Assembly (NCBI RefSeq): GCF_011440375.1
Contig: NZ_JAAOIR010000005.1
Span: 186,001 to 250,000, forward strand
Direction: 5' to 3'
DNA from: Halorubellus sp. JP-L1
Lineage (GTDB): Archaea; Halobacteriota; Halobacteria; Halobacteriales; Natrialbaceae
Length of the DNA stretch: 64,000 bases
Shown here: in pieces, positions 1 to 64,000 of the stretch
How positions within the stretch are numbered: position 1 is the first letter of the stretch
Layout of the letters: the number at the start of each line of letters is the position of its first letter
Program-made: the position numbers and the translations under genes
The notes under the pieces: generated by a model
Database searches by the model: none
The model's input: only the letters and a program-made list of their open reading frames with translations
Told to the model about the DNA's origin: nothing

Positions 1-980
1 TGGATGAGTTCGAACGGCGTGCCGTTGTCGTTCTCGAACGCGTGCTCGTAGACGACGTGCGCCGCGGCGACGTCCTGGATCGCGAGTCCGGTGGAGTCGA
101 ACACCGTCACGTCGTCGTCGTTCGTGCGGCCGTCGATGGCGCCCGTGACGATCTCGCCGATCTCGCCGTAGATGTCGTCGGCGTCCATCACGCCCTCGCT
201 GAACGGGACGTTGATCTCGCCGGAGTGCGTGCACTGCTCGAAGTCGTCGATGACGACCTTCGCGTCGAGGAGGACGTCGTCTTCGATCTCGTGCTTGCCT
301 TCGGCGTCCGCGCCCATCGCGTTGACGTGCGTGTGGTCGCCGACGTCCTCGGGGCCGACGATCGGGTCCTCGACGGGCGTGACCGTCGACACGACGTCGC
401 AGTGCCCGGCGTCGGAGATGTCGCCGCGCTGCACGTCGAACGCGTCGCCGTAGACGTCCTGGAAGCGCTCGATGGCGTCGTCGCGGACGTCGCTCACGAC
501 GACCGTCTGGATGTCTCGGACCTGCGCGATGGCGTCGAGTTGCGTGTACGACTGGACGCCGGCGCCGACGATCCCGAGCGAGGTGGCGTCCTCGACCGCG
601 AGGTGGTCCGTCGCAACTGCGGCCGCCGCGCCCGTTCGCTTCATCGTCAACTCGGTACCGTCCATGATCGCGAGCGGGACCGCCGTCTCGGGGTCCGAGT
701 AGATCATCGTCCCCATCACCGTCGGGAGGTCGAACTGTTCGGGGTTGTCGGGGTGGACGTTCACCCACTTGATGCCCGCAGCGTCCCAGTCCTCGGCCGC
801 CATGTACGCCGGCATCGACCGGAAGTCGCCGTTGTACTTCGGGAGGTCCACGTAGGACTTCGCCGGCATCAACGTACGACCGTCCTCGTACGCCGCGAAC
901 GCCGCCTCGACCGCCGCGACGACGTCACCCATCTGCGCGTTCTCGTCCACGTCCCCGCTATCCAGCAGCAGCGTATCCAT
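1..980 (-). CDS. Ornithine cyclodeaminase/alanine dehydrogenase family protein (3' end cut by window edge)
   Basis: NAD(P)-dependent enzyme of the ornithine cyclodeaminase/mu-crystallin family; haloarchaeal members are often annotated as alanine dehydrogenase. Translation on the minus strand gives MDTLLLDSGDVDENAQMGDV, then a substrate-binding half with SMPAYM and KWVNVHP, and a Rossmann half containing GIVGAGVQSYTQLDAI, the expected GxGxxS-type nucleotide loop. About 326 residues are present, close to the usual 325-340, so only a few C-terminal residues are missing. The ATG at 980 lies 28 bases after a TATA-like TTTAATTAA. Cytoplasmic. Whether it makes proline from ornithine or interconverts alanine and pyruvate cannot be decided from sequence alone. 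Confidence 0.85.
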   Translation of the reverse strand, partial: MDTLLLDSGDVDENAQMGDVVAAVEAAFAAYEDGRTLMPAKSYVDLPKYNGDFRSMPAYMAAEDWDAAGIKWVNVHPDNPEQFDLPTVMGTMIYSDPETAVPLAIMDGTELTMKRTGAAAAVATDHLAVEDATSLGIVGAGVQSYTQLDAIAQVRDIQTVVVSDVRDDAIERFQDVYGDAFDVQRGDISDAGHCDVVSTVTPVEDPIVGPEDVGDHTHVNAMGADAEGKHEIEDDVLLDAKVVIDDFEQCTHSGEINVPFSEGVMDADDIYGEIGEIVTGAIDGRTNDDDVTVFDSTGLAIQDVAAAHVVYEHAFENDNGTPFELI

Positions 981-1007
981 ACGGCGACGCTACCCCGCCA
1001 CTCCACT

Positions 1008-1016
1008 TAATTAAAC
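1008..1016 (-). promoter_or_regulatory. TATA box of the cyclodeaminase-family gene
   Basis: Reads TTTAATTAA on the minus strand, 28 bases before the ATG at 980. This spacing implies a leaderless or almost leaderless transcript, as is common in haloarchaea. Confidence 0.55.
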
Positions 1017-1087
1017 CGAAAGGTACGTGGCGAAAGTTGCGGAACGGAACCTCGTCTTCGCGGCCGACAGGCGTCACGACCGGGAGC

Positions 1088-1567
1088 TCAGCGCTCCCAG
1101 TGGGGGCGATGCACGTCCGATCGTCGGGCTTCGCGCACGACGCCGTCGTGCGCCCGTCCGACGTCCGACGGCGTCAGGATGCCCTCTAGCTGCATGTGCT
1201 TCGTCACGACGAGGTGCTTGATCTCGTGGTCGTGCATCGTCGCGATCGCCTCCGAGAGCGTCTCGTCCGGCTCGATCGTTACGAGCGGCGAACTCATGTA
1301 CTCGCGGACCGGTGCGCCGGTCACGGGTCGCCGAAGGAGGAACACGATTCGATCGATGACCGTCGCGTCCTTGAGCGGATGCTCGAAGTCGCGGAGGGCG
1401 CCCTTCACGTCCCTGTCGGTAACGATCCCGGTCTTGCGCGGTGGCGACCCGGTCGTGACGACGAGACTCCCGACCTCGCGTTCCAGCATCTCGTCGAGCG
1501 CCGTCATCACGTTCGCGTCCGCGTCGATAGTCTCGACCGGCGTGGTCATCACCTCCTCCACGAGCAT
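1088..1567 (-). CDS. Two-CBS-domain protein
   Basis: Small cytoplasmic protein of 159 residues made almost entirely of two CBS domains. The first starts MLVEEVMTTPVETIDADANV and includes GIVTDRDV; the second starts VREYMSSPLVTIEPDETLSE and includes GILTPSDV. CBS pairs bind adenine nucleotides or SAM and usually act as sensors, but no catalytic domain is attached here, so its target is unknown. I chose the ATG at 1567, which begins the first domain. An in-frame GTG at 1648 would add 27 residues without domain character. It lies between the cyclodeaminase-family gene and the thermosome gene, all on the minus strand, with gaps large enough for separate promoters. Confidence 0.75.
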   Translation of the reverse strand: MLVEEVMTTPVETIDADANVMTALDEMLEREVGSLVVTTGSPPRKTGIVTDRDVKGALRDFEHPLKDATVIDRIVFLLRRPVTGAPVREYMSSPLVTIEPDETLSEAIATMHDHEIKHLVVTKHMQLEGILTPSDVGRAHDGVVREARRSDVHRPHWER

Positions 1568-1776
1568 GCCGCCAACTACCACGTTCGGGGTGACGTGCGT
1601 TTCGGCCGCGACCGCGCAGTCCGCGTCGCCCGCCGTCGCGACGCTCACAGCGTCGCCACTACGCGAGCAGCGTCGCTACTACACGAGCAGCGTCGAAAGA
1701 AGATTCGCAGATGGGTCGGGGAGCGGTACGGAACGGGCCGATGACGTGGGAGTGTAAGTGTGGGCGTTGGCCGAAC

Positions 1777-3468
1777 TTACATTGCGCCGCCCATGCCACC
1801 CATGCCACCCATGCCGCCGCCCATGCCGCCGGGGCCGCCAGCGGGCGGGCCGCCTGCGTCGCCGCCGTCGTCGGGGTCGACCTGACCGCCGGAGAGGTCG
1901 CCCGCCGCGATGACGTCGTCGATGCGGAGCAGCATCACGGCCGCTTCGGTCGCGGACTCGATCGCCTGCGTCTTGACGCGGAGCGGCTCCACGACGCCTT
2001 CCTCGCTCATGTCGATGACGTCACCGGTGTACGCGTCCAGACCGGCGGACGCCGCACCGCCGTCGTGCTTCGAGCGGAGTTCGACGAGGCTGTCGATGGA
2101 GTCGAGGCCGGCGTTCTCCGCGAGCGTGCGCGGGATGACCTCGACTGCGTCGGCGAACGCCTCGATCGCGAGCTGCTCGCGGCCGCCGACGGAGTCGGCG
2201 AAGTCCCGAAGCGCGAGACTGAGGGCGGTCTCGGGCGCACCGCCGCCGGGGAGGACCTTGCCGTCCTCGAGGGTCGTGCGGACGACGCCGAGCGAGTCGT
2301 CGATCGCGCGCTCGACTTCGTCGACGACGTGCTCCGTGCCGCCGCGGAGGAGGAGCGTGACGGACTTCGCGTCCTCGACGTCCTCGATGAGGATCTTCGT
2401 GGAGCCGGCGACGTCCTGCTCGACGACGTTCCCGGCGAACCCGAGGTCGTCTTCCTCGATGTCGTTGAGGTTCGAGACGATGCGGGCGCCCGTGGAGCGC
2501 GCGATGCGCTTCGCGTCGTCGCTGGACGTGCGGCGGACCGCGAGGATGCCTTCCTTCGCGAGGTAGTGCTGGGCCATGTCGTCGATGCCGTCCTCGGCGA
2601 ACACGACGTCAGCGCCGACGTCGACGAGCTGGTCGACCATCTCCTTGAGCTGTGCCTCTTCCTGATCGAGGAACTGCTGGAGCTGGTCGGGGTCGGTGAC
2701 GTTGACTTCGGTGTCGATGTCGGCTTCCTTCACTTCGAGCGCGTCGTCGAGCACGGCGACGTTCGCGTCCTCGACGAAGTACGGCATGTTGTCGTGGACG
2801 CGCGTCTTGTCGACGAGGACGCCCTCGACGAGGTCGGAGTTGTCGGTGGAGCCGCCGACGACCTTCTCGACCTTGATGTTGTCCGTGTCGATGCCTTCGT
2901 CGTCCTGCACGGCGAGGACGGCGTCGACGACGAGTTCGCTGAGGATGTCCTTCGCGGACTCCGCGCCCTTGCCCGTCATCGCGGTCGCGGCGATCTGCTT
3001 GAGGGTCTCGCGGTCGTCCGGGGAGACCTCGATGGCGGCGTCCTCGAGGACGTCCTTCGCCTGTTCGGCTGCCTGTCGGTAGCCCTGCGCGAGCGTGGTG
3101 GCGTGGATGTCCTGGTCGAGGAGGTCCTCGGCCTTCTTGAGGAGTTCGCCTGCGACGACGACGGCGCTCGTGGTGCCGTCGCCGACTTCGTCTTCCTGGG
3201 TCTCGGATACTTCGACGACCATGTTGGCCGCGGGGTGCTCGATGTCCATCTGCTTGAGGATGGTGACGCCGTCGTTCGTGACGACGACCTCGCCGCTGGA
3301 GTCGACGAGCATCTTGTCCATTCCCTTCGGGCCGAGCGTGGTGCGGACGGACTCCGCGACGGCTTTCCCGGCCGTGATGTTCATGGACTGGGCGTCTTTG
3401 CCCGATGTGCGCTGCGAGTCTTCGCTGAGAACGAGGAGGGGCTGCCCTCCGCTCATCTGTTGGGACAT
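1777..3468 (-). CDS. ths: Thermosome (group II chaperonin) subunit
   Basis: ATP-dependent archaeal chaperonin subunit, 563 residues, which assembles into a two-ring folding complex in the cytoplasm. Visible family motifs are [13 protein letters not shown] near the N-terminus, [25 protein letters not shown] (nucleotide-binding loop), and [13 protein letters not shown] in the second equatorial segment. The tail is the Gly/Met-rich GGMGG repeat typical of haloarchaeal thermosomes. The ATG at 3468 ([20 protein letters not shown]) matches the family start; an open frame further upstream is non-coding in character. A strong TATA box lies 27 bases upstream. Haloarchaea usually have two or three paralogues; which one this is cannot be told here. 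Confidence 0.95.
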
Positions 3469-3494
3469 GTGTACCTCATTGATTGATTGTGATT

Positions 3495-3504
3495 CTATAT
3501 AAAG
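3495..3504 (-). promoter_or_regulatory. Proximal TATA box of the thermosome gene
   Basis: CTTTATATAG on the minus strand, 27-36 bases before the ATG at 3468. A near-consensus haloarchaeal TATA element fits a strongly expressed chaperone gene. Confidence 0.7.
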
Positions 3505-3554
3505 ATGCCGGAACGTGTCGACTAGGACCGCCCAACGGGGGGCTACAACTCCCG

Positions 3555-3588
3555 TGCGAAACGTTCGCAAGCGAAGGGGTTTATATAG
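3555..3588. promoter_or_regulatory. Second TATA-like box with adjacent inverted repeat upstream of the thermosome gene
   Basis: A perfect inverted repeat, TGCGAA-ACG-TTCGCA (3555-3569), lies beside a second TATA-like stretch, TTTATATAG on the plus strand (3580-3588; CTATATAAA on the minus strand). On the minus strand this would be a distal thermosome promoter about 112 bases from the ATG, with the repeat near its start point. No convincing plus-strand gene follows. Its role as an operator is inferred from position only. Confidence 0.4.
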
Positions 3589-3750
3589 AATGAGTTCGCC
3601 GGGTCGACCATCGGACTCCAGCCCGCATCCAGGAATCCGGAATCGAATGTAGCTCCGGTGAAAACGCCTCACGCTGTCGAAACGACCACGACCCGACGCC
3701 GCGGTGACGGCCGAACGACCGACCGACGATCTCCGGGACCGACGGCGTCC

Positions 3751-4305
3751 TCAGGTCCCGCCGGGGTACCGGTGGTAGTCCAGGCCTTCGCGCTTCAGTT
3801 CGTTGTGTTTGCGTTCGAGGAACGAGTACACGGAGCCGTGCGGGGCGCCGTCGAGCAGGCGCTCGGCGGCCTCGCGCACGATCTTCGTCTGCTTCGGGGA
3901 CCCGATGATGCCGAGCGTCGACCCGTAGATGACGACCATCGCGCCCGTCAGCTCCTCCATCAGTTCGCGCGTCCGGCCGTTCTCGCCGATGAGGCGGCCC
4001 TTCTTGCGCTTCATGTCCTTGCTGTTGCGGGCGACCGCGCCGATGTCGACGAGGTCGAACATCCGCATGTCGTCGTCCAGTAGCGTCAGCGCGTCGTCGG
4101 GCGCGAACCCGCGACCGATCGCTTCGACGATGTCCGGGCCCTTCAGGGCGTCCACGGGGTCGCCGACCTGCTCGATCGCGACCTTCCCGTTCTCGGAGTC
4201 GATGTCGAGGCGAACGCCCGCGCGAGATTCGATGCGTCGCATCGTCTCCCCACCTTCGCCGATGAGCACGCCGATGCGGTCCTGCGGAATCTTCACGTGC
4301 TGCAT
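3751..4305 (-). CDS. KH-domain RNA-binding protein (Dim2/Pno1-like)
   Basis: Protein of 184 residues with two KH modules, the archaeal counterpart of Dim2/Pno1, which helps small-subunit ribosome maturation near the 3' end of 16S rRNA. The first module has the GxxG-type loop in IGEGGETMRRIE and the second in RLIGENGRTRELMEEL. The C-terminal HNELKREGLDYHRYPGGT is typical of the family. The ATG at 4305 gives MQHVKIPQDRIGVLIGEGG, the usual family start; the frame upstream opens only with TTG. It lies between thermosome and trpS on the same strand. RIO1 kinase, its usual functional partner, is 3.3 kb away. Confidence 0.88.
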   Translation of the reverse strand: MQHVKIPQDRIGVLIGEGGETMRRIESRAGVRLDIDSENGKVAIEQVGDPVDALKGPDIVEAIGRGFAPDDALTLLDDDMRMFDLVDIGAVARNSKDMKRKKGRLIGENGRTRELMEELTGAMVVIYGSTLGIIGSPKQTKIVREAAERLLDGAPHGSVYSFLERKHNELKREGLDYHRYPGGT

Positions 4306-4432
4306 ACACGGCAAATGGGGTCTCGCGGCGCTTAAGACTTCGGCACCCGCGGGGCCGCGTCACGTGGTCCCGCGGCGCTCGCCTGGTCGACGACCGGAAT
4401 CCGCCGCTGCACGGGTCGAACGAGTCGCGGGG

Positions 4433-5668
4433 CTACAGCTGTGGCACCCCCGCCGCTTCGAGCGCTCGCTCGCGCTCCTCGCTCGTCAACCGGTACGGCT
4501 CCAGTTCCTCGCGGACGTCCCCGAGCGCGTCGCGCCGGCGCTGGTGCGCGGCGAGGAACTCGGCGATGGCGTCGACGGCCTCGAGTTTCATTTCACCCGA
4601 CAGCAACTCGCCGCGACGGTACTGCTTCGCCAGTTCCTCGAGGCGGTCGTCGTCGCGCTCGAAGAAGTACCGGAGGTACTGGAAGGCGACGTCGACGCTC
4701 GGGTCGCCGCCGCGCTCGCGGTGCTCGTCGACGCTGTCGCGGCCGCCCGAGTACGCGTGCGCTAGGATCTTCTCCTTCACCGTCTCCGCGTCGTCGGTCA
4801 GGTAGATCGCTTCGCCCTCGCTCGAACTCATCTTCCCCGGCCCCGACAGCGTCGGGAGGAACTTCCCGAGCAACGCGCCGGGCTTCGCGACCGGATACCT
4901 GGCTTTCGCCGCGACGTCCCGACTCACTCTGACGTGGGGGTCTTGGTCGACCGCCACCGGCACGAGCGTCGGATGCGCGCCGTGGACGAGCTGGGGGAGC
5001 AGGAGGTGCGTGGTCTGCACCGCCGGATAGAACCCCAACCCGACGTTGTCCGGCCGCCCGTAGACCGCCTCGAGCTGGTTCTGCGTGACGTCCTTCGCGA
5101 ACGTCGCCGCGAGCGGGTACACGACGTCCGCGTCCGCCGTGTCGAGCACGAACCGCGTCCGCTCCGGATCGAACCCCACCGCCAGGAGGTCCCGGAGGTT
5201 CTCCGTCGTCGCCTCCCCTATCTCCTCGAACGTGAGGTCCTTCGAGAGGTACTTCTCGTCGTCCGAGAGCGGAATATAGACGGTCGCGCCCGTCGCGTCC
5301 TGCAGGGTCTTCGCGAGGTAGAACACGAGTGCGTGCCCGAGGTGCATCGGCCCAGAGGGTCCGACGCCGGTCACTATCGAGTGCCGGTCGCCGGCCTCGC
5401 TCGCAGCGAGGTAGTCGTCGACGTCCCGGCCCGCGTAGTAGATGCCGCGGCCGAGCAAAGGGTGGTCGGGGAACTGCCGGACCTGCTCGCGCGTCAATCG
5501 GTCCGCCCCGAACTGCTCGAGGAGCGCGTCGTAGTCGACGTCCCCCGATACCTCGTACGGCGTCACCGTGAAGTCGTCGTCGTCGGTCGTCATCGCTGTC
5601 GATTCGGCTGTCGCTGTCGATTCGGCTGTCGCTGTCGATTCGGCTGTCGAGTCGTCGTTGGCTGGCAT
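4433..5668 (-). CDS. trpS: Tryptophanyl-tRNA synthetase
   Basis: Class I aminoacyl-tRNA synthetase that charges tRNA-Trp with tryptophan using ATP; 411 residues, cytoplasmic. The HIGH-type motif is GPSGPMHLGHAL and the KMSKS-type motif is GKMSSSEGEA. The archaeal N-terminal region (FTVTPYEVSGDVDYDALLEQ) is present. The ATG at 5668 precedes a 24-residue extension made of three TAESTA-like units, encoded by an exact 18-bp tandem repeat. Met-26 at 5593 starts directly at MTTDDDDFTVTPYEV, where homologues usually begin, and may be the real start. I kept the longer form because both are in frame. Confidence 0.93.
   Translation of the reverse strand: MPANDDSTAESTATAESTATAESTAMTTDDDDFTVTPYEVSGDVDYDALLEQFGADRLTREQVRQFPDHPLLGRGIYYAGRDVDDYLAASEAGDRHSIVTGVGPSGPMHLGHALVFYLAKTLQDATGATVYIPLSDDEKYLSKDLTFEEIGEATTENLRDLLAVGFDPERTRFVLDTADADVVYPLAATFAKDVTQNQLEAVYGRPDNVGLGFYPAVQTTHLLLPQLVHGAHPTLVPVAVDQDPHVRVSRDVAAKARYPVAKPGALLGKFLPTLSGPGKMSSSEGEAIYLTDDAETVKEKILAHAYSGGRDSVDEHRERGGDPSVDVAFQYLRYFFERDDDRLEELAKQYRRGELLSGEMKLEAVDAIAEFLAAHQRRRDALGDVREELEPYRLTSEERERALEAAGVPQL
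5594..5647 (-). repeat. 18-bp tandem repeat x3 at the 5' end of trpS
   Basis: Three identical 18-bp units (CGCTGTCGATTCGGCTGT on plus) at 5594-5611, 5612-5629 and 5630-5647. If the long trpS start is used they encode a Thr/Ala/Glu/Ser repeat; otherwise they lie just upstream of the internal start. Confidence 0.9.
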
Positions 5669-5951
5669 TGGATCTGTGTCCGAGTTGCGTGCGGTCGGCT
5701 AGCGGGTCGAGAGCAGTGGAACGAGTGAGCGCCGCCGCCCGCGTCGCCGGGTTACGCCCGGCCACGCGCGTCGACTGCACTGTCCGCTCCCGGGGACTGC
5801 GTGCGCCAGCGCCAGCAGGGAGCGGACTCCATCACCATCCACTCGACGTGCGACGGCCAAGAACCTTGCGACGTCACGGGACGCCCTCGCACGGCGGTCT
5901 GGCTGGGCTTCCAGGGGAAAGCACTTGTCGGAACCCGGACAACACGCCTCC

Positions 5952-7541
5952 ATGCCGCGTCCGCCCTCCGCGTCCGCCGCCGTCGTCGTCGCCGTCGTCG
6001 TCGTCCTCGCGAGTGCGACGACTGCCGGCGTCGGCGTCGCTGCCGGCGCCGCCAACGACGCACGCACCGCGCAGTCGACCACCCCCGCCGCCGTCGACGG
6101 ACCGCCCGAGGCCAACGCGACCGTCGACGCCTGGCGCGTCCCCGAGCGCGCCGACCCCGCGAACGCGACCGTCGAATCCCTCCGCGAGTACGCCGCGGAC
6201 GACGCGGGGACGGAAAACGTCACGCCCCACGACCGGCTTGTCATCGACGTCGCCGTCGCCGGCCTGGACGCCACCGTCGAGAACGCCTCGGCGAACGCGT
6301 CCGGCACGGAGAACGCGTCAGCGAACCTGACCGCGCGCGTCCTCGCCGCGCTCGACGAGCGCGGCCACTTCGCCGTTCGTCAGACCGACGACACCACCAC
6401 TCCGGAGCGACAGTCCCGGAACCTCTGGCTGAACGCGTCGAACGTCCGCGCGGTCGACGCGCCCGGCGACGACCGCTACCTCCTCGTCGTCGACCCCGAA
6501 CGCGTCCTCGCCGTCCACGCCGGGACGTTCGAGGACCCGAGTGCGGTCGCTGACGAGCACCGCGACGACGACTACCGCTTCGACGGCGTGTTCGAGGACG
6601 GACTCGCCGCCGACGAGGTGTACACTGCGCGGTACTTCGTGAACGAGAGCGTCCGCGGGCTCGCCGCGACCAGTCGCCGCGTCCAGTTCCGGCCCGCTAT
6701 CGCGACCCTCCACGCCAACGGCCCACTCGAGCCAGCCGCGAACGCGACCGTCGCCGGCACCACGACCGTCGCCCCCGGCACCGACCTCGCCGTCACCGCG
6801 CGGACCGACGCCGGCGGCGTCGCCACCGCGATCGCCACCGTCGACGACGACGGACGGTTCGGTGCGACCCTCGACCTGGCTGCCGTCGACGCACCTGCGA
6901 CCCTGAACCTCACGGTCGCACCCGCTGACGACCGCTCGCGGACGCTCACCGTCGAGCCAGCGACGGTTGCGGTCCGCGACCCGCGCGCCGTCGTCGCGTT
7001 CGACGACCAGACCACGTCCACGCGGTACGTCACCGCGCGGGCGAACCTCAGCCACGGCGGCTTTCTCGCGCTCCGGCACGACGGCGACGTCGTCGACACC
7101 GCGACCGTCCACGGCGCGGGCGCGAAACAGACCGTCACGTTCTCGCTCCCCGAGAACGCAACCGGCGGCACGTACACCGTCGTCGCCCACCGCGGTAGCG
7201 CCAGCGACCCCGGCCAGCGCTACGCGAATGGCACGACGAACGCGTCTATCGCGTTCGAGAACGACACCACCACGACGACGCCGCCGACCACGACGACGCC
7301 GCCGACCACGACGACGCCGCCGACCACGACGACGCCGCCGACCACGACGACGTCACCGACGACGACCACGTCGCCGCCGACGACGCCGGGAACGACCGGG
7401 ATAACCACGGGCCCGTGGACAACCGCCACCGGGACGTCGGTCGCGGACGACCCGATTCCGGGCTTCGGCGTGCCGGTGGCGCTCGCGGCGGTCGCAGCGC
7501 TACTGGGTGCAGTCACGGTGCGGCGTCGCCGCGAAAACTGA
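5952..7541 (+). CDS. Secreted surface glycoprotein with PGF-CTERM anchor
   Basis: Exported surface protein of 529 residues. From the ATG at 5952 it has a Sec-type signal (MPRPPSASAAVVVAVVVVLA, then a small-residue cleavage region) and a large extracellular part rich in N-x-S/T sequons. Residues with VYTARYFVNESVRG resemble the BGTF-type haloarchaeal surface domain, and VVAFDDQTTSTRYVTARANL a DUF7282-like domain. A run of TTTTPP units forms a probably O-glycosylated stalk. The C-terminus, IPGFGVPVALAAVAALLGAV followed by RRRREN, is a PGF-CTERM signal, processed by archaeosortase A and lipid-anchored. The frame upstream starts only with TTG. It ends 43 bases from the convergent RIO1 gene. Confidence 0.85.
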   Translation: MPRPPSASAAVVVAVVVVLASATTAGVGVAAGAANDARTAQSTTPAAVDGPPEANATVDAWRVPERADPANATVESLREYAADDAGTENVTPHDRLVIDVAVAGLDATVENASANASGTENASANLTARVLAALDERGHFAVRQTDDTTTPERQSRNLWLNASNVRAVDAPGDDRYLLVVDPERVLAVHAGTFEDPSAVADEHRDDDYRFDGVFEDGLAADEVYTARYFVNESVRGLAATSRRVQFRPAIATLHANGPLEPAANATVAGTTTVAPGTDLAVTARTDAGGVATAIATVDDDGRFGATLDLAAVDAPATLNLTVAPADDRSRTLTVEPATVAVRDPRAVVAFDDQTTSTRYVTARANLSHGGFLALRHDGDVVDTATVHGAGAKQTVTFSLPENATGGTYTVVAHRGSASDPGQRYANGTTNASIAFENDTTTTTPPTTTTPPTTTTPPTTTTPPTTTTSPTTTTSPPTTPGTTGITTGPWTTATGTSVADDPIPGFGVPVALAAVAALLGAVTVRRRREN

Positions 7542-7584
7542 CCGCCAGGGCGCGCTGCCGGTCGCTATCGGACGCGAACGTCCC

Positions 7585-8502
7585 TCAGCGCGCGTTCCGG
7601 TTGTCGTCGCCGTCCTCGCGGGGGTTGGCGTTCTCGAGCACGAACTCGTAGCACTCCTCGCCCGTGACGTCCAGTCCCTGCCGGGAGAAGAACTTCGCGA
7701 CGTTCCGGCAGTCCCGTTCGAGGAACCTGTCGCTGTTCGGGTGGTGGACGGTGACGGCCTGCCCGAGGTCGATCACGACGAGTTCGCCGTCCTCGACGAC
7801 GATGTTGTACTCCGAGAGGTCGCCGTGGACGAGTCCCGCCGTGTACAGCCGCCGGATGTACTCGCGCACGACGTGATAGGCGGTCTCGGGGTTCTCGACG
7901 TTCACTTCCGCGAGCCGGCGGGCGCGCCCGCCCTCGTCCGTCCCGATGTACTCCATCACGAGCACGTTCCGCTCGACCGCGAGCGGGTTCGGCACCCTGA
8001 CGCCGGCCTTCTCCGCGCGCTTGAGGTTCGCGTACTCCTTTCGCACCCACGCGAGCACCACCTGGCTCTTCTTCCCGCCGATCCCCTCGAAGCGCGGGTC
8101 GCCAGTGAGGTAGTCACGCATATCTCGGAAGTCGCTCGCGTTGATGCGGTAGACCTTCACGGCGACCTCGGGCTCGACGGCGTCGAGCGCGTCCGCGGCC
8201 TCGTCGCCGCCGAGCGCGGTGTAGACGTTCGCCTCCTTTCCGGTCGATATCGGGCCGCCGAAGGCGTTTATCCAGCCGTCCTGAACGAGCTTGTAGAGCG
8301 CGGCGAACGTCGCGTCGTCGAACACCGACGCGGTGACCTTGAACTGGTCCGCGTCCTTGATGCGGTCGCGGAACTCCGTGAACTCGCGGTCGCGCTTGCG
8401 CGCGATGCGGTCCGCGTCCGTGTCGGAGACGTCGATCTCCTCCCACTCGTCACCCGGTGTGTCGGCCTCGCTCGAGTCCACGAGACCGTACTCGCCTGTC
8501 AT
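7585..8502 (-). CDS. rio1: RIO1-type serine/threonine protein kinase
   Basis: Atypical protein kinase/ATPase of 305 residues that acts in late small-subunit ribosome maturation. The nucleotide loop STGKEANVY is at 86-94, the catalytic loop HGDLSEYN at 226-233 and the metal-binding IDLGQ at 244-248, which together are diagnostic for RIO1 rather than RIO2. The N-terminal 80 residues are acidic and helical. The ATG at 8502 is the only reasonable start. The C-terminal tail is Asp/Asn/Arg-rich and low in complexity. The KH protein at 3751-4305 is its likely functional partner, but trpS and a surface protein lie between them. Confidence 0.95.
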   Translation of the reverse strand: MTGEYGLVDSSEADTPGDEWEEIDVSDTDADRIARKRDREFTEFRDRIKDADQFKVTASVFDDATFAALYKLVQDGWINAFGGPISTGKEANVYTALGGDEAADALDAVEPEVAVKVYRINASDFRDMRDYLTGDPRFEGIGGKKSQVVLAWVRKEYANLKRAEKAGVRVPNPLAVERNVLVMEYIGTDEGGRARRLAEVNVENPETAYHVVREYIRRLYTAGLVHGDLSEYNIVVEDGELVVIDLGQAVTVHHPNSDRFLERDCRNVAKFFSRQGLDVTGEECYEFVLENANPREDGDDNRNAR

Positions 8503-8566
8503 CTACCACTATGTCTGGCGCGCGAGGCCTAAAGGACTGGCGTACTCTCCGGTTCGCTATCGGGAG

Positions 8567-9067
8567 TCACGTGTAGCGCGCGGTTTCGCTGCCGCAGCGC
8601 TCGCAGACGGCGCTGATGGATTCGCGGTCGTCGGCGAGTTCGATGCGGTGGGCGGTTCGTTCGCCGCAGGGCTCGCAGTCCCGGAGCAGGTCCAGGTCGC
8701 CGCCGTCGCGTGGAGCGCCGACGCCGAAGACGACCGCGCGCTCGTCGCCCTCGTTGCGGCCGCACTGGTACTCGCCGACGTCGACGCGGACGACGTCGCC
8801 CGCAGTCGCTTCGACGCGCTCGCCGTCCACGCCAGCTTCGGCCGCCGCGCGGTCGGGATACGACTCGAACGTCACCGTCCCCGCCTGCACGAGGAACACC
8901 TCCTCCTGGTTCTCGTGGGCGTGCACGCCGAACGCGAGCCGTTCGCCGGGCGCGAGCTCGTAGTGGTTCGCGCCCATGTTCGTCAATCCGAGCGGTTTCG
9001 TGAGGGACGCCCGGACCGACCCGGGCCCCATGCGGGAGTCGAGTTCGTCCACGTCGACCTTCTCCAT
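8567..9067 (-). CDS. Cupin-domain protein with C-terminal zinc-ribbon-like motif
   Basis: Protein of 166 residues starting MEKVDVDELDSRMGPGSVRA. The cupin barrel is shown by YELAPGERLAFGVHAHENQEEVFLV (split here by the metal-ligand region HAHENQEE) and AGDVVRVDVGEYQCGRNEGD. After it, CEPCGERT and CERCGSET give two CxxC pairs that could bind zinc. This layout recurs in haloarchaeal cupins of unknown substrate. A longer frame reaching 9856 passes through the GC-rich repeat upstream and is not credible. It lies just downstream of an intergenic hairpin block. Confidence 0.78.
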   Translation of the reverse strand: MEKVDVDELDSRMGPGSVRASLTKPLGLTNMGANHYELAPGERLAFGVHAHENQEEVFLVQAGTVTFESYPDRAAAEAGVDGERVEATAGDVVRVDVGEYQCGRNEGDERAVVFGVGAPRDGGDLDLLRDCEPCGERTAHRIELADDRESISAVCERCGSETARYT

Positions 9068-9104
9068 GCCGGGGCGAACGGCCGAGAGCGCCCTAAATCC
9101 TCCC

Positions 9105-9208
9105 GTCGTTCTCGCCGGTCCCGTCGCTCGCGGGACGGAGGCAGCGAGAACGACCGGACGTCGCGGGAGGGTCGCGGCGGCGCGGAGCGGTCGCGGCGGC
9201 GCGGAGCG
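9105..9208. repeat. Nested hairpin followed by a 19-bp tandem repeat
   Basis: Outer arms GTCGTTCTCGC (9105-9115) and GCGAGAACGAC (9144-9154) enclose an inner hairpin GTCCCG/CGGGAC (9118-9123 and 9131-9136). It is followed by two exact 19-bp units GTCGCGGCGGCGCGGAGCG (9171-9189, 9190-9208). It fills the gap between two minus-strand genes. Confidence 0.75.
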
Positions 9209-9273
9209 GTCGCGAAAGGAAGGGTGGGTGCGGGACGGCGGGCTACGTGACTGCGGCGGAGCGGGTCTCGGCC

Positions 9274-9435
9274 TCAGGCCCGATCGACGTCGACCTCTTC
9301 CTTGAGTGCCTGGAGCTCGTCGGCGTCGGAGAGCTCTTCGAGGCGTTCCCGGAAGTGGACCTCGCAGAGACCGACTTTGACGCCCTCGGTCTCGGCGGCG
9401 AAGGCGGCTTCGTCGTCGCAGTAGTGGCACTTCAT
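9274..9435 (-). CDS. Small zinc-finger protein (DUF6757-like)
   Basis: Protein of 53 residues beginning MKCHYCDDEAAFAAETEGVK. It has a CxxC pair near the start (C3, C6) and then C-x2-H in VGLCEVHFRERLEEL, so four ligands for a single zinc. The C-terminal half is a charged helix ending EEVDVDRA. It strongly resembles the conserved haloarchaeal DUF6757 family, whose function is unknown. The ATG at 9435 starts at the first zinc ligand; the upstream extension to 9501 is not family-like. Confidence 0.75.
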   Translation of the reverse strand: MKCHYCDDEAAFAAETEGVKVGLCEVHFRERLEELSDADELQALKEEVDVDRA

Positions 9436-9522
9436 GCCAATCAGTAGGGGTTGCGCGGGTTTGAAGGCTGCGTTCGAGGCGACTCCTGTGTGGGGTGTCA
9501 ACGTACCGGAAGCAGGTGTCCG

Positions 9523-10323
9523 TCAGGCGTCGGCGTGCGCGCGGAGGCGGTCGCCGACGGGCGCGTACTCGGCTTCGTCGAGCCCGGCGACGCCGAGATC
9601 GCGGCCGTGCGCGTCCGTGCCGCCGGTCACGAGCAGGTCGTGCTCGCGCGCGAGGGCGTCGACGGCGTCGAGGTCCGCGTCGACGCCGTCGCCGTAGGGA
9701 TAGTTCCGTTCGACGGCGTCGAGGTCGGCGGCGACGTCGAGCGCGCGCTCGGGGTCGTCGTAGCGGAACGGGTGCGCGAGGCCGACGACCGCGCATGCGT
9801 CCGCGAGGACTTCGCGGCCGCGGTCGAGGTCTGGGACGTCGCGCGCGACGTAGCACGGGCCGTCGTTCCCGATGAGGTCGTCGAACACGCCCTGCATCGA
9901 GTAGTCGGTGTCGGGGTGGTCGGCGACGGCGCGCGCGACGTTCGGGCGGCCGATGCCGGGTCGTCCCTCGATGCCGAGGTCGACGCCGAGGCGGTCTTCG
10001 ACGGCGTCGATGATGGCCTGGCCGCGCTCGGCGCGGTCGGCCTGGAGGTGGTCGACGAGCGCGGCGAGCGCGTCGGTCTCGCGGACGCCGAACCCGAGGA
10101 GGTCGACGCGCTCGAACCCGGCGTCCACGCGGAGTTCGATGCCGTGGACGACCGTCACGCCGTCGCGCTCGACGACGGGCGCATCGAGGTCGGGGTGCGT
10201 GCGGTCGTGGTCGGTGATCGCGACGACGGACACGCCGGCGTCGCGAGCGACCGCCGGCACCTCGTCGAGTTCGAGCGTCCCGTCGGAGTTCGTCGTGTGC
10301 GCGTGCAGGTCCGCGTAGGTCAT
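9523..10323 (-). CDS. PHP-domain metal-dependent phosphoesterase
   Basis: Protein of 266 residues of the PHP superfamily, hydrolysing phosphoesters with bound metals. Visible ligands are DLHAHTTNSDG at the start (HxH motif), AITDHDRTH, VVHGIELRVD, GLAHPFRYDD and TGGTDAHGRD, all in the expected order for a full set of metal sites. Relatives include YciV/RNase AM-type exonucleases and 3',5'-nucleotide bisphosphate phosphatases, but the precise substrate is not determined. It starts at the ATG at 10323 and is divergent from the DUF5789 gene. Cytoplasmic. Confidence 0.85.
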   Translation of the reverse strand: MTYADLHAHTTNSDGTLELDEVPAVARDAGVSVVAITDHDRTHPDLDAPVVERDGVTVVHGIELRVDAGFERVDLLGFGVRETDALAALVDHLQADRAERGQAIIDAVEDRLGVDLGIEGRPGIGRPNVARAVADHPDTDYSMQGVFDDLIGNDGPCYVARDVPDLDRGREVLADACAVVGLAHPFRYDDPERALDVAADLDAVERNYPYGDGVDADLDAVDALAREHDLLVTGGTDAHGRDLGVAGLDEAEYAPVGDRLRAHADA

Positions 10324-10420
10324 GGGCGGGCTACGCGGGGGTGCGACAAGGACCTGTCCACTCGCGGTCCTTAAGGAATATAACCCCTACCGCAGACACC
10401 AAGGTCGTATATGGACAATG

Positions 10421-10430
10421 TTTATAATTA
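10421..10430 (+). promoter_or_regulatory. TATA box of the DUF5789 gene
   Basis: TTTATAATTA ends 21 bases before the ATG at 10451 in a short AT-rich stretch, which fits a leaderless transcript. Confidence 0.7.
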
Positions 10431-10450
10431 TCTTTCACTCGGTATTGGGT

Positions 10451-10738
10451 ATGCGCCTCAACAGCACCGGCGACCGCATCGAGGACCAGACCTACCCGCT
10501 CACCACGGACGACCTCACCGACGCCATCGGCGACGGCGAGATAGAACTCGCCGACGGCACCGAGTCCATCGACGACGTCCTCGAACGCTTCGGCGACCAG
10601 ACGTTCCATACGCCCGAGGACGTCCGACACACGCTCCAGGCCGGCGTCTGCGAGCGCGCCATCGGCCGCAAGGGCTACTCCGATCGCGACCCCACCACGC
10701 CCGGCAGCGTCTACGGCCACGACTGCGTCTCGTTCTGA
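10451..10738 (+). CDS. DUF5789 family protein
   Basis: Small acidic cytoplasmic protein of 95 residues, MRLNSTGDRIEDQTYPLTTD at the start and AIGRKGYSDRDPTTPG near the end. The start LNSTGDRIE and the AIGRKGYSDRDP motif are characteristic of the haloarchaeal DUF5789 family, function unknown. The middle (ELADGTESIDDVLERFGDQTF) fits the same family. The ATG at 10451 is fixed by the TATA box 21 bases upstream; the frame extends further 5' but through the promoter. Confidence 0.8.
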   Translation: MRLNSTGDRIEDQTYPLTTDDLTDAIGDGEIELADGTESIDDVLERFGDQTFHTPEDVRHTLQAGVCERAIGRKGYSDRDPTTPGSVYGHDCVSF

Positions 10739-10844
10739 CCGATTCGGTCGCGAGCGCGCATCGCGGATCGCTCGAAGCGATTCGACCACGAGCGCGGCGG
10801 GTTCTAGCACAACGTATTTCTCCGCCCGCGCCGACGCCCGGGAC

Positions 10845-11036
10845 GTGACCGACAAACGGGACGTCCTCCTCGAACTCGCCGTCTTCTGCCTCGCACTCGT
10901 CGCGATGGCGACCCTCGACGCCGCCGACACCCTCCCCGCAATCGTCGTCGCCCTCGGGTACTTCGCCGCGCTCGGGATCGCCGTCGCCACCGGCGTCCTC
11001 GTCTGCTACGAGATCGTGACGTTCGACACCGCCTGA
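10845..11036 (+). CDS. Small membrane protein, two predicted transmembrane segments
   Basis: Protein of 63 residues with a GTG start. Two hydrophobic segments, roughly residues 8-25 (LLELAVFCLALVAMATL) and 30-55 (LPAIVVALGYFAALGIAVAT), are joined by a short acidic loop. No catalytic motif. A TATA-like AACGTATTTC at 10811-10820 is spaced correctly for a leaderless GTG start. Function unknown; the family is not recognised. Confidence 0.55.
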   Translation: MTDKRDVLLELAVFCLALVAMATLDAADTLPAIVVALGYFAALGIAVATGVLVCYEIVTFDTA

Positions 11037-11079
11037 CCGCGAGCGATGGCACCGGCGGTGGCGGCAAGCGCTCCGTCGC

Positions 11080-11649
11080 TCAGTCCCAGTCGCGCTCGCC
11101 GGCCTCGACCGTCGCGTCCAGCCAGTTCTCCTCCGGCGGCAGCGGGCACGCGTACTGCTCGGCGTACGCACAGAACGGGTTGTACGCGAGGTTGAAGTCC
11201 ACGGGAATCTCCTGGCCGTCCGCGAGGTCGCCCTCGGCCTCCAGCTCCATGTACCGGCCCGCACCGTACGTCTGCTGGCCCGTCGTCTTGTCGCGGAACG
11301 GCACGAACAGCGACTCGCGCTCCTCGCCCTCCTGGCGGTACGCCGAAAGCGAGTGCTCCTCGCCGTCGAGTTCGAACGTCAACGCCGCGACCTTCAGGTA
11401 CCGCTGCTCGCCGCCCGTCGACGTCTCCATCCGGTAGACGTCCTCGTCGTCCTCGTCGGTCAAGTGCACGGTCGCCGTCACGCGATAGTCGGCGTCCGGC
11501 TCGAAGTACTCGAGCCCGTCGAACGCGTCGCGCTCGCCCTTCGGAATCGGGGAGTGAGGATGCGTCCCGAAGAACTCGTCCTTCTCCTCGCGGTTCGCCG
11601 CCAACTCGCGGCGCCACTGCCGCTCGTCGAACTCCGCAGTCTCGCTCAT
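11080..11649 (-). CDS. DUF1684 domain protein
   Basis: Cytoplasmic protein of 189 residues starting MSETAEFDERQWRRELAANR. It has family hallmarks of DUF1684: KDEFFGTHPHSPIP near the N-terminus, LFVPFRDKTTGQQTYGAGRY in the middle, and DFNLAYNPFCAYAEQYACPL followed by PPEENWL near the end. The invariant NPFCAY and CPLPPxEN patterns are intact. Biochemical function of the family is not established. The ATG at 11649 begins the conserved region. Confidence 0.85.
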   Translation of the reverse strand: MSETAEFDERQWRRELAANREEKDEFFGTHPHSPIPKGERDAFDGLEYFEPDADYRVTATVHLTDEDDEDVYRMETSTGGEQRYLKVAALTFELDGEEHSLSAYRQEGEERESLFVPFRDKTTGQQTYGAGRYMELEAEGDLADGQEIPVDFNLAYNPFCAYAEQYACPLPPEENWLDATVEAGERDWD

Positions 11650-11775
11650 GGAACCGAATTCACCGTCCGACCGGAAGGCCGTTGCGCTCGACGGTGCGAC
11701 CGCCGCACGAGCGCGCTCGGGCCGGAAGTCGGTGCGACGCTGGCGCGCCACGCGATCCCTTCCGCGGACGAACGC

Positions 11776-12906
11776 TCAGTCCAGGCGCGACAGCACGGCG
11801 TCCTGGTCGTACGCCAAGTGGAGTTCCCGCGACCGCCCGCGGCCATCGACCTCGGCGTACGCCGTCTCGACGATCCCGAGGTCCTCGAGCTTGTTCACGA
11901 TCTCCGAGTACCGCGTGTACCCCAGGCCCGAGACCGCCTGGAACGCCTCGTACACGTCACCGGCCTGCTCGCCCTCGTGCTCGGCGATGACCTCCAGGAG
12001 CTCCGTCTCGGAGTCGCTCAGGCTCTCCAGGGACCGAGAGAGATGCACGAACTTCGACGTCTCGTAGGCCTCGTCGACGTCCCGGCGCTCCACGACCTTC
12101 GACGCACGCATCTCCGCGTTCAATCCCGCTCGCCGGAGGAGGTCGATGCCGACGCGGAGGTCGCCGCTCTCCGCGGTCTTCGCCGCGACGTAATCCAGCA
12201 CGGTCGTCGACACGACGTCGTCGTGGAACCCGCGCTCGACGCGATTCCCGAGGATGCTCGCGATCTCCGCCTGGTCGTAGACGTTGAAGTACACGTCCTC
12301 CGGGCGGAACACGGACTGCACCCTGGAGTCGAGTTCGTCGATGACCTCCAGGCTCGGATCCGAGGACACGACGATGACGCCGATGCGCGCCCCCGAGTGC
12401 TCCTCGTGCGCTCGCAGCAGCGAGTACAGCGTATCGCTGGCCTCGTTCTCGTAGAACAGATAGTTCACGTCGTCCAACGCCACCACGAGCACGTCGTCCT
12501 CGTCGACGAGTTGCTCGGTGACCTGCCCGAACAGCTTCTTGAACGAGATCCCGCTCGCTGGCGGCTCGTAGTCGAAGATCCCCTCGAAGAGGCGCGCGAA
12601 CACCGAGTACCGCGTCGCGTTCATCTGGCAGTTCACGCGCACCGTGTGGACGTCACCGGTCTCCGCGCGCAACTCGCCGAACAGCTTCTGGATCGCGGTC
12701 GTCTTCCCGGTCCCCGGCGGCCCACGAACCATCGCGTTCAACGGCCGGTTCCCGCGCGTCGCCGGCCGGAGCGCGTACTGGAGGCTCCGCATCTGGCTCT
12801 CGCGGTGCTTGAACGTCTCGGGGACGTAGTCGATCTCGAAGACGCGCTCGTCCCGGAACACGGACTCGTCCCACGAGAGCATCCCCTCCTCGGGGTCCTC
12901 AGCCAT
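11776..12906 (-). CDS. Orc1/Cdc6-family replication initiator ATPase
   Basis: AAA+ ATPase of 376 residues with a C-terminal winged helix, of the family that binds replication origins and loads MCM. Walker A GPPGTGKT is at 62-69, the Walker B region is VVALDDVNYLFY, and sensor 1 is VIVVSSDPSL. The C-terminal GLGYTRYSEIVNKLEDLGIV is the recognition winged helix. The ATG at 12906 (MAEDPEEGMLSWDES) is preferred to the GTG at 12915. Haloarchaea carry several paralogues, many not next to origins; I see no AT-rich unwinding region or repeated origin box beside this copy. Confidence 0.88.
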   Translation of the reverse strand: MAEDPEEGMLSWDESVFRDERVFEIDYVPETFKHRESQMRSLQYALRPATRGNRPLNAMVRGPPGTGKTTAIQKLFGELRAETGDVHTVRVNCQMNATRYSVFARLFEGIFDYEPPASGISFKKLFGQVTEQLVDEDDVLVVALDDVNYLFYENEASDTLYSLLRAHEEHSGARIGVIVVSSDPSLEVIDELDSRVQSVFRPEDVYFNVYDQAEIASILGNRVERGFHDDVVSTTVLDYVAAKTAESGDLRVGIDLLRRAGLNAEMRASKVVERRDVDEAYETSKFVHLSRSLESLSDSETELLEVIAEHEGEQAGDVYEAFQAVSGLGYTRYSEIVNKLEDLGIVETAYAEVDGRGRSRELHLAYDQDAVLSRLD

Positions 12907-13002
12907 CACTTTCACCCTGCTCCCGCGAGCACTTAGCCTTTCGGCAGCCTCGCGTCAGACGCACGCCACGAGCGGCGGGGACGAGTCGTCGCGGCGAGCG
13001 AG

Positions 13003-13161
13003 TCAGGAAACCTCGAGTCGGTCCTCGAAGCGAGCGCGGTCGAACTTCCGGCGGTGCTCGCGGGCGTCGTGGCGAGCGACGCGTCGCTCGAGCGCGGCGT
13101 CGTCGTTCGCCTCGAGCGTGAACCCGCAGTCGTGATGCGGGCACTCGTACGCGTACTTCAC
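13003..13161 (-). CDS. Small C-x4-C zinc-binding-like protein
   Basis: Protein of 52 residues if it begins at the GTG at 13161: MKYAYECPHHDCGFTLEAND, then a very charged helix (RRVARHDAREHRRKFDRARF). The CPHHDCGF motif with the following H residues looks like a one-finger zinc site. No in-frame ATG is available, and an upstream GTG at 13242 would add 27 poorly conserved-looking residues. It lies alone between cdc6 and the mutS-like gene. Function unknown. Confidence 0.45.
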   Translation of the reverse strand: MKYAYECPHHDCGFTLEANDDAALERRVARHDAREHRRKFDRARFEDRLEVS

Positions 13162-13326
13162 GACCGGCCTCCCCGCCGGCTCGAGCGGTCGACGGACCTC
13201 ATGCTCGCCGATTCGTCGTGAACCCGCATAACCGTGCCGCACGGACAGTCGGGTGCTGTCACTCGACCGCCACGAGACCGGTCGAGACGCCCGAAACGAG
13301 CGATCACGGAACGCCAGTCGTGGCGA

Positions 13327-15321
13327 TCAGAACTTCGCGAGCAGTCGGTCGTAGAAGCCGTCACCGGACTCGTCGGCGAGCTTCTCGACGATGAGTTCCG
13401 GCGTCGACCGCGCCAGCCGGTCCTTCACCGGCGAGCGGTTCACGACCAACTCGCCGTCCTCCAGGCCTTCAGCCTCGATGCCGTCGACGGTCACGTCGAA
13501 GTCCGCCATCTCGCGGATCTCGCCCGCGAGGTGGCTCACGAACACCGCGGTCGCCCCGTTCCCCTCGAGCGCTTCGAGGATGCCCGCGATGATCTTCGCG
13601 GACGCACCGGGTTCCGTGATGGACTCGAGCTCGTCGACGAGCACGAGCGAGCCCGCGCCGCCGGTCGCCAGGTCCGCGAACTCGCGGACCGTCGACTCGA
13701 ACGCGCCCGCGTCGAGCGTCCCCTGGGTCTTCGCGTGATAGTGCAGGTCCTCAAACCACCCGAGTCGGACGGAATCCGCGGGCACCGGCAGGCCCATGTG
13801 CGCGAGGACGACGACGGCGGTGACGAGGTCGAGCGTCGACGTCTTCCCACCTGAGTTCACCCCCGAGAGGAGCGCGACGCCGTCGACCGCGTAATCGACG
13901 GGATCGACTTCGTCGTGCGGGACGGGAAGCAGCGGCGACCGACCGCCCTCGATGGCGAACCCCGTGGCGTGCCCCCCCGCGTCGGTTCCGTCGACGAACG
14001 CCGGCATCGTGCAGTCGAAGTCGTCGGCGAACCGCGCGATGGCGTACTCGACGTCGAGCTCGAGCGCGGCGTGCACGAGGTCGCGGGCGCCCTCGCGGTG
14101 GTCGGCAAGGTCCGTCGCCAGATCCCGTTTGAGGCGCGCACTCCGGCGGTCGCGCGCGGTCGAGAGCGACTCGTCGAGCCGCGAGACGACGTCCTCGTCG
14201 CGCGCCACCGGGTACGTCGGCTCGTCGCCGAACGCCCGACGCGCCAGCTCGGCCTCGTCCCCGCGGAGGTCGAGGGTGTCGACGAGGTGGTCGCGGGCCG
14301 CGTCGACCGCGGCCGCGTACTCGTCGGCGAGCTCGCGCGAGAGCAGCGAGTCCACGCCCGCGCCGCGCTCGACGAGCGTCAGGAGGTCCGCGCCCTCGAT
14401 CGTGACGTCGCGCTCCTGGATCGCCTCCTTCAGGTGGTCGTTCGCGACGTTCTCGGCCATCCCGACGGCGGTGTCGAGGTCGTCGACCGCGGCCTGGAGG
14501 CGGTCGAGTTCGTCGTCGTCCGCGACCGTCCCGTCCGTCCGGAGCCGGTCGAGCGCCCCCAGTAGGTCGTCGACGGGCATCGGCGCGTCCAGTCCGGCCT
14601 CGCGATGGACCTCAGCCGCGGCCCGCAGCCGATCGCGGTTCACCGCGAAGAAGGCGATGGGGCGCTCGGGGACGACCTCCGCGGGCCGCTCCAGCGCGTC
14701 CGGTTCGACGCGCACGTCGCCGTCGACGTCGACGCCGGCGAACGACTCGTCGAGGGCCACCACGGTCGCGTACCCCCGCGCGAGCTCCGCCAGCCCGCGC
14801 GCGTCCTCGACGACTTCCACGGAGACTTCTGGAATCGCCTCCCGCGCCTCCGCGTACCTCTCGGCGTCGGTCGTCGCCAGGCACCGCTCGCGCACGACGA
14901 CGTCCTCGGGCTCCGAGAGCGGTTCCACGGCCGCGAGCGCGTCCACGGCCGCCGGGTCGACGTCGCGCTCCATCGCCGACCGCACGTACTCGCGGACTTC
15001 CTCGACGCGCGAACGGGTGGCGCTCGGGTAGAACGTCTCCACGCGCTTTCCGCCGTACTCCGTCACGGTCCGTTCCGCGAGGAGGTCGAGTACCTCCCGG
15101 TACACCTCTCGCGCTCGCGGCGTCGCCAGGAACCCGCCGGGGTCGTCGTGCTCGTGCCGGATCGCACCCCGGACGATGCGGGCCGCTCGCCCCTCGGAGA
15201 CGCCAGGCGCGGTCGCGACCGTCGCGACGTCCCCGCGCCGCAGCGCGCCTTCGGGGTCGTCGAGCTCCGCGAGCGACGCCGCGGTCTTCTCCCCCACGCC
15301 CGGGATCGCCGACAGTTCCAT
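13327..15321 (-). CDS. MutS-family ATPase with N-terminal helix-hairpin-helix
   Basis: Protein of 664 residues. It starts MELSAIPGVGEKTAASLAEL, a helix-hairpin-helix, with a second hairpin around TAPGVSEGRAARIV. The C-terminal quarter is a MutS/Rad50-like ABC ATPase: Walker A SGVNSGGKTSTLDL near residue 485, Walker B SLVLVDELESITEPG near 560, and VSHLAGEI as the H-loop. The central part is long, acidic and helical, as in MutS2-type clamps. There is no MutS mismatch-binding domain, so a role in recombination control or branched DNA is more likely than classical mismatch repair. The ATG at 15321 is chosen over a TTG upstream. Confidence 0.82.
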   Translation of the reverse strand: MELSAIPGVGEKTAASLAELDDPEGALRRGDVATVATAPGVSEGRAARIVRGAIRHEHDDPGGFLATPRAREVYREVLDLLAERTVTEYGGKRVETFYPSATRSRVEEVREYVRSAMERDVDPAAVDALAAVEPLSEPEDVVVRERCLATTDAERYAEAREAIPEVSVEVVEDARGLAELARGYATVVALDESFAGVDVDGDVRVEPDALERPAEVVPERPIAFFAVNRDRLRAAAEVHREAGLDAPMPVDDLLGALDRLRTDGTVADDDELDRLQAAVDDLDTAVGMAENVANDHLKEAIQERDVTIEGADLLTLVERGAGVDSLLSRELADEYAAAVDAARDHLVDTLDLRGDEAELARRAFGDEPTYPVARDEDVVSRLDESLSTARDRRSARLKRDLATDLADHREGARDLVHAALELDVEYAIARFADDFDCTMPAFVDGTDAGGHATGFAIEGGRSPLLPVPHDEVDPVDYAVDGVALLSGVNSGGKTSTLDLVTAVVVLAHMGLPVPADSVRLGWFEDLHYHAKTQGTLDAGAFESTVREFADLATGGAGSLVLVDELESITEPGASAKIIAGILEALEGNGATAVFVSHLAGEIREMADFDVTVDGIEAEGLEDGELVVNRSPVKDRLARSTPELIVEKLADESGDGFYDRLLAKF

Positions 15322-15544
15322 CTTGCGCGCCCCTATCCGCCCGGTCAGCAAAAAACTCCCGGCGAGCGCCGTCGTTCGTCAGCGCCGAGCGCCGTGGCTC
15401 GGTCGACGGAGAACGCCGTGGCTCGGTCGATGGCGAACAGGCGGCGCCCTCCTCGGCCGTCGGTCCGTCGCGTCGATGCGCCGCGCTCCCGCCGTGGTCG
15501 ACGCGACCCCCTCAGTAGGTGATGCCGGCGTTCGCCGCGTGCCC

Positions 15545-15616
15545 CTACTTGAACTCGTGGCCTCCCGTCTCCCGTTCGAGGCGCTCGATGCGGTCCTGGG
15601 CTTCCTCGGCGTCCGC
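15545..15616 (-). pseudogene. Possible relic of a uvrB 3' end
   Basis: In the minus frame ending with TAG at 15545-15547 the sequence reads ADAEEAQDRIERLE, followed by RETGGHEFK. The first 14 residues match the linker before the UVR domain of UvrB ([14 protein letters not shown]). At nucleotide level 15575-15616 and 16039-16080 agree at 38 of 42 positions by eye. The fragment is preceded by a stop in frame within 40 bases. It could be a duplicated fragment of uvrB or a coincidence of coiled-coil codons. Confidence 0.35.
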
Positions 15617-15674
15617 GAGACATCGCCGGCGCACCAGGAGTCAGTGGACTGGTTCTGGGGAGGGCTGTCCGATG

Positions 15675-15848
15675 CTACGTCCCGGGTGACCAGCCCGACA
15701 GGTGGATCCCGACCGAGAGGACGGCACCGAGAACTGCCCCGAGCAGGAGCGACGTGACCCCCGTGGGATCGGGAGCGAGGAGGAACCCGAGAAAGAGCCC
15801 CGACGGGAGGACGATGCCCACGGAGATACCGAAGTGATCGTTTCCCAC
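15675..15848 (-). CDS. Small membrane protein, two predicted transmembrane segments
   Basis: Protein of 57 residues from a GTG at 15848. Two hydrophobic segments, ISVGIVLPSGLFLGFLL and SLLLGAVLGAVLSVGIHL, are linked by APDPTGVT. The TATA-like GCATATTACG at 15871-15880 on the minus strand is at the right distance for a leaderless GTG start, the main support for a real gene. It lies between uvrB's 3' end and a possible uvrB relic. Function unknown. Confidence 0.45.
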   Translation of the reverse strand: MGNDHFGISVGIVLPSGLFLGFLLAPDPTGVTSLLLGAVLGAVLSVGIHLSGWSPGT

Positions 15849-15870
15849 CGTTCGTCGTTCGAAGAACGGC

Positions 15871-15880
15871 CGTAATATGC
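15871..15880 (-). promoter_or_regulatory. TATA-like box of the 57-residue membrane protein
   Basis: GCATATTACG on the minus strand, 23-32 bases before the GTG at 15848, located between it and the uvrB stop codon. Confidence 0.45.
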
Positions 15881-15894
15881 CTGCGGAGGTGGCG

Positions 15895-17961
15895 TCAGAA
15901 CTCGGGATCGCTCTCGACGGGCACGCCGTCGTCGGGGGCGACGAGTTCGTCGTACTCCTCGCGGAGCTCGCGGATGCGGTCGCGGATGTCCGCCGCGAGT
16001 TCGAACTCGAGGTTGTTCGCGGCCTCCTGCATCTTGTCCTCGAGGCGCTCGATGCGCGCCTGGGCTTCCTCGGCGTCGGCGGGCGCGTCGCCGGCGACCC
16101 CGCTCGTGTCCGTCTCGGAGCCGGGGAGGTTCGTCTCACCGACGGACTTCTCGATAGTGGTGGGGGTGTACCCGTGCTCTTCGTTGTACTGGCGTTGGAT
16201 GCGCCGACGGCGCGCGGTCTCCTCGACCGCGGCCTTCATCGCGTCGCTCGGGTCGTCCGCGTACAGGACGACCGACCCGTTCACGTTCCGCGCCGCCCGC
16301 CCCATCGTCTGTACGAGCATCGTCTCCGACCGCAGGAACCCCTCCTGGTCCGCGTCGAGAATCGCGACCAGGGAGACCTCCGGGATGTCCAGGCCTTCCC
16401 GGAGCAGATTGATCCCGACGAGGACCTGGATGTCGCCGAGTCTGAGTGCACGCACGAGCTCGTGCCGTTCGAGGGTGTCGGTCTCGTCGTGCATGTACGC
16501 CACGTCCACCCCGTTCTCCTCTAAGAACTCCGTGAGGTCCTCGGCCATCCGCTTCGTGAGCGTCGTCACGAGCACGCGCTCGTCGTCCGGCATCGCTTCG
16601 ATGCGGTCCATGAGGTCGTCGACCTGCCCGGTCGCCGGCCGCGTCTCGATCTCGGGGTCGACGAGGTGCGTCGGGCGAACGATCTGCTCGACGATCTGCT
16701 CGGAGTGCTCGCGCTCGTAGTCGGCGGGCGTCGCGGAGACGTACAGCGTCTGGTCGGTCTTCTCGTCGAACTCCTCGAAGGTGAGCGGGCGGTTGTCGTA
16801 CGCGGTCGGGAGCCGGAAGCCGTTCTCGACGAGCGAGTCCTTCCGGGACTTGTCGCCCGCGAACTGCCCGCGGACCTGCGGGAGCGTCTGGTGTGATTCG
16901 TCGATCACGCAGAGGAAGTCGTCCGGGAAGTAGTCGAGCAGGGTATGGGGCGCGTCGCCGACGTCGCGCTCGCTGAGGTACACGGAGTAGTTCTCGATGC
17001 CCGAACAGTACCCGGTCTCGGCCATCATCTCCAGGTCGAACGTCGTCCGTTCCTCGATGCGCTGGGCCGCGATCGCGTCCCCCTGGCGCTCGAAGTACCG
17101 GATGCGGTCCTCTAGGTCGTCGCGGATCTCGTCCATCGCGCGCTCTAGGCGCGCCTCCGGGATCGAGTAGTGCTCGGCGGGGTGCAGGAGGACTGCCGGT
17201 TCCTCGCTGACGACCGTGCCCTGCATCGGGTCCATCTTCACGATCCGGTCGACTTCGTCGCCCCACATCTCGACGCGCACCGCGTACCGGCCGTACATCG
17301 GGTAGATCTCGACGGTATCGCCGCGAACGCGGAACGTGCCCTGCGTGAAGTCGACGTCGTTGCGCTCGTAGTTCAGGTCCACGAGTCGCGCGAGCAACTC
17401 GTCGCGACCGACCCGCTCGCCGGCCTCGACGCGCAGGCTCATGTCCTCGTAGTTCGCCGGGTCGCCGAGGCCGTAGATCGCCGACACCGACGCGACGACG
17501 ATGACGTCGTCCCTGGTCAGGAGGCTGCGGGTCGCGGAGTGCCGGAGCCGGTCGATCTCGTCGTTGATGGAGGCGTCCTTGTCGATGTACGTGTCCGTCT
17601 GCTCGACGTACGCCTCGGGCTGATAGTAGTCGTAGTAGGATACAAAATATTCTACTGCATTATCCTCGAATAGATTCCGAAATTCCTCGTAGAGTTGGGC
17701 CGCGAGCGTCTTGTTGTGAGCAATAACTAACGTTGGTTTCTGTAGTTCCTCAACAACCCAAGAGACGGTATTCGTCTTCCCCGACCCTGTTACTCCAAGA
17801 AGGGTCTGCTTCTCCATCCCCTGCCGAAAGCCATCAACTAATTGTTGAATTGCTTCGGGTTGGTCGCCCGCCGGGTCGAACGGAGCATTAACGCGAAACT
17901 CCCTTTCCACATCCGGTTTGTCGGGGGAAAGAGGGCCACCTGATTCACTCACAGTAGCCAT
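15895..17961 (-). CDS. uvrB: UvrABC system protein B
   Basis: Damage-verifying helicase of nucleotide excision repair, 688 residues, which is loaded on DNA by UvrA and then recruits UvrC. Walker A GVTGSGKT is near residue 55; the beta-hairpin region [13 protein letters not shown], helicase motifs ([43 protein letters not shown]) and the C-terminal UVR domain ([18 protein letters not shown]) are all present. The ATG at 17961 gives [20 protein letters not shown]. From about 17640 to the start, the first roughly 107 codons are clearly richer in A/T than the rest, a composition break inside a complete gene. uvrC is 14 kb away; uvrA is not in the window. Confidence 0.97.
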
Positions 17962-18124
17962 TATTAGAGTCCTGAACCACTTTACCCGTTCGCTTGGGAA
18001 GCCGTCGCTGGATGACACAAACTACATCAGGAAACGTGTATCACTCCTGATTTTAACACAGGTTCAACAGATATTACCGAGATCGAAGAGGCCGTTTCAT
18101 CTGTGGGCGAGCAGTTACGGGCAG

Positions 18125-18391
18125 CTACTCTTCTCGGTTCTTGATATACTCGACAATCTCTTGTTTCTCATCGACCACCCAATAGAGCCTTGCCTGTTTC
18201 TGAGATGTCGACTTGACCAGTTGCATCTCCTTTAACTCGGAAAGAGCTCGGCTGATAGTTGGTTGGTGCTCATCAAACTGGTCCGCGAGTTCAGTCGGTG
18301 TTCGAGCAGATTCGGAGAGTTCTAATAGAATGTTCTTGCGGTGTTTGCTGGCGAGAATACGAGATATGACCTCATAGTCGTCCTCATCCAT
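18125..18391 (-). CDS. Winged-helix transcriptional regulator
   Basis: DNA-binding protein of 88 residues, ArsR/MarR-like winged helix. MDEDDYEVISRILASKHRKN begins the fold; TPTELADQFDEHQPTISRAL is the helix-turn-helix and LVKSTSQKQARLYWVVDE the wing. The ATG at 18391 is chosen over a GTG three codons upstream. It is divergent from the methyltransferase gene with a shared AT-rich gap, so it may be the controller of the restriction-modification locus. That link is inferred from position; it could also be an unrelated solo regulator. Confidence 0.75.
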   Translation of the reverse strand: MDEDDYEVISRILASKHRKNILLELSESARTPTELADQFDEHQPTISRALSELKEMQLVKSTSQKQARLYWVVDEKQEIVEYIKNREE

Positions 18392-18419
18392 TCTTAACAC
18401 TCAGTCGTTTTGCGGAAAA

Positions 18420-18446
18420 GTTATAATTAGTTAGAGATTGTATAAC
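18420..18446. promoter_or_regulatory. AT-rich divergent promoter between regulator and methyltransferase
   Basis: Contains GTTATAATTAG (18420-18430), which can serve as TATA element for the minus-strand regulator (29 bases before its ATG), and TTGTATAAC about ten bases further for the plus strand. If the latter is used the methyltransferase transcript has a leader of roughly 50-70 bases before ATG 18519. Confidence 0.5.
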
Positions 18447-18518
18447 AATTACATAGCACCCACGACGAGCAACAATAGCAAGGACTATTCAGACCGCTCA
18501 AAAACATCCAAGCAGTCA

Positions 18519-19403
18519 ATGGAACCGCTACATATCGGGGGACAGACAGTTTACTTCGAATCCTCTGAGGAGATGAGCCAGTTTGACGGGGAAGCTGATT
18601 TTATCATGACCAGCCCTCCATACTGGAATCTTAAGGACTACGGGCATGAGAATCAGATTGGTTACGACGAGGCGTATGAAGAGTATCTCGACCGCCTTCA
18701 GCGAGTCTGGGATGCCTGCTACGAGGCGACCAGTGAACACGCGATAATGGTCGTCAACATCGGTGATCGTCGTCACAAGAAGCGATTCTACCCGATCGGG
18801 ATGGACATCTACAATCGGATGGAGAACTGGAAATTACTTGATAATCTGATCTGGTATAAGCCAAACTCGCTCCCACAGCCAGCGTACTATCTTGACAAGC
18901 TGTTCGACGACAAGTACGAGAATCTTCTTATTTTCGGAAAGAACTACGATTACGAATACACGTTCAACAAGATTCGAGTCGAGCAAAAATACAAAGGCGT
19001 CGACCCCCGCGAAGAGAAATTAAACGACAAGGGTCGTAGCGTGGGTAACGTTCTGAAGATGCGTGCGTATCGACCCCCGACAATAAAGAATCAAAACTAC
19101 CACGCCGCGGCATATCCCGAAGAGTTGGTGCACGCGTTGATGTATACATTCAGCAACGAGGGCGACACAGTTCTGGACCCCTTCCTCGGTTCTGGAACGA
19201 CACTGAAAGTGGCACGTAAGTTGGATCGAAAAGGTGTTGGATTTGAGATCGACGAGGAATACCGCGATCTAATCGCCGAGCGAATTCAGGAAGACATGGC
19301 TGAACCGCAGTGGGAACAGCTCGATATCCTGAGCGACGAGCAGCCTACAAATGATAAGAAGCCGAGCTCAGACTCCTCTCTCAGCGACTTCACTGATTCA
19401 TAG
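18519..19403 (+). CDS. Type II DNA methyltransferase (N4-cytosine type)
   Basis: SAM-dependent DNA modification enzyme, 294 residues, beta class. The catalytic motif IV TSPPYWNLKDYG comes before the SAM-binding motif I DPFLGSGTTLKVA, the order of the beta class. TSPPY is typical of N4-cytosine methylases, and the PPYWNLKDYG form resembles CTAG-modifying enzymes of archaea (Zim, M.MthZI), so CTAG is a possible target but only by resemblance. The ATG at 18519 (MEPLHIGGQTVYFESSEEMS) is chosen because upstream in-frame codons offer only TTG. It is convergent with the probable endonuclease, stop codons 8 bases apart. Lower GC than neighbours. Confidence 0.9.
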   Translation: MEPLHIGGQTVYFESSEEMSQFDGEADFIMTSPPYWNLKDYGHENQIGYDEAYEEYLDRLQRVWDACYEATSEHAIMVVNIGDRRHKKRFYPIGMDIYNRMENWKLLDNLIWYKPNSLPQPAYYLDKLFDDKYENLLIFGKNYDYEYTFNKIRVEQKYKGVDPREEKLNDKGRSVGNVLKMRAYRPPTIKNQNYHAAAYPEELVHALMYTFSNEGDTVLDPFLGSGTTLKVARKLDRKGVGFEIDEEYRDLIAERIQEDMAEPQWEQLDILSDEQPTNDKKPSSDSSLSDFTDS

Positions 19404-19411
19404 CTCAGTTG

Positions 19412-20575
19412 TCACACATAGAGAACGGCCTCACCTGCCTCGACCTCCCGCAGGCTGCTATCAACGCGACCCTCATTGACCACGTCGACAGAACTGAGGC
19501 TGCGTTCCAATTGATCCAGTTCGTCATCGGAATAGAAGTCCTGATTGAACGCGATGGCCTCAACGTTACAGATGTCTCTTCTGTTCAGAGACAGGGCAAG
19601 TTTCCAGACCGATTTGATTTGAACCCAGTCGTCAACGCTACCCAGAACGTTTCGCAGGGCTTTGTTATTCATCGCGAATCCGGCACCGTCACAGAATGAC
19701 CAGAGTTCGCAATCCTCGCCGTTTGAGACCGTCTTATTGTACGACTCTATGCTCTGTAGGTAGTTGGCAGTCTTCGCGGTTTTGTCGACTCCGAACTGTC
19801 CAGGGTTACTTGTGTGGAAGAGACTGATGAGCCCTGCTCGGGTGTTCCCGTTGTCATCGTCGACAAGCAGATCGTAGCTGTAGTCCTCAAAGTCAACGTC
19901 CCCCTCCATCGGGTGCGAGACTTTGTTTGCCGGTCGAATATTCGCACCGATAGCTTCGATTACTCTGGCAATCTCTGCTTCCGCTCCATGTCCCTGGCGT
20001 TTCGCTCTTGACTGCCTACCATCATGGGGGACGATTGCTTCCTCGATGATGTTCTGGCGAGCACTGGTCGACATACTCGCGAAGTCGCCAAGTACGTCTA
20101 TCACGCCAATATTCGCGAAGTAATTCGCGATCGTTTCTCCTGCTTTTTGAACCTCGGAGTTCGACCTTCGATTTCCACTCAGGAAGTTCTTGAAGTAGCT
20201 ATACTGGTGTCGAGTGAATCCGTCCATACTACAACCGCAGAGTGAGGGGTCTCCAGCTGGACTCTCGGTTCCGCGGAATGAGAGGCTGAGGTCGATACTT
20301 AGTTTAGTTTTGGTTCGGCCGACGAGAAGGCGAAGAGTATCCAAGGGCTCTGGGTCGTTAACGAGCGCACGTCGCATGTTGTCGACAGCAGAAGACTCGT
20401 CGGCGAATGTCGTCTGTCCACCGTTCCCGAAAATACTCTCTATCAGTTCCTCAAGCGGCTGGAAGTTGATGGAGCTGTGCATGGACTGTCCAGCGAGGAA
20501 CGTCGGGTCTTGGAGCGGGTTGTAGACATGTCGGAAGAACTCCGTTTCGTCGTCGGAATAGACGCCATTCAGCAT
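19412..20575 (-). CDS. Probable type II restriction endonuclease partner
   Basis: Protein of 387 residues, not matched to a named family by me. It is called a restriction enzyme because it is the only other sizeable gene in the island and is convergent with the methyltransferase. A possible nuclease core is YSYDLLVDDDNGNTRAGLIS followed by LFHTSNPGQFGVDK (residues about 220-255), with an acidic residue before a buried strand and a lysine after it. A clean PD-(D/E)xK motif is not visible. The N-terminal half (residues 1-130) has no obvious motif. The ATG at 20575 is the natural start. It may instead be an unrelated island gene. Confidence 0.55.
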   Translation of the reverse strand: MLNGVYSDDETEFFRHVYNPLQDPTFLAGQSMHSSINFQPLEELIESIFGNGGQTTFADESSAVDNMRRALVNDPEPLDTLRLLVGRTKTKLSIDLSLSFRGTESPAGDPSLCGCSMDGFTRHQYSYFKNFLSGNRRSNSEVQKAGETIANYFANIGVIDVLGDFASMSTSARQNIIEEAIVPHDGRQSRAKRQGHGAEAEIARVIEAIGANIRPANKVSHPMEGDVDFEDYSYDLLVDDDNGNTRAGLISLFHTSNPGQFGVDKTAKTANYLQSIESYNKTVSNGEDCELWSFCDGAGFAMNNKALRNVLGSVDDWVQIKSVWKLALSLNRRDICNVEAIAFNQDFYSDDELDQLERSLSSVDVVNEGRVDSSLREVEAGEAVLYV

Positions 20576-20860
20576 AACTCGGACTAGTCAGGTCTGAGCC
20601 AAAAGGTAAGTTGAAGATAAGAGAACATTCGTATACCATTAATATAGCAGCCTGGTCTTCCGCCCTCCTCTCTTATCCGAGCTTCTGAGAATTACTTTTT
20701 GCTCCCAAATGAACCCATAGAACCTGGTTGGGCGCGAAGGCACTTGACGCGCACGCCCCTCCGGATGTCACGCCTCCCTTCTGACGCGTCCGCTGTTCCC
20801 GTCGAAGAGGCGAACGCGAGCGCGCCGTCCCGGTCGTGCCCAAGCACTGCCGGCAAGACC

Positions 20861-20870
20861 GATACTTAAG
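20861..20870 (+). promoter_or_regulatory. TATA box of the 90-residue helical protein gene
   Basis: GATACTTAAG, 25-34 bases upstream of the ATG at 20895, right at the GC-rich side of the island boundary. Confidence 0.55.
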
Positions 20871-20894
20871 CCGGACGACGCCATCGGTCCGAGT

Positions 20895-21167
20895 ATGACT
20901 CACGGGAACCTCGAACGAGCGAGCGATCTGATCGCCGAAGCCGCCGACGCTGCGACCCACGAGGACGCCGAGAGCCGTCTCCGCAAGCAGGCCGAGGAGT
21001 TCGCGACGCACGCCGAGAGCGAGCGCGGCCCCGACCACGGCCGGCTCGCGCGCCACGAACGCATCCTCACGGAGATCGCCGAGGCCGAGGGCGGCACCGT
21101 CGCGTCGAAGATCGACGAGGCGATCGACGCCGTCCGCGCATACCGCGAGACCATCGACGGCGTCTGA
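20895..21167 (+). CDS. Small helical haloarchaeal protein (DUF7553-like)
   Basis: Acidic all-helical protein of 90 residues: MTHGNLERASDLIAEAADAA at the start and SKIDEAIDAVRAYRETIDGV at the end. The ERASDLI..AA and the RLARHERILTEIAE middle resemble a family of small haloarchaeal proteins (DUF7553 is my best recollection). No catalytic residues, no membrane segment. A TATA box fixes the ATG at 20895. It is followed at once by a 43-bp tandem repeat. Confidence 0.65.
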   Translation: MTHGNLERASDLIAEAADAATHEDAESRLRKQAEEFATHAESERGPDHGRLARHERILTEIAEAEGGTVASKIDEAIDAVRAYRETIDGV

Positions 21168-21174
21168 GGCCGGC

Positions 21175-21260
21175 CGAACCGGGACCGGCTCGACGGCCGT
21201 CCGATGCCGTTCGAACCCGAACCGGGACCGGCTCGACGGCCGTCCGATGCCGTTCGAACC
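21175..21260. repeat. 43-bp tandem repeat x2
   Basis: Two identical units at 21175-21217 and 21218-21260, with the start of a third (CGAACCGACC) after them. Each includes CCGGGACCGGCTCGACGGCC. It occupies the gap between two plus-strand genes, starting 8 bases after a stop codon. Confidence 0.85.
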
Positions 21261-21333
21261 CGAACCGACCCGGGGAGCGTCTGACGCCTGTCGTACGAGG
21301 GTTTTTGTCGTTCCACGGTCGAAGTCGGCGGGT

Positions 21334-21702
21334 ATGTCCTCGGAGCGCTACCGTGCCGCGACCGTCGCCGGCGGCGCCATCGGCGTCCTCGGTTCGGTAT
21401 TGCCGTGGGTGGCCGCTGGCGTGTTCGAACTCGACGTCAACAGCGTGTACGCGCTCGTCGCGTCCGCGCTCGTCGTCGTCGTCGCCGTCGGCTACTGGAC
21501 GTCGCGCTCGCGGTACGTCGTCGGTGCGCTCGCCGGAGTGGTCGCGGCGCTCGCGCTCGAAGCCATCACGAACTTCGCGAGCAGCGGGCCGCCGTCGGTC
21601 GTTCCCGCCGTCGACACCGGGCCCGGCATCGGTGCGTACGTCGCGCTGCTCGGTGGCGCGCTCGCGCTCGCCGGCGTCGCACTCGACGTCCTCGCGGACT
21701 GA
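21334..21702 (+). CDS. Four-segment membrane protein of unknown function
   Basis: Integral membrane protein of 122 residues with four hydrophobic segments: near 8-28 (AATVAGGAIGVLGSVLPWVA), 35-53 (SVYALVASALVVVVAVGYW), 60-78 (YVVGALAGVVAALALEAI) and 98-117 (IGAYVALLGGALALAGVAL). Charged residues are few and lie at the ends. The ATG at 21334 is supported by the T-rich stretch near 21300 that could act as promoter. No family recognised and neighbours give no clue. Confidence 0.65.
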   Translation: MSSERYRAATVAGGAIGVLGSVLPWVAAGVFELDVNSVYALVASALVVVVAVGYWTSRSRYVVGALAGVVAALALEAITNFASSGPPSVVPAVDTGPGIGAYVALLGGALALAGVALDVLAD

Positions 21703-21790
21703 GAACTCGTACGCCGAGCGTGAACGCGTTCGCCGACCGAAAACTCGCTCGTGGACCGAAAACCCGCTCGTCGACCGAGCGCGTGCGTCG

Positions 21791-22432
21791 TCAGCAGACC
21801 GGCTTCGGGTTGACGCCCATCGCCTCGAGGCTCGCCGTGTACTCCTCGTACGCTCCCTGGACGACCGCGGACGCCGCATCGAGCGCCGCCTCGTGGTCGT
21901 CGTCGCCGTCCACGACGTCGGCGAGCGCATCCAGGACGTCGTCCCGCTTGGCCTCCAGGTCGCTCCCGTACGATCGGAACGCGCTCGCGGTCTGGGGGTC
22001 CGCCTCGCCCGTGAAGTAACCCGTGCTCTGCTCGGCGAGCTTCTTCGCGACGAGCGCGTATCCGACGACCGCACCCAGTCGCGCCGCGTCGCTCGCGCCC
22101 GACCCGTCGCCGTACTCGGCCAGCGCGTCGACGGCGTCGTGGGGCTCTCGCGCCCCGACGTCGTCGGCCAGGTCCGGCGCGCTCGCCGCGTGCTCGGCCG
22201 CCAGCGCCCCGAACGCGCCGAACGCGTCCGCAGCCGCGTCCGACGACGCGTCCGCGCCGTACGCCTCCAGCGCCGTCGCCGCCGCGTGCGCCACGTCCGC
22301 CGACACCGCCACGACCGCAGACGCCGTCAACTCCCCGCCCGTGAACGCGTACAGCGACTTCGACGACCCGAGCCGCGACAGCGCCGTCTCGTTCGCATCC
22401 CGTACCTCGGCGAGGAACGCATCCGTATCCAT
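21791..22432 (-). CDS. Alanine-rich helical protein, haloarchaeal, unknown function
   Basis: Protein of 213 residues, MDTDAFLAEVRDANETALSR at the start, then long Ala/Asp-rich helices and an end MGVNPKPVC. The composition and pattern of paired helices suggest a soluble four-helix or ferritin-like bundle, but I see no convincing metal-ligand set. Related haloarchaeal proteins next to rlmE have been labelled transcription antitermination proteins, a label I cannot verify from sequence. The ATG at 22432 starts the conserved part; the frame upstream to 22585 overlaps the rlmE promoter. Divergent from rlmE. Confidence 0.65.
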   Translation of the reverse strand: MDTDAFLAEVRDANETALSRLGSSKSLYAFTGGELTASAVVAVSADVAHAAATALEAYGADASSDAAADAFGAFGALAAEHAASAPDLADDVGAREPHDAVDALAEYGDGSGASDAARLGAVVGYALVAKKLAEQSTGYFTGEADPQTASAFRSYGSDLEAKRDDVLDALADVVDGDDDHEAALDAASAVVQGAYEEYTASLEAMGVNPKPVC

Positions 22433-22589
22433 GCCCGAATCTGGGTCCGCACGCCGCTTGTAGGTACCGCCAGCGCCCGCGCTTGCCGGAACGCACGACG
22501 GCACGAGAGCCCCCGCACACGGGCCGAACCCCTCGCGACCGCGAGACGAAGCCCCTAACCGCCCGCGCGCCGTATCGAACTGCAATTAG

Positions 22590-23369
22590 ATGACGCGGAA
22601 AGACAGATTCTACAACCAGGCGAAGCAGGAGGGCTACCGGTCGCGGTCGGCGTACAAGCTCAAGCAACTCGACCGCGAGTGCGGGCTGTTCGGGCCGGGG
22701 AACACGGTCGTCGACCTCGGCGCGGCTCCCGGCGGGTGGCTGCAGGTCGCCGCCGAGGAGGTCGGCGAGACCGGGACGGTCGTCGGCGTGGACTTCCAGC
22801 GGATCGACGACCTCGAGGACGCGCCGGCGTCCGTCGAGTTCGTCCGCGGCGACATGACCGAGGACGAGACGAAGGACGAGGTTCGCGAGGTCGCGGGCGG
22901 CGACGTCGACGTCGTGCTGTCGGACATGGCGCCGAACATGACCGGCGAGTACAACCTCGACCACGCCCGGAGCGTCCACCTCGGGCGGCAGGCGTTCGAC
23001 GTCGCCACGGACGTCCTGAAGACCGGCGGCGACTTCGCCGTGAAGGTCTTCCAGGGACAGGACCTCGAGGACTTCAAGGCGGACGTCGACGCCGAGTTCC
23101 AGTACGTCCGCACGGTCGTCCCGGAGGCGTCCCGGGACTCCTCCTCGGAGGTGTACCTCGTCGGGAAGCACCGCCTCACCGCGCCCGTCCGCGAGGGCGA
23201 CGTCGTCACCGTCACCGTCGAGGACGAGGGGAGCGAGGGCGACGGCGTCGCGAAAGTCGAGGGCTTCACGGTGTTCGTCGACGGCGCCGAGGAAGGCGAC
23301 GAGCTCGACGTCCAGATAACGGAAGTGAAACCGAAGTTCGCGTTCGCCGAACCCGCCGCCGACGAGTAA
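22590..23369 (+). CDS. rlmE: 23S rRNA 2'-O-uridine methyltransferase with C-terminal TRAM domain
   Basis: SAM-dependent FtsJ/RrmJ-family enzyme of 259 residues that methylates a uridine ribose of 23S rRNA. The SAM loop is VVDLGAAPGGWLQ (41-53) and the catalytic K-D-K-E set is K23, D112 (SDMAPN), K152 (VKVFQG) and E187 (SSSEVYL). The last 65 residues (PVREGDVVTVTVEDEGSEGD onward) form a TRAM beta-barrel that binds RNA, a fusion typical of archaea. Starts at ATG 22590, divergent from the Ala-rich protein gene. Confidence 0.95.
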   Translation: MTRKDRFYNQAKQEGYRSRSAYKLKQLDRECGLFGPGNTVVDLGAAPGGWLQVAAEEVGETGTVVGVDFQRIDDLEDAPASVEFVRGDMTEDETKDEVREVAGGDVDVVLSDMAPNMTGEYNLDHARSVHLGRQAFDVATDVLKTGGDFAVKVFQGQDLEDFKADVDAEFQYVRTVVPEASRDSSSEVYLVGKHRLTAPVREGDVVTVTVEDEGSEGDGVAKVEGFTVFVDGAEEGDELDVQITEVKPKFAFAEPAADE

Positions 23370-23429
23370 CGCGACCCCTCGTACCCGCTCTCCTCGCCCG
23401 CTCGATTACGGCTCGTCTTCGGGCCGAAG

Positions 23430-23606
23430 TCAGGCCTCCTCGTCGAGGCGGCCCTGGCGCTCGTCGATCTCGTCCAGCGTATCGAGCGTCTTCCGGATGG
23501 ACGCCCGGATGGCTTCGCTCCGGTTGACGAACTTCCCGTCGCCGCCGACGTGGTCGTCGAGGTCGTCGAGGAGTTCCTGGGGTACCTCGACGCTTATCTT
23601 GGGCAT
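23430..23606 (-). CDS. Ribbon-helix-helix (CopG-like) DNA-binding protein
   Basis: Protein of 58 residues: MPKISVEVPQELLDDLDDHV gives the DNA-contacting beta ribbon and first helix; NRSEAIRASIRKTLDTLDEI the second. The strand ISVEVP and NRSEAIR are typical for the fold, which works as a dimer. No toxin gene is next to it, so it is more likely a general regulator than an antitoxin. The ATG at 23606 is preferred to the extension at 23624. Targets unknown. Confidence 0.8.
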   Translation of the reverse strand: MPKISVEVPQELLDDLDDHVGGDGKFVNRSEAIRASIRKTLDTLDEIDERQGRLDEEA

Positions 23607-23704
23607 ATCCGTGGGTTCGCGCACGAGGACTAAATGATTGACGACGACTCGGGCTAGGAGTTCTACGGACGCGGGTTCGCTCGGAGAGTCCCCCGGCGTG
23701 GGCC

Positions 23705-26245
23705 CTACGCGGTCGACTCGGTCTCGGACCCGCCGCCGCCACCCAGCAGGCGTCCGGGCGCGGTCAGGACGCGGAGGATGCCGAGGCCGACGGCGTACGC
23801 GAGCGCGAGCGGGAGTGCGAACAGGAGCATCGAGAGGACGCTACTGCTCGTGATGAACGCGCCGGCGACGAACAGCGCGAGGACGACGCCTCGCCACGCG
23901 CGCTGCATCGCGTCGTAGCTCACGATGTCCGTGTAGTGGAAGAGTATCATCGACACCGGGATGTCCATGAGGAGGCCGATGCCGACGGTCATGAACGCGA
24001 TGAGCCACATGAACGAGTTCACGCGGTACGAGATGACCATGTTCGCGCGGATGGCGTCCTCGACGAGGTACGAGACGATCGCGGGCGCGAAGAAGAAGTA
24101 CCCGAGGGCGCTCCCGACCGCGAACCCGACGAACATCGCCGCGCCCCACAGGAGGAAGGCGTTACTGCTTCCGCCGCCGCCGAACCCGCGCTCTTTGACG
24201 GCCGGCCACGCGTAGTACCCGAGGAGCGGGAGCGTCACCGCCGCCGCGACGAGCGTACTGGCTTTCACCGCGAAGATGAGTTGCTCGACGGGGTGGAGCG
24301 CGACGACGATCCCGATCTGGCCCGCGCCGCTCATGTTCGCGAGCAGTTCCGCGTACGGCACCACGTCCAGTATCGTCGTCGGACTCGCGGGCCCGGACGC
24401 CGCAGTCTGGGTGCCGCCCGGCATCGTCGACATCGCGGACGCGAACGCGTTCGCGGTCTCCACGCTGTCCGCGAACGGGAGCGTGCTCGGGTCGCCGCGC
24501 ACTTCCGGTGGGACGCGCGAGAGGAACTGGCGCTTGATGTCGCCGAGACCGCCGCGGTACAGCCAGAAGAACACGCCCGCGAGCGTCGCCATGAACACCA
24601 CGACGAGCCTGAAGACCTTCGACGTGAGCGACTGGAGGACGAACGTGATGTCGTAGTAGTACCCGCCGATGTCGTCCTCCGTCGTCTCGTCCTCCGTGAA
24701 CGGATTCATCATCCCCGCCGCGGTCGACTGGAGGACGCCGTCGTCCTCGTCGTCGTCCGTCCCTGCGGTCGTCCCCTGCATCGCGTCGACGTCCGTCACC
24801 GGCGTGGAGCCGTCGCCGGGCGGGCCGGCGGCGAGTTCGTGACCGTCGCTCGACCCGCTCTCTGCGCCCGCCGACGCTCCAGCGGCCGCACCGCCAGCTG
24901 CCGCACCGCCTGCGGCCGCGTCCGCTGTCGCGTCCTCGGCGTCCGCCTGCGCCTGCACCTCGTCGAATCGGTCGAGGATCGCCTGGGCCTTGTCCGGGTT
25001 CTCGGCGTCCATCGCGGTGCTGGCCTTCGAGAGCGCCTCGTCCTCCGTCAGCGCCGCGAAAACCTCCGGCGGCGCCGCGCGCACACCGGCTTCGTCGAGG
25101 GCGTCCAGGTCGATCTCCGCCGGGTCCATCCCGCGACCACCCGCTCGCGGCACCACCGGACTGCGGAGCACCTTCAGCGTGTACGCGAGCAGGACGAGGA
25201 GTGAGACGACGATCGCGATCTGGAGCGAGATGAGGAACTGCGCAGCGAGGGCGGCGTCAGGTGCGAGCCCGCCGGACGCGAGCGGGTTCGCGGGCTGGAC
25301 GAGCGACGGCAGTGCCGGGACGATCGTGGCGTCGACGGCTGCGACCGCGCCGGCGCGGATCGCGAACGTCGCGGCGAGGAGCACGCCGACGAGGAACCCG
25401 CCGAACTGGAGCATCCGTTTCCGGAGCAGGCCGTCGGCCTCGGTCGCGCTCTCGCCGCGCCGCCGCAGGTTGACGACGACCTTCGAGAGCGCGAGCGACG
25501 CCGCGTACAGCGTACACAGCGGCAGCGCCCACATGACTTGCGTCAGCGGGTCCGGCGGGCTCGCGACCGCACCGAACAGGAAGATTGCGACGACCGCGTA
25601 CTTCCACTTGTCCCGCCACGTCTCGTACGGCACGAGTTCCGCGTACGAGAGCGACGACATCACGAGCGGCAACTGCGCCGCCAGCCCGAACGAGAGCGTG
25701 AGGAGGAAGAGGAACTGCGTCCACATCGTGATGTCCCAGCTCGGTTTGAGCGTCGCGTTGATCGCGTTCTGCGCGAGGAACTCGAACATGAACGGGAAGA
25801 ACACGATGTACGCGTACGCCACGCCTCCGGCGAACAGCACCGTCATGAGGACGCTCAATCCGGCGATTTGCGCTCGCGAGATCGGGACGTCGGGCGTCCA
25901 CCCGCGGCGCTTCAGGGGTTCTTTCGCGTAGTAGAGCAAGAGTGGGAGCGCGAGGAGGATCCCGACGACGGCGCCGATCTTGAACTGGAGGAGGATGACG
26001 TCGAACGGCGTCCTGGCGATGATGTCGACCTGAGCGGCGATCTCGGGCGGCATGCGCTGCTTGGTGTTCTCCTTCAGCGCCTTCCAGAGGAACGTGCGGA
26101 GCGCCCAGATGCTCCCGAGGAGGCCGACGAGGAAGACGATGAATACCTTCTGGAGCTCCTTCTGGGCTGCGCGCAGGAGCGCCCCGATCGTCTCGCGCCC
26201 GGCGTCGATGGTCCGGGCGGTGTCCTCGTTGATGACCGAACTCAT
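23705..26245 (-). CDS. tatC2: Twin-arginine translocase TatC2 (fused double TatC)
   Basis: Cytoplasmic-membrane subunit that recognises twin-arginine signal peptides for export of folded proteins. It has 846 residues and two TatC units: the first includes LLLYYAKEPLKRRGWT and YIVFFPFMFEFL, the second WPAVKERGFG and YFFFAPAIVSYLVED. Between them is an acidic, Ala/Gly-rich linker of about 150 residues on one side of the membrane plus additional hydrophobic segments. This double architecture is known only from haloarchaea (TatCt). The ATG at 26245 is used; the open frame to 26338 overlaps the divergent promoter. It is divergent from tatC1. Confidence 0.92.
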   Translation of the reverse strand: MSSVINEDTARTIDAGRETIGALLRAAQKELQKVFIVFLVGLLGSIWALRTFLWKALKENTKQRMPPEIAAQVDIIARTPFDVILLQFKIGAVVGILLALPLLLYYAKEPLKRRGWTPDVPISRAQIAGLSVLMTVLFAGGVAYAYIVFFPFMFEFLAQNAINATLKPSWDITMWTQFLFLLTLSFGLAAQLPLVMSSLSYAELVPYETWRDKWKYAVVAIFLFGAVASPPDPLTQVMWALPLCTLYAASLALSKVVVNLRRRGESATEADGLLRKRMLQFGGFLVGVLLAATFAIRAGAVAAVDATIVPALPSLVQPANPLASGGLAPDAALAAQFLISLQIAIVVSLLVLLAYTLKVLRSPVVPRAGGRGMDPAEIDLDALDEAGVRAAPPEVFAALTEDEALSKASTAMDAENPDKAQAILDRFDEVQAQADAEDATADAAAGGAAAGGAAAGASAGAESGSSDGHELAAGPPGDGSTPVTDVDAMQGTTAGTDDDEDDGVLQSTAAGMMNPFTEDETTEDDIGGYYYDITFVLQSLTSKVFRLVVVFMATLAGVFFWLYRGGLGDIKRQFLSRVPPEVRGDPSTLPFADSVETANAFASAMSTMPGGTQTAASGPASPTTILDVVPYAELLANMSGAGQIGIVVALHPVEQLIFAVKASTLVAAAVTLPLLGYYAWPAVKERGFGGGGSSNAFLLWGAAMFVGFAVGSALGYFFFAPAIVSYLVEDAIRANMVISYRVNSFMWLIAFMTVGIGLLMDIPVSMILFHYTDIVSYDAMQRAWRGVVLALFVAGAFITSSSVLSMLLFALPLALAYAVGLGILRVLTAPGRLLGGGGGSETESTA

Positions 26246-26323
26246 TGATTGCCGGACGCTACCTACCTCGGAAACATCAATCTTCTTCTCCCCGCTCGCT
26301 CGCGAGCGCGACGGAGAAAAAGG

Positions 26324-26332
26324 CCTATAACG
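26324..26332 (+). promoter_or_regulatory. TATA box of tatC1
   Basis: CCTATAACG, 24-32 bases upstream of the ATG at 26356, within the 110-bp gap shared with the divergent tatC2. Confidence 0.6.
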
Positions 26333-26355
26333 TCCCACCTGCCTACTTCCGACAG

Positions 26356-27699
26356 ATGCCGGACGAGTCGGACGACCGCGACCCCCGCGACGACGACGGC
26401 GTGTCCGACGCCAGCGTCGAGGGGCCCGAGGACGCCACGAGCGACGACGCCGTTCCCGACTCGTCCAGCGACGACGCCGAGACCGGAGACGATGCCGACG
26501 TAGCGGACGGCGAAGACGCCGACGCCGAAAACGAGTCCGCTGACGGCGACGGCGACGACGTGGACGAGGACTCGAACGACGGTTCGGGTGGGCTGGAGAA
26601 GGTCGATGCCGACGACGGTTCGGGTGGGCTGGAGAAGACGGAGTCCGGGCTCAATCCCGACGTGGAGCCGCGGTCGCGGCGCGTCGACGACCCCGACGCG
26701 GACGGGGAGTCCGGGGCGGACGAGCGGTCGACGGTCCCGGACCGCGGCGTCGAGGCCGGGTTCGAGCGCCCGGAGGACGCTCCGGAGAAGCGTCGCCCCG
26801 AGCACCCCGACAAACTGGACGCGAACGGTGGGTCGGACGTTCCCGTCGGGCACGCGGCCGGTGCGCCGACGCCGGGGGAGGCGACGCCCGCCAGCGCGGG
26901 AGCGGGCGCGAACGCCGGCGCCGGTACCGGAACCGGCAGCGGTCGCGGGTTCGACGAGGACGGGGACCTGTTCGAGGGGCCGCCGGACGACGAGGAGATG
27001 CCGCTCGCGGACCACATCGAGGAGATGATGCTCCGGCTCGCCGCGGTCGTGTTCGCGGGCGCGGTCGCGACCGTCCTCATGTACCTCTACTCGGACTACC
27101 TCGTGATGGAGATGTGGAACGACATCCTGCCGGCGGGCACCGACGCGGCCCGCCCGCACCTCTACGCGCCCCTGGAGTTCATCCTCACGAAGATCAAGGT
27201 CGCGAGCCTCGCGGGCGTCCTCATCGCGCTCCCCGTGCTCGTCTACCAGTCGTACCTGTTCATGCGACCCGGGCTCTACCCGAAGGAGCGCCGGTACTAC
27301 ATCGCGGCGGTCCCGACGAGTCTCGTGCTCGCGATCTTCGGGATGGCGTTCGCGTACTTCGCGGTCCTCCCCGGCCTGTTCCAGTACTTCGACTACTACA
27401 CGGAGGGGAACGCGGTCATCGCGTACGGCCTCCAGTCGACGTTCAACCTCATCGTCGCCCTCATGGGCTTGCAGGCGGTGGTGTTCCAGATCCCGCTGTT
27501 CGTGATGCTCGCGATCATGATGGGCGTCACGTCCCGGGAGTGGCTGGAGGGCCGTCGCCTCCTCTTCTGGGGGGCGTTCGGTGGGATCGCGTTCCTGTTC
27601 GCGCCGGACCCGACGGGGATGGCGCCGTTCATCATCGCGGTGTCGATGATCGTCCTCTTCGAGGGCACGCTCGCGCTCCTCCGCTGGACGGGGCGGTGA
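26356..27699 (+). CDS. tatC1: Twin-arginine translocase TatC1
   Basis: TatC subunit of 447 residues. The first 215 are acidic and disordered (DDAETGDDADVADGEDADAE type) and include a repeated DDGSGGLEK unit from a duplicated stretch of about 27 bases near 26577-26640. The TatC domain begins with MPLADHIEEMMLRLAAVVFA, where HIEEM and the glutamate are the signal-peptide contact region, and has six predicted membrane segments, with the family pattern YQSYLFMRPGLYPKERRYY and APDPTGMAPFI. The ATG at 26356 is set by the TATA box. Divergent from tatC2, and convergent with a Tat-exported carboxypeptidase gene. Confidence 0.92.
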   Translation: MPDESDDRDPRDDDGVSDASVEGPEDATSDDAVPDSSSDDAETGDDADVADGEDADAENESADGDGDDVDEDSNDGSGGLEKVDADDGSGGLEKTESGLNPDVEPRSRRVDDPDADGESGADERSTVPDRGVEAGFERPEDAPEKRRPEHPDKLDANGGSDVPVGHAAGAPTPGEATPASAGAGANAGAGTGTGSGRGFDEDGDLFEGPPDDEEMPLADHIEEMMLRLAAVVFAGAVATVLMYLYSDYLVMEMWNDILPAGTDAARPHLYAPLEFILTKIKVASLAGVLIALPVLVYQSYLFMRPGLYPKERRYYIAAVPTSLVLAIFGMAFAYFAVLPGLFQYFDYYTEGNAVIAYGLQSTFNLIVALMGLQAVVFQIPLFVMLAIMMGVTSREWLEGRRLLFWGAFGGIAFLFAPDPTGMAPFIIAVSMIVLFEGTLALLRWTGR

Positions 27700-27768
27700 G
27701 CGGCGCTCGAAACCCGCTTCGCTCGACGCCGAAAAAATAGAGGGCGGTCGGGAGCCCGCGGGTTCGGA

Positions 27769-30609
27769 CTACCGGATCTCGCCCCAGGTTCCGACGAGTT
27801 CGTCCTCGACGAACCGGCGCTGCTGGAAGCCGAGGGCGTTACAGATCATGGTGTGGCCCATGAACGAGACGGCGTAGTCGGCCATCCCGAACGGGTGGAG
27901 TTCCCGCTGGTTCGCGGGCGGGAGCACCGACCCGAGGACGTTGATCTCGCTGTCGCCGGCGGACAGCGATCCGGCGGCGACGCCGCTCGCGTCGGAGCCG
28001 TCCGCGAGCTCGCCCGTCATTCGTCCGGCTACGTCGCCGCCTGCGTCCGCGAACGCGTCGTCGTCGACGACCGTCGCGGGCTGGTCGGGCGCGTTGGGCA
28101 CGTACCCGACCTGCGGGCTCTTCCACATCTCGAACTGGAGCGGCCGGATGTCGTCGAGGAGGTAGTGGTCGAAGTCCCGATCGGTCAGGTTCGCGATGCC
28201 GACGCGGATCGACTGGAGGTCGCCGTCCTCGATGGCCGCGGCGTCGCCGACGTCGAGGTCCGCGAGCAGGTTCAGGCCGGTGTCGGTCACCACGAGGTCG
28301 CCGCCTGCGTCCACGAACGCCTCGAGTTCGGCGACGTACCGCGGGTCGTCGCGGCCGACGTCGTGGGAGACGACGACCTTGTCGTAGCGGCGCTTCCCGG
28401 AGTTCCCGCGCAGCAGCTTCCCGACGCGGACGTCGTGGACGCGGACGCTCTCCATCTCGCCGGCTTCGAGTTCCGGGGCGAGGTCCGCGAAGAACTGCAT
28501 CGGGTTGACGACGTACTCCTCCTGGGAGTACCCGAACGCCGCCTCGGGGTCCGGGTGTTCCTCGTCGGTCTCGACGGTGACGAACTCGACGTCGACGTCG
28601 CCGTCGCCCTCGTACTCGACCGACCAGTCGCCCGCGTCCGGCTGCGGGACGTAGAAGCTCCGTTCGTCGGTCTCCGCGAGGTCGATTGTGCGAACGACCT
28701 GGCCGCCCGGGTTGCGGAGCGTCACGACGCCGGACTCGCGTCCGCGGTCGTCGACGGTCGCGGCGAGCGAGTGCGTCCGTTCCTTCGAGTTCACGCCGGC
28801 GCGGCCACCGGGGCCGGGCTGGACTGTCCCGTGTCGACGCTGGACGTCGGTCGCGCGCTCCTGGCCGCGGCCGTTGCCGTTCCCCGGGCGTTCGTCGGTG
28901 TGCGAGAGGTCCGCCGAGGATCGGGTCAGTTCGTCGGTGGTCACGTAGGCGGTGTCCTGGCCGTCGGTCGCGACCGTCGCGTCGGTGCTGGCGGCAGTCA
29001 TCTCCGCGAACTCGCGCATCGAGAGCCGGTACGCGGTCTCGAGGTGGCGCTCGATGTACGGCCGCCAGTCCGAGAAGTCCCGCATCGCGAGCTCGGGGGC
29101 GACGGTGACGGCGCCGAGGCCGCCGAACTCCTCGGGCTGGCCGGCCCAGCCGAGCAGTCCGCCCGTGATGTTGTATCCCAGGGAGTCGTAGATCGAGCCG
29201 TAGTCGAGGAGTTCGTCCGGGACGTAGTCGTTCGGGTCGCCGAAGACGCTGTCCTTGCCGGCGCGGATCGTGTCCGCGGCGATCGCCTCCGGGCTCCCCC
29301 ACTGGTCGGTCATCGCGGCGTCGATGCGTCGGTTGACCTCTTCGAGGTTGTGCGTACCGTCGTGCTCGTAGGCGGCGTTGGACTCGAGGTTCAACACCAT
29401 CGTGTCCGCGAACCCCATCATGTGGTAGTCGCAGAGGTACTCGACGTTGTCGTACCCGCGGAGGTGTCCGACGGTCGCCAGCGCGTCCGGGACGACGTCG
29501 TCGTACCCCACGTCGTAGCCGGGACGGACGTCGGGAGCATCCCCGTGATCGGCTGGCCAGAACGCGGGGTTCGCCCACCCGATCGTGGGGTACTGGCGGT
29601 TCGTGTCGACTCCCGACGCGTTCCCGCGGTAGTGTCCGTAGAACGGCGGCTCGAAGAAGCTGGCGTACGGGTTCTGGGAGGCGTACTGGGGCTTCCGGAC
29701 GGTCCAGCCGTCGGGGTTGATGTAGACCCAGACGACGACGATGTCGTCGAGGAGGTCGGTGAACGCGTCGGCGTCGCCGGTGACTGCGTCCTCGATGATC
29801 CGGCTTCCGGCCTCGACGCCGGCGCGCTCGTTCCCGTGGATTCCAGTGATGAAGACGGCCTTGTCCTTCTCCTGGAACGACGCCTCGTCCTGGACGTCGT
29901 TCGTGAGTTCGGCGACGTAGATGTCGTTCGGGTCGGGGGCTTCGCCCGTGAACTCGTTGTCCCACCCCGGTCCCTGCCCGATCCGCTCGAGGCGGACCAT
30001 GTCGGGGTACTCGGTCTCGAGGTGCTCGAGCGCCGCGCCGGTCTCCGTGTGGGAGATGAAGTCACGAGCGTCCTCGACCGGCGGGAAGACGCCGTCGTCG
30101 TAGCCGCCGTCGAGCTTCCAGAACGGGTTCGCGCCCGGGGAGAAGTCGACGTGGTCGACGCCGCCGAGGTCGTCGAGCACGTGCTGGACTTCGGCGGCGG
30201 TGAGGTGACCGTGTGCAGCCGGCGTCGGCGACTCTCGCGTGACCGCCTTCGGCGCGCGGTCGTCCTGTTCGACGTCCCAGTCCGGGTCGCCGTACTCGTC
30301 GGCGAACGCGGACAGCGCGTCCGCGTCCGCGAACTCCAGGACGAGCGCGGCCTCGTATTCGTCGGGCGTCGAGTTGACGACGAACTCCGCGAGGTCCGTC
30401 ATCGAGTCGTCGGTGACGTCGGCGCGTACGGTGCCGGGGAGGGCGAGGGCGGCGCCGGTCGCGGCGGCGACGCCGAGGAACGTCCGGCGGTCGATTCCGT
30501 CCCGTCCCTCGAACGCTGCGTCGTCGAGTTCGGCCGCGTCCGCGTGGTCGTATCGGTCCTGTTCGTCGTTCGCTGTGTCCGGATCGCCTTCCTGTATGTT
30601 TCGTGCCAT
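27769..30609 (-). CDS. Tat-exported M14-family zinc carboxypeptidase
   Basis: Secreted metallopeptidase of 946 residues. A twin-arginine signal, IDRRTFLGVAAATGAALALP (R41 R42), follows an acidic 38-residue lead. The M14 core has zinc ligands in GIHGNERAGVEAG (about residue 256) and the third histidine in CDYHMMGFADT (about 394), with NPDGW and GVDTNRQYP between them as substrate-binding signatures. The C-terminal 400 residues hold beta-sandwich and glutamine-amidotransferase-like parts (VVVSHDVGRDDPRYVAELEA, VVTDTGLNLL). It is likely an extracellular protease or amidase. The ATG at 30609 follows a perfect palindrome. The export genes tatC1/tatC2 are immediately downstream. Confidence 0.88.
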   Translation of the reverse strand: MARNIQEGDPDTANDEQDRYDHADAAELDDAAFEGRDGIDRRTFLGVAAATGAALALPGTVRADVTDDSMTDLAEFVVNSTPDEYEAALVLEFADADALSAFADEYGDPDWDVEQDDRAPKAVTRESPTPAAHGHLTAAEVQHVLDDLGGVDHVDFSPGANPFWKLDGGYDDGVFPPVEDARDFISHTETGAALEHLETEYPDMVRLERIGQGPGWDNEFTGEAPDPNDIYVAELTNDVQDEASFQEKDKAVFITGIHGNERAGVEAGSRIIEDAVTGDADAFTDLLDDIVVVWVYINPDGWTVRKPQYASQNPYASFFEPPFYGHYRGNASGVDTNRQYPTIGWANPAFWPADHGDAPDVRPGYDVGYDDVVPDALATVGHLRGYDNVEYLCDYHMMGFADTMVLNLESNAAYEHDGTHNLEEVNRRIDAAMTDQWGSPEAIAADTIRAGKDSVFGDPNDYVPDELLDYGSIYDSLGYNITGGLLGWAGQPEEFGGLGAVTVAPELAMRDFSDWRPYIERHLETAYRLSMREFAEMTAASTDATVATDGQDTAYVTTDELTRSSADLSHTDERPGNGNGRGQERATDVQRRHGTVQPGPGGRAGVNSKERTHSLAATVDDRGRESGVVTLRNPGGQVVRTIDLAETDERSFYVPQPDAGDWSVEYEGDGDVDVEFVTVETDEEHPDPEAAFGYSQEEYVVNPMQFFADLAPELEAGEMESVRVHDVRVGKLLRGNSGKRRYDKVVVSHDVGRDDPRYVAELEAFVDAGGDLVVTDTGLNLLADLDVGDAAAIEDGDLQSIRVGIANLTDRDFDHYLLDDIRPLQFEMWKSPQVGYVPNAPDQPATVVDDDAFADAGGDVAGRMTGELADGSDASGVAAGSLSAGDSEINVLGSVLPPANQRELHPFGMADYAVSFMGHTMICNALGFQQRRFVEDELVGTWGEIR

Positions 30610-30616
30610 TTGGGTG

Positions 30617-30635
30617 CGTGGGATTGTATCCCACG
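30617..30635. promoter_or_regulatory. Perfect palindrome before the carboxypeptidase ATG
   Basis: CGTGGGAT-TGT-ATCCCACG, eight-base arms and three-base centre, 7 bases upstream of the ATG at 30609. Transcription should begin near 30634 given the TATA box at 30657-30666, so the site overlaps the start point: a typical repressor-site position, or a small hairpin in the leader. Confidence 0.6.
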
Positions 30636-30656
30636 ACAACTGGTAACAAACACACA

Positions 30657-30666
30657 TCTAATAAAC
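30657..30666 (-). promoter_or_regulatory. TATA box of the carboxypeptidase gene
   Basis: GTTTATTAGA on the minus strand, 48-57 bases before the ATG, leaving a leader of about 25 bases. Just upstream, ACCAA-TGACCG-TTGGT (around 30670) is a second small inverted repeat. Confidence 0.6.
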
Positions 30667-30806
30667 ACCAATGACCGTTGGTTATCACCTCTACTGTTAG
30701 CCACCATCTACCGGCTCACGTCGGACTACGATGGAGTGAATTCGGACCGACAAACGACGCCTAACGATAGAACGCCAGACGCTATTGAATCACGCACCAT
30801 CTCCCT

Positions 30807-30825
30807 GGCCGGTATCGGACCGGCC
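30807..30825 (-). terminator. Hairpin after larE
   Basis: GGCCGGT-ATCGG-ACCGGCC, perfect seven-base arms, 30 bases beyond the larE stop codon. No T run follows on the minus strand, so termination is only suggested by its position. Confidence 0.35.
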
Positions 30826-30854
30826 GCTCGGCCCGTCCGAACCTGCACCGCTCG

Positions 30855-31742
30855 CTACTGCGGGTACTCCTGGTCGAAGACGTTCGCGACCACGGGCTCG
30901 TCGTCGCCCGCGTCGTCGGCCCCACCGGCGGTGTCGGCCTCGGGACTCACGCTCCCGGTACGGTAGCCGTGGAGGTCGAGCGTGACGTGCTCGAACCCGA
31001 TCTCGGTGAGGCGCTCGCGGACCGCGCGCGCGAAGTCCGCGTCGAGCGCGACGTCGAGTTCCTCGGGCCCGACCTCGATGCGCGCGAGGCCGTCGTGGTC
31101 GCGGACGCGGAACTGCGAGAACCCCCACTCGCGCAGTGCCGCCTCCGCCTGCTCGACCCTGCTCAGGCGCTCCTCGGTGACCTCGATGCCGGTCGGGATG
31201 CGCGAGGAGAGGCACGCCATCGACGGCTTGTCCGCGACCGAGAGGTCGTACTCGTCCGCGGCCGCTCGCACGTCCTCCTTCGAGAACCCGTGCTCGAGGA
31301 GCGGCGAGAACGCGTCCAGTTCGTCGACCGCCTGCAGGCCGGGGCGGTGGCCGCCGTCGGCGTCGCTCGCGTTCGTCCCGTCGCAGACCACGTCGATGCC
31401 GCGCTCGCTCGCGCGCTCGAACATCCGCCCCAGGCGCATCGTCCGGCAGTGATAGCAGCGATCGCCGTCGTTCGCCACGAAGTCCGGCGAATCCAGCTCG
31501 CTGAACTCGACGACGTCGTGCTCGATCCCGATCTCGTCGGCGACCCGGCGCGCGTCGGACAGCTCCGCGTCCGGGAGCGTCTCGCTCTTCGCGGTGCACG
31601 CGACCGCGTCCCCGCCGAGGGCGTCGTGTGCGACCGCCGCGACGACGCTCGAGTCCACACCGCCGCTGAACGCCACCAGGACGCCGTCGCGCTCGCCGAG
31701 GTCCGCGCGCATCGCGTCCAGCTTCGCCGCCAGGTCAGTCAT
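30855..31742 (-). CDS. larE: LarE-like ATP-dependent sulfur transferase
   Basis: Protein of 295 residues of the PP-loop family; LarE adds sulfur to pyridinium carboxylates when the nickel-pincer cofactor of lactate racemase is made. The PP-loop SGGVDSS is at 26-32. Three cysteines are conserved: C96 and C99 in RCYHCR and C177 in SMACLSSRIPTG. That is the three-cysteine type, reported to hold a 4Fe-4S cluster, rather than the single sacrificial cysteine type. The ATG at 31742 is chosen over a GTG three codons earlier. No larB, larC or larA is nearby, so the cofactor role here is inferred. Confidence 0.85.
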   Translation of the reverse strand: MTDLAAKLDAMRADLGERDGVLVAFSGGVDSSVVAAVAHDALGGDAVACTAKSETLPDAELSDARRVADEIGIEHDVVEFSELDSPDFVANDGDRCYHCRTMRLGRMFERASERGIDVVCDGTNASDADGGHRPGLQAVDELDAFSPLLEHGFSKEDVRAAADEYDLSVADKPSMACLSSRIPTGIEVTEERLSRVEQAEAALREWGFSQFRVRDHDGLARIEVGPEELDVALDADFARAVRERLTEIGFEHVTLDLHGYRTGSVSPEADTAGGADDAGDDEPVVANVFDQEYPQ

Positions 31743-31883
31743 GAACACCACGTAGCGGCCGCGTGGACAAAAGCGACCTGACTCCGGCGTGCCGCGCGAT
31801 CACGTCCCACGGTCGCCGAGGCGTGGTCGGTCGCCGGGGGCGGCCGATCACCGACGTCGCCGGTGGCCCCGGCCCGCCACCAG

Positions 31884-33647
31884 TCAGAGCCGGTCAGCGA
31901 TGGCGCGGGCGGTCTTCTCGCCGACGCCGTCGACGCCCTCGAGTTCGTCGACGGTCGCGGCGCGGACGTTCTCGACGCTCCCGAACCGCCCGAGCAGGCG
32001 CTTGCGGGTCGCCGGGCCGACGCCGGGGACGTCGTCGAGTACCGTCGAAACGTCGTCGCGCACGCTCTGGTGGTACTGGACCGCGAACCGGTGGGCCTCG
32101 TCGCGCACCCGGCGGAGGACCTGGAGCTTCCCGTCGCCGTCCCAGTCGTACTCGCCGTCGGGCGCGACGACGGTCTCCTCGCGCTTCGCGAGTGCGACCA
32201 CCGGCACGTCCCAGCCCGCCGACTCGACTGCCTCCAGCGCGGCGTCCAGTTGCCCGCGGCCGCCGTCGATCAGGAGGAGGTCCGGGTCCGGGCGGTCGTC
32301 GCGGCCCTCGACCGCGCGCTCGGCGCGCCACCCGACGAGTTCCCGCATCCGCGCGTAGTCGTCGTTCTCGTCCGCGAGCTTCTTCCGCCGGTAGTCGGGC
32401 TTGCGCGCACTCCCGTCGACGAACGTCACGTTCGACCCGACCACGGCCTTCCCCTGCGCGTGACTCACGTCGAACCCCTCGATGCGGGCCGCGTCCTCGA
32501 GACCGAGTGCGTGCGCGAGCTCCCGGGTCGCGTCCCGCGACCCCGTCCCGGTCCGCGCGTTCTTCAGCGCCAGGTCGACGAGCTTCGCCTCCCGGCCCGC
32601 GCCCGGCACGCGGACCGCCACGCCCGCCGCGTCAAGCCACGCCGCCACCTCCTCGTCGCCGTGGGCCTCCGGCAGCAGGACGGCGTCCGGGAGGTCTCGC
32701 TCCGCGTAGTACTGGACGAGGAACGCGGACAGCACCGCCGGGACCGGCTCCTCCTCGACGGTTCCATCGACACCTTCGGCGTCCGACGGTACGTCGATGC
32801 GGTGCCGGTCGCGCTCGACGAGCTGGCCGCCCTCGGCGTGCAGGCGGGCGACGGTCGCGCGGTCGCCGTCGACGGCCACGCCGAGCACGTCGACGTGGCG
32901 CTCGTAGTCGTCGCCGGTCGCCGAGACCGCTTCGCCGCCCTCGCCGTGGAACGACTCGACGACCGCGAGCCGGTCCCGGAGGTTCGCCGCCCGCTCGAAC
33001 TGCTGGCCCGCCGACGCCGCCGTCATCTCGCTCCGCAGGGGGTCCGCGAGCACGCCCGTCTCGCCGGCGAAGAACCGCTCGACGGACTCGACGTCGCCGA
33101 GGTAGTCGGCTTCGCCGATCTCGCCCGTGCACGGCGCCGTGCAGAGGCCGACCTCGTAGTCGAGACACGGCCGCTCGCGCCCCGCGAACTTGTGGTCGCT
33201 ACAGCCGCGGACGCCGAACGTCTCCCGGAGCGCCTTCACGACCGTCTCCACGTCGCCCTTGTTCGTGAACGGGCCGAACACGGTCGCGTCCTCCGCCGGG
33301 TCGCGCGTCACCTCGATCCGCGGGAACTCGTGGCTCGTCAACTGGACGAGCGGGTAGGACTTGTCGTCCTTCAGCCGGACGTTGTACCGCGGCTGATGGC
33401 GCTTGATGAGGTTCGCCTCCAGCAGGAGCGCCTGCGTCTCCGTGTCCGTCTCCGCGACCTCCAGGGCGTCCGCGCGCTCGACCATCCGCCGGATGCGCGC
33501 CGACCGCGGGTCCGCGTACGACCGCACCCGCGACCGGAGGTCGACGGCCTTCCCGACGTACAGCACGACGTCGCCCTCGAAGAACTGGTAGACGCCCGGC
33601 TCCGCCGGGACGTTCATCGCGCGCTCGCGGACCGCCGTCGAATCCAT
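31884..33647 (-). CDS. uvrC: UvrABC system protein C
   Basis: Dual-incision endonuclease of nucleotide excision repair, 587 residues. The GIY-YIG nuclease is at the N-terminus ([20 protein letters not shown]), with [20 protein letters not shown] following. A UVR domain ([20 protein letters not shown]) contacts UvrB; the C-terminal RNase H-like nuclease includes [24 protein letters not shown] and [12 protein letters not shown]; and two helix-hairpin-helices end the protein ([19 protein letters not shown]). The ATG at 33647 is preferred to the GTG at 33656. uvrB is on the same strand 14 kb away, so the pair does not form an operon. Confidence 0.96.
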
Positions 33648-33673
33648 CGCGTCCACCTAGCGGACTCGCGGGT

Positions 33674-34258
33674 TTAGGCGTGACGCGTCGAGGACTCACC
33701 AAGCGCCTGCCGGAGTTCGCTCGCGTGCGCGGAGGGGTCGCCGGTGACGACGAGGCGGACGTCCTCGGCGCCGGCGACGCCGACGGTGACGACCCGTTCG
33801 CGCGATTCGGCGTACCGGTAGCCGTGGTAGGCGGCGACGGCGAGGAAGAGCACGCCGAGGACCGCGATGGCCTCGTCGACGAGCGCGAGCGCGGCGACGA
33901 GGTCCGCGAACAGGGACACGATCCCGCCGGTGCCGCCGACCGCGCCCGACTGGAGGTTCTCGGGCACCGAGACGAACGACCCGAACTCGACGAGGACGCC
34001 GCCGACGACGCTCGCCAGGCCGAGGCCGCCCCAGACGACCGCTCGCGCGAGCCGGAGCCAGTCGCTGTCGCTGCCAGCGCCGACGCCCTCGACGTTCGGG
34101 CGATCGACCTGCCGGAAGTTCGGGCCGGCCGCGTCCTCGTCGAAGAACGCGAGCACGCGATGGCTCGTCACGTACACGCGGTTCGCGCCCACGTCGACCG
34201 TCCGCTCGACGGACTCGCCCTCGTACAACAGCTCGTCCACGCGCTCGCGCCACGACAT
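33674..34258 (-). CDS. Membrane protein with N-terminal PH-like domain
   Basis: Protein of 194 residues. The first 60 (MSWRERVDELLYEGESVERT onward, NRVYVTSHRVLAFFDED) resemble the bacterial PH-like membrane-protein fold. Two or three membrane segments follow (RAVVWGGLGLASVVGGVLV, LFADLVAALALV, AVLGVLFLAVAAYHGYRY), and the C-terminus returns to the cytoplasmic PH-like type (ERVVTVGVAGAEDVRLVVTG). Many haloarchaea have such proteins, with unknown function. It is divergent from the PQQ-repeat lipoprotein gene and ends 26 bases before the uvrC start. Confidence 0.65.
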   Translation of the reverse strand: MSWRERVDELLYEGESVERTVDVGANRVYVTSHRVLAFFDEDAAGPNFRQVDRPNVEGVGAGSDSDWLRLARAVVWGGLGLASVVGGVLVEFGSFVSVPENLQSGAVGGTGGIVSLFADLVAALALVDEAIAVLGVLFLAVAAYHGYRYAESRERVVTVGVAGAEDVRLVVTGDPSAHASELRQALGESSTRHA

Positions 34259-34389
34259 TCACCGCCACGGTACCGCGGCACGCCCGAAAGTCCTTCGGGC
34301 CCGCGGAGTCCTCCGAACCCGCGGTCGCGGGAGGAGGCGGCGGGACCAGGGGGCAAACGGTAAGCCTGTCGGGGTCCCCACGAATTGAC

Positions 34390-35637
34390 GTGTACGACGG
34401 ATGCTCTCGCCGCGACGCGCTCGCCGCCGCCGGCGCGCTCGGGACCGCCGGTCTCGCGGGCTGCCTCGGCCGCCTCGGCCTCGGCGGCAGCGCTGCGACG
34501 GTCACGTCCGAGACGGCGACGACGCAGTTCCGCGGCGGCCTCGAGAGACGCGGCGTCCACCCGGACGCGACCGTCCCGACCGCGGTCGAGCGCGAGTGGA
34601 CGCTCCGGGACGTGAACACGGGCGACCACACGGCCGCGAAGGCGAGCCCGGTCGCGCTCGCCGGCGGCGACGTCCTCGTCCCCGGGGACAGCGGGTCGCT
34701 CTGGCGCGTCGACGCCGACTCCGGCGACGGCGTCTGGGAGGCGAGCGTCACCGGTTCGTCCCGCGGCGTCCACGGCACGCCCGCGGTCGTCGACGGCGTC
34801 GCGTACGTCGGCGGGTACGACGGCGTGCTCACCGCGGTCGACGTCGAATCCGGCGACCGCGTCTGGCGCAGCGGCCTCGGGGACGCCATCGGGTCCAGTC
34901 CCGCGTACCACGACGGCGTCGTCTACATTGCGGTCGAGTACCACGACCCGAGCGGCGCGATGTTCGGCGTCGACGCCGAATCCGGCGACGTCGTCTGGGA
35001 GGACCAGCGCGTCACCGACCACCCGCACTCGACGTGCGCGATCGACCGCGACGCCGGCTACCTCGTCGTCGGCGCGAACGACGGCGATCTGTACGCGTGG
35101 ACGTATCCCGACCTCGAGTTCGCGTGGACGTTCTCGACCGACGGCGCGATCAAGGGGCCGGTGGCGACGTACGACGGCGCGGCGTTCTTCGGGTCGTGGG
35201 ACCACTCGATCTACCGCGTCGACCTCGCCGAAGGCACCGAGTCGTGGTCGACGCGAACGAACGGCCTCGTGATGTCCGGGCCGGCCGTCGACCCCGCGGC
35301 GGACGTCGTCTACGTCGGGAGCAAGGACGGCCGCCTGTACGCGCTCTCGACGGACTCGGGGAAGGCGACGTGGGAGTACGACGCCGGGAGCGCCATCATC
35401 GGCTGTCCGGTCGTCACTGACGAGCACGTCCTCGTCGGCTCCTACGACCGGACGCTGCACGCCGTCGCGGAGGACGCCGGCGACCGCGCGTGGACCGCGC
35501 GCGGCGTCGGGCGCGTCACGAGCACGCCGCTCGTCCACGACGGCGCGGTCTACTTCGCCGACCGCGCGTCGGAGACGTATCTCGACGACGGCAGCGGCGA
35601 AACCGGCGCGCTCTACAAGCTCGCGAGCGGGGACTGA
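34390..35637 (+). CDS. Tat lipoprotein with PQQ-like beta-propeller repeats
   Basis: Exported lipoprotein of 415 residues beginning with GTG. The signal CSRRDALAAAGALGTAGLAG precedes a lipobox (LAGC), so it is a Tat substrate anchored by a lipid at the cysteine. The rest is a seven- or eight-bladed propeller of PQQ-like repeats: GSLWRVDADSGDGVWE, GVLTAVDVESGDRVW, AMFGVDAESGDVVWE, HSIYRVDLAEGTESW, GRLYALSTDSGKATWEY. No dehydrogenase catalytic residues are seen, so it is likely a scaffold (BamB-like) or binding protein. Function unknown. Confidence 0.82.
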   Translation: MYDGCSRRDALAAAGALGTAGLAGCLGRLGLGGSAATVTSETATTQFRGGLERRGVHPDATVPTAVEREWTLRDVNTGDHTAAKASPVALAGGDVLVPGDSGSLWRVDADSGDGVWEASVTGSSRGVHGTPAVVDGVAYVGGYDGVLTAVDVESGDRVWRSGLGDAIGSSPAYHDGVVYIAVEYHDPSGAMFGVDAESGDVVWEDQRVTDHPHSTCAIDRDAGYLVVGANDGDLYAWTYPDLEFAWTFSTDGAIKGPVATYDGAAFFGSWDHSIYRVDLAEGTESWSTRTNGLVMSGPAVDPAADVVYVGSKDGRLYALSTDSGKATWEYDAGSAIIGCPVVTDEHVLVGSYDRTLHAVAEDAGDRAWTARGVGRVTSTPLVHDGAVYFADRASETYLDDGSGETGALYKLASGD

Positions 35638-35732
35638 AGGCGACGCCGGCGGCGGTCGCCGCCGGCGAGCGACCCGCACGGCTGCTGCCGACACCGCCGG
35701 CGCGGAGGCGCACGGCGCCGTCGCGTTCCCGA

Positions 35733-35741
35733 GGATACAAG
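35733..35741 (+). promoter_or_regulatory. TATA-like box of the 115-residue protein gene
   Basis: GGATACAAG, 25-33 bases upstream of the ATG at 35766. Confidence 0.45.
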
Positions 35742-35765
35742 CCCGCGCTGGCAGAACGAGGACGT

Positions 35766-36113
35766 ATGAACGACGACGACGCGACCGGCGACGAAGCGGC
35801 CGACGACGGCGCGGCCGACGACGAAGCGGCCGGCGACGACGAGAGAGTCAGTGAAGACGGCGTTCGCTGCTGGCTCGTGGAGCGCGAGTACACCGACAAG
35901 GGCCTCGTGACGCTCGTGTACGCCGAACCCGGCGGCGAGCGCGCCGCCGTCATGCAGCGCTCCTCGAACATGCTCGCGCGCACCGACGTCACCGCCGCGC
36001 GCGACGTCGACCCAGACGAACTCGCGGCCGTCGAGGACGACGCGACCCGCGACCGCTACGCGACCGAGGTCGAACGCACGAGCGAGAGCCACGCGCCCGA
36101 CGACGCGCTCTGA
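35766..36113 (+). CDS. Acidic haloarchaeal protein, DUF7967-like
   Basis: Cytoplasmic protein of 115 residues. After a 30-residue Asp/Ala-rich start (MNDDDATGDEAADDGAADDE) the core reads CWLVEREYTDKGLVTLVYAE and MQRSSNMLARTDVTAARDVD, then ATRDRYATEVERTSESHAPD. WLVEREYxDKGLVTL is conserved in a haloarchaeal family that I recall as DUF7967. No known function, no catalytic residues recognisable. It is a single gene between the PQQ-repeat lipoprotein and a cupin. Confidence 0.65.
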   Translation: MNDDDATGDEAADDGAADDEAAGDDERVSEDGVRCWLVEREYTDKGLVTLVYAEPGGERAAVMQRSSNMLARTDVTAARDVDPDELAAVEDDATRDRYATEVERTSESHAPDDAL

Positions 36114-36215
36114 GGCGACCGATTCGACTCGGTCTCCGCTCGTCGTTCACGCGCCGCGTCGAATCGTCGCTTTCTGGTCGGAACAGGCTTGCCGTACCGT
36201 GTCGAATGCTACCAC

Positions 36216-36755
36216 GTGTCTTCGAGTGCTACGGCTGGGACGGCGGACCGCGTCCTCGACTTCGAGGGATTCCCGGGTCGTTGGGAGATACTCGAGACCA
36301 CCGAGGACACCGACGGCGAGCGCTTCACGACCCGGATGCACCTCGACGAGCGGTCGGAACTCCCCACGCACGTGCATCCGAGCGCCGAGGAGGTCTACGC
36401 GGTCGAAGCGGGCGAACTCGAGGTGCAGGTCGACGGCGCGTGGTCGACGCTCGCCGCTGGCGAGCGCGTGATCATCCCCGCCGGGACCGAGCACGCGTTC
36501 CGGAACCCCGGCCCGGCCGAGGTCCGCAACGTGCATCGGCCGGCGATGCGGATCGAGGCGTTCTTCCGGCGGTTCCACGCCCTGAAGACCGAACGCGGCG
36601 TGTCGATGCCGCCCGAGGGCCTCCGCGCGACCATCCTCCTCGCGATGCTATTCACGGAGTACGACGACGAACTCGTCGTCGCCGGCCCGCAACGCTGGGC
36701 GTTTGCGGCCCTGTCCGCCCTCGGACGCCTCCTCGGATACGACCTCCCCGACTGA
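36216..36755 (+). CDS. Cupin-domain protein with hydrophobic C-terminus
   Basis: Protein of 179 residues from a GTG at 36216 (MSSSATAGTADRVLDFEGFP); a TTG at 36189 is the only other option upstream. The cupin barrel has metal-ligand motifs LPTHVHPSAEEVYAVEAGEL and AGTEHAFRNPGPAEVRNVH. The last 60 residues include a hydrophobic stretch (LRATILLAMLFTEYDDEL, RWAFAALSALGRLLGY) resembling a membrane-associated tail found in some cupins. Substrate unknown. It precedes the ABC exporter genes by 64 bases on the same strand. Confidence 0.7.
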   Translation: MSSSATAGTADRVLDFEGFPGRWEILETTEDTDGERFTTRMHLDERSELPTHVHPSAEEVYAVEAGELEVQVDGAWSTLAAGERVIIPAGTEHAFRNPGPAEVRNVHRPAMRIEAFFRRFHALKTERGVSMPPEGLRATILLAMLFTEYDDELVVAGPQRWAFAALSALGRLLGYDLPD

Positions 36756-36819
36756 CGGTCCGACCGGCCTCGTCCGTCGCTCCGGTATCCTCTTGTGCGA
36801 CCCCCGACATGAAGGGGGT

Positions 36820-37830
36820 ATGGCCGCCATCGAACTTCGCGACGTGACCAAGCGCTTCGGCTCGGTCACGGCCCTCGACGGCCTCGACCTCACGGTCGAG
36901 GAGGGCGAGGTCTTCGGGTTTCTCGGACCGAACGGCGCGGGGAAGTCCACGACGATCGACATCCTGCTCGACTACGTCCGCCCCTCTAGCGGGACCGCTC
37001 GCGTCTTCGGGCACGACGCCCAGGAGGAGCCGCGGTTCGTCCGCGACCGCGTCGGCATCCTCCCCGACGGCTACGGCGCGCTCGGGCGGATGACGGGCCG
37101 CGAACAGCTCGAGTTCACGATCGAGGCCCGACGCGGTCGCGAGCACCCCGACGAACTCCTGGAGCGCGTCGGACTCGCCGGTGACGGCGACCGCCAGGTC
37201 CGCACGTACTCGAAGGGGATGGCGCAGCGACTCATGCTCGGGATGGCGCTCGTCGGCGACCCCGACCTCCTCGTCCTCGACGAACCCACGACGGGTCTCG
37301 ATCCCGCCGGCGCGCGCATGATGCGGGAGACGATCGATGACGCCGTCCGCGACGGCCAGACCGTGTTCTTCTCCAGTCACATCCTCGGACAGGTCGAGGC
37401 GGTCGCGGACCGCGTCGGCATCCTCTACGAAGGGCGAGTAGTCGCCGTCGACACCATCGACTCCCTGCGGGAGACCGCGGGCGCGACCGGCGGCGTCACC
37501 GTCACGCTCGACGACGCCCAGCACGACCGCAGCGCGAACGTCGCCTCTCTGGACGACCTCCGCGCGAGCGTCGCGGGCCTCGACGGCGTCGTGGACGTCC
37601 TCGTCGACGCCGACGAGGACGGGCGACCGACGGTCGACGCGAACTGTACCGCCGCGGCGAAGGGCCGCGTCGTGAAGGCGTGCTTCGACGCCGGCGCGGA
37701 CGTTCGCGACGTCGACACGCGCGAAGCCAGCCTCGAAGACCTGTTCGTCTCCTACACGAACGGCGAGACGCCCGCGGCGACGTCCACGACGACGGCCGGG
37801 ACGACGCCCGCGGCGAGAGGTGAGGACTGA
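36820..37830 (+). CDS. ABC transporter ATP-binding protein
   Basis: ATPase subunit of an ABC-2-type exporter, 336 residues. Walker A GPNGAGKST is at 36-44, the Q-loop and LPDGYGALGRMTGRE follow, the signature is YSKGMAQRLMLGMALVGDP, Walker B is LLVLDEPTTGLDP and the H-loop FFSSHILGQVEAV. The C-terminal 100 residues are an acidic accessory domain. The ATG at 36820 begins MAAIELRDVTKRFGSVTALD. Its stop codon overlaps the next start (TGATG at 37828-37832), so it is translationally coupled to the permease. Substrate unknown. Confidence 0.92.
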   Translation: MAAIELRDVTKRFGSVTALDGLDLTVEEGEVFGFLGPNGAGKSTTIDILLDYVRPSSGTARVFGHDAQEEPRFVRDRVGILPDGYGALGRMTGREQLEFTIEARRGREHPDELLERVGLAGDGDRQVRTYSKGMAQRLMLGMALVGDPDLLVLDEPTTGLDPAGARMMRETIDDAVRDGQTVFFSSHILGQVEAVADRVGILYEGRVVAVDTIDSLRETAGATGGVTVTLDDAQHDRSANVASLDDLRASVAGLDGVVDVLVDADEDGRPTVDANCTAAAKGRVVKACFDAGADVRDVDTREASLEDLFVSYTNGETPAATSTTTAGTTPAARGED

Positions 37831-38666
37831 TGTGGCGACTCGTCGCACGCAAGGACGTCCGGGATAGCATCCGGGAACGCCACCTCCACATCGGCGCGGG
37901 CCTGTTCACGATCGTCGGCCTCATCGCGGGCTTCGTCTACGCGGACAGCTACGACCCGACGTACGTCGACCAGCCCGGCGTCCAGTTCCTCGGCGTCCTC
38001 GTCGGCGTCAGCCTCTTCCTCGTCCCGATCACCGCGCTCATGCTCGCGCAGGGCCGGATCGTCGACAAGCGCAGTCGCGGCGAACTCGTCGTCCTCCTCG
38101 GGATGCCGTTCTCGCGACGCGACGTCGTCGTCGGGAGTCTCGCCGGGCGCGCCGCCGTCACCGCGGCGGTCGTCGCGTGCCTGTTCGCGTTCGCGACCGG
38201 CGTCGCCGCGCTCATGCTCGCCCCCATCCCGCTCGCGCGACTCGTCGCCGCGCTCGTCGTCTTCGCCGCGTTCGGCGCGCTCTTCGTCTCCATCGGGACC
38301 GGCATCTCCGCGGCCGTCGCCGGCACGACCCGCGCCGCCGTGGGCGCCGTCGGCGTCTACCTCTTCTTCGTCTTCCGCCTCCACAACATCGTCTGGGAGC
38401 TCCTCGTCAAGGGCGTCTATGGCGCGGACAACGTCCCGCGAGCGCTCATGCCGGTCGTCGCACAGCTCGGGCCGTTCGCAGCACTCCGGAACGTCGTCGT
38501 CGGCATCTACCCGCCGATCGCGGGCGCGTTCGGGTACTTCGGTGGACCGCCACCGACCGACATCACGCTGTTCGCGACGCCGTCCGTCGGCGTCCTCGTC
38601 CTCGCGCTCTGGGCGACCGTCCCGCTCTACCTCGGCCTCCAGCGCTTCGAAGGGGCGGACCTGTGA
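37830..38666 (+). CDS. ABC-2-type permease
   Basis: Integral membrane protein of 278 residues with six predicted segments, for example LFTIVGLIAGFVYA, FLGVLVGVSLFLVPITALML, AAVTAAVVACLFAFATGVAA, LVVFAAFGALFVSIGTGISA and SVGVLVLALWATVPLYLGL. IVDKRSRGELVVLLGMPFSR is a conserved cytoplasmic loop of NosY/CcmB-like permeases. It starts with the ATG overlapping the ATPase stop, and forms the exporter with it. The transported compound cannot be told from sequence. Confidence 0.88.
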   Translation: MWRLVARKDVRDSIRERHLHIGAGLFTIVGLIAGFVYADSYDPTYVDQPGVQFLGVLVGVSLFLVPITALMLAQGRIVDKRSRGELVVLLGMPFSRRDVVVGSLAGRAAVTAAVVACLFAFATGVAALMLAPIPLARLVAALVVFAAFGALFVSIGTGISAAVAGTTRAAVGAVGVYLFFVFRLHNIVWELLVKGVYGADNVPRALMPVVAQLGPFAALRNVVVGIYPPIAGAFGYFGGPPPTDITLFATPSVGVLVLALWATVPLYLGLQRFEGADL

Positions 38667-38697
38667 CCGCGCTCGCCGGTCGTCGAGGTGGGAGGCG

Positions 38698-39366
38698 GTG
38701 ACCGCGACCCTGACGTGCTTCGTCGACGACGAGGCGCGACGCCGAGTCGCGAAGCTCCGCGCTCGCGCGTTCGTCGGCCCCGCTCCGGGCGTCGTCGCGT
38801 TCGACGGCGACGGTCGACTCGTCGTACACCTCCCCGACGGCACGGAGGCGAACGCTCGCGCACTCGCCGGGCACGTCCTCGCGCCCGGGGAACGCGCCGC
38901 TGCCATCGTCACCGGGGACGACGCGAACGCGCTCGGCTACGTCTACCAGGGTCGGGACGGCGGCGGCGTTCAGCGCCTCGCCGCAGAGCTCGGAGACGGT
39001 GGTGACGCCGGCAGCGACGCGCGCGCCGCCATCCAGCGCCAGTTCGGCCTGGACGTGCTCGCGGACGGGACCGGGCTCCGCGAACGCCTCCGCCGCGAGT
39101 ACGGCGACGACCACGTCCGGTACGACGAACTCCACTTCTACGCGCAGCAACTCGCCGACGCCACCGACCCCGACACCGGCCTTCGACGCGCCGCCGTCCG
39201 GAACGACCCCGAAGCGCGCGTCCGCGAGGTCGTCGCCGAGATCGACGACGACGCGCTCACCGCCGCGCTCGACGCCGAGGACTGGGAGTGGCTCGCCGGC
39301 CTCGCCGCCGATCACACCACCAGACCACCGGTCGCGTACGAACCCGACCACCACGACGTCGTCTGA
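38698..39366 (+). CDS. Unrecognised protein in the ABC exporter operon
   Basis: Soluble acidic protein of 222 residues with a GTG start 31 bases after the permease stop. It begins MTATLTCFVDDEARRRVAKL, has a first domain of about 95 residues of mixed strands (VVAFDGDGRLVVHLPDGTEA), then a helical part (YDELHFYAQQLADATDPDTG, DPEARVREVVAEIDDDALTA) and ends PPVAYEPDHHDVV. There is no signal, membrane segment or known catalytic motif. Position suggests co-transcription with the exporter, but no function follows. An AT-richer patch begins directly after it. Confidence 0.65.
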   Translation: MTATLTCFVDDEARRRVAKLRARAFVGPAPGVVAFDGDGRLVVHLPDGTEANARALAGHVLAPGERAAAIVTGDDANALGYVYQGRDGGGVQRLAAELGDGGDAGSDARAAIQRQFGLDVLADGTGLRERLRREYGDDHVRYDELHFYAQQLADATDPDTGLRRAAVRNDPEARVREVVAEIDDDALTAALDAEDWEWLAGLAADHTTRPPVAYEPDHHDVV

Positions 39367-39457
39367 TTCGTTGCGTTCGAGAAGGCTGTCATAGACGGAT
39401 TCACAAGATGTTGTTTGCACCCGGAATTCGGAGGAATATCCGTTAGAACGGATGTGC

Positions 39458-39643
39458 TTATTGACCACGGTCACTCTGTAAGAGCGAAGTGACGTTCGGG
39501 ATGCCGTGCCGAATACAGAGCACGTATCCCGCAAGATACAGCCCGAAGCGTGCTACTGGATCGTTCAATACAGCAGAAAAATCAGGATAGAAGTACGTTC
39601 GATCTGGCATGGACGAGCGAAACAGGCGATAGGTACGTTGCAT
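39458..39643 (-). CDS. Small protein following the DUF389 gene
   Basis: Possible protein of 61 residues, MQRTYRLFRSSMPDRTYFYP, then DFSAVLNDPVARFGLYLAGY and VLCIRHGIPNV. Its ATG lies 6 bases after the DUF389 stop on the same strand, which favours co-transcription. One moderately hydrophobic stretch (ARFGLYLAGYVLCI) is present. No family recognised. The codon use is like the AT-richer patch rather than the chromosome. It may be spurious. Confidence 0.35.
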   Translation of the reverse strand: MQRTYRLFRSSMPDRTYFYPDFSAVLNDPVARFGLYLAGYVLCIRHGIPNVTSLLQSDRGQ

Positions 39644-39648
39644 GCCTA

Positions 39649-40326
39649 TTAGCCCGTGTGTGCTTTACTATCGCCACGAGTGTGGAGCCAGAGTGTTAGC
39701 GTCCCAGTTATCACGACCATGCCTGCATTTACGACGAGTAAGAGTAAGCCGCCACTGGCCCTAGCAGGCGCTCGTGACAGTAATGTTATTCCCCCAGCAG
39801 CTGCGGCCGGGACGAGTGCGAGGGCAGCGACGACGCCGACTAGCGTGTCTGTCCGTTCTTCGTCGGTCGCTATCCCTGCCGCGATACCCGCTGCGGCAGC
39901 GGCAAGGACGCTGTACCAGCCGGCCGTAATGCGCTCCTCAAGTAGTGGTTTCTCGATGAGGTTCTCCGCAGGTGGGAGGACTCCTGTCATGTTCAGTATC
40001 ACTGTCGTTACCATCGCTCCAGCAGTTGCAGCCGAAAGACCGCCGAACGCGACTACGGCCCCGAATCCAGCTCGCTTCAGCCGGTTGGAAGCAATGCCAG
40101 CGGAAACGAGTTCCAATGGCGTCAATGCAGGGGCAATGACCATCGCGCCGATGAGGATTGGAATCGAGTTGGTTAGGAGAGCCACGCCAGCGAGCACACC
40201 GGACATCGTCATCAAAACAAGATACGACGTATCAAGCCCGACCTGTTCGTAGAGGTTCTCGCACTTTTCGCTAAGTGAGACTCGGGGACACACATCGAAG
40301 AAATACGGGCGTGTCGGTTGAATCAA
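39649..40326 (-). CDS. Short DUF389 (TIGR00341-type) membrane protein
   Basis: Membrane protein with six hydrophobic segments: TSYLVLMTMSGVLAGVALL, SIPILIGAMVIAPALTPLEL (the family signature GAMVIAP), GAVVAFGGLSAATAGAMV, and later VLAAAAAGIAAGIA and LVGVVAALALVPAAAAGGI. Up to 225 residues; full-length haloarchaeal homologues often carry an N-terminal soluble domain that is missing here, so this may be a short type or a 5'-truncated gene. The start is uncertain: TTG at 40326 has a TATA-like ATTATTAGG about 20-28 bases upstream, and a GTG at 40293 is the other option. Function of the family unknown. Confidence 0.65.
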   Translation of the reverse strand: MIQPTRPYFFDVCPRVSLSEKCENLYEQVGLDTSYLVLMTMSGVLAGVALLTNSIPILIGAMVIAPALTPLELVSAGIASNRLKRAGFGAVVAFGGLSAATAGAMVTTVILNMTGVLPPAENLIEKPLLEERITAGWYSVLAAAAAGIAAGIATDEERTDTLVGVVAALALVPAAAAGGITLLSRAPARASGGLLLLVVNAGMVVITGTLTLWLHTRGDSKAHTG

Positions 40327-40544
40327 TTGCGACTATGCGAGAGTGCCTAATAATGGAGCACCTCCCGCAAGATTCCGCTCTCGTTCGCCCCATCTATCCT
40401 CTGATCTCGTGCGCAGTTTCTGACAAAACCGAAGTGGCTACAATTCGTCGCGTTATGTCCTTCGTCTGTATCTAACGAATCGATCTATACTGTTGGTGGA
40501 TGTAAGAATAGTTCTATGACACTCTATGTCGATGCCAAATCGAT

Positions 40545-40679
40545 ATGTTTCCAGACGTCCTCCTCTTGAGCATGCCGACCGAAGATGACGGTCGAGAGGG
40601 CGTCTTCGACGATTTCGATCCCGTCGACGTCGGGGAGACGAACGCCGTGGCGGCCGAACGCGACTTCGGAACCGAGTAG
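40545..40679 (+). CDS. Very small acidic frame, possibly a gene remnant
   Basis: Frame of 44 residues, MFPDVLLLSMPTEDDGREGV, ending DPVDVGETNAVAAERDFGTE. The last 34 residues have the acidic composition of real haloarchaeal proteins, unlike shadow frames. It has no clear promoter and overlaps the end of the AT-richer patch. It may be the 3' end of a gene whose beginning has been lost. Low confidence. Confidence 0.25.
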   Translation: MFPDVLLLSMPTEDDGREGVFDDFDPVDVGETNAVAAERDFGTE

Positions 40680-40757
40680 GGCCGAACTTCCGTCGACTGC
40701 TCGAAACGGCCCTCGGTTCCGGAATACTGAACTGTCAGTCGACGTCTCAACCGTGCG

Positions 40758-42920
<2,163 letters not shown>

Positions 42921-42935
42921 TTACGGCCGCATCCG

Positions 42936-42944
42936 CCTAAAACG
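42936..42944 (-). promoter_or_regulatory. TATA-like box of ligA
   Basis: CGTTTTAGG on the minus strand, 25-33 bases before the GTG at 42911; this spacing supports the longer LigA start. Confidence 0.5.
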
Positions 42945-42976
42945 CTCGCGATTCCCGCGACGCCGCCAGCACGAAC

Positions 42977-43267
42977 TCAGTTGATGTGGCCTTCCTCGCG
43001 CAACTGCTCGGCGGCCTGCTTCTCGTACCGGTGCGTGATGTCCGCCTTCTCGTCCTGCCAGTCCCACGGGTCGACGAGCACGACGTCGTCCTCGCGGATC
43101 CACACGCGCTTCTGCATCTTCCCCGGAATCCTGGCCGTTCGCTCCACGCCGTCCGCGCACCTGACTTTCACCCGGTTCGCGCCGAGCATATCGGTCACCG
43201 TCGCGAACACCTCGTCGTCGTCGGGCATCCGGAGGTCCGTCCGTCCCCCGTCGTCGTTGTCGCTCAT
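42977..43267 (-). CDS. eif1A: Translation initiation factor aIF1A
   Basis: Archaeal homologue of eIF1A/IF1 that binds the small ribosomal subunit A site during initiation; 96 residues. [20 protein letters not shown] begins an acidic lead, followed by the OB fold [40 protein letters not shown] and the C-terminal [24 protein letters not shown]-type and WIREDD patterns are the family signature. The ATG at 43267 is preceded by a TATA box. It is divergent from a small membrane protein. Confidence 0.93.
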
Positions 43268-43288
43268 ACCACCCGATTCTCGCGCGAC

Positions 43289-43297
43289 GTTTTTAAG
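43289..43297 (-). promoter_or_regulatory. TATA box of eif1A
   Basis: CTTAAAAAC on the minus strand, 22-30 bases upstream of the ATG at 43267. Confidence 0.65.
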
Positions 43298-43379
43298 CAG
43301 TTCCCTCGCAGTCGACACCGCCGGAACTCGGTCGTCTCGGACCGGCAGGTTTAGGCCGTCCGGCCCAGCAACCCCGTCC

Positions 43380-43598
43380 ATGAGCCAACGCAGCGGCGGA
43401 CTCGGACGCATGCGGAAGATGCTCGGCATCTCGGGACTCTTCGGCCTCCTCTGCATCGTCGGCGGGATCGCACTCGTCGCCGATGCCAACCTCCAGGTCG
43501 CAGCAGGCATCGCCATCGTCCTCGCCGGCCTCGGCTTCCTCGTCCGCGCCATGATCAAGGGCGTCATGGGCATGATGGGCATGGGCGGCATGATGTGA
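43380..43598 (+). CDS. Small membrane protein (DUF7470-like)
   Basis: Protein of 72 residues, [20 protein letters not shown], with two hydrophobic segments ([19 protein letters not shown] and [20 protein letters not shown]) and a Met/Gly-rich tail ([12 protein letters not shown]). The pattern GIAL-VA-x-NL-x-VAAGIALVLAGLG recurs in a family of small haloarchaeal membrane proteins, DUF7470 in my recollection. Function unknown. The ATG at 43380 follows a TTTAGG stretch of promoter type about 33 bases upstream. Confidence 0.65.
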
Positions 43599-43733
43599 GT
43601 CGAGGAGAGAACGCAGCGCGTCTCGAAGTTCGCTCGCCGAAGCCGATCTCGTCCGGACTCTCTCGAAACGGTCGATAGCGATGCAACGCGAACCGATGGG
43701 CGCTCGCCCGTCCGCGGGAGAACGGTTCAGAAA

Positions 43734-43742
43734 ACCTATTAC
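43734..43742 (+). promoter_or_regulatory. TATA-like box of the deaminase gene
   Basis: ACCTATTAC, 22-30 bases before the ATG at 43764; supports that ATG over the GTG at 43749. Confidence 0.5.
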
Positions 43743-43763
43743 TCGACGGTGGGGCCGACGGAC

Positions 43764-44198
43764 ATGGAGACTGCTCCACTGTCGCCCGACGACGAAGCCC
43801 TCATCGAGCGAATCACGGAGACGAACGAGCGCACGTTCGACGCGGAGTTCTTCGACGGCGCACACGTCGTCGCCGCCGGGGTTCGGACGACGGACGGCTC
43901 GGTGTACGAGGGCGTGAGCTTGCCGGCGAGCGTCGGGCGAGCGTCGATGTGCGGCGAACCCGTCGCGGTCGGCTCCGCGATCGCCGACGGATACGGCCAC
44001 GACGACGTCGAGACCAGCGTCGCCGTCGCATACCCGATGCCGTCCCACGACGAGGACGACGCCCGAGTCATCCCGCCGTGCGGGAGTTGCCGAGAACTGC
44101 TGGCGGACTACAACGAATCGATGCGGGTCGTCGTCCCCGTCGACGGAGAAAACCGGATCGCTCGCGCGATCGATCTGCTCCCTACGCGAACGTGGTAA
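43764..44198 (+). CDS. Cytidine deaminase-like zinc enzyme
   Basis: Protein of 144 residues of the cytidine deaminase superfamily, hydrolysing an amino group of a cytosine nucleoside or similar base. The zinc site is C63-G-E65 (MCGEPVAVGSAI), with E65 as proton shuttle, and C106/C109 in PPCGSCREL. In standard cytidine deaminase the first motif is CAE or HAE; the CGEP form and the small size are closer to blasticidin-S deaminase-like proteins, so the substrate is uncertain. Cytoplasmic. Solo gene. Confidence 0.82.
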   Translation: METAPLSPDDEALIERITETNERTFDAEFFDGAHVVAAGVRTTDGSVYEGVSLPASVGRASMCGEPVAVGSAIADGYGHDDVETSVAVAYPMPSHDEDDARVIPPCGSCRELLADYNESMRVVVPVDGENRIARAIDLLPTRTW

Positions 44199-44287
44199 CT
44201 GGAGGCCCCCTACCCACCGCTCAGTTCCCCCGAACCCGCATCGGGTACACACCGAGGAACCGCCGTCGTTCCACGGCGGAGGATGGG

Positions 44288-44296
44288 TTTGATATC
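44288..44296 (+). promoter_or_regulatory. TATA-like box of the 65-residue membrane protein gene
   Basis: TTTGATATC, 22-30 bases before the ATG at 44318. Confidence 0.4.
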
Positions 44297-44317
44297 ACTC
44301 CTCGCGTAGGGTGACGT

Positions 44318-44515
44318 ATGGATACCGGCCAGTTGAAGGAACTCGTTCCGCACTACCTCGCGATGATACTCCTCGTCTTCGGCGTGCTCACCGTCGTCCG
44401 TACGGCTGTCGGCGACCTCGGCTTCTGGAGCGAACTGGTGGTCGTCGCCGCCATCGCGTTCGCGTACCGCCCCGTCGTGGTCCGACTCGGCGTCGCTCCG
44501 AGCGTCTGGGAGTAA
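44318..44515 (+). CDS. Small membrane protein
   Basis: Protein of 65 residues, MDTGQLKELVPHYLAMILLV, with two hydrophobic segments (HYLAMILLVFGVLTVVRT and FWSELVVVAAIAFAYRPVVV). The charged N-terminus and ends AYRPVVVRLGVAPSVWE are typical of haloarchaeal two-segment membrane proteins of unknown function. It is convergent with the DUF460 gene, 36 bases apart. Confidence 0.6.
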   Translation: MDTGQLKELVPHYLAMILLVFGVLTVVRTAVGDLGFWSELVVVAAIAFAYRPVVVRLGVAPSVWE

Positions 44516-44551
44516 GCAGCCGCGGGCTGGCGCTGGCCGGCGGCTGGTTGG

Positions 44552-46564
44552 TCAGCTCCGTCGTTGCTCTTTCTTCTGTTCGGCGCGGTGCTCGCTGATG
44601 AGCTGGTCGAGCTGTTCGGCCTTCTGCTCCTTCCGCCGCGCTGCGGCGCGGTCGTGCCAGTCGTCGACGACCGCGTCGACGTCGCTCTCGCGGGCGACCG
44701 CGAGCTCGTCGACCTCCTGCATCGCGACGTCGTCGGCGGGCCCGACCGGGATCTCGTGCTCGAACAGGACCGCGTCCGCCGCGTCCGACAGGCCGCCGTC
44801 GCCGACGAGGACCACGCGTGGCTCGAACGCGGCGAGCTTCTCCGCGGTCGACCGCCCCGCCCCCGCGGCGTCGCGGAGGAAGACCACGTCGTCGCTCGCC
44901 AGCCCGTACGCGTCGTGCGCGTCGTCGATCGCGGCCCGCGTGAACTCGTCGACGGGCTTCACCGGCACCAGGCCCTGCTTCGTCTCCTCGACGTCCGCGA
45001 AGTTCGAGTGATCGAGCTTCCAGAGCTCCTTCAGGCGGTCGAGCTTCCCCTCGAGTTCGTCGATGCGGTCCTCGCGGTCGTCGACCTCGCGCTCGAGCGC
45101 GTCGTTCCGTCGCTTCAACCGCGATACCGTCCGGCGCTCGCGGGCGTCCCGGCGTTCCTCGCGACGCGACTCCTCGAGTTCGCCCTCGAGTTCCGCGATG
45201 CGGTCGTCCTTCTCCGCGACGGTCTCCTCCAGGTCGTCGACGTGCTCCTGGAGGCGGTCGACCTGCCGTTCGAGGGTCTTGATGCGCTTTTCCTCCGCGG
45301 ACAGCTCGCGCTCGACGTGCTCGGTGTCGTCGTCGCCGTCGCCGCCGTCCTCGTCCGCGGTCAGGTCCTCGACGACCGCCTCGACGGACTCGTCGCCCGC
45401 GACGACCCGAGCGGTCACCTCGCCGCTGTCGTACCGCGGTGGCGTCTTCCGCGCGACGCGCTCGAACTGGTCCTCGTGGTCGTCGAACGCGAACAACGCG
45501 GCGGCGAGCGCGTCCCGCTCGTGGTCGTTCTCGTACCCCTCCGAACGCGTCCTGTGCTGCTTCTCGTCGACCGGGAGGTCCGAGTCCGGGATCCATCCGG
45601 CGGCGTCGAAGCTCCGCCGGATCTTCTCGACCGTGTTCGGCATCGGCGTCACGTCCGCCGCCACCACGATCGGACGACCGCGTTCGACGATCCACTCGAT
45701 GACCGCCGCCGTGTCCGCCGTCCTGGTCGAGAGCACGTCCAGCACGGTGCCGTCGAGGCCGACGATCGCGACCGCGGTGGTCGTGCCGGGGTCGACGCCG
45801 ACGACGACGTGGTCGCGGCGCTTCGCGAGCGGCTCGAACTCGATGCCGTCCCGGCGCTCGCGCTCGATCTCCACGCGCACGTCCCCCGACCGATGCCGGC
45901 TGACCGGGATGTCCTGCGGGCGGCCCTCGACGTGAAAGAGCGCCTGCGAGAACCCGCCGTACTTCTCCGTGACCTCGCGCTCGTACTCCAGGCCGGCGTC
46001 GTCGAGTTCGGATTCGACCTCGCGGGTGCGGGCCTTCACGCTCCCGTGGATGCGTCGCGTGTACCGGTCCTCGGACCAGCCGCCCTTCCCCGTCGACCGG
46101 CCGCGCGAGACCTTCACGGTGGTCTCGTCGGTGAACGCCGACACCTCCACGCCGACGTTCGCCGCCGCGAGCCGGGCCGCGGCCTCCGCCTCCTGCATCG
46201 GTTGCTTCCCGTACGGGACGCCGTGGCGCTTCGCGACTCTGGAGAGGGGCTCGGGCTGCTCCGCGCCAGTCACCTGCACGAGCTTCGTGCCCGCCGGAAG
46301 CTCGCCGAGGAAGTGCACGAGCGCGTCCTTGTCCGCGGCGAGCTCGTACATGTTGTCGGTCGCGACGATGCCGGGCTCCTCGCTCGCGATGCGTCGCCGG
46401 AGCTTGCGCAACGTCACGACGTCCCGCTCGACGTCGTAGCCCTCGCCGTCCTCGCTCGCCTCCAGGACGACGAGCGCGTACGACGGCGCGTCCCCGCGAA
46501 CGTCCCCGCTCTGGACGTCGACGCCGAACACGACGCTGTCGAGCGCGCTGGTTCTCGCACTCAC
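44552..46564 (-). CDS. DUF460 family RNase H-like protein with coiled coil
   Basis: Archaeal protein of 670 residues with a GTG start placed by a TATA box. The N-terminal part begins VVFGVDVQSGDV and resembles an RNase H fold; a second RNase H-like part starts VVGVDPGTTTAVAIVGLDG, with the later acidic residues in HERDALAAALFAF. A long coiled coil follows (KRIKTLERQVDRLQEHVDDL to LEGKLDRLKELWKL), and a C-terminal domain with PRVVLVGDGGLSDAADAVLF. The domain set matches DUF460, a family of unknown function thought to be nuclease-like. Cytoplasmic. Next to rnz on the same strand. Confidence 0.85.
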   Translation of the reverse strand: MSARTSALDSVVFGVDVQSGDVRGDAPSYALVVLEASEDGEGYDVERDVVTLRKLRRRIASEEPGIVATDNMYELAADKDALVHFLGELPAGTKLVQVTGAEQPEPLSRVAKRHGVPYGKQPMQEAEAAARLAAANVGVEVSAFTDETTVKVSRGRSTGKGGWSEDRYTRRIHGSVKARTREVESELDDAGLEYEREVTEKYGGFSQALFHVEGRPQDIPVSRHRSGDVRVEIERERRDGIEFEPLAKRRDHVVVGVDPGTTTAVAIVGLDGTVLDVLSTRTADTAAVIEWIVERGRPIVVAADVTPMPNTVEKIRRSFDAAGWIPDSDLPVDEKQHRTRSEGYENDHERDALAAALFAFDDHEDQFERVARKTPPRYDSGEVTARVVAGDESVEAVVEDLTADEDGGDGDDDTEHVERELSAEEKRIKTLERQVDRLQEHVDDLEETVAEKDDRIAELEGELEESRREERRDARERRTVSRLKRRNDALEREVDDREDRIDELEGKLDRLKELWKLDHSNFADVEETKQGLVPVKPVDEFTRAAIDDAHDAYGLASDDVVFLRDAAGAGRSTAEKLAAFEPRVVLVGDGGLSDAADAVLFEHEIPVGPADDVAMQEVDELAVARESDVDAVVDDWHDRAAARRKEQKAEQLDQLISEHRAEQKKEQRRS

Positions 46565-46587
46565 TGCTCGACGATTGGGGCGAGACG

Positions 46588-46597
46588 CAGATAAGTG
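46588..46597 (-). promoter_or_regulatory. TATA box of the DUF460 gene
   Basis: CACTTATCTG on the minus strand, 24-33 bases before the GTG at 46564. It fixes the GTG as a leaderless start. Confidence 0.6.
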
Positions 46598-46623
46598 CCG
46601 CGGGGCCAGCGGTTTCGCGCGAG

Positions 46624-47559
46624 TCAGCCGTCGCTGTCGGGGAACGGTACGTCGAACGTCTCGCCGTCGCTCGGCACCCACGAGTGGCCCTCGAACGCCT
46701 CGGCGGCCTCGGCCTCGTGGCCGGAGACGTCGCCGGCGTACCGCGAGGAGATGTGGACGAGCGCGAGGCGCTTCGCGTTCGCCTGGCGGGCGATGCTCCC
46801 GGCTTGCGCGGCCGTGGAGTGCGCGGTCGCCTCCGCTCGATCCTCGCGCTCGCTCGTGAACGTCGCGTCGTGCACGAGCAGGTCCGCGTCCGCGGCGACG
46901 TCGACCGTGCTCCCGACCGGCGTCGTGTCGCCCGTGTACACGACCTTGCGGCCGGGGCGGGGCTCGCCGACGACCTCCTCGGGGTCGACGACGGTGCCGT
47001 CGTCGAGTTCCACGGGCTCGCCGCGGTGTAGTTGGGCGTACTTCGGGCCCGGTTCGATCCCGAGTTCGTGCTCGGCCTTCTCGCGGTCGAACCGGCCCTT
47101 CCGGTCGTCCTCGACGACGGCATAGCCGACCGCGTTCGTGCGGTGGTTCACGTCGAACGCCCGGACCTCGTACTCGTCGCCGTCGAGCGCGACGTCGCCC
47201 GCGCGAACCTCGTTCACGCGAACCGGGAACCCCGGGTCGTCGCCGGTCGCCGACAGGAGGCGCTTGGCCGTCCGGCGCTCGCCGGCGGGGACGTGCACGG
47301 CGAGCGGCCGGTCGCGCTCGTTGAAGTCCATCGTCTGCGTCAGCCCCGGAATCCCGAGGACGTGATCGCCGTGGACGTGCGTGACGAACAGGTGGTCGAC
47401 GCCGAACCCCGTCCCGTACCGCATCATCTGGCGCTGCGTGCCCTCGCCGCAGTCGAACAGGAGGTCGTCGCCCTCGCGGGACACGAACAGCGCGGCCGGA
47501 TTCCGCTCCGTGGTCGGGATGGCGCCACTCGTCCCGAGGAACGTCACGCGTAACGACAT
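46624..47559 (-). CDS. rnz: Ribonuclease Z
   Basis: tRNA 3'-end processing endonuclease of the metallo-beta-lactamase fold, 311 residues. The zinc-binding motif is HVHGDHVLG, with FDCGEGTQRQMMRYG before it (product-binding loop), NHRTNAVGYAV, VYTGDTTPVGST and the final HISSRY as later ligands. MSLRVTFLGTSGAIPTTERN is the usual family start; a Met four codons earlier (47571) lies about 25 bases after a GATACGG stretch and may be the true leaderless start. Acts on pre-tRNA with a free 3' trailer. Confidence 0.93.
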   Translation of the reverse strand: MSLRVTFLGTSGAIPTTERNPAALFVSREGDDLLFDCGEGTQRQMMRYGTGFGVDHLFVTHVHGDHVLGIPGLTQTMDFNERDRPLAVHVPAGERRTAKRLLSATGDDPGFPVRVNEVRAGDVALDGDEYEVRAFDVNHRTNAVGYAVVEDDRKGRFDREKAEHELGIEPGPKYAQLHRGEPVELDDGTVVDPEEVVGEPRPGRKVVYTGDTTPVGSTVDVAADADLLVHDATFTSEREDRAEATAHSTAAQAGSIARQANAKRLALVHISSRYAGDVSGHEAEAAEAFEGHSWVPSDGETFDVPFPDSDG

Positions 47560-47723
47560 GCTCGCCTGCATCTCGGGCGGCCACGGGGAAACCCGTATCG
47601 AAACGGAGTCGCCGCAGCCGAACCCGCGGCCGCGACGTGCCCGGAGCGATCGCACGGCTGCGGACGGTTCGCGTCCGTTCAAACCGTTTACGACCGAGTG
47701 AACGGGAGCGAACGAACTGGTCA

Positions 47724-47732
47724 GGTTATGAC
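47724..47732 (+). promoter_or_regulatory. TATA-like box of the DUF4382 lipoprotein gene
   Basis: GGTTATGAC, 27-35 bases upstream of the ATG at 47759. Confidence 0.45.
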
Positions 47733-47758
47733 CACGTAGTGACTACCTACGGTCGACG

Positions 47759-49099
47759 ATGACAACGAAGAACGCTCTCGGCGCGATCGCTATGGCAGCC
47801 CTCCTCGTGCTGGCGGGCTGTTCGAGCGCCGTCCCCGGTTCGACGACGAACGCACAGGCAACGACCGACGGTGCCGTCGACGACGGCCAGTCGATGGACT
47901 CGACGAACGCGGCGGCCCTCACGTTCTACGTGAGCGACCGCCCGGGCGCCATCGACGACTTCGAGCACCTGAACGTCACCATCACGAAGATCGGCCTGCA
48001 CGAGGCCGACGGCGGTGAGGACGGCGACGACGCGAACGAGACCGACACCGACGACGAGGCGTCCGAGACCGACTCCGCGAACGATACCGCGGACGCGTCG
48101 ATGGACGCCGCCGACGTCGACACGACGACCGTCGACGACCCCAACGAGACCACCGTCGAGATGACGACGACCGAGGAGACGGAGACCGAGGCGGACGACT
48201 CTGAGGACACCGAAACCGAATCTGAGGAAGACGAGTCCGAGGACACCGAAACCGAGGAGGACGACTCCGAGGACACCGAATCTGAGGAAGACGACTCCGA
48301 CGAGGACGAGTCCGGCGAGTCGAAGGCCGGATGGGTGACCAAGGACGTCGACAACCGAACGGTCGACTTGACGAACCTCAAGGGCGCGAACGCGACCGCG
48401 ATCGGGAACCTGTCGGTGCCCGCTGGCGAGTACGACAAGGTGTTCGTGTACGTCAGCGACATCAACGCGACGCTGACGAACGGCGAGTCCGTGAACGTGA
48501 AGCTCCCGAGTTCGAAGCTCCAGATCAACAAGGAGTTCGAGCTGACCGCGAACTCCACGCCGGACTTCGTGTTCGACATCAACGTCCACAAGGCGGGGAA
48601 CTCCGGGAAGTACATCCTCCGCCCGATCGTGAGCGAGTCCGGGACGGGCGACCAGGTCGAGATCCGCGAGGTCGACGAGAACGGCAAGCCCGTGGACGCC
48701 GGTGCGAACGGCAAGGCCAAGGGCAAGCAGGGTGGTGACGACGACGGCGAGGAGACCGACGGCGACGACGCGGACGAGACCGAGGACGGCGAGTCCGACG
48801 AGAGCGCGCTCGAGGCGAGCCTCGACGGACAGGTCCGCGCCGGCGAGACGGTCACGCTGTCCGTGACGGATGCGAACGGCTCGGTCGCGAACGCGACGGT
48901 CGAGGTGAACGGCGAGACAGCCGGTGAGACCGCCGCCGACGGCACGCTCGCGTTCGAGGTCCCCGACACCGAGGAGCTCGAGGTCGAGGTGACGAAAGAC
49001 GACGCCGAGGTCGAACTGGAACGCGACGTGAAGGGCGGCAACGGCAACGGGAACGGCAACGACCAGCAACTCAGCGGCTACGCGCTCGCAGCCGCCTGA
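47759..49099 (+). CDS. DUF4382 lipoprotein with acidic insertion
   Basis: Secreted lipoprotein of 446 residues. The signal ends with the lipobox LAGC at 18-21 after AIAMAALLVLAG. The DUF4382 domain is split: LTFYVSDRPGAIDDFEHLNV and TITKIGLHE come first, then about 105 residues of Asp/Glu/Ser/Thr repeats (SEDTETESEEDES type), and the domain resumes with TVDLTNLKGANATAIGNLSV, PAGEYDKVFVYVSDINATLT and FVFDINVHKAGNSGKYILRP. A small Ig-like segment (VRAGETVTLSVTDANGSVAN) is at the end. Probably on the outer surface; DUF4382 has no known function. The insertion appears to be expanded from short repeated units. Confidence 0.85.
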   Translation: MTTKNALGAIAMAALLVLAGCSSAVPGSTTNAQATTDGAVDDGQSMDSTNAAALTFYVSDRPGAIDDFEHLNVTITKIGLHEADGGEDGDDANETDTDDEASETDSANDTADASMDAADVDTTTVDDPNETTVEMTTTEETETEADDSEDTETESEEDESEDTETEEDDSEDTESEEDDSDEDESGESKAGWVTKDVDNRTVDLTNLKGANATAIGNLSVPAGEYDKVFVYVSDINATLTNGESVNVKLPSSKLQINKEFELTANSTPDFVFDINVHKAGNSGKYILRPIVSESGTGDQVEIREVDENGKPVDAGANGKAKGKQGGDDDGEETDGDDADETEDGESDESALEASLDGQVRAGETVTLSVTDANGSVANATVEVNGETAGETAADGTLAFEVPDTEELEVEVTKDDAEVELERDVKGGNGNGNGNDQQLSGYALAAA

Positions 49100-49190
49100 C
49101 GCACCCGAGCACGCCCACGGTCCCCTTCCAGGCGACTTCTCTCTATTTCCACCCGCCAGCGACGGCCACCGCCACCACCAACACCTGGCC

Positions 49191-49345
49191 GCGCGAAGCG
49201 AGCGCAGTTCCGCGCTCGCTTCGCGCAGGGGAAGGGCAGGGCGCGGTGCGGTCGCCGTGGCGGAGTGGTCGCGGTTGCGGTGCGGTCGCCGTGGCGGAGT
49301 GGTCGCCGTGGCGGAGTGGTTGCGGTCGCGGTGCGGCGGCAGTGC
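49191..49345. repeat. Perfect 15-bp-arm hairpin with GC-rich tandem repeats
   Basis: Arms GCGCGAAGCGAGCGC (49191-49205) and GCGCTCGCTTCGCGC (49212-49226), six-base loop, followed by AGGGGAAGGGCAGGGCGCGG and several copies of GGTCGCCGTGGCGGAGT-like units to about 49345. A similar arrangement is found at 55504-55690. Fills much of the 433-base gap before hisG. Confidence 0.85.
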
Positions 49346-49384
49346 TTTGGCGGTAGCGGTCGCGGCCGTCGTCCAGTACACTCA

Positions 49385-49419
49385 CCGAGCGCGAACGGAG
49401 TGAGCGCTCGGCCTTTTTT
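49385..49419 (+). terminator. Intrinsic-type terminator with second T run
   Basis: CCGAGCGC (49385-49392) pairs with GCGCTCGG (49404-49411) across an 11-base loop and is followed by CC and six T (49414-49419); another six-T run is at 49427-49432. This would end plus-strand transcripts arriving from the DUF4382 gene, so the hairpin block at 49191-49345 may lie in its 3' UTR. Confidence 0.6.
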
Positions 49420-49441
49420 CAGCAACGTTTTTTCAAGGAGC

Positions 49442-49475
49442 GGTCGCCGAAGCGGCCGAAGGCCGCGAGGCGACC
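49442..49475. repeat. Nested hairpin before hisG
   Basis: Outer arms GGTCGCC/GGCGACC (49442-49448, 49469-49475) with inner arms GCGGCC/GGCCGC (49452-49457, 49461-49466), flanked by T6 and A6 runs, 26 bases upstream of the hisG TATA box. Confidence 0.7.
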
Positions 49476-49500
49476 CGACGCAGAAAAAAGATTGTGCGAA

Positions 49501-49510
49501 AGCATAAACC
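49501..49510 (+). promoter_or_regulatory. TATA box of hisG
   Basis: AGCATAAACC, 23-32 bases before the ATG at 49533. Confidence 0.6.
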
Positions 49511-49532
49511 GCGCGCCGCTGCTACGCGAGGT

Positions 49533-50381
49533 ATGCGCATTGCGGTTCCTAACAAGGGTCGGATTCACGACCCGTCGATCTCGCTGTTGGAGCGTGCGGG
49601 CCTGCCGGTCGTGGACGGCGCGGACCGGAAGCTCTACGCGGACACGGTCGATCCGGACGTGTCCGTGCTGTTCGCGCGAGCGGCAGACATCCCCGAGTAC
49701 GTCGCCGACGGCGCCGCCGACCTCGGCATTACGGGCCTGGACCAGGCCGAGGAAGCCGGGCACGAGAACGTCGAGGCGCTCCTGGACCTCGAGTTCGGCG
49801 AGTGCCGGCTCGTGCTCGCGGCGCCCGAGGACGGCGACGTGGAGACCCCCTACGACCTCGAGGGGAAGACGGTCGCGACGGAGTTCCCGCGACTCACTCG
49901 CGAGTACTTCGCCGAGCGCTCGATCGAGGCGGAAGTCGTCGAGGTGACGGGCGCGACCGAACTCACGCCGCACGTCGACATGGCCGACGCGATCGTCGAC
50001 ATCACGAGCACGGGTACCACGCTCCAGGTGAATCGGCTCGCGATCATCGACGAAGTCCTCCAGTCGAGCGTGCAGTTGTTCGCGCGAAGCGACGTCGTCG
50101 ACGACGAGAAGACCGCGCAGGTCCGGACCGCGCTCGCGAGCGTGCTCGCCGCCGAGGACAAGCGCTACCTCATGATGAACGCCGACGAGGACGACCTCGA
50201 CGAGATCCGGGACGTCATCCCCGGGATGGGCGGGCCGACGGTGATGGACGTCGCGGGCGACGACAAGGTCGCCGTGCACGTCGTCGTGGACGACGCGGAC
50301 GTCTTCGAGACGATCAATCGCGTGAAGGACGCGGGCGCGAGCGACATCCTCGTCACGGAGATCGAACGCCTCGTCGAGTGA
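49533..50381 (+). CDS. hisG: ATP phosphoribosyltransferase (long form)
   Basis: First enzyme of histidine biosynthesis, joining ATP and PRPP; 282 residues. [20 protein letters not shown] starts the catalytic domain; [15 protein letters not shown] and [18 protein letters not shown] (PRPP-binding loop) are the family motifs. The C-terminal 75 residues ([20 protein letters not shown] onward) are the regulatory HisG_C domain that senses histidine, which marks the long homohexameric form needing no HisZ. The other his genes are not in the window, as is common in haloarchaea, where they are scattered. The ATG is set by the TATA box. Confidence 0.96.
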
Positions 50382-50391
50382 CGGCTGCGCG

Positions 50392-50463
50392 GGTGCGGGT
50401 TCGAGCGCTGGTGCGGGTTCGAGTGCGGGTGCGGGTTCGAGCGCGGGTGCGGGTTCGAGTGCG
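50392..50463. repeat. 18-bp tandem repeat x4 (two 36-bp dimers)
   Basis: Units at 50392, 50410, 50428 and 50446 read GGTGCGGGTTCGAG(C/T)GC(T/G). Copies 1 and 3 have C and copies 2 and 4 have T, so the array is two 36-bp dimers. It begins 10 bases after the hisG stop and ends before a convergent gene. Confidence 0.85.
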
Positions 50464-50477
50464 GGCGCGGTCGCCGG

Positions 50478-50822
50478 TCAGAGGTCCTTGAGGCGGCCGG
50501 CGGTGACGAGCTGGACGACGCCGAGGAGGCAGAGGACGCCGCCGACCCCGACGAGGTCGAAGTCGGCGAGGTCGGCGACGCCGACGCCGACGGCGGCGAC
50601 GCCTGGCGCGAACCAGACCGCGCGAATCACGGGTTCGCTGGAGATGATGGCGGCGACGGCGAGCGCGAGCGACGCGCCGACGAGGCCCGCGTACAGCGAC
50701 GGCGTGACGGCGACGTCGACGAGCGACAGTGCGACGACGACGAGACCGCCGACGAGCAGGAAGCTCCCGCCGCGCGCGAACTTCGCGCGGTCCTCGGCGT
50801 CCATGACGTCAGATGTACTCAT
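50478..50822 (-). CDS. Four-segment membrane protein
   Basis: Protein of 114 residues with hydrophobic segments near 19-36 (GSFLLVGGLVVVALSLV), 43-60 (LYAGLVGASLALAVAAII), 67-84 (VIRAVWFAPGVAAVGVGV) and 90-106 (LVGVGGVLCLLGVVQLV). It starts MSTSDVMDAEDRAKFARGGS; Met-7 is an alternative start. No family recognised; convergent with hisG and followed on the same strand by another membrane protein upstream, so the two may be functionally linked. Confidence 0.65.
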   Translation of the reverse strand: MSTSDVMDAEDRAKFARGGSFLLVGGLVVVALSLVDVAVTPSLYAGLVGASLALAVAAIISSEPVIRAVWFAPGVAAVGVGVADLADFDLVGVGGVLCLLGVVQLVTAGRLKDL

Positions 50823-50897
50823 GCCCGCTCCTACGGCGGCGGCCCTTTTAATCCACGGGCAGTCGATTGGCGCGACCGGCGAGCGGCGAGCGAGCGC

Positions 50898-51272
50898 TCA
50901 CGTGGGCGCGGTCGAGAGGAGCGCGACGAGGTTGAAGACGGTGATGCCGGCGATGACGGCGACCGTGTAGTGGACGACGGCGACGAGCGTCGTGGACTTC
51001 CAGGAGAGGCGGTAGACCGCGGAGATGGCGAACGCGTCGAGCGCGAGCGTGGACGCGATGACGACCGCCGGTCCGTACCGCTGGAGGAGGATCGCGGCGA
51101 CGGCGAGCACGGGGCCGACGACGAGCGCGCGCTTGAGTGGGACGTCGCCGAGGACGTACCTGGCGGCGACGTGGAGCGTGATCGCGTAGAACGCGGCCGC
51201 GACGAGGAACGTCCCGAGGTACGCGATTGGGCCGCCGGCGGCCGGGTCGAGCTGTGCGGGCGAGAGCACCAT
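50898..51272 (-). CDS. Four-segment membrane protein (DUF7473-like)
   Basis: Protein of 124 residues, MVLSPAQLDPAAGGPIAYLG, with hydrophobic segments AYLGTFLVAAAFYAITL, ALVVGPVLAVAAILL, AVVIASTLALDAFAI and TTLVAVVHYTVAVIAGITVF. VPLKRALVVGPVLAVAAILL and AVYRLSWKSTTLVAVVHYTV are patterns of a haloarchaeal family I recall as DUF7473. Function unknown. It lies between the other membrane protein and tbp on the same strand with gaps of 75 and 57 bases. Confidence 0.65.
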   Translation of the reverse strand: MVLSPAQLDPAAGGPIAYLGTFLVAAAFYAITLHVAARYVLGDVPLKRALVVGPVLAVAAILLQRYGPAVVIASTLALDAFAISAVYRLSWKSTTLVAVVHYTVAVIAGITVFNLVALLSTAPT

Positions 51273-51329
51273 TGCGTTGAGAGAAGTATCGTGGGGGTTT
51301 GAGTGCCGTCCTTCGCGACGCCGGCGGCG

Positions 51330-51899
51330 TCAGGATTCGAGGAGGCCGAGGTCCTCGAGCCGGGAGACGATCTTGTCGACGGCGTGCCGGGCGTCGTCGG
51401 GCTTCTTCCCGCCGGTGATGACGAGCTTCCCGCTGCCGAACAGGAGCGCGACGACCTCGGGGTCGTCGAGGCGGTAGACGAGGCCGGGGAACTGCTCGGG
51501 TTCGTACTCGATGTTCTCGAGGCCGAGCCCGATCGCGATCGCGTTCAGGTTGAGGTTCCGGCCGAGGTCCGCGCTCGTGACGATGTTCTGCACGACGATC
51601 TCGGGGTCCTCCTCGACCTCGATCTTGAGGTCCCGTAGTTTGTCGAAGACGATGCGGAGGCTCTCGTGGACGTCGTCGGTGCTCTTGGCGCCCGTGCAGA
51701 CGATCTTCCCGCTGCGGAAGATGAGTGCCGCGGACTTGGGGTCCTGCGTGCGGTAGACGAGGCCGGGGAACTGTTCGGGGTCGTAGTCGGCGCCTTCGAG
51801 GTCCATGGCGACGGACTGGAGGTCGAGCTCCTGGCCGATGCCGGTCGAGGCAACGACGTTCTCGATGTTGATGGTGTCCTTGGGGTCGTCGTCGGTCAT
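51330..51899 (-). CDS. tbp: TATA-binding protein
   Basis: General transcription factor of 189 residues that binds promoters with TFB to recruit RNA polymerase. It consists of two direct repeats: INIENVVASTGIGQELDLQS...EQFPGLVYR and VVQNIVTSADLGRNLNLNAI...EQFPGLVYR, with the FRSGKIVCTGAKS/FGSGKLVITGGKK pair of DNA-contacting strands. The C-terminal acidic tail is short. Haloarchaea often have several TBPs; this looks like a canonical one. The TATA box upstream is near-perfect. It is divergent from trmG10 with a repeat array between. Confidence 0.97.
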   Translation of the reverse strand: MTDDDPKDTINIENVVASTGIGQELDLQSVAMDLEGADYDPEQFPGLVYRTQDPKSAALIFRSGKIVCTGAKSTDDVHESLRIVFDKLRDLKIEVEEDPEIVVQNIVTSADLGRNLNLNAIAIGLGLENIEYEPEQFPGLVYRLDDPEVVALLFGSGKLVITGGKKPDDARHAVDKIVSRLEDLGLLES

Positions 51900-51926
51900 C
51901 GTTCGCTCTTAAAGTCGTATTTAAGG

Positions 51927-51936
51927 CTTATAAAGG
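51927..51936 (-). promoter_or_regulatory. TATA box of tbp
   Basis: CCTTTATAAG on the minus strand, 28-37 bases upstream of the ATG at 51899. Confidence 0.7.
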
Positions 51937-52033
51937 TTGGTGCCGCGGCGAACGTGCGACGACGGATTGACGCGGCGGTTTCGCGCGAAATCGCGGGTAT
52001 GAATGGGGTGTTAAGGGGGTACTTGAGGCATTG

Positions 52034-52246
52034 GTCGCGCCGCAGGCGCGACCGAACACGGTCGATGGAGCAGTTTCCTCGCGGTGGTGCGGGAAGGGTC
52101 GCGCCGCAGGCGCGACCGAACACGGTCGAGGCCGACAGCTGTTGAGCGGCGGAGTCGCGCCGCAGGCGCGACCGAACACGGTCGACTTCGACGATTGCTG
52201 AGCGGTGACGGCGGGCTCGCGCCGCAGGCGCGACCGCGTACGGCCG
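52034..52246. repeat. Array of four double-hairpin repeats
   Basis: Each unit has GTCGCGCC-GCA-GGCGCGAC followed by CGAACACGGTCGA; hairpin A positions are 52034-52052, 52098-52116, 52154-52172 and (seven-base arms) 52217-52233. A second hairpin, CGACCG-AACA-CGGTCG, begins inside the right arm of the first (52049-52064, 52113-52128, 52169-52184; degenerate in the fourth). Units start 64, 56 and about 62 bases apart. The array lies between the divergent tbp and trmG10 genes. Confidence 0.9.
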
Positions 52247-52287
52247 TTGTCGAACGGCTTTTGGGTGGTGGTGGGGTACGAGTGGGC

Positions 52288-53388
52288 GTGTACGTGCTGG
52301 AACTCGGTGGGGAGGACGACGCGTTCGCGCGTCGCGAGGCGGCGACGGCCACGACGGGCGTGGAGCGTCTCGGCGTCGGGCTCGCGACGGCTGACGCGGT
52401 CGTCCCCGAGCGCGTCCGCGGACTGGCGTATACCCGGCGCGCGATCGAGTGCGTGGGGACGACGGACGCGTCAGTGGCGTCGGCGCGCGCGCTCCTCGAC
52501 GCGGCGTCGCTCGGCGACCGGGAGGGGTCGGTCGCGGTTCGCGCGCGGGACGTCCGCGGCGGGACCGGCGTCTCGACGAGCGACGCGGAGCGCGAACTCG
52601 GGAACGTCCTCGTCGACCGCGGGTTCTCGGTGGACCTCGACGACCCCGACCACGTCCTCCACGTCGCGTTTGCACCAGACACGGACCCAGAGGCCGACGA
52701 CGCGCCAGCGGACCCGCAGCGCGGCGACGCGGGCGTCTGTGCGGTCGGCTGGTTGGTCGCGTCGTCCGTGCGCGACTTCGGGGACCGGAAGCCGACGGAC
52801 CGGCCGTTCTTCCAGCCGGGGAGCATGGACCCGCTGCTGGCGCGCGCGATCGCGAACCTCGCTGGCGCCAGGCCGGGCGCGACGATACTCGACCCGATGT
52901 GCGGGACCGGCGGCGTCCTCGTCGAGGCGGGGCTCGTCGGCGCGGACGTCGTCGGCGTGGATGCGCAGGCGAAGATGGCCGCTGGGGCGCGCGAGAACCT
53001 CGCCGCGTTCCTCGACTCGGGTGCAGAGCCGTCGTCGGTCGCCGACCCCGGCGACTGGGCGACGATGCGCGGGGACGCCACGCGCCTCGCGCTCCGGGAC
53101 GACGCAGCGACTGGCGTCGTGTTCGACGCCCCGTACGGCCGCCAGTCGAAGATCGAGACGCACGGCCTCGACGACCTCGTCGCGGGCGCGCTCGCCGAGA
53201 GCCAGCGGGTCGCGGACCGGTGCGTGCTCGTCGCCGACCGCGACTGGCGGGACGCCGCACGCGACGCCGGCTGGACGGTCGACTCGGCGTTCCGACGGCG
53301 CGTCCACGCGTCGCTCGACCGGTTCGTGCTCGTCCTCGACGACCAAGACGGCGTCGACGACCGCGACGTGGACGCGCGAGCGGTCTGA
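52288..53388 (+). CDS. trmG10: tRNA (guanine(10)-N2)-dimethyltransferase
   Basis: SAM-dependent enzyme that dimethylates G10 of tRNA; 366 residues. An N-terminal THUMP-type RNA-binding region (residues about 40-150) precedes the Rossmann methylase with motif I ILDPMCGTGGVLVEAGLVGA and motif IV VVFDAPYGRQSK (DAPYG in place of DPPYG, common in haloarchaeal members). PTDRPFFQPGSMDPLLARAI is a family-specific stretch. GTG at 52288 gives MYVLELGGEDDAFARREAAT, matching homologues; other GTG/TTG codons lie just upstream. Confidence 0.93.
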   Translation: MYVLELGGEDDAFARREAATATTGVERLGVGLATADAVVPERVRGLAYTRRAIECVGTTDASVASARALLDAASLGDREGSVAVRARDVRGGTGVSTSDAERELGNVLVDRGFSVDLDDPDHVLHVAFAPDTDPEADDAPADPQRGDAGVCAVGWLVASSVRDFGDRKPTDRPFFQPGSMDPLLARAIANLAGARPGATILDPMCGTGGVLVEAGLVGADVVGVDAQAKMAAGARENLAAFLDSGAEPSSVADPGDWATMRGDATRLALRDDAATGVVFDAPYGRQSKIETHGLDDLVAGALAESQRVADRCVLVADRDWRDAARDAGWTVDSAFRRRVHASLDRFVLVLDDQDGVDDRDVDARAV

Positions 53389-53471
53389 ACGGGACGCCGC
53401 GGCGCACCCCGACGCACCCCGACACCGCGGCGCCTCCCGGTCGACGCGTCCGTCACCCGTGGACGCCTCCG

Positions 53472-53909
53472 TTACCCGTGTACGCGTTCCGCGACCGTCA
53501 GCAGTTCCTCCTCGTTCGCCGACTCCACGTCGAGTTCGGGGACCGTCGTCGACCGGCCGTCAGCGTCGACCGCGACGTACGTGAAGCACGCCTCCGTCGT
53601 CTTCGCGCGCTCGCCCGACAGCGGGTCCTCGCGGTACGCACGCAGGAACACCCGCACGCTACTCCGCCCCGCGCCGAACACGTACGCCTCGATGACCGCG
53701 ATCTCCCCGACCGGGATCGGGCGCTCGAAGCTGAACTCGTCGACGCCCGCGGTGACGCACGTCTCGCCAGCGAACCGCATCGCGCTCATCGCCCCCACCT
53801 CGTCCATCCACTTCATGAGGTTCCCGCCGTGGACGGACTCGTAGTTGTTCGCGTGATTCGGCTGCACGCGCTGTCGGTTCTCGATGTACGTCTCTGAGAG
53901 CGCCGGCAT
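53472..53909 (-). CDS. Acyl-CoA thioesterase, hotdog fold
   Basis: Protein of 145 residues of the YciA/BACH group that hydrolyses acyl-CoA to free acid and CoA. MPALSETYIENRQRVQPNHA begins it; VHGGNLMKWMDEVGAMSAMR is the catalytic hotdog helix with the conserved aspartate, and ACFTYVAVDADGRSTTVPEL the family's FTFVAxD strand. The ATG at 53907-53909 is the obvious start; longer frames run into rfc. Neighbour rfc gene is upstream on the same strand. Confidence 0.88.
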   Translation of the reverse strand: MPALSETYIENRQRVQPNHANNYESVHGGNLMKWMDEVGAMSAMRFAGETCVTAGVDEFSFERPIPVGEIAVIEAYVFGAGRSSVRVFLRAYREDPLSGERAKTTEACFTYVAVDADGRSTTVPELDVESANEEELLTVAERVHG

Positions 53910-53971
53910 ACACCGCGTGTTCGCACGGGGACGAGAAAAGCGTCGGGCGAAATCGGAGCCGTCGGGCGACC

Positions 53972-54994
53972 TCAGGCCTCGAGCTGCGGCCCGTGCTCGC
54001 GTCCGAGTTCCGCGAGGAAGTGCGAGAGGTGGACGCGGTCGCTCGACCCCTCCGTCATGTCGAAGTCGATCTGGCCCGCGAGCTCGTAGAGCGTCGCGAG
54101 CCGGTCGCCGTCGTACCGACTCCGTGCTTCGTCGAGCACTACGTCCAGCACCTCGCCGCCCTCGTAGCCTTCGTCGACGAGCAGGTCGTCGAGCGTCGAC
54201 CGTGCGTCCGTGAACTCCCCGGCTTCCGCGGCGTCCAGCATCGCCTGGACCTGATCCTGGTGCGCGACGTCGCCGAGCACTTCGTACGCCGCCTGCATCG
54301 ACACCTCGCCCTCTTGCTCGGCGGTCGTCTGCGCCGCCAGCACCGCCTGGCGGACGTCCCCGTCCGCGTACCCCGCGACGTACTCCAGGCCGTCGGCGTC
54401 GTACGTGACGCCCTCGGCCTCGCAGATGCCAGCGAGCACGTCCACGAGCGCGTCGTGGCTCGCGGCCGGCATCGCCACCGGGAAGCACCGCGAGCGGATC
54501 GGCGGAATCAGTTTCGTCGGCTGGCGGGTCGTCACCACGAACTGCGTCGCCTCGTGGTACTGTTCCATCACTCTGCGGAGCGCCTGCTGGAAGTCCACGC
54601 GCACGGCCTCCGCGTTGTCCAGGACGACGGTCTTGTAGTGTCCGCTCACGGGCTGATAGCTCGCGCTCTCCTTCAGGACGTGATTGATCATGTCGCGCTT
54701 CGCGAGGTCGGACTTCCCGCGGAGGAACGACGCGAACCGCGGGTCGTTCGTGATCTCCGTCTTCGTTCGGTCGAAGAAGTCCGCGACGTTGATCTCCACC
54801 AGGTCGTTCTCCGGGTCCTCGTGGCTCTCTCTCGCGAGCGCTCGCGCTGCGGCCGTCTTCCCCACGCCGGCCGGCCCGTGCAGCACCAGATTGATCGGGT
54901 CGTCCACGGCGTGCTCGAGGTACTCGCGAGCGTCCGCCTGCGGCAGGTCCTCGAGGTCGGGCGCGTACCGGTCAGTCCACAGCGGCGCGTCCAT
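53972..54994 (-). CDS. rfcC: Replication factor C small-subunit-like ATPase
   Basis: Clamp-loader AAA+ protein of 340 residues that helps open PCNA for DNA polymerase. Walker A GPAGVGKTAAA is at 40-50. The Walker B position reads TVVLDNAEAVRVDFQQALRR, an Asn in place of the usual DEAD, and the SRC sensor region is PPIRSRCFPVAMP. Haloarchaea carry two small subunits; the DNAEA form resembles the second (RfcC), which may be weak in ATP hydrolysis. Gene symbol is by that resemblance. The ATG at 54994 is preferred to the GTG at 55000. Confidence 0.85.
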   Translation of the reverse strand: MDAPLWTDRYAPDLEDLPQADAREYLEHAVDDPINLVLHGPAGVGKTAAARALARESHEDPENDLVEINVADFFDRTKTEITNDPRFASFLRGKSDLAKRDMINHVLKESASYQPVSGHYKTVVLDNAEAVRVDFQQALRRVMEQYHEATQFVVTTRQPTKLIPPIRSRCFPVAMPAASHDALVDVLAGICEAEGVTYDADGLEYVAGYADGDVRQAVLAAQTTAEQEGEVSMQAAYEVLGDVAHQDQVQAMLDAAEAGEFTDARSTLDDLLVDEGYEGGEVLDVVLDEARSRYDGDRLATLYELAGQIDFDMTEGSSDRVHLSHFLAELGREHGPQLEA

Positions 54995-55054
54995 TACCAC
55001 GCCCTATACTCGCACCCAGTACGAATCTGTCGATACGACCGTTTCTCCGTCCGC

Positions 55055-55075
55055 CGAGAGAGCGTCGCTCTCTCG
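55055..55075. repeat. Perfect palindrome upstream of rfcC
   Basis: CGAGAGAGCG and CGCTCTCTCG, ten-base arms with a single T centre. It lies 60 bases upstream of the rfcC start and 160 bases before the inverted-repeat block. Confidence 0.7.
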
Positions 55076-55233
55076 GGATACCGAACGACGCCCTCGGCGT
55101 CTTTCGAACCACGTCGGGTGGCTCTGCGGGCCACCGCTCCTCGAAACAGCGTTGCTGGAAACGGTCGAGTGCGACCAGATGGAGCGCTCGGCGAGCGTAC
55201 TGGACGACGACCGCGACGGCACTGCGACCGTGT

Positions 55234-55690
55234 CCGCACCGCCGCCGCCGCACCGCGACCGTACTGCGACCGCACCGCGACAGCACTGCAGCCTCGACCT
55301 CCCCAGCCGACTCCCGCGGCGACTCCCTGCGGTCGTCGCCGCGCTCGTCCAGCGTGAGAGCGAGCTCTCACTGGCTCCCGCTCGCTTCGCTTGCGGGAAC
55401 CTCGCATGGTATCGACGCCGCACGGCTCACCGCCGTTCGCCGTGCCGCGACACCGCGCGCCACCCGACCGTCGAACGCTCGATTCGACCAACAGTCGGGC
55501 CGGTCGAAGCGCGCGCGAATCTGCGCGCGCTTCGAGCAGGGGGAGGGCGGGGCGCGGTGCGGTTGCGGTGCGGCGGCGGTGCGGCGGCGGTGCGGCGGCG
55601 GCGCGGCGGCAGTGCGGCGGCGGCGCGGCGGCGGTGCGGCGGCGGCGGTGCGGTCGCGGTAGCGGAGCGGTCGCTGTTGCGGTGGGTGGG
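55234..55690. repeat. Inverted-repeat block in an 830-base gene-free region
   Basis: A 23-base sequence at 55234-55256 (starting CCGCACCGCCGCCGCCG) recurs exactly as reverse complement at 55631-55653. Between them are GTGAGAGC-GA-GCTCTCAC (55354-55371) and a hairpin with 13-base arms TCGAAGCGCGCGC/GCGCGCGCTTCGA (55504-55516, 55523-55535). After this hairpin comes GCAGGGGGAGGGCGGGGCGC and GCGGTGCGGC-type repeats. The rest of 55001-55832 contains no gene I can support. Confidence 0.75.
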
Positions 55691-55832
55691 ATTGAGAGGG
55701 GCGAGCGTGCCGGGGCTTTCTGCATGCTCGTGGTGCCGTCGGTCGTGGTCCCACCACGGCTGTCCGTCTCGTCCGCGACGGCTGTGGATGGAACCCGGAA
55801 GCGACATGAGCGCGCCCCGGGAAGCACGAGGC

Positions 55833-57119
55833 ATGAGTACGCTCTGCGTGTCGGGCGGTCGCGTGCTGCTGCCGAATCACGACGTCGTACGGGCCGACGT
55901 GCTGGTCGATCAGAACACTGGGTCGATCGTCGAGGTCGGCGAGGGCCTCGCGGGCGACGAGACGCTTTCCGCGGACGGCTGCCTCGTCGTGCCGGGACTC
56001 GTGAACGCGCACACCCACGCCGCGATGACGCTCCTGCGTGGGATCGCGGACGACAAGCCCCTAGACGCGTGGCTCCGGGAGGACATCTGGCCGGTCGAGG
56101 CGGCGCTCACGAGCGAGGACGTCCGCGCCGGCACGGAACTGGCCGCGGTGGAGATGATAAAGAGCGGGACGACGGCGTTCGCGGACATGTACTTCGAGGT
56201 CGACGCTGTCGTCGACGCCGTCGAGCGAGCGGGCCTCCGCGCCAGGGTCGGCCACGGCGTCGTCACCGTCGGGAAGGACGAGGACGAGGCGCGCGCGGAC
56301 GCCGAAGAGTCGATCAGGGTCGCCGAGGAGTTCGACGGCGCGGCCGACGGCCGCGTCTCGACGGCGTTCATGCCGCACTCGCTGACGACCGTCGACCCGG
56401 ACCTCCTCGTCGAGTACACCGAGCGAGCCCGCGACGCGGGCGTTCCGGTGCACTTGCACGCGAACGAGACGACCGACGAAGTCGACCCGATCGTGGACGA
56501 GCACGACGAGCGTCCGCTCGAGTGGGCGCGCGAACTCGGACTCCTCGAGCGCGAGGACTTCGTCGCGCACGGCGTGCACACCACCGCGAGCGAGCACGAC
56601 TTGCTCGCGGAGACGGGCGCGGGCGTCGTGCACTGTCCGGCGTCGAACATGAAGCTCGCGAGCGGGATGGCGCCCGTGCAAGCGATGCGCGACGCGGGCG
56701 TCACCGTGGCGCTCGGCACGGACGGGGCGGCGTCGAACAACGACCTGGACGTGTTCGACGAGATGCGTGACGCCGCGATGCTCGGGAAGCTCGCCGCGGA
56801 CGACGCGAGCGCCGTCCCCGCCGACGCCGTCGTCGAGATGGCGACCCAGGGCGGTGCGGACGTCCTCGGCATCGACGCCGGGCGCGTCGAGGCGGGCGCG
56901 AACGCCGACCTCGCCGTCCTCGACCTCGACGCCACGCACCTCACGCCCCAGCACGACCTCGTCAGTCACCTCGCGTACGCCGCCCGCGGCAGCGACGTCC
57001 GCCACACCGTCTGCGACGGCCAGGTGCTCATGCGCGACCGCGAGGTGACGACGCTCGACGCGGACGCGGTCCGCGAGCGCGCCAGCGAGCACGCCCGAGC
57101 GCTCGTCGAGCGCGCGTGA
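55833..57119 (+). CDS. mtaD: S-adenosylhomocysteine / 5'-methylthioadenosine deaminase
   Basis: Amidohydrolase of 428 residues that deaminates SAH or MTA to the inosine forms. Metal-binding motifs are GLVNAHTHAAMTLLRG (HxH), VHLHANETTDEVD, FVAHGVHTTASEHD and LGTDGAASNNDLDVFDEMR (catalytic aspartate). The C-terminal end GADVLGIDAGRVEAGANADL is the usual composite domain. MSTLCVSGGRVLLPNHDVVR from the ATG at 55833 matches homologues; MSAPREARG upstream at 55806 is possible. ahcY is 3.7 kb downstream, so both SAH-consuming enzymes are in this region. Specificity between SAH, MTA and 5'-deoxyadenosine is uncertain. Confidence 0.9.
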   Translation: MSTLCVSGGRVLLPNHDVVRADVLVDQNTGSIVEVGEGLAGDETLSADGCLVVPGLVNAHTHAAMTLLRGIADDKPLDAWLREDIWPVEAALTSEDVRAGTELAAVEMIKSGTTAFADMYFEVDAVVDAVERAGLRARVGHGVVTVGKDEDEARADAEESIRVAEEFDGAADGRVSTAFMPHSLTTVDPDLLVEYTERARDAGVPVHLHANETTDEVDPIVDEHDERPLEWARELGLLEREDFVAHGVHTTASEHDLLAETGAGVVHCPASNMKLASGMAPVQAMRDAGVTVALGTDGAASNNDLDVFDEMRDAAMLGKLAADDASAVPADAVVEMATQGGADVLGIDAGRVEAGANADLAVLDLDATHLTPQHDLVSHLAYAARGSDVRHTVCDGQVLMRDREVTTLDADAVRERASEHARALVERA

Positions 57120-57227
57120 CCCGGGCAGTCGGTTCCGCGCCTCTCGACCGCGGCTGACCGATCCAGCGCTCCGGCATCACCGGGCGTCCCACCGTGATAC
57201 CTCCTGAGGGGATTGAACGACGAGAAC

Positions 57228-57236
57228 GGTTATTGA
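57228..57236 (+). promoter_or_regulatory. TATA-like box before the secreted Asn/Thr-rich protein
   Basis: GGTTATTGA. A start point expected near 57257 coincides with an ATG at 57255 that is out of frame with the long protein beginning at 57331, leaving a leader of about 75 bases. Confidence 0.45.
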
Positions 57237-57330
57237 ACGTCCTAACGGTCTCTGATGGCGTCTCAATCTGCGGGTGAACGGAACGAACGGGGTGCCCGGT
57301 TTACGGTGGTGACCGCGTTGTTACCAGTTG

Positions 57331-58101
57331 ATGCAAGGACGCAGCCTCATGGCGATGGTGGGTGTCGCGATCATGCTGTTCGCGGCCGTCGGGCCCGCGG
57401 CAGCAGCGAGCGCACCGTCGACGGCCGACGACGCGGCGGCCATCGACGGCGACACCACGTTCACCGTCACGCCGGAGAACGAGACCAGCAACGAGACCGA
57501 CGTCGACGACAACGAGACTGACGTCGACGACAACGAGACCGACGTCGACGACAACGAGACTGACGTGAACGCGTCGAGTACCGCCGAAGCCGCGCGCGAG
57601 TTCACGCAGAAGCTCGACGCGGTCGTCGCGAACGCGACGAACGACTCGAACGTGTCCGCGCCCGGTCGCGTGATCGCGTCGTTCGTCGTCGCGAACAACC
57701 CCGGGAACGCGCCGGCGCACGCCGGCCCGCCGAACGGGACGCCCGGCGCGAACGCGACGAACGGAACGAACGCGTCCAGCGCCCCGGCCGCGAACGCGTC
57801 GAACGGTGGCGGCCCGCCGAACGGCACCGCCGGAGCGAACGCGTCGAACGGTGGCCCGCCGAACGGGACGCCCGGCGCGGGTTCGGCAGACGGGAACGAG
57901 ACCGATAGCGACGGGAACGAGACCGAGACTGACGGGAACGAGACCGACGGCGGGCCTGCTACCGGCAACGACGACGGGAACGGCGCCGACAACGGAAACG
58001 GCGCCGGCAACGGGAACGGCCCGAAGCGCGTCGGTGCACCGGTGGACGTCGCGTTCGAACGTCTCGCAGCCATCCAGACCGCAGTGCCGTTCGATTACTG
58101 A
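57331..58101 (+). CDS. Secreted Asn/Thr-rich low-complexity protein
   Basis: Exported protein of 256 residues. The signal peptide is MQGRSLMAMVGVAIMLFAAV followed by GPAAAASA. The mature part starts with repeats of NETDVDD (four copies), has a short helix (STAEAAREFTQKLDAVVANA) and then Gly/Pro/Asn-rich repeats with PPNGTPGAN and many N-x-S/T sites, ending FERLAAIQTAVPFDY. No lipobox or C-terminal anchor is seen, so it may be released or cell-wall associated. An ATG at 57255 in another frame encodes a basic peptide; a sequencing or real frameshift is possible. Function unknown. Confidence 0.65.
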   Translation: MQGRSLMAMVGVAIMLFAAVGPAAAASAPSTADDAAAIDGDTTFTVTPENETSNETDVDDNETDVDDNETDVDDNETDVNASSTAEAAREFTQKLDAVVANATNDSNVSAPGRVIASFVVANNPGNAPAHAGPPNGTPGANATNGTNASSAPAANASNGGGPPNGTAGANASNGGPPNGTPGAGSADGNETDSDGNETETDGNETDGGPATGNDDGNGADNGNGAGNGNGPKRVGAPVDVAFERLAAIQTAVPFDY

Positions 58102-58202
58102 CTTCGCAACGCCCTTTCTTCGAGAACCCGGTCGGTAGCGACGGGTCCGTCCCGAAACGAACCGGGAGGAACGCTCCCGCTGTGAGAGTCGAGTCGCTGC
58201 TC

Positions 58203-60674
58203 CTACTCCGACGCCAGCCCGCCCGTCCCCGGCTCTTCCCCCGCCGTCGTCGCCGCCAGCGGCAGTCGGACGGTGAACACCGCACCACCCTCGGGGCGGT
58301 TGCGGGCGTCGACGCTGCCGTCGTAGGACTCCACGATCTCCCGGACGAGGTAGAGCCCGAACCCGGTGCCGGGCGACTCGAACCCCTTCTCGCCCTTCTC
58401 GAACAGCGCGTCCCGCATCGACTCGTCGATCCCCGGACCGTCGTCGGCGACCTCGACGACCGCCTCGTCGCCCTCGACGCGGACCGACACCTCGACCGTC
58501 GGCGACGGCGAGTCGTTGTGCTGGACCGCGTTCGACAGCAGGTTCTCGAACACCTCCGGGAGCAAGTCGTTCCCCACGACCGCCACGTCCGGGCCGCGGT
58601 CGTACGCGACCGTCACGGCTTCGTACGCCCGCCACGCCTTCTCCACCTCCGCGGCCAGCACCTCCGACAACACCACCGGCTCCGTCTGCTCGCCGGGTTC
58701 CTCGGTCAACACCTGCATGAACGACCGCATCGTCTCGATGAGATCCACCATGTCCCGGACCCGCGACTGCACCGTCTCCAGGTGATCCGCGACCTCCGGG
58801 TCCACGTGCCCGGAGAGCAACCCCGCGCGCGCCTCCACGACGTTCATCCCGTTCAGGAGGTTGTGCCGGATCATGCGGTTCATGAACTCCAGTCGCTCCC
58901 GTTCGTGCTCGAGTTGCTGCTCGCGCTCCCGGCGCTCGGTCATGTCCCGCGTCACCTTCAGGAACCCCCGCAGTTCCCCGTCGTCCTCGCGCAGCGCCGT
59001 GATCGAGACGTCCGCCCAGAACCGCGACCCGTCCTTGCGCACGCGCCAACCCTCGGTCTCCGTGCGTCCCCGCTCGCGGGCCTCCGCGAGCAACGCCTCC
59101 GGCTCGCCGTCCTCGCGCGCCGCCTCGGGGTAGAACGTCCGCACGTGCTCGCCGACGACCTCGTCGGCCTCGTACCCCTTGATCTGGCGTGCGCCGCGGT
59201 TCCAGGACGCCACCTCGCCCGCCGCGTTCAACCGGAATATCGCGTACTCCTCGACGTCGCCGACGAGCGACTCGAACTGCTCACGGGTCTCCCGGAGCGC
59301 CTGCTGGCGTTCCGCCCGCCGCTGCGCCAGCTCGAGTTCGCTCCCGACCCAGCTCCCCATCAGCTCCACGACCGTCATCTCCCACTCGCCGACCGGCGGC
59401 CGCGGCTCCGGGTCGTAGAACGCGAGCGTCCCGTACAGCTCGCCGTCCGCGTACACGGGCATCCCGACGTACGACTCCACGTCGACGTCCGCGTGCGTCA
59501 GGCAACTCGTCAAGTCCGGCGCGTCGCGAGACAGGTGCTCGAACTGCTGCGTGCGCTCGGTCTCCACCACGCGCCGACACACCGTGTCCGACAGCGGGTA
59601 CGTCTCGCCCTCCGCGAGCGGCCAGTCGCGCGGACTCGCCGCCCGCACGTGGAAGTCCTCGCCGTCGACGCGCGTCAGCACCGCGAACTCCGTCCCGAGT
59701 TGCTGGCGGCCGACGTCCATGAGCGCGCCGATGCGGTTCTCGACGGACGACGACCGGTCGAGAAGGGCGTCGTGGAGTTCCCGAAGCACGCGCTCGCGGG
59801 ACTCCAGTTCCGCCGTCGTCTCCGTCTGATCCGTGACGTCCGTGTAGTGCTCGATGCGGCCGCCCTCGTAGAGGCCGGACTCGATCGGGCGACGCCGGTA
59901 CTCGAGCCAGCGCTCCTCGCGGTCCTCGTCGGGTAGCACGCGACACTCGAAGCGCTCCTCGGTCGCGGCGACGTCGCCATCACCGTCGACGCCGCCGACG
60001 TCGGCGACGTCGTCCATCGCCCCGACCCGTTCCCGGAACCGCTCGGGGTCGGCCACCGCCGCCGCCGTCTCCGACAGAACGTCGGCGTGCGGGCGCCCGA
60101 CGACGTCCTCGCGAGCCACCCCGAAGTACGTCTCGACGGCCTCGTTCACCCAGACGACCTCGCGGTCGTCGTCGACGATGAAGATCCCGACGTCGCTCGA
60201 GTCGAGGACGTCCTCCGTGAGCGACCGATAGCGTTCCTCGCTCCGCTCCAGCTCTCGCCTGTCGCGCGAGCGCATCACGCTATAGATGCCAATGAACGAC
60301 CCGAGGACGAGCCCGATCGCGGCGTTGCTCGACGCCAGCACGTGATAGTTCGTGCCGTTCTGGAAGAACAACTGGATGCCGAGCACCCACGCCTGGAGCG
60401 CGAGCGCGGCGACGCTCACGACCAGACTCCACGTCGCCACCCGGAGGACGTGCCTGCCGCGCCAGTCGTTCGTGTACAGCCAGACGACGACACCGCCGAA
60501 CGCGACGAGCAACAGTCCGGGGAACGAGACCTCGACCACCGAGACGAGCGCCGACGCGCTCTCGCTGACGACGTCGTCGTAGACGCCGTACACCTGCACG
60601 GCGGTGACGGTCGCACCGAGCGCGAGGAGCACGAGGACGCCGATGCGACGCTGGTGGTCGTCGCTGATGTCCAT
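58203..60674 (-). CDS. Membrane-bound PAS/GAF sensor histidine kinase
   Basis: Protein of 823 residues. Three to four membrane segments at the N-terminus (IGVLVLLALGATVTAVQVYG, GLLLVAFGGVVVWLY, VATWSLVVSVAALALQAWVL, AAIGLVLGSFIGIYSVM) precede PAS (DSSDVGIFIVDDDREVVWVN), GAF (RIGALMDVGRQQLGTEFAVL to GELYGTLAFYDP) and a second PAS (EEYAIFRLNAAGEVASWNRG). The phosphorylated histidine is in NRMIRHNLLNGMN (about residue 602), and the ATPase domain has ENLLSNAVQHN, DDGPGI and GTGFGLYL. No response regulator is next to it, typical for haloarchaeal orphan kinases. Signal unknown. Confidence 0.93.
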   Translation of the reverse strand: MDISDDHQRRIGVLVLLALGATVTAVQVYGVYDDVVSESASALVSVVEVSFPGLLLVAFGGVVVWLYTNDWRGRHVLRVATWSLVVSVAALALQAWVLGIQLFFQNGTNYHVLASSNAAIGLVLGSFIGIYSVMRSRDRRELERSEERYRSLTEDVLDSSDVGIFIVDDDREVVWVNEAVETYFGVAREDVVGRPHADVLSETAAAVADPERFRERVGAMDDVADVGGVDGDGDVAATEERFECRVLPDEDREERWLEYRRRPIESGLYEGGRIEHYTDVTDQTETTAELESRERVLRELHDALLDRSSSVENRIGALMDVGRQQLGTEFAVLTRVDGEDFHVRAASPRDWPLAEGETYPLSDTVCRRVVETERTQQFEHLSRDAPDLTSCLTHADVDVESYVGMPVYADGELYGTLAFYDPEPRPPVGEWEMTVVELMGSWVGSELELAQRRAERQQALRETREQFESLVGDVEEYAIFRLNAAGEVASWNRGARQIKGYEADEVVGEHVRTFYPEAAREDGEPEALLAEARERGRTETEGWRVRKDGSRFWADVSITALREDDGELRGFLKVTRDMTERREREQQLEHERERLEFMNRMIRHNLLNGMNVVEARAGLLSGHVDPEVADHLETVQSRVRDMVDLIETMRSFMQVLTEEPGEQTEPVVLSEVLAAEVEKAWRAYEAVTVAYDRGPDVAVVGNDLLPEVFENLLSNAVQHNDSPSPTVEVSVRVEGDEAVVEVADDGPGIDESMRDALFEKGEKGFESPGTGFGLYLVREIVESYDGSVDARNRPEGGAVFTVRLPLAATTAGEEPGTGGLASE

Positions 60675-60845
60675 GTACGTTCACGCCGGACGACACAGCA
60701 AAGACGCGCCCCCTAACTCTCTAGGCCCGACGCTCAACTGAGCGGTCTGGTACCCCACGATCCCTGCGTCTCGGAGCCCCAGCAGTCCGGCGTCCCGGCG
60801 TCCGCCTTCGGTAGGGTTTTGCCGTCGCTCCCGCTGAGTTCACCC

Positions 60846-62129
60846 ATGACAGCTTATCCGTCGATCACCGCGCAACTCGACGACCCGGACGCCGCTCGCG
60901 AGGAGGGCCGTCGGAAGATGGAGTGGGCGCGCCAGCACATGCCCATCCTCGAGGCGCTCCGCGAGGAGTTCGAGGCCAACCAGCCCTTCGCCGGGCAGCG
61001 CATCGCGATGGCGATGCACGTCGAGGCGAAGACCGCGAACCTCGTCGAGCTGCTCGCCGACGGCGGCGCCGAGGTCGCGATCACGGGCTGCAACCCGCTG
61101 TCGACGCACGACGACGTGTCCGCGGCGCTCGACGCGCACGACTCGATCGCGAGCTACGCCGTCCGCGGCGTCGACGACGACGAGTACTACGAGGCCATTG
61201 AGGCCGTCATCGACGTCGACCCGACGGTCACCGTCGACGACGGCATGGACCTCGTCGCCGCCGTCCACGAGGACTACCCGGAACTCATCGACACCATCCT
61301 CGGCGGCGCGGAGGAGACGACGACGGGCGTCCACCGCCTGCGCGCGATGGACGCCGACGGCGCCCTCGAGTACCCCGTGTTCGCGGTGAACGACACCCCC
61401 ATGAAGCGGTTGTTCGACAACGTCCACGGCACGGGCGAGTCCTCGCTCGCCTCCATCGCGATGACGACGAACCTCTCCTGGGCGGGGAAGAACGTCGTCG
61501 TCGCTGGCTACGGTTACTGCGGGAAGGGTGTCGCCAAGAAGGCCAGCGGACAGAACGCGAACGTCGTCGTGACCGAAGTCGAGCCCCGTCGCGCGCTCGA
61601 AGCGCACATGGAGGGCTACGACGTCATGCCAATGGGCGACGCCGCCGAGATCGGTGACGTGTTCGTCACGACCACCGGGAACCGCGACGTCGTCGTCGAC
61701 GAGCACTTCGAGCGGATGAAGGACGGCGTGCTCCTCGCGAACGCCGGCCACTTCGACATCGAGATCGACCTCGACGCGCTCGACGACAAGGCCGTCGACC
61801 GCTACGAAGCACGGGACGGCGTCGAAGCGTACGAGATGGCAGACGGCCGCCGCCTGAACGTCCTCGCCGAGGGTCGCCTCGTGAACCTCGCCGCCCCCAT
61901 CGCGCTCGGGCACCCCGTCGAGGTCATGGACCAGTCCTTCGGCATCCAGGCCGTCGTCGTCCGGGAACTCGTCGAGAACGCCGACGACTACGGCCCCGGC
62001 GTCCACGACGTCCCCGACGAACTCGACAAGGAAGTCGCCGAGATCAAGCTGGCGGCGGAGGGCGTCGACTTCGACTCGCTGACCGACACGCAGGAAGAGT
62101 ACATGGGGTCCTGGCAGCACGGGACCTAG
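60846..62129 (+). CDS. ahcY: Adenosylhomocysteinase
   Basis: NAD-dependent hydrolase splitting S-adenosylhomocysteine to adenosine and homocysteine, so it relieves product inhibition of methyltransferases; 427 residues. [20 protein letters not shown] begins it; [20 protein letters not shown] and [15 protein letters not shown] are substrate-domain motifs, and [17 protein letters not shown] is the NAD loop. [20 protein letters not shown] and [11 protein letters not shown] are also conserved. The very C-terminal lysine-tyrosine pair of the bacterial/eukaryotic enzymes is not present, as usual for archaeal forms. Its stop codon is followed within 2 bases by a five-unit repeat. Confidence 0.96.
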
Positions 62130-62130
62130 C

Positions 62131-62381
62131 GACTCCGGTAGCATACGGCGTCCGCCAGGACGCCGTTTCTGGTGGTGAACTGACTCCGGTAGCATACGGC
62201 GTCCGCCAGGACGCCGTTTCTGGTGGTGAAGCGACTCTCCGAGCATACGGCGACCGCGAGGTCGCCGTTTCTTGTGGTGAACTGACTCCGGTAGCATACG
62301 GCGACCGCGAGGACGCCGTTTCTTGTGGTGAACTGACTCCGGTAGCATACGGCGTCCGCCAGGATGCCGTTTCTGGTGGTG
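62131..62381. repeat. 51-bp tandem repeat x5 with covarying hairpins
   Basis: Units start at 62131, 62182, 62233, 62284 and 62335, exactly 51 bases apart. Each has a hairpin with nine-base arms and a four-base loop (62145-62166, then every 51 bases to 62349-62370). Copies 1 and 2 are ACGGCGTCC/GGACGCCGT; copy 3 is ACGGCGACC/GGTCGCCGT with both sides changed; copy 4 has one mismatch; copy 5 a G-T pair. TTTCT follows each hairpin on the plus strand. It starts 2 bases after the ahcY stop. Confidence 0.95.
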
Positions 62382-62456
62382 CGGTCGCGTTCGGTCCCGT
62401 TTCGGTGGTCGCTCGGGCTGCTACGCACTTGCTTCACTTTCACCGCGCCATCCGGT

Positions 62457-62465
62457 GGTTTATGC
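62457..62465 (+). promoter_or_regulatory. TATA-like box of hjc
   Basis: GGTTTATGC, 24-32 bases upstream of the ATG at 62489. Confidence 0.55.
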
Positions 62466-62488
62466 GGGTTCGCGCGTACGGTGTCGGT

Positions 62489-62917
62489 ATGAGCGCGAGT
62501 CGGAAGGGGAATCGTCGGGAGCGCGAGCTCGTGAACGCCCTCGACGAGGCGGGGTTCGCGGTGATGCGGGCGCCGGCGTCGGGGGCGGCGACGGACCGCG
62601 AGCTGCCGGACGTGCTGGCGGGAAATGGCGACGACTTCTACGCGATCGAGGCGAAGTCGTCGTCGGGGCGCCCGATCTACCTCGAGGGCGAGGAGGTGGA
62701 GGCCCTGGTGTACTTCGCGCGGAACTTCGGCGCGAAGCCCCGGATCGCGGTGCGGTTCGACCGCGAGGACTGGTTCTTCTTCCATCCGGGCGACCTCTAC
62801 ACGACGGACAAGGGGAGTTATCGCGTGAAGAAGGAGACCGCGCTCGCGGACGGCGTCGACTTCGCGGAACTCGTCGGTGACACGGAGCGGACGAGCATCG
62901 GCGACTTCGACGACTGA
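62489..62917 (+). CDS. hjc: Holliday junction resolvase Hjc
   Basis: Archaeal nuclease that cuts four-way DNA junctions during recombination; 142 residues, dimeric. [20 protein letters not shown] starts it. The nuclease core has E13, D41 ([11 protein letters not shown]) and the E54-A-K56 pair ([11 protein letters not shown]), with [15 protein letters not shown] and [17 protein letters not shown] conserved in the family. The ATG at 62489 is chosen from the TATA box; the frame extends upstream into the repeat region. C-terminal tail acidic. Preceded by the 51-bp repeats, followed by the thiamine-binding protein. Confidence 0.93.
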
Positions 62918-63013
62918 CCGGCGGCGTCGGGACGCGAAGCGGCCGCGTCCGAGTCCGTCGTCTCGATACTGGGAACCGACAGGTTCTTTCTCGCGGTGGG
63001 TGACGAGAGCGGT

Positions 63014-63328
63014 ATGACAGTCTTCGGGATGCTCAGGATCACGCCCGTGACGGACGACGACGTGACCGAGGAGGTCGCTGCGGCGGTCGACGCGCTGGAG
63101 GAGCACGACGTCGCCTACGAGACGAACGCGATGTCGACCGTCGTCGAAGCCGACGACCTCGACGCGCTCCTCGCCGCGGTCGGCGACGCGCACCGCGCCG
63201 TCGCCGGGGATCACGTGAACACGCTCCTCCAGATCGACGACGACCGTACGAGCGACATCACGGGTGCGGACAAGGTCGAGAAGGTCGAGTCCGAACTCGG
63301 CCGGGATGCAGCGAGCGACCGCGACTGA
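63014..63328 (+). CDS. MTH1187/YkoF-type thiamine-binding protein
   Basis: Small cytoplasmic protein of 104 residues, MTVFGMLRITPVTDDDVTEE, with the ferredoxin-like fold of the MTH1187 family. Conserved patterns are VAYETNAMSTVVEADDLDAL and AVAGDHVNTLLQIDDDRTSD. Members bind thiamine or its pyrimidine part and are often near thiamine transporters. That fits here: the next gene is a thiamine ABC transporter binding protein, convergent with it. Function in transport or salvage is inferred. The ATG at 63014 is clear. Confidence 0.82.
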   Translation: MTVFGMLRITPVTDDDVTEEVAAAVDALEEHDVAYETNAMSTVVEADDLDALLAAVGDAHRAVAGDHVNTLLQIDDDRTSDITGADKVEKVESELGRDAASDRD

Positions 63329-63368
63329 CGACCTGACAGCGTGGCGAGCGACCGCGACCGATCACTCG

Positions 63369-63512
63369 CTCGCGACGGCCCTTGTGCTCGCGACGGCCCT
63401 TGTGCTCGCGACCGACTACTCGCCCGCGATCGCCTTGTTGCTCGCGACCGACTACTCGCCCGCGACCGCCTTGTTGCTCGCGACCGACTACTCGCCCGCG
63501 ACCGCCTTGTTG
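63369..63512. repeat. 18-bp x2 and 36-bp x3 tandem repeats over the end of the thiamine-binding protein gene
   Basis: Two copies of CTCGCGACGGCCCTTGTG (63369-63386, 63387-63404) are followed by three 36-bp copies at 63405-63440, 63441-63476 and 63477-63512, the first with one base change. The stop codon of the minus-strand gene (63488-63490) lies in the third 36-bp copy, so the others repeat its last 12 codons, stop included, in its 3' flank. Confidence 0.92.
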
Positions 63513-64000
63513 CTCGCGACCGTGCGCGCCCACTCCTCGCGCCACTCGCCGACGCGCCCGACGAGGTCGTCGTAGCTGTACAGGAGCGGTTCCGGCGGTT
63601 CCTTCGCGTACTCCTCGAACACGTCCGGGACCGCGCCGTGGTCGGTGACGGGGAACGAGACGTTCAACTCGGCGAGTTTCCCCTGCGCGTCGGGACCGAG
63701 CATGAAGTCGACGAACGCCTCCACGAGCCGATCCCGGTCGCTGTCCGCGAACTTCCCGATGCCGCTGAGGTTCGTGTACCCGTTATCGCCCGGGAACGCG
63801 ACCTGGTGCTTCTTCAGATCCGCGTCGCTCCGGTTCGCGTACACCTGGTCGGTCGAGAACGACGTGACGACGTTCGTCTCGCCGGACGTGAACGCGCCGT
63901 AGGACGCGCCCCACGAGTCGAGGACTGTCACGTCGTTGTCGAGCAAGCGCTCCCAGTAGTCGAGGTAGCCGTCTTCGCCGTACTCCTTGACCGTCCACAG
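63488..64000 (-). CDS. Thiamine ABC transporter substrate-binding protein (5' end outside window)
   Basis: C-terminal 170 residues of a periplasmic-type binding lipoprotein, continuing beyond the window: LWTVKEYGEDGYLDYWERLL, then TVLDSWGASYGAFTSGETNV, STDQVYANRSDADLKKHQVA and GIGKFADSDRDRLVEAFVDF. The regular ThiB/TbpA pattern LVEAFVDFMLGPDAQGKLAE and the sequence EEYAKEPPEPLLYSYDD support the thiamine-type iron/thiamine family. The ATPase and permease would lie further out, if present. The stop codon is inside a 36-bp tandem repeat, giving an end VASNKAVAGE. Assignment to thiamine rests on family resemblance and the MTH1187 neighbour. Confidence 0.8.
   Translation of the reverse strand: MWTVKEYGEDGYLDYWERLLDNDVTVLDSWGASYGAFTSGETNVVTSFSTDQVYANRSDADLKKHQVAFPGDNGYTNLSGIGKFADSDRDRLVEAFVDFMLGPDAQGKLAELNVSFPVTDHGAVPDVFEEYAKEPPEPLLYSYDDLVGRVGEWREEWARTVASNKAVAGE

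Follow-up and report, generated by a model that had tools for sequence, protein, structure and literature searches.

A tandem hairpin array behind ahcY is one site of a dispersed, REP-like hairpin family at gene borders in Halorubellus

Introduction

At the ends of archaeal transcripts the role of hairpins is still debated, with most credit going to the nuclease aCPSF1 and to U tracts. Transcription stops efficiently (95%) at T5C in Haloferax volcanii, where one hairpin motif reached 59% termination, while a T stretch followed by C is a known intergenic motif of haloarchaea (PMC7237163). A hairpin is thus able to work in that organism. In bacteria, hairpins near gene ends include the REP elements (GTAG and CGTC superfamilies), which are high-copy extragenic palindromes of 20-40 bp that carry an unpaired tag, GTAG or CGTC, and a short conserved tail, are partly clustered, mostly as pairs in opposite orientation, and adjoin stop codons, which they may supply (PMC3733652, PMC12306157).

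Here we describe an element of the haloarchaeal genus Halorubellus that joins these two known kinds, REP-like repeats and gene-end hairpins, as a new variation, and of which no earlier description in haloarchaea was found in the open-access literature searched. With the Haloferax volcanii signals (PMC7237163) it has in common the gene-end position, the hairpin and a T run ending in C; unlike them, its U run is only 2-3 long and not conserved, it forms a repeated family, and it also occurs upstream of divergent genes. With REPs it shares a short extragenic palindrome in high copy number (~91 copies with a 9-bp stem and a 4-nt loop), an unpaired tag, a short conserved tail, proximity to stop codons and partial clustering. 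Its tag, however, is AGCRT, its arrays are head-to-tail tandems in an archaeon, and, unlike REPs, it is also anchored at divergent genes, ~60 nt upstream of their start codons. The Y1 transposase (RAYT) that serves as a further REP criterion is described for the GTAG class only. In a composite gene-end element of other haloarchaeal genera, the flanks and outer stem of hairpin 1 (GCATACGGCG...CGCCGTTTC) match those of the Halorubellus element; Halorubellus differs in having this first hairpin alone and in tandem, and neither hairpin 2 nor T5-N9-T5 comes immediately after the arrays read.

Results

The window is the whole stretch of 64,000 nucleotides of Halorubellus sp. JP-L1 that was analysed, and the array lies in it between ahcY and hjc (Table 1). 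The original prediction of five units with a 51-bp period, each with a nine-base-pair hairpin and then TTTCT, was confirmed by TRF (62131-62381, period 51, 4.9 copies, score 409) and by reading out the units, with the 9-bp stem, 4-nt loop and following TTTCT found in 5/5. It had also correctly described the change of GTCC/GGAC to GACC/GGTC in copy 3, the one mismatch in copy 4 (A-A) and the G-T pair in copy 5, and had named the left-hand gene as ahcY, with which both Pfam domains agree and for which orthologues were present in 61/61 genomes searched. The distance of two bases that it gave between gene and array needs correcting, as the stop codon occupies 62127-62129 and the gap is the single base 62130. 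The RNA fold of the array region was more stable than its own shuffles (z = -3.0), there was no Rfam match to the window, and the stem and loop type of unit 3 is also present at other family loci. Separately, a minus-strand gene at the edge of the window has 18/36-bp tandem repeats around its 3' end (63368-63522).

Table 1. The ahcY array and its neighbouring genes, in window coordinates.
Feature	Coordinates	Strand	Details
ahcY (adenosylhomocysteinase)	60846..62129	+	Pfam AdoHcyase 4.6e-51, AdoHcyase_NAD 7.2e-48; array adjoins its 3' end
Unit 1	62131..62181	+	hairpin 62145-62166, stem ACGGCGTCC, loop GCCA; covariance-model match G000:C5:248127-248170
Unit 2	62182..62232	+	hairpin 62196-62217, stem ACGGCGTCC, loop GCCA; covariance-model match
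Unit 3	62233..62283	+	hairpin 62247-62268, arms ACGGCGACC/GGTCGCCGT both altered, loop GCGA; covariance-model match
Unit 4	62284..62334	+	hairpin 62298-62319, single A-A mismatch; apparent mosaic of units 1/2 and 3; covariance-model match
Unit 5, truncated	62335..62381	+	hairpin 62349-62370, one G-T pair; covariance-model match
hjc (Holliday junction resolvase)	62489..62917	+	Pfam Hjc 1.1e-33; right-hand neighbour of array

The array had been treated as a local feature of ahcY, but a search of related genomes (61 in all) showed that it is one site of a dispersed hairpin family that is genus-wide in Halorubellus, with a core formed of AGCRT, a 9-bp stem, a 4-nt loop and TTC. A two-unit query found 30 places in the window genome, and the pattern GCATACGGCGNCCNNNNGGNCGCCGTTTC with <=3 mismatches gave 81 matches there compared with 0 for the reversed control. 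A covariance model built on 93 distinct units returned 94 matches in the window genome at E<=0.01 and, at E<=0.001, at least 91 units in this genome, spread over ~45-50 sites, and at least 90 in the congener Halorubellus salinus; the 59 other genomes searched with the model gave 0-4 weak matches each among the matches listed. When the exact core pattern was searched in the GTDB collection, which may omit the window's own genome, only Halorubellus salinus GX3 matched. No array was seen in the region downstream of ahcY in other genera, a weak negative with the ORF misassigned at several loci. Genome-wide statistics were computed on extracted loci.

Compensation within the five ahcY copies alone is weak evidence of pairing, since copy 4 resembles a mosaic of copies 1/2 and 3. 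Gene conversion, allowed for from the start as a possibility, is adequate for these five, and it is the rest of the family that supplies the evidence. In the alignment, 98% of cells pair, and 84 changes involve both sides, where shuffles gave 17.1 and slid controls 2-15, with compensated changes seen at five of the nine stem pairs. Uncompensated copies, which would have spoken against the reading of a maintained structure, are present elsewhere but rare, as ~5% of cells are non-Watson-Crick and about half of those are G.T. Because the aligned sequences had partly been chosen for pairing, the count was repeated on pattern matches picked without regard to it, and at the fixed pairs of these both sides had changed in 24 cases, 23 of which were Watson-Crick, and one side in 22, in a search that penalises double changes. 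Pair 7, which is free in the pattern, uses GC, AT, TA and CG. Furthermore, the outer pair alternates between A-T and C-G and the C-G version shortens the U run downstream, which means that pairing is kept at the expense of the U run. Together with the wobble bias described below, these counts strongly support the original prediction that the paired structure is maintained. Compensated changes can also stem from template switching within a palindrome, without selection on an RNA.

The main argument against template switching alone is a bias in the wobble pairs. Using a pairing-blind scan of the extracted loci (<=4 mismatches, 179 units) we counted 33 locus events with G.T wobbles and 10 with A.C mismatches (p = 0.0003), events that are not fully independent because orthologous loci of the two species were counted separately. 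As an A.C mismatch here reads as G.T on the opposite strand, the excess points to the TTTC strand as the RNA. The ratio of G.T to A.C was 23:7 behind stop codons and 8:2 upstream of divergent genes, the latter not significant alone, and no C-to-T excess was detected at unpaired flank positions. Selection therefore probably acts on the hairpin as RNA with the sequence of the TTTC strand, which at ahcY is the mRNA strand.

We also mapped the units relative to genes, using gene ends from a simple in-house coding-score caller, and found 0/179 units inside genes. Of the arrays whose left neighbour shares their strand (51/82), 46/51 begin 6-21 nt past the stop codon of that gene, compared with a uniform expectation of 9.2 and a maximum of 20 in 5000 simulations, while with a divergent left neighbour (31/82, about a third) 18/31 begin 48-64 nt upstream of its start codon (expectation 3.4, maximum 11). 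Identical windows applied to the right side of the arrays captured 2 and 1. These windows were set after viewing the distribution, but the anchor effect is big enough to withstand both this and the simple gene caller, and the positional rule is visible in each of the two Halorubellus genomes separately. In the divergent class AT content peaks between -35 and -27 relative to the hairpin, which fits a TATA box, with the hairpin lying beyond this box at ~60 nt from the start codon.

Comparison of the two species showed that the arrays expand locally, homogenise and differ between them. At about half of the window-genome loci, the orthologous locus of the congener also bears the element. Three units lie directly behind ahcY in the congener, two of them with the stem ACGGCCGCC/GGCGGCCGT, at near-equal distance from the stop codon, such that the stems of the two ahcY arrays differ and each is compensated. 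Eleven further sites were checked in the congener, most without the element and three with diverged elements, and as several arrays are missing at the orthologous site, no such copy is indispensable there. Presence and absence were clear, but no clean empty insertion site was readable in the congener because the flanks are too diverged for exact borders. One locus (L164, G001:C5:290450-292500) has its second unit duplicated along with ~20 nt of the upstream coding-sequence end, and since the coding-sequence end was carried with it this is a local tandem duplication, a snapshot of array growth. Unit identity was 0.86 within arrays, 0.73 between orthologous arrays and 0.66 between unrelated loci. 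A further locus (L052, ~985-1249) contains one full element and then five ~49-bp units that retain GGCCGCCGTTTC and are without AGCAT.

Discussion

The pairing claim is upheld. We give an even chance to the reading that the ahcY array arose by tandem expansion of a structured, REP-like element specific to Halorubellus, which would work as an outward-facing RNA hairpin at gene ends, in forming or protecting 3' ends and assisting termination. The element would be transcribed as an RNA hairpin that points away from the left-hand gene. The ahcY mRNA would then end in up to five stable hairpins, which may help to form or protect its 3' end, and the same hairpins may slow or terminate the outgoing polymerase. 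With a divergent neighbour, the hairpin would instead act on upstream antisense transcripts of that promoter; divergent transcription is known from archaea. With ~90 copies per genome, stems that change in a compensated way, two classes of position and gains and losses that differ between species, the family offers a natural series in which the role of hairpins at archaeal gene borders is directly testable.

The main rival is that the copies are selfish or passively spreading palindromes of REP type without any host function, which spread by transposition or recombination, expand by slippage, keep their palindrome through template switching, and survive where they harm neither gene nor promoter. 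We regard this as a serious contender, though on balance doubtful. It accounts for a family of many extragenic copies that is restricted to one genus, for the presence and absence of arrays between species, for the coding-sequence end dragged along in the L164 expansion and for the higher identity within arrays than between orthologues, and bacterial REPs likewise lie near stop codons (PMC3733652, PMC12306157). Less easily reconciled with it are the precision with which arrays are anchored on their left side at both types of boundary, which is far from uniform, the excess of G.T over A.C, which implies a constraint specific to one strand, or transcription at the least, and the many sites retained between species despite an altered stem. 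Nor was a mobilising enzyme found in the window genome: PF01797 (Y1 transposase/RAYT) had 0 matches there and one in the congener, in a search whose control was positive in 5/14 control genomes, and we reject a RAYT-mobilised REP on this basis. The element would also be an archaeal family of REP type whose tag is new and for which the window genome shows no transposase, and as such bears on how such palindromes spread.

The original prediction also proposed a tandem terminator or a small RNA. For intrinsic U-tract terminators in tandem there is the GC-rich hairpin, after which the mRNA strand reads TTTCT, shortly behind stop codons, the T5 tracts that related hairpins elsewhere precede, and the T stretch plus C known as an intergenic motif of haloarchaea (PMC7237163). 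The run after the hairpin is, however, just 2-3 U, with GTTC (a run of 2) in 42/179 units, a hairpin-plus-T scan of the region found one site compared with 0.4 in shuffles, and 51/82 arrays lie behind a same-strand gene but 31/82 upstream of a divergent one. T4+ tracts lie downstream of 15/50 elements and 24/123 controls and so are not depleted, which points to an element without visible replacement of the normal terminators; a substitute for T tracts is unsupported by these counts, and a terminator of the plain U-tract type is improbable. More improbable again is an element acting at the DNA level, as a protein-binding palindrome or a cruciform that marks transcription-unit borders, for instance for supercoiling or chromatin. 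The position at unit borders in both orientations and the palindrome with its fixed flanks AGCRT and TTC would suit it, but stems that vary while pairing is kept argue against recognition of a fixed double-stranded sequence, and the wobble bias is strand-specific. Regular repeats bearing hairpins could also suggest that the site encodes a small RNA or is a CRISPR-like array of an unusual type, a reading to which we attach hardly any weight. CRISPR repeats are separated by different spacers, whereas here the spacer recurs as part of the 51-bp unit, which led us to reject such an array; for a small RNA there is neither promoter evidence nor an Rfam match, and nothing favours a separate one at the ahcY site.

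Relatives of the hairpin in other haloarchaea place the preferred reading, a gene-end RNA hairpin, in a wider setting. Where other haloarchaeal families gave weak matches, the hairpins have the same flanks (AGCATAC...GTTTCAC), and in other genera (L170-L183 and L184-L210, locus midpoints) hairpin 1 begins a composite gene-end element that continues with hairpin 2, T5-N9-T5 (two T5 tracts, 9 nt apart), hairpin 3 and AAAAAGGT. Most composites adjoin a convergent gene or tRNA at its stop codon or 3' end, and hairpin 1 sometimes follows immediately after the stop codon, as at L184 (TAACTGACCGAGCATACGG). The pattern GCATACGGCGN{4,16}CGCCGTTTC was found in 37/293 genomes and 14/87 genera of the order, with 0 control matches, and the T5-N9-T5 core in 31/51 genera; Rfam matched only tRNAs at the loci of other genera and did not match the composite, which is widespread in the order. 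In the window genome a single exact copy of the T5-N9-T5 composite core was found (L225, G000:C2:870130), and it lacks hairpin 1. That the Halorubellus hairpin and hairpin 1 of the composite share descent is likely but not proven, and the Halorubellus module is probably an amplified form of this first hairpin of a gene-end element, which elsewhere in haloarchaea usually precedes a second hairpin and T5 tracts. More speculatively, and as a possibility that we hold only tentatively, a sequence-tagged RNA hairpin (AGCAU - stem-loop - UUUC) read by a putative factor could be a haloarchaeal signal for outward transcription-unit borders, on mRNA 3' ends and divergent promoter transcripts alike, which one genus would have multiplied into tandem arrays that replace the usual hairpin and T5. 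Hairpin 1 also showed a strand skew in some genomes, lying mostly or wholly on one contig strand in G042 and G227 (9 to 0 and 8 to 2), compared with 15 to 13 in Halorubellus.
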